From Mycobacterium sp. (GTDB lineage: Bacteria; Actinomycetota; Actinomycetes; Mycobacteriales; Mycobacteriaceae), in contig JAHFVB010000082.1 in assembly GCA_023264755.1 (NCBI GenBank), forward strand, positions 1,375-12,198: a DNA stretch of 10,824 nt. The letters run 5' to 3'. Below the pieces are notes generated by a model. The model saw nothing but the letters and a program-made list of their open reading frames with translations, searched no databases and was not told the origin of the DNA. This document shows, one piece after another, positions 1-10,824 of this stretch; the first letter of the stretch is position 1, and each line of letters opens with the position of its first letter. The position numbers and the translations under genes are program-made.

Positions 1-435
1 ATCGGAGAGCGCCAGCACGTGCAGCAGGCCGTCCGGCTTGAGCGCACCGTGCAAGCTCGCGACGTAGCGGCTCCGGTCGGCGGGGTCACCGAAGACGTGG
101 AACAGCGCACTGTCGACGATCGTGTCGTAGCCGGCGTCGGCGGGCAGGTTCATGGCGTCTGCGACCTCGAAGCGCGCCTCGACCCCCTTGGCCGCGGCGT
201 TCGCGCGGGCCTGCTCGATCGCGGTCGGTGCGTAGTCGACGCCAAGCACGTCGTAGCCCAGGTGGGTCAGCAGGATGGTGTGCTCGCCGAGCCCGCAGCC
301 GGGATCGAGCACCTTGCCGTGGATCACGCCGGTCTGCTCCAACGCGACGATGGCGGGCTGGGGTGCACCGATCACCCAGGGCGGCGTGCCGTCCTGGTAA
401 AACGCTTCGAAAGTGGCTCTGGCAGGTGTGGTCAT
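1..435 (-). CDS. Class I SAM-dependent methyltransferase, N-terminal part (runs off the left edge)
   Basis: The 145 visible residues translate without interruption to the window edge, so the C-terminus is missing. The protein opens with a segment resembling thiopurine-methyltransferase-like enzymes (F-x2-F-Y near residues 9-13, P-P-W at 18-20, Q-P at 26-27). A Rossmann-type SAM site follows: motif I V-L-D-P-G-C-G-L-G at residues 42-50, the acidic ribose-binding loop G-V-D-Y at 65-68, motif III Asp93, and a motif IV-like Y-D-T-I-V-D-S-A-L-F-H at 103-113. It presumably transfers a methyl group from S-adenosylmethionine to a small molecule, but the substrate cannot be read from the sequence. It is divergent from the SnoaL-like gene. 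The ATG at 435-433 lacks a clear Shine-Dalgarno and lies 7 bases after a candidate -10, suggesting a leaderless transcript. The family call is secure; the specific activity is unknown. Confidence 0.9.
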   Translation of the reverse strand, partial: MTTPARATFEAFYQDGTPPWVIGAPQPAIVALEQTGVIHGKVLDPGCGLGEHTILLTHLGYDVLGVDYAPTAIEQARANAAAKGVEARFEVADAMNLPADAGYDTIVDSALFHVFGDPADRSRYVASLHGALKPDGLLHVLALSD

Positions 436-442
436 GAAGCCG

Positions 443-473
443 AGTGTGCTACCTAAACCATTGTTGAGGTCAA
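443..473 (-). promoter_or_regulatory. MerR-type operator and promoter for the methyltransferase gene
   Basis: On the minus strand, a -35 hexamer TTGACC (473-468) and a weak -10 hexamer CACACT (448-443) are separated by 19 bases. That long spacer is characteristic of promoters activated by MerR-family regulators. Inside the spacer lies an inverted repeat: on the plus strand ACCTAAAC (451-458), four bases, then GTTGAGGT (463-470), with 7 of 8 arm positions complementary. The arms resemble the CCTCAA-type half-sites of SoxR and other MerR proteins. The predicted transcription start, 7 bases past the -10, is the A of the methyltransferase ATG. The regulator gene is not in the window. The repeat and spacing are seen directly; MerR control is inferred. 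Confidence 0.55.
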
Positions 474-489
474 CCGAAGGAGCACAATC

Positions 490-873
490 ATGAACGTGGA
501 CTCGAGCGTGGATGTGGCGGACCGAATGTTCGGCGCCATCGCGGGTGGTGACTACGCCACCGTCGAGGCCACGTGGGCCGACGACGTATTGGTCTGGCAT
601 TCCGGAGACACCGAGGACAATCAACGCGGGCGGGCACTCAGGGTGATCCGCTGGTTCTTGGACGTCACCAGCACGCGCAGCTACGAAGTCCTCGATCGCC
701 AGGTCTTCGAAGGCGGTTTCGTGCAGCAGCACATTCTGCGCGCCCAGGGTCGCAACGGTGCGTCGATCGAAATGCGGGTATGCCTGGTAGCCAAGGTCAA
801 CGAACGGGGACTGGTCAGCCGAATCGACGAGTACTTCGACCCGGCCGTCATGGCTCCCCTACTGGAGAATTGA
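490..873 (+). CDS. SnoaL-like / NTF2-fold protein
   Basis: This 127-residue protein has the size and pattern of the SnoaL-like branch of the NTF2 superfamily, small alpha+beta cone-shaped proteins that bind or isomerise hydrophobic ligands. Visible hallmarks are an N-terminal helix with A-x2-G-D-Y (residues 17-22), a W-A-D-D-V strand start near 29-33, and the family's closing pattern G-L-V-S-R-I-D-E-Y-F-D-P at about 107-118. No signal peptide or membrane segment is present, so it should be cytoplasmic. The start is supported by GAAGGAG at 476-482, 7 bases before the ATG. The stop TGA at 871-873 overlaps the ribosome binding site of the next gene, so the two are likely cotranscribed and translationally coupled. 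Ligand and reaction are unknown; many members are annotated only as nuclear transport factor 2 family proteins. Confidence 0.82.
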   Translation: MNVDSSVDVADRMFGAIAGGDYATVEATWADDVLVWHSGDTEDNQRGRALRVIRWFLDVTSTRSYEVLDRQVFEGGFVQQHILRAQGRNGASIEMRVCLVAKVNERGLVSRIDEYFDPAVMAPLLEN

Positions 874-882
874 GGTATCGCG

Positions 883-1395
883 ATGGCAGTACAGGACTGG
901 CTCGGCACGTGGCGGCTCGATCCCGCCCGAACGGAGTTGACGTTCCGCAGCCCCACGTTCTGGGGACTGGCCAAGGTCAAGGGCACCTTCGGCGAGGTCA
1001 CCGGGACGGGTGAGGCGACAGCGCCGAATCTGGTGAGCGGCCAACTGCAGCTCGCCACCAAGTCGATCGACACGGGAAACGCCAAACGGGACGGGCACCT
1101 GCGGTCGGCCGACTTCTTCGACGTGGAGAAGTTCCCCACCATCACCGTCGACGTCAGCTCCGCCGGGCTCACCGACACCGACACCGTCGCCTTGCACGTC
1201 CAGCTGACCGTCAAGGCAATACCCCACATGCTCGACCTGCCCGTCAAGGTCACCACCTTGCCCGACGGGGCGGTGCGGCTGACCACCACGACGTCGCTCA
1301 ACCGCAAGGACTTCGGCGTCGACGGAAACCTGCTCGGCATGATGGGTGACACCACGACGGTCGAAGCGACCGCGGTGTTCGTCAAGCAGTCGTAG
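883..1395 (+). CDS. YceI-family polyisoprenoid-binding protein (cytoplasmic form)
   Basis: The 170-residue product shows YceI/lipocalin-like features: W-R-L-D-P-A-R-T near residues 10-17, V-K-G-T-F at about 31-35, the family hallmark K-R-D-G-H-L-R-S-A-D-F-F-D followed by K-F-P-T-I at about 67-87, and the C-terminal N-R-K-D-F-G-V-D near 141-148. YceI proteins are beta-barrels that hold long isoprenoid chains; the Thermus and E. coli members bind polyisoprenoid or ubiquinone. E. coli YceI is secreted, but this protein has no N-terminal signal peptide and should remain in the cytoplasm. GAGGT at 872-876 serves as its ribosome binding site and overlaps the stop of the SnoaL-like gene. The response regulator gene begins 10 bases downstream. 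The family call is firm; the ligand is unproven, though menaquinone or another isoprenoid is plausible. Confidence 0.88.
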   Translation: MAVQDWLGTWRLDPARTELTFRSPTFWGLAKVKGTFGEVTGTGEATAPNLVSGQLQLATKSIDTGNAKRDGHLRSADFFDVEKFPTITVDVSSAGLTDTDTVALHVQLTVKAIPHMLDLPVKVTTLPDGAVRLTTTTSLNRKDFGVDGNLLGMMGDTTTVEATAVFVKQS

Positions 1396-1405
1396 CATCG
1401 CCTTC

Positions 1406-1813
1406 GTGCCCACCCCACGTGACACGGAGCCCTTGAAGATCCTGGTCTACAGCGACAATGCGCGCACCAGGGAGAAGGTTCGTTCGGCGCTGGGCAAGCG
1501 GGTGCATCCCGACCTGCCGGAGTTGAGCTACCTCGACGTGGCGACGGCGCCGGTCGTCGTCGCCACCCTCGATCAGGGCGGCTTCGACTTGGCCATCCTC
1601 GACGGCGAGGCCACCCCAGCCGGTGGCCTTGGGCTGGCCAAACAACTCAAGGACGAGGTCGCGGCGTGCCCACCGATCCTGGTGTTGACGGGGCGCCCGG
1701 ACGATGCCTGGTTGGCCTCCTGGTCCCGGGCCGAAGCCGCGGTGCCGCACCCCATCGACCCAATTCGACTGGGCGAGGTCGTGGCGTCGTTGCTGCGCGC
1801 CAAAGTGCAGTAG
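1406..1813 (+). CDS. Orphan single-domain response regulator, Rv3143-type
   Basis: A stand-alone receiver domain of 135 residues with no output domain. The fold follows CheY: beta-1 K-I-L-V-Y-S-D (residues 11-17), phospho-acceptor region F-D-L-A-I-L-D with Asp66, then P-A-G-G-L (71-75), beta-4 I-L-V-L-T with conserved Thr95, and beta-5 V-P-H-P-I-D-P (113-119). Two active-site departures are visible: the usual pair of acids after beta-1 is reduced to Asp17 (preceded by Ser16), and the near-invariant Lys before Pro is His115. It may therefore signal weakly or without phosphorylation. Position and length match M. tuberculosis Rv3143, which also lies upstream of nuo and, as I recall, has been reported to bind Nuo subunits. 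The chosen start is GTG at 1406, 10 bases after yceI, without a good Shine-Dalgarno; TTG at 1433 is the alternative. No partner kinase is present. Confidence 0.85.
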   Translation: MPTPRDTEPLKILVYSDNARTREKVRSALGKRVHPDLPELSYLDVATAPVVVATLDQGGFDLAILDGEATPAGGLGLAKQLKDEVAACPPILVLTGRPDDAWLASWSRAEAAVPHPIDPIRLGEVVASLLRAKVQ

Positions 1814-1840
1814 TCAGCGCCAAATAACCTGAGGCCGTTC

Positions 1841-1866
1841 GCCGTTCGCGTTTCCTGCGAACTGGC
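1841..1866 (+). terminator. Bulged GC-rich hairpin after the response regulator gene, possible terminator
   Basis: GCCGTTCGC (1841-1849) pairs with GCGAACTGGC (1857-1866) to give nine base pairs with one bulged T and a 7-base loop. It starts 27 bases after the response regulator stop. No T-run follows, so it is not a classical intrinsic terminator, though mycobacterial terminators often lack one. It could separate the upstream transcript from nuo, or be an attenuator if transcription reads through. Confidence 0.35.
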
Positions 1867-1933
1867 GTACTGACGCACAAGCTTCGGTGTCGATCCTATC
1901 CAAAACGGCCAAGCGAACGATTAACAAGGCTAA

Positions 1934-1980
1934 GCTGTGTCGTAGCTCACATCGACAGCCCAACGAGGGAGCGACACAGC
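1934..1980 (+). repeat. 9-bp perfect inverted repeat flanking the nuoA ribosome binding site
   Basis: GCTGTGTCG (1934-1942) and CGACACAGC (1972-1980) are perfectly complementary, with a 29-base loop that includes the Shine-Dalgarno GAGGGAG (1965-1971). The right arm ends three bases before the ATG. The left arm can also pair with CGACAGC (1953-1959) with a 2-base bulge, so two exclusive hairpins are possible. An RNA role requires transcription to start at or before 1934. Confidence 0.5.
1936..1951 (+). promoter_or_regulatory. CRP/FNR-family-like binding site upstream of nuoA
   Basis: TGTGT, six bases, TCACA matches the CRP consensus TGTGA-N6-TCACA at 9 of 10 half-site positions with exact spacing. 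Mycobacterial CRP (Rv3676 type) is known to bind this consensus and to regulate respiratory genes. The site centre is about 40 bases before the nuoA ATG and overlaps the last base of the candidate -10 TAAGCT. If that is the real promoter, binding should repress; if a start lies about 40 bases downstream of the centre, it could activate. The match is seen directly; the regulator and the direction of control are inferred. Confidence 0.5.
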
Positions 1981-1983
1981 GGT

Positions 1984-2358
1984 ATGAACGCATACCTACC
2001 CATCCTGGTGATCGGCGCCATCGCCGCCGCCTTTGCGGTTGGTTCGGTCGGCATCGCCGTCCTGATCGGTCCGCGGCGGTACAACCGGGCCAAACTCGAG
2101 GCCTACGAGTGCGGCATCGAACCCATGGCCCCCGGCTCGCCGGGACACGAAGCCACCGGCCAGCGCTTCCCGGTCAAGTACTACCTGACCGCGATGTTGT
2201 TCATCGTCTTCGACATCGAGATCGTGTTCCTCTATCCGTGGGCGGTGTCCTTCGACTCGCTCGGGCTGTTCGCCGTCGTCGAGATGCTGCTCTTCATGCT
2301 GACGGTGTTCGTCGCCTACGCCTACGTGTGGCGCCGCGGCGGACTGAACTGGGACTGA
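1984..2358 (+). CDS. nuoA: NADH-quinone oxidoreductase subunit A
   Basis: A small membrane subunit of complex I, 124 residues (about 128 in M. tuberculosis). Three transmembrane helices are evident at about residues 5-29, 66-89 and 94-116. The loop after helix 1 carries the conserved Y-E-C-G (Cys43), near the quinone entry region, and helix 2 contains F-D-I-E with Asp77 and Glu79, conserved acids at the junction between peripheral and membrane arms. The C-terminus W-R-R-G-G-L-N-W-D is typical of mycobacterial NuoA. The ATG at 1984 fits the family N-terminus; its ribosome binding site GAGGGAG lies 12 bases upstream, a little far. It is the first gene of the nuo operon, with nuoB starting 3 bases after its stop. 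The assignment is secure. Confidence 0.97.
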
Positions 2359-2361
2359 GCC

Positions 2362-2916
2362 ATGGGACTCGAAGAACAGCTCCCCGGGGGCATCCTGCTG
2401 TCCACCCTCGAGAAGGTCGCAGGTTACGTGCGCAAGGGCTCGTTGTGGCCCGCGACGTTTGGCCTGGCGTGTTGTGCCATCGAGATGATGGCAACGGCCG
2501 GACCACGTTTCGACATCGCGCGGTTCGGTATGGAACGATTCTCCGCCACCCCGCGCCAGGCCGACCTGATGATCGTGGCGGGTCGGGTCAGCCAGAAGAT
2601 GGCCCCGGTGCTGCGTCAGGTCTACGACCAGATGGCCGAGCCCAAATGGGTGCTCGCGATGGGGGTATGTGCCTCCTCCGGCGGGATGTTCAACAACTAC
2701 GCGGTGGTCCAGGGCGTCGACCACATCGTGCCGGTGGACATCTATCTGCCGGGCTGCCCACCGCGGCCCGAGATGCTGCTCAACGCAATTCTGATGCTGC
2801 ACGCCAAGATTCAGGACATGCCACTCGGGGTCAATCGCGCCGAGGCCATTGCGGCCGCCGAGCATGCCGCGCTGGCCTCGCCGACGACCCTGGAGCTCAA
2901 GGGGTTGTTGCGGTGA
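2362..2916 (+). CDS. nuoB: NADH-quinone oxidoreductase subunit B (N2 cluster subunit)
   Basis: This 184-residue subunit carries the terminal 4Fe-4S cluster N2, which passes electrons to menaquinone at the NuoB-NuoD interface. All four ligands are present: the tandem Cys37-Cys38 in G-L-A-C-C-A-I-E, Cys103 in M-G-V-C-A-S-S-G-G, and Cys132 in L-P-G-C-P-P-R-P. The length equals that of M. tuberculosis NuoB. The amphipathic N-terminus has no signal peptide; the protein lies on the cytoplasmic side of the complex. The ribosome binding site is weak and overlaps the nuoA stop region, so translation probably depends on coupling to nuoA. The stop overlaps the nuoC GTG in a GTGA. Confidence 0.98.
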
Positions 2917-3638
2917 CGACCGAGCCCAACGGCAAGGGCACCAACGGCGCCAGCGGCTCAAGTGGCAATGGCGGCAACGGTGGACCCGAGCTCATCGGCA
3001 CCCGGCGCGGCATGTTCGGCGTCAAGGGCAGCGGCGACACTTCCGGCTACGGCCGGTTGGTGCGCGAGGTCGTCTTGCCCGGCAGTTCGCCGCGGCCGTA
3101 CGGCGGATACTTCGACGAGGTCGTCGACGGGCTGACCGCCGCCCTCGGCGAAGCCGAGTTCGCCGCGGCAGTCGAGCGGGTGGTGGTCTTTCGTGACGAG
3201 TTGACCATCGAAGTACGGCGCGAGCACCTGGTCGTGGTGATGCAGAAGCTGCGCGACGAACCCGCGCTGGCCTTCGAGCTCTGTCTCGGCGTCTCGGGCG
3301 TGCACTACCCCAACGACGCCGGACGCGAACTTCACGCCGTGTATCCGCTGATGTCCATCACCCACAACCGCCGAATTCGCGTCGAGGTGGCCGCGCCCGA
3401 CGCGGATCCCCATGTGCCGTCCCTGTTCTCGGTGTACCCGACCACCGACTGGCACGAGCGCGAGACGTACGACTTCTTCGGCCTACTCTTCGACGGTCAC
3501 CCCTCGCTGACCCGGATCGAAATGCCCGACGACTGGGTCGGGCACCCACAGCGCAAGGACTACCCGTTGGGGGGCATCCCGGTGACTTACCACGGCGCCG
3601 AGATACCGCCGCCCGACGAGCGGAGGTCGTACAACTGA
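2913..3638 (+). CDS. nuoC: NADH-quinone oxidoreductase subunit C (30 kDa family)
   Basis: A 241-residue peripheral-arm subunit that scaffolds the quinone module beside NuoD. The 30-kDa signature is intact: E-R-E-T-Y-D-F-F-G at residues 182-190, then F-D-G-H-P (193-197) and P-Q-R-K-D-Y-P-L (212-219). The first 25 or so residues are a Gly/Asn/Ser-rich low-complexity tail lacking conserved features. The conserved region begins near R-R-G-M-F-G-V. The start is GTG at 2913, overlapping the nuoB stop (GTGA), with AAGGGG at 2899-2904 as ribosome binding site. The same frame is open upstream to 1887, but that region lies antisense-free over nuoA and nuoB in another frame and is not part of this gene. 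nuoC and nuoD are separate here, not fused as in E. coli. Confidence 0.96.
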
Positions 3639-4960
3639 TGACTGCGCCGAAGAGTCCGCCCGAGACCGTCGTCACGGTGGGCGGCGAAGACTGGGAAGCG
3701 GTGGTCAAGGCCGCCCAGGACAGTGCCGTCGCAGGCGAGCGCATCGTCGTGAACATGGGCCCGCAGCATCCGTCCACGCATGGAGTGCTGCGGCTCATCC
3801 TCGAGATCGAGGGCGAGACCATCACCGAGATCCGCTGTGGAATCGGCTACCTGCACACCGGAATCGAGAAGAACCTCGAGTACCGGACCTGGACCCAGGG
3901 CGTCACCTTCGTCACCCGCATGGACTATCTGTCCCCGTTCTTCAACGAGACGGCCTACTGCCTCGGGGTCGAGAAGCTGCTCGGTGTCACCGACGACATC
4001 CCCGAACGCGCCAGCGTCATCCGCGTCATGCTGATGGAGCTCAACCGGATCTCCAGCCACCTGGTCGCATTGGCCACGGGCGGAATGGAACTGGGGGCGA
4101 TGTCCGCCATGTTCTTCGGCTTCCTGGGGCGTGAGCAGGTGCTGTCGGTCTTCGAGACCATCACCGGCCTGCGCATGAACCACGCCTACATCAGGCCCGG
4201 CGGGCTGGCCGCCGACCTGCCGGACGAGGCGCTGCCGGAGCTCGAGGAGCTGTTGCGGACCATGCCCGCCAAGCTCGACGATCTGGAGAAGCTACTCAAG
4301 GAGAGCCATATCTGGAAGGCCCGCACCGTCGGGGTCGGCTACCTGGATCTGACCGGCTGCATGGCACTCGGCATCACCGGTCCCATCCTGCGTTCCACCG
4401 GGCTGCCCCACGATCTGCGGCGTGCCCAGCCCTACTGCGGTTACGAACACTACGACTTCGACGTCATTACCGACGATGCGTGTGATGCGTACGGCCGCTA
4501 CCTGATTCGGGTCGGTGAGATGAAGGAGTCGCTCAAGATCGTCCGCCAGTGCGTGGACAAGTTGACGACGCTCACCGGCCAACCCGTGATGATCACGGAC
4601 AAGAAGCTGGCCTGGCCCGCCGACCTCAAGCTCGGCCCGGACGGATTGGGCAACTCCCCCGAGCACATCGCGAAGATCATGGGCGGATCGATGGAGGCCC
4701 TCATCCACCACTTCAAACTGGTCACCGATGGCATCCGGGTGCCGGCCGGACAGGTCTACTCCGCGGTCGAATCGCCCCGCGGCGAGCTCGGCGTGCACAT
4801 GGTCAGCGACGGCGGCACACGGCCCTACCGGGTGCACTACCGCGACCCGTCCTTCACCAATCTGCAAGCCGTGGCGGCGATGTGCGAGGGCGGCATGGTG
4901 GCCGACGCAATCTCCGCGGTGGCGTCGATCGACCCGGTGATGGGCGGGGTGGACCGGTGA
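3638..4960 (+). CDS. nuoD: NADH-quinone oxidoreductase subunit D (49 kDa family)
   Basis: A 440-residue subunit, the same length as in M. tuberculosis, forming the quinone-reduction cavity with NuoB. The 49-kDa signature [10 protein letters not shown] occupies residues 40-49 with His48, and Tyr97 in T-R-M-D-Y sits 49 residues later; these correspond to the His/Tyr pair that contacts the quinone headgroup in the family. L-H-T-G-I-E-K is at 72-78, and the C-terminus D-P-V-M-G-G-V-D-R is the usual family ending. The fold descends from NiFe-hydrogenase large subunits but lacks their metal-binding cysteines. The ATG shares one base with the nuoC stop (TGATG) and has GGAGGT just upstream. Its own stop shares one base with the ATG of a 10-codon mini-ORF. 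Confidence 0.98.
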
Positions 4961-4992
4961 TGAGCGCTGGCGCGAGGAACGGGAGATCATGA
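4960..4992 (+). CDS. 10-codon coupling mini-ORF between nuoD and nuoE
   Basis: An ATG at 4960-4962 shares its A with the nuoD stop (TGATG), and the reading frame [10 protein letters not shown] ends in TGA at 4990-4992, overlapping the nuoE ATG (ATGA). The frame thus bridges exactly the 28-base gap between nuoD and nuoE. It also contains the nuoE ribosome binding site (GAGGAACGGGAG, 4974-4985). The peptide is too short to expect a folded product; the likely role is to keep ribosomes translating up to nuoE. Its 3' half resembles the end of the larger mini-ORF before nuoG. Translation is inferred from the double overlap and is not proven. Confidence 0.45.
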   Translation: MSAGARNGRS

Positions 4993-5750
4993 CGGTGGTA
5001 GAGCTGCGGCTGGGGCCGCGACCCGACGAACCAGGTCCGCCGATAACCCATGGCCCACAGTCCTATTCCGCCGAGGTCACCGCCCAGTTGGCCGCCGACG
5101 CGGCGCTGGTGATCGGCAGGTACCCCGAGCCACGTTCGGCGCTGCTACCGCTGCTGCACTTGGTACAGGCGCAGGACGGTTACCTGACTCCGGCCGGAAT
5201 CGCCTTCTGCGCCGAACGACTGAGGCTCAGCCCGGCCGAGGTCACCGCCGTCGCCACCTTCTACTCGATGTATCGCCGCACCCCGACCGGGGACTACCTG
5301 GTCGGAGTGTGCACCAACACCTTGTGCGCGGTGATGGGCGGCGACGCCATCCTCGAGGCACTCGAAGACCAACTCGGGGTGCCCGCCGGCGAGACCACCG
5401 CCGACGGCACGATCACGCTCGAACACGTCGAATGCAACGCGGCGTGTGACTACGCGCCGGTGATGATGGTCAACTGGGAGTTCTTCGACAACCAAACCCC
5501 GGCGTCGGCAAGGGCACTCGTCGAACGTCTCCAAGAAGGTTCAGTGGTGACACCGACTCGGGGTGCGCCACTGTGCACCTTCCGTCAGACCGCCCGCATT
5601 CTCGCCGGCTTCCCCGACGAACGACCCGGCGCCAACGACGGGGCGCCAGGAGCGGCCACGCTGGCCGGCTTGCGCATCGCGCACGAGCGCGGCCTGGCGG
5701 CTCCCACGCCGCCGACCGGCGCTGCGGCCGAGAACGGCGAGGCCAAGTGA
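4989..5750 (+). CDS. nuoE: NADH-quinone oxidoreductase subunit E (N1a 2Fe-2S subunit)
   Basis: A 253-residue, 24-kDa-type subunit of the NADH-oxidising module, about the length of M. tuberculosis NuoE. It has a helical N-terminal domain (about residues 30-95) followed by a thioredoxin-like domain holding the 2Fe-2S cluster N1a. The four ligands are Cys108 and Cys113 in V-C-T-N-T-L-C, and Cys149 and Cys153 in E-C-N-A-A-C-D. After residue 190 there is an actinobacterial C-terminal extension (R-G-A-P-L-C-T-F-R-Q-T, then Ala/Pro/Gly-rich) absent from shorter proteobacterial NuoE. The ATG at 4989 overlaps the mini-ORF stop and is preceded by GAGGAACGGGAG. The stop overlaps the nuoF GTG in a GTGA. 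Confidence 0.96.
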   Translation: MTVVELRLGPRPDEPGPPITHGPQSYSAEVTAQLAADAALVIGRYPEPRSALLPLLHLVQAQDGYLTPAGIAFCAERLRLSPAEVTAVATFYSMYRRTPTGDYLVGVCTNTLCAVMGGDAILEALEDQLGVPAGETTADGTITLEHVECNAACDYAPVMMVNWEFFDNQTPASARALVERLQEGSVVTPTRGAPLCTFRQTARILAGFPDERPGANDGAPGAATLAGLRIAHERGLAAPTPPTGAAAENGEAK

Positions 5751-7060
5751 GCCTCACCCCGGTACTCAGTGCCCACTGGGACGAACCGCAATCGTGGACG
5801 CTGGACACCTACCTGCGCCACGACGGCTATCGGGCGTTGACCCGGGCGCTGGCGATGAGCCCCGACGACGTCATCGCGTTGGTCAAGGACTCCGGCCTGC
5901 GGGGGCGCGGCGGGGCGGGCTTTCCCACCGGACAGAAGTGGTCGTTCATCCCGCAGGGCAGTGACGGCGCCGGCGCCAAGCCGCACTACCTGGTGATCAA
6001 CGCCGACGAGTCGGAACCCGGTACGTGCAAGGACATTCCGTTGATGATGGCGACACCTCACGTGCTCGTCGAAGGCGCCATCATCGCCGCGTACGCGATT
6101 CGGGCCAGGCACGCCTTCATCTACGTGCGCGGCGAGGTGGTGCCCGTGCTGCGCAGGCTGCAGGCGGCGGTGGCCGAGGCGTATCGAGCCGGGTACCTGG
6201 GCACCGACGTGCAAGGGTCTGGATTCGACGTCGACCTGGTGGTGCACGCCGGTGCGGGGGCCTACATCTGCGGCGAGGAGACCGCACTGCTGGATTCACT
6301 GGAGGGCCGGCGGGGCCAACCTCGGCTACGCCCCCCGTTTCCCGCGGTGGCCGGGCTGTACGCCTGCCCGACGGTGGTCAACAACGTCGAATCCATCGCC
6401 AGCGTGCCCGCGGTCGTGCGTGGCGGGGTGGACTGGTTCAAGTCGATGGGGTCGGAGAAGTCTCCCGGCTTCACGCTCTACTCGCTGTCGGGTCACGTCA
6501 CCACACCCGGTCAGTACGAGGCCCCGTTGGGCATCACGCTGCGCGAGCTACTCGACTACGCGGGTGGGGTGCGGGCCGGGCACCAGCTGAAGTTCTGGAC
6601 GCCCGGCGGCTCGTCGACCCCGCTGCTGACCGCCGAACATCTGGACGTGCCACTGGATTACGAGAACATGGCCAAGGTCGGTTCGATGTTGGGTACCAAG
6701 GCGTTGCAGATCTTCGACGAGACCACCTGTGTGGTGCGGGCCGTGCGGCGTTGGACGCAGTTCTACGCCCACGAGTCCTGCGGAAAGTGCACCCCGTGTC
6801 GAGAGGGCACCTACTGGTTGGCCCAGATCTACGCACGACTGGAGACCGGGCAGGCCAGCGCATCCGACGTGGAAAAGCTGCTCGACATCTCCGATGCGAT
6901 CTTCGGAAAGTCGTTCTGTGCGCTCGGCGACGGGGCCGCCAGCCCCATCATCTCGTCGATCAAGTACTTCCGCGACGAGTACCTGGCGCACCTCGACGGC
7001 GGGTGCCCGTTCGATCCGCACGCCTCGATGTTGGCAGCGCCCGAGGGGGTGGGCGTATGA
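5747..7060 (+). CDS. nuoF: NADH-quinone oxidoreductase subunit F (NADH/FMN/N3 subunit)
   Basis: The 437-residue catalytic subunit that oxidises NADH through FMN. The NADH-binding glycine-rich loop G-L-R-G-R-G-G-A-G-F-P-T-G is at residues 50-62, the FMN-region motif G-A-G-A-Y-I-C-G-E-E-T at 169-179, and the N3 4Fe-4S ligands are Cys345, Cys348 and Cys351 in E-S-C-G-K-C-T-P-C-R-E-G plus Cys391 in S-F-C-A-L-G-D-G-A. It is slightly shorter than the approximately 445 residues in M. tuberculosis. The GTG at 5747 overlaps the nuoE stop (GTGA); an AGG four to five bases upstream is a modest ribosome binding site, so coupling to nuoE matters. The stop is embedded in ATGA, where a 53-codon mini-ORF begins. 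The assignment is secure. Confidence 0.97.
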   Translation: MSLTPVLSAHWDEPQSWTLDTYLRHDGYRALTRALAMSPDDVIALVKDSGLRGRGGAGFPTGQKWSFIPQGSDGAGAKPHYLVINADESEPGTCKDIPLMMATPHVLVEGAIIAAYAIRARHAFIYVRGEVVPVLRRLQAAVAEAYRAGYLGTDVQGSGFDVDLVVHAGAGAYICGEETALLDSLEGRRGQPRLRPPFPAVAGLYACPTVVNNVESIASVPAVVRGGVDWFKSMGSEKSPGFTLYSLSGHVTTPGQYEAPLGITLRELLDYAGGVRAGHQLKFWTPGGSSTPLLTAEHLDVPLDYENMAKVGSMLGTKALQIFDETTCVVRAVRRWTQFYAHESCGKCTPCREGTYWLAQIYARLETGQASASDVEKLLDISDAIFGKSFCALGDGAASPIISSIKYFRDEYLAHLDGGCPFDPHASMLAAPEGVGV

Positions 7061-7218
7061 GTGGCACGCAGCGGGGTGGCACGCAGCTTCGCACGCAGCG
7101 GGGTGGCACGCAGCTTCGGCGCACGCAGCTCCGTCGAGTGTGCGAACCGATACGCGGGCCGCGGCGCGTTGCGGATGAAACCGCACACTCGGCGAGGAAT
7201 GGGGAGGGCGCAGCGTGA
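7057..7218 (+). CDS. 53-codon coupling mini-ORF between nuoF and nuoG, Arg-rich and repetitive
   Basis: The ATG at 7057 overlaps the nuoF stop (ATGA) and the TGA at 7216-7218 overlaps the nuoG GTG (GTGA), so this frame fills the 154-base gap between the two genes exactly. The 53-residue product is low in complexity: T-Q-R-G-G-T-Q-L-R occurs twice in tandem from residue 4, then R-T-Q-L-R-R, an unrelated middle, and a tail [10 protein letters not shown]. Eleven residues are Arg. No domain, signal peptide or membrane segment is visible, and a stable protein is doubtful. The nuoG ribosome binding site GGGGAGG (7201-7207) lies inside it. The arrangement matches what is known of MIRU elements in slow-growing mycobacteria, whose internal frames overlap their flanking genes. 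Translation is inferred. Confidence 0.5.
7064..7117 (+). repeat. Perfect 27-bp tandem repeat, two copies plus a partial third
   Basis: Bases 7064-7090 and 7091-7117 are identical. A partial copy follows, beginning GCACGCAGC at 7121. The core GCACGCAGC occurs five times, at 7064, 7079, 7091, 7106 and 7121, at intervals of 12 or 15 bases. The unit is nine codons, so gain or loss of a copy would keep the mini-ORF frame open. Such a repeat could vary in copy number among strains. Confidence 0.9.
7135..7191 (+). repeat. Cruciform/REP-like palindromic unit between nuoF and nuoG
   Basis: CGAGTGTGCG (7135-7144) and CGCACACTCG (7182-7191) form a perfect 10-bp stem. Within the loop, CCG (7147-7149) pairs with CGG (7172-7174) and ACGCG (7152-7156) with CGCGT (7165-7169), leaving an 8-base apex. 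The whole would fold as a long interrupted hairpin in the mRNA, or as a cruciform in DNA, just before the nuoG ribosome binding site. It resembles dispersed palindromic intergenic repeats, but copies elsewhere in the genome cannot be checked here. Confidence 0.75.
7201..7207 (+). promoter_or_regulatory. Ribosome binding site for nuoG, fixing its GTG start
   Basis: GGGGAGG sits 7 bases before the GTG at 7215. It lies inside the preceding mini-ORF and within the segment shared with the nuoD-nuoE element (CGAGGAAYGGG followed by AG). It supports 7215 as the nuoG start and lies just outside the 3' end of the palindromic hairpin, so it should remain accessible. Confidence 0.75.
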
Positions 7219-9614
7219 CCACGGCGGAAGACAAGGCCAACCCGACGACCGGCCAGCCGGACGTCGAGTTGGTGACGATCACCATCGACGACCACCAGGT
7301 CAGCGTGCCCAAGGGCACGTTGGTGATTCGGGCCGCCGAGCTCATCGGCATCCAGATTCCTCGCTTCTGCGACCACCCGCTACTGGAGCCCGTCGGGGCC
7401 TGTCGCCAGTGTCTGGTCGAGGTGGAGGGTCAGCGCAAGCCGATGGCCTCTTGCACCATCACCGTCACCCCCGACATGGTGGTGCGCACCCAGCTGACGT
7501 CGGAGGCTGCCGACAAGGCCCAGCACGGCGTCATGGAACTGTTGCTGATCAACCATCCGCTGGACTGCCCGGTGTGCGACAAGGGTGGCGAGTGCCCGTT
7601 GCAGAACCAGGCGATGTCCAACGGGCAGGCCGACACTCGCTTCACCGACGTCAAGCGCACCTTCCCCAAACCGATCAACCTGTCGGCGCAGGTGCTGCTG
7701 GACCGCGAACGCTGCGTGCTGTGCGCCCGGTGCACCCGGTTCTCCAACCAGGTCGCCGGTGACCCGTTCATCGAGCTCCTCGAACGCGGGGCGCTGCAGC
7801 AAGTCGGCATCGCCACCGACGAGCCGTTCGACTCCTACTTCTCCGGCAACACGGTGCAGATCTGCCCCGTCGGCGCACTGACCGGAACGGCCTACCGGTT
7901 CCGGGCCAGGCCCTTCGACCTGGTGTCCTCCCCCAGCGTGTGTGAGCACTGCGCATCCGGATGCGCCCAGCGCACCGACCATCGGCGCGGAAAGGTGTTG
8001 CGGCGCCTGGCCGGTGACGATCCCGAGGTCAACGAGGAGTGGAACTGCGACAAGGGACGCTGGGCCTTCACCTATGCGACCCAAGGCGACCGGATCACCA
8101 CGCCTTTGGTCCGCGACCCCGACGGCACGCAACGTCCCGCGTCGTGGTCGGAGGCCGTGGCCGTCGCCGTCGCCGGACTGACCGCTGCGCAGGGCCGGGC
8201 CGGGGTGCTCGTCGGAGGCCGCGCCACCCTCGAGGACGCCTACGGGTACGCGAAGTTCGCTCGAATCGTACTGGGCACCAACGACATCGACTTCCGCGCC
8301 CGACCTCACTCCGCCGAAGAGGCGGAGTTCCTCGCTCATGCCGTGGCGGGTCGCCCGTTCGCAGTGACCTACGCCGACCTGGAAGCGGCCCCGGCCGTGC
8401 TGCTCGCCGGATTCGAACCGGAGGAAGAGTCGCCGATCGTCTTCCTGCGCTTGCGCAAGGCCTTCCGCAAGCGCGGCCTGAAGGTGACGTCGATCGGCCC
8501 CTTCGCCACCCGCGGGCTGGCCAAGATGGGTGGCCGCCACCTCGCCACGGCGCCAGGTGGAGAAGCCGAGGCATTGCACGCACTTCACGGCGAGCTCGCC
8601 CCAGTCACCTTGATATTGGTCGGCGAACGGCTCGCGAGCTCACCCGGCGCCTACTCCGCCGCCGTGCGGCTGGCCGAGGCGACGGGAGCCCGGCTGGGCT
8701 GGATCCCACGTCGCGCCGGCGAACGGGGCGCCCTGGAAGCCGGTGCGGCACCGAACCTGTTGCCAGGTGGTCGCCCCCTGGCCGACCCGCGAGCCCGCCA
8801 AGAGGTCGCCGCTGGGTGGCACGTCGACGACCTGCCGGACGCACCCGGCCGGGACACCTCCGGCATCCTCGCCGCGGCCGCAGACGGAACCTTGCAGGCG
8901 CTGCTCGTCGGTGGTGTCGAACTGAATGACCTACCCCACCCCGCACGTGCTCTGGCCGCCGTCGCGGCTGCCCCCTTCGTCGTGAGCCTGGAATTGCGGC
9001 GCAGCGCGATCACCGAACGCGCGGACGTCGTCTTCCCAGTCGCCCCGGTCACCGAGAAGGCCGGCACGTTCGTCGATTGGGAGGGCCGTCCCCGACCCTT
9101 CGAGCCCGCGCTGCCACCGAACGCCACCGCGGACGTCCGGGTGCTGGCCGCGCTGGCCGACGAGGTCGGCATCGACCTGGCCCTGCCCGACGCCGCCGCG
9201 GTGCGGGCCGAACTGGCCAAGCTCGGCAGTTGGCAGGGCCGTCCAGCCGCCGCCCCGGACACCGGCCCGGCCCAGCAGGCCCGACCGGCGGTGGGGCAAG
9301 CGGTGCTCACGGGCTGGCGAATGCTGCTGGACGCGGGCCGGTTGCAGGACGGGGAACCCCACCTCGCCGGGACCGCGCGCCGGCCGGTCGTACGACTCTC
9401 CGAGTCCACCGCCGCCGAGATCGGGGCCACCGAGGGGGAACCGGTCACCGTGAGCACACCGACGGGCGCGATCTCGCTACCGCTGGAAATCACCGACATG
9501 CCCGCCCGCGTGGTGTGGCTGCCGCTGAACTCGCCCGGCTGCACCGTCGCCACCACGCTCGGCGCCTCGGTCGGCGAGCTCGTCACGATCGCTCCGGGAG
9601 CCGAACTCGCATGA
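7215..9614 (+). CDS. nuoG: NADH-quinone oxidoreductase subunit G (multi Fe-S subunit with N7 site)
   Basis: The largest subunit, 799 residues, in the NADH module. Its N-terminal ferredoxin-like part carries N1b (Cys52, Cys63, Cys66, Cys80), then N5 with the His-type ligand set (His114, Cys118, Cys121, Cys127), then N4 (Cys167, Cys170, Cys173, Cys217). A further set, Cys243, Cys246, Cys250 and Cys278 (C-x2-C-x3-C-x27-C), forms the N7 cluster site found only in some bacteria such as E. coli and Thermus. The remainder is a molybdopterin-oxidoreductase-like domain that needs no cofactor in this family, ending with a small beta-rich domain near residues 710-799. The GTG at 7215 overlaps the mini-ORF stop and has GGGGAGG 7 bases upstream. 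The stop overlaps the nuoH start (ATGA). Confidence 0.97.
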
Positions 9615-10824
9615 CCTACCCCAACCTGACGTCCTTCGGCCACGATCCGTGGTGGCTGGTACTGGCCAAGGCGCTGTTCATCTTCGTGTTCCTCTTGCTC
9701 ACCGTGTTGGTCGCGATCCTGCTCGAACGCAAGGTGCTGGGTTGGATGCAGCGCCGCCCGGGACCCAACCGGGTCGGCCCGTGGGGACTGCTGCAGAGCC
9801 TGGCCGACGGAGTCAAGCTGGCGCTCAAGGAGGGCCTCATCCCGTCGGGCGTCGACAAGCCGATATACCTTCTGGCGCCCATCATCTCGGTGGTGCCCGC
9901 CATCATGGCGTTCGCCGTGATCCCGATGGGCGGCCTGGTCAGCGTCTTCGGTCACCAGACCCCGCTGCAGCTGACCGACCTGCCCGTCGCCGTGCTCTAC
10001 GTGCTCGCCGTGACGTCGATCGGCGTATACGGAATCGTGTTGGCCGGCTGGGCCTCCGGCTCGACCTATCCCCTGCTGGGCGGCCTGCGGTCCAGCGCGC
10101 AGGTGATCTCCTACGAGATCGCCATGGCGCTGTGCTTCGCCGCGGTGTTCCTGTACTCGGGCACGATGTCGACCTCGGAGATCATCGCCAAACAGCAGGG
10201 GCTCTGGTACGTCTTCCTGCTGCTCCCGTCGTTCCTCATCTACGTGACATCCATGGTCGGCGAAACCAACAGGGCGCCTTTCGATCTGCCCGAGGCCGAG
10301 GGCGAGCTGGTCGGCGGCTTCCACACCGAGTACTCGTCGCTGGGCTTCGCGATCTTCATGCTCGCCGAATACGTGAACATGACCACCGTGTCCGCCCTGG
10401 CCACCACGCTGTTCCTCGGCGGCTGGCAAGCGCCATGGCCGGTGAGCCTGTGGGCCGGCGCCAACACGGGGTGGTGGCCGCTGCTGTGGTTCGTCGGCAA
10501 GGTGTGGGTATTCCTGTTCCTGTTCATGTGGTTGCGCGCGACGCTGCCCCGCATGCGCTACGACCAGTTCATGGGGCTGGGCTGGAAGGTACTGATCCCG
10601 ATCTCGCTGGCCTGGATCATGACCGTGGCCGTCGTGCGGACGCTGCGCACCCAGGGCTACGGCGGATGGGCGGTCACGCTGGTGATCGCGAGCGCAGTCG
10701 TCGGGGTCGCGCTGGTGGCCTACTTGTGGCGGACGCTGCGCCGCAGGGACATTCGCAGCAACGCGGTTCCCGCCGACACGGGCGCGTTCCCCATTCCCCG
10801 CATTCCCGTGAAGGAGGCCGCCGA
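9611..10824 (+). CDS. nuoH: NADH-quinone oxidoreductase subunit H, C-terminus cut by the window edge
   Basis: The membrane subunit linking the quinone site to the proton-pumping arm. 404 codons are visible and the frame is still open at the edge; M. tuberculosis NuoH has about 410, so only the last few residues are probably missing. Several hydrophobic helices are apparent from residue 15 onward. Family signatures are [20 protein letters not shown] from about residue 38, and [16 protein letters not shown] (218-233), the acidic cytoplasmic loop facing the quinone pocket. The charged, proline-containing tail after about residue 370 is a cytoplasmic extension. The ATG overlaps the nuoG stop (ATGA), with GGGAG at 9596-9600. 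nuoI-N presumably follow outside the window. Confidence 0.96.

Follow-up and report, generated by a model that had tools for sequence, protein, structure and literature searches.

The nuoF-nuoG junction and its insert

The stretch of DNA analysed here, 10,824 nucleotides long and hereafter called the window, comes from a mycobacterial assembly of 636 contigs (4.75 Mb, 70% complete) and contains the nuo operon (nuoA to nuoH region). We found that nuoF and nuoG, which lie 154 nt apart from the nuoF stop codon to the nuoG GTG, are joined by a mini-ORF sharing 4 nt with each of them (Table 1), as an earlier note on this DNA had described. The nuoD-nuoE gap is also spanned by a mini-ORF (positions 4957-4992, 11 codons and a stop, with GTGA and ATGA overlaps), and nuoE and nuoF overlap directly (GTGA, 5747-5750).

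Table 1. Features of the nuoF-nuoG region (window positions)
Feature	Position	Strand	Remarks
nuoF	5747-7060	+	terminal ATGA (7057-7060) shared with the mini-ORF start
Bridging mini-ORF	7057-7218	+	53 codons and a stop
Direct repeats	7064-7090, 7091-7117	+	two, identical, each of 27 nt (9 codons)
Type ii palindrome	7132-7194		imperfect; arms 7132-7144 and 7182-7194, 92% complementary
SD-like GGAGG	7203-7207	+	7 nt 5' of the nuoG GTG; putative role
nuoG	7215-9614	+	GTGA start shared with the mini-ORF stop

The insert combines a repeated unit with a palindrome. A third copy of the 27-nt unit, 78% identical, is found at 7106-7132, and since the unit equals nine codons its duplication preserves the reading frame. 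The palindrome, whose arms are 13 nt long, was typed by its motif as a member of a family designated here type ii. The earlier note had suggested that the insert may be a MIRU analogue; as an identity for the window's insert this was rejected by the typing, the palindrome being of another family. In genome searches for the block, which the note had proposed, type ii palindromes proved to be dispersed and present in 27 of 98 genomes. The 5' part of the insert (7057-7135) has matches in three of the 98; one is the window's own genome, and in each of the remaining two the match spans just 38 nt. The window's genome holds four more type ii copies by BLAST, all of them partial, and the strict type ii pattern matches solely the window's own copy there. 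No Rfam family was detected above threshold in the window. At another place in the same genome (locus L002, around 1500-1640) GC-rich tandem DNA comes directly after one of the partial type ii copies; at the window the order is reversed, with the GC-rich tandem stretch preceding the type ii copy.

When the window's insert was shuffled 3000 times with its dinucleotides preserved, 60% of the shuffles stayed open at the same length and phase, and about 20% with the phase free. For this locus alone, it is thus a weak argument to say that bridging of both genes is unexpected for a random insert, and we rejected it, the chance of such a frame being about 20%. The window's frame is unremarkable by itself and becomes strong evidence once relatives are compared.

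Inserts at the junction in related mycobacteria

We collected 210 loci (30, plus 80 named, plus 100 further), yielding 209 junctions, as one locus (L008) is without nuoG and shows nuoF followed by a partial palindrome and then by other DNA near the contig end. We read 109 of the junctions as empty: in 88 the genes overlap by 4 nt, and in 21 the start is at +2 or +3. Another 30 hold 5-44 nt, 69 hold at least 45 nt and one is unclassified. The earlier note had asked whether an empty ATGA or GTGA junction is ancestral; empty junctions do exist in relatives, and the window's own was probably once a 4-nt overlap of this kind. Two of the junctions scored as empty (L115 and L188) carry a type i palindrome that is read through in frame and seems to extend NuoG at its N-terminus; they were so scored because their only start is at the nuoF stop.

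Since the locus sets overlap in species, counts were made on distinct inserts. The 69 long inserts reduce to 60 distinct ones, and to 59 after omission of L139, in which the frame from the nuoF stop meets no stop in the stretch and the nuoG start is ambiguous. By short motifs, these comprise 32 type i inserts (GCGAGCAGAC...GTCTGCTCGC), seven of type ii, 12 MIRU-like and eight others; the MIRU-like label is our assumption, its motifs having been read from the junctions of relatives rather than from MIRU records. At least three insert types thus occupy the nuoF-nuoG junction. Removal of duplicate and short rows left 187 distinct ones of the 209 for a tree, on which parsimony requires at least 42 changes between empty and non-empty states. 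The window's sister L007 (support 0.98) carries a type i insert, unlike the type ii of the window, and 10 of the 16 tips in the clade around the window have an empty junction. Type ii is seen here in either direction, the window and L022 being opposite to L030 and L121.

When the named nuo loci (660,013 bases) were scanned for motifs, all 10 type i matches fell at nuoF-nuoG, and the MIRU motif was found five times there and nine times elsewhere (some 5' of nuoH, some intragenic). The strict motifs matched no type ii copy in these loci, so that the scan is uninformative on this type. In L067, L071, L077 and L090, MIRU-like units lie between nuoG and nuoH, directly 5' of nuoH, and in L090 they are in tandem.

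Phase of the inserts

A start codon is present at the nuoF stop in 56 of the 59 distinct inserts. Read from it, the mini-ORF ends within -10 to +14 nt of the nuoG start in 52 of 56, whereas the two alternative frames of these inserts give 10 and 13. An exact 4-nt overlap is seen in 36 of 56, against 2 and 11. With MIRU-like inserts excluded, 46 of 46 bridge (9 and 9 in the other frames), and of 37 cluster representatives 35 do so (9 and 8). Stop codons within the inserts number seven in the bridging frame and 26 and 24 in the others. The pattern described for the window, in which a junction that overlaps in most relatives has gained an insert with a frame bridging both genes, recurs repeatedly in relatives. 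Broken frames beside an intact nuoG, which the earlier note had named as a refuting outcome, were sought as well: seven of the 59 inserts do not bridge from the nuoF stop, four of them MIRU-like with a start at that site and three without a start there. If the start is allowed to lie as much as 22 nt further downstream, 57 of 59 bridge and two do not.

The nuoG start was picked by distance, favouring a start followed by A, and the same choice was applied to shuffled inserts. In 300 shuffles of the 59 inserts, exact overlaps averaged 22.8 (maximum 32) and near ends 31.2 (maximum 41), compared with 36 and 52 observed; with the phase free, the means fell to 11.1 (maximum 21) and 17.7 (maximum 27). 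In two pairs of junctions, where the first member lacks a palindrome and the second has one, the length difference is 72 nt (L161 and L135) and 60 nt (L145 and L016), in frame in both cases, with the polarity of the change not proven.

Could the open frame be a mere by-product, GC-rich palindromic DNA being usually open and nuoG being read from its own SD? The chance figure of about 20% for the window agrees with this, and the element itself contributes to openness, as 75% of the frames through 27 type i copies at other sites are open (at nuoF-nuoG, 26 of 29 are open in the bridging frame). Moreover, an SD-like tetramer precedes nuoG in all 59 inserts by a loose definition and in 28 of 59 under stricter criteria, so that nuoG might be translated independently. 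Against this explanation stands the bias of 52 in 56 towards a single phase, and none of nine palindromes in other co-directional junctions (47 loci, with genes called heuristically by ORF length and GC3) is bridged. Bridging therefore looks like a trait of the coupled nuoF-nuoG junction rather than of the element, as judged against a small control with heuristic gene calls. We regard the by-product explanation as unlikely, although it is the strongest of the rivals.

A general target-site duplication as the origin of the double overlap was unsupported, 146 of 2000 permutations reaching the observed value. In L155, L162, L164 and L180, 13-16 of 16 nt agree upstream of the mini-ORF and nuoG starts, as might be expected after a target or tandem duplication that included the SD and the start.

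Palindromes and AbiEi-like/Vsr-fold nucleases

The window palindrome is a member of a dispersed family whose copies are found as inverted repeats on either side of genes for AbiEi-like/Vsr-fold nucleases, of which there are several paralogues per genome. We divided 82 nuclease loci into a closest subfamily (14), a middle group (51) and a distant one (17). The type ii motif occurs on both flanks in 12, 2 and 0 of these, and the type i motif in 0, 1 and 9, respectively, by a loose test that finds some motif in 25 of 246 control windows. Of the 82 loci, 25 have a strong hairpin upstream, 21 have one downstream and 12 are flanked by hairpins on both sides, against 1 of 82 intragenic controls and 0 of 81 further out. 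Three loci (L307, L314 and L319) have like palindromes of still other sequences on both flanks. In the window's genome, a type ii palindrome lies upstream of the start of a nuclease gene that runs off its contig. Alignment of flanks as inverted repeats placed 11 of 35 above the 95th percentile of controls, a poor control since the flanks of other nucleases carry the same palindromes.

A second subfamily of these nucleases is flanked by a second palindrome family, type i, whose copy number goes with the presence of that enzyme. For the type i nuclease, 30 loci have a hairpin upstream in 26, downstream in 16, on both sides in 14 and on either in 28, and the type i motif on both sides in 15 and on either in 24; three control windows per locus gave none, windows cut by contig ends being scored as none. 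Exact type i copies occur in 49 of 60 genomes, with a median of 10 per genome in the 43 that encode the type i nuclease and 0 in the 17 that do not (Mann-Whitney p = 2.8e-6, not corrected for kinship). With six less complete genomes omitted (41 with and 13 without the nuclease), p is 5.5e-5, likewise without correction for kinship. There are three exceptions: G050 holds 14 copies although no type i nuclease is matched in it at E ≤ 1e-40, and G011 and G015 encode the nuclease but lack exact copies. In the window's genome, both the type i nuclease (at E ≤ 1e-40) and exact type i copies are absent.

The protein associated with the palindromes is modelled as an AbiEi-like N-terminal domain joined to a Vsr-type nuclease domain of the PD-(D/E)XK Vsr/homing fold. 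A Foldseek search of the PDB with the nuclease gave no match at E ≤ 0.001; its model displays the Vsr-like catalytic fold. E181, E185, D218, H235 and D245 occur in 62 of 62 aligned relatives and D229 in 59, as columns of alignment A1 without a residue-level match to a solved active site. To our knowledge, no activity has been reported for palindrome-flanked nucleases of this kind. The open-licence literature, subscription papers being mostly outside the scope of the search, yielded nothing joining them to such palindromes, and a literature search by sequence letters gave only unrelated papers among the matches listed. A Vsr-like MTES_1575 domain is named in PMC3710099.

Alternatively, the palindromes beside the nuclease genes could be operators bound by the AbiEi-like domain and not mobile, which would make the nuoF-nuoG copy a regulatory site. 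The AbiEi-like N-terminus would suit such a role, as would the greater frequency of type i hairpins upstream than downstream (26 against 16 of 30). However, inverted copies also lie downstream, copies are dispersed in the genome, and junctions exist both with and without a copy. Operators are, in our judgement, improbable, and an AbiEi-like/Vsr-fold enzyme that mobilises the palindrome is probably the better account.

Comparison with known systems

For translational coupling the nearest precedent is MIRU, and for the combination of palindrome and enzyme it is REP with TnpA-REP. MIRU (Supply et al. 1997) is described as a short repeat at a start codon with an internal ORF coupled to the next gene at a spacing of -4 nt (as summarised in PMC12548453). 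The window's ATGA and GTGA overlaps share this coupling geometry, whereas the window's insert consists of a palindrome and 27-nt repeats without MIRU-like motifs, and at nuoF-nuoG several types of element obey one rule at one junction. REPtrons comprise dispersed palindromes, adjoined by a conserved GTAG, that are tied to a nuclease gene (PMC8266576). Dispersed palindromes and an associated nuclease gene are found here too, but the palindromes are about 60 nt long, unlike REP, and the associated enzyme is not a HuH (Y1) transposase: its model joins an AbiEi-like N-terminus to a nuclease domain of the PD-(D/E)XK Vsr/homing fold. In contrast to the Vsr-like homing endonuclease I-Bth0305I (catalytic domain, PDB 3r3p), the nucleases described here are flanked by palindromes and occur as several paralogues per genome. 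Rickettsia palindromic elements are palindromes in frame with coding DNA inside genes; retention in frame is alike here, between two coupled genes rather than within genes. For M. tuberculosis, PMC2267715 gives a table of stem-loop families.

Origin and persistence of the insert

Taken together, we consider the insert to be a nuclease-associated palindrome that has persisted since it preserved the coupling of nuoF and nuoG, a reading to which we assign a probability of about 0.7. The junction before insertion was probably a 4-nt ATGA/GTGA overlap, into which a short palindromic element would have entered and been enlarged by an in-frame 27-nt duplication. Ribosomes leaving nuoF would re-initiate on the mini-ORF, translate it, terminate beside the SD-like GGAGG and re-initiate on nuoG; judging from the sequence, the mini-ORF probably hands them over in this manner. 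A bridging frame would keep the coupling and would not leave a GC-rich stretch untranslated within the operon. Thus, the insert would persist because its open frame starts in the nuoF stop and ends in the nuoG start, under what may be selection for the frame, and the peptide itself would be irrelevant, as different element types encode different peptides at the same place.

Two further explanations fare worse. That the palindrome is a regulatory RNA hairpin setting the NuoF:NuoG ratio through processing, stability or attenuation is very improbable: its complementary 13-nt arms do lie inside the transcript, but more than 100 of the 209 junctions are read as empty, the element type changes even between sisters, and the insert has no surplus RNA stability for its composition (z -0.05). 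A functional peptide is the least credible of all, for despite an open frame with a start, a stop and a nearby SD-like site, it would be the product of a repeat and a palindrome, the sister L007 has an unrelated insert, and most junctions (109 of 209) were scored as empty.

Beyond this locus, we lean slightly towards a mycobacterial REPIN-like system in which each Vsr/homing-fold, AbiEi-like paralogue would maintain and spread its own palindromes of about 60 nt, only copies that rebuild a mini-ORF surviving at translated junctions such as nuoF-nuoG. The preferred reading would extend the MIRU rule, to insert and stay coupled, to elements that are not MIRU-like in a core respiratory operon, and it names a candidate enzyme for dispersed mycobacterial palindromes. 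The junctions also offer many natural variants for studies of translational coupling. In five genomes (G012, G032, G124, G155 and G169), we also observed a second nuoF homologue, with about 83% identity to the NuoF of the window.
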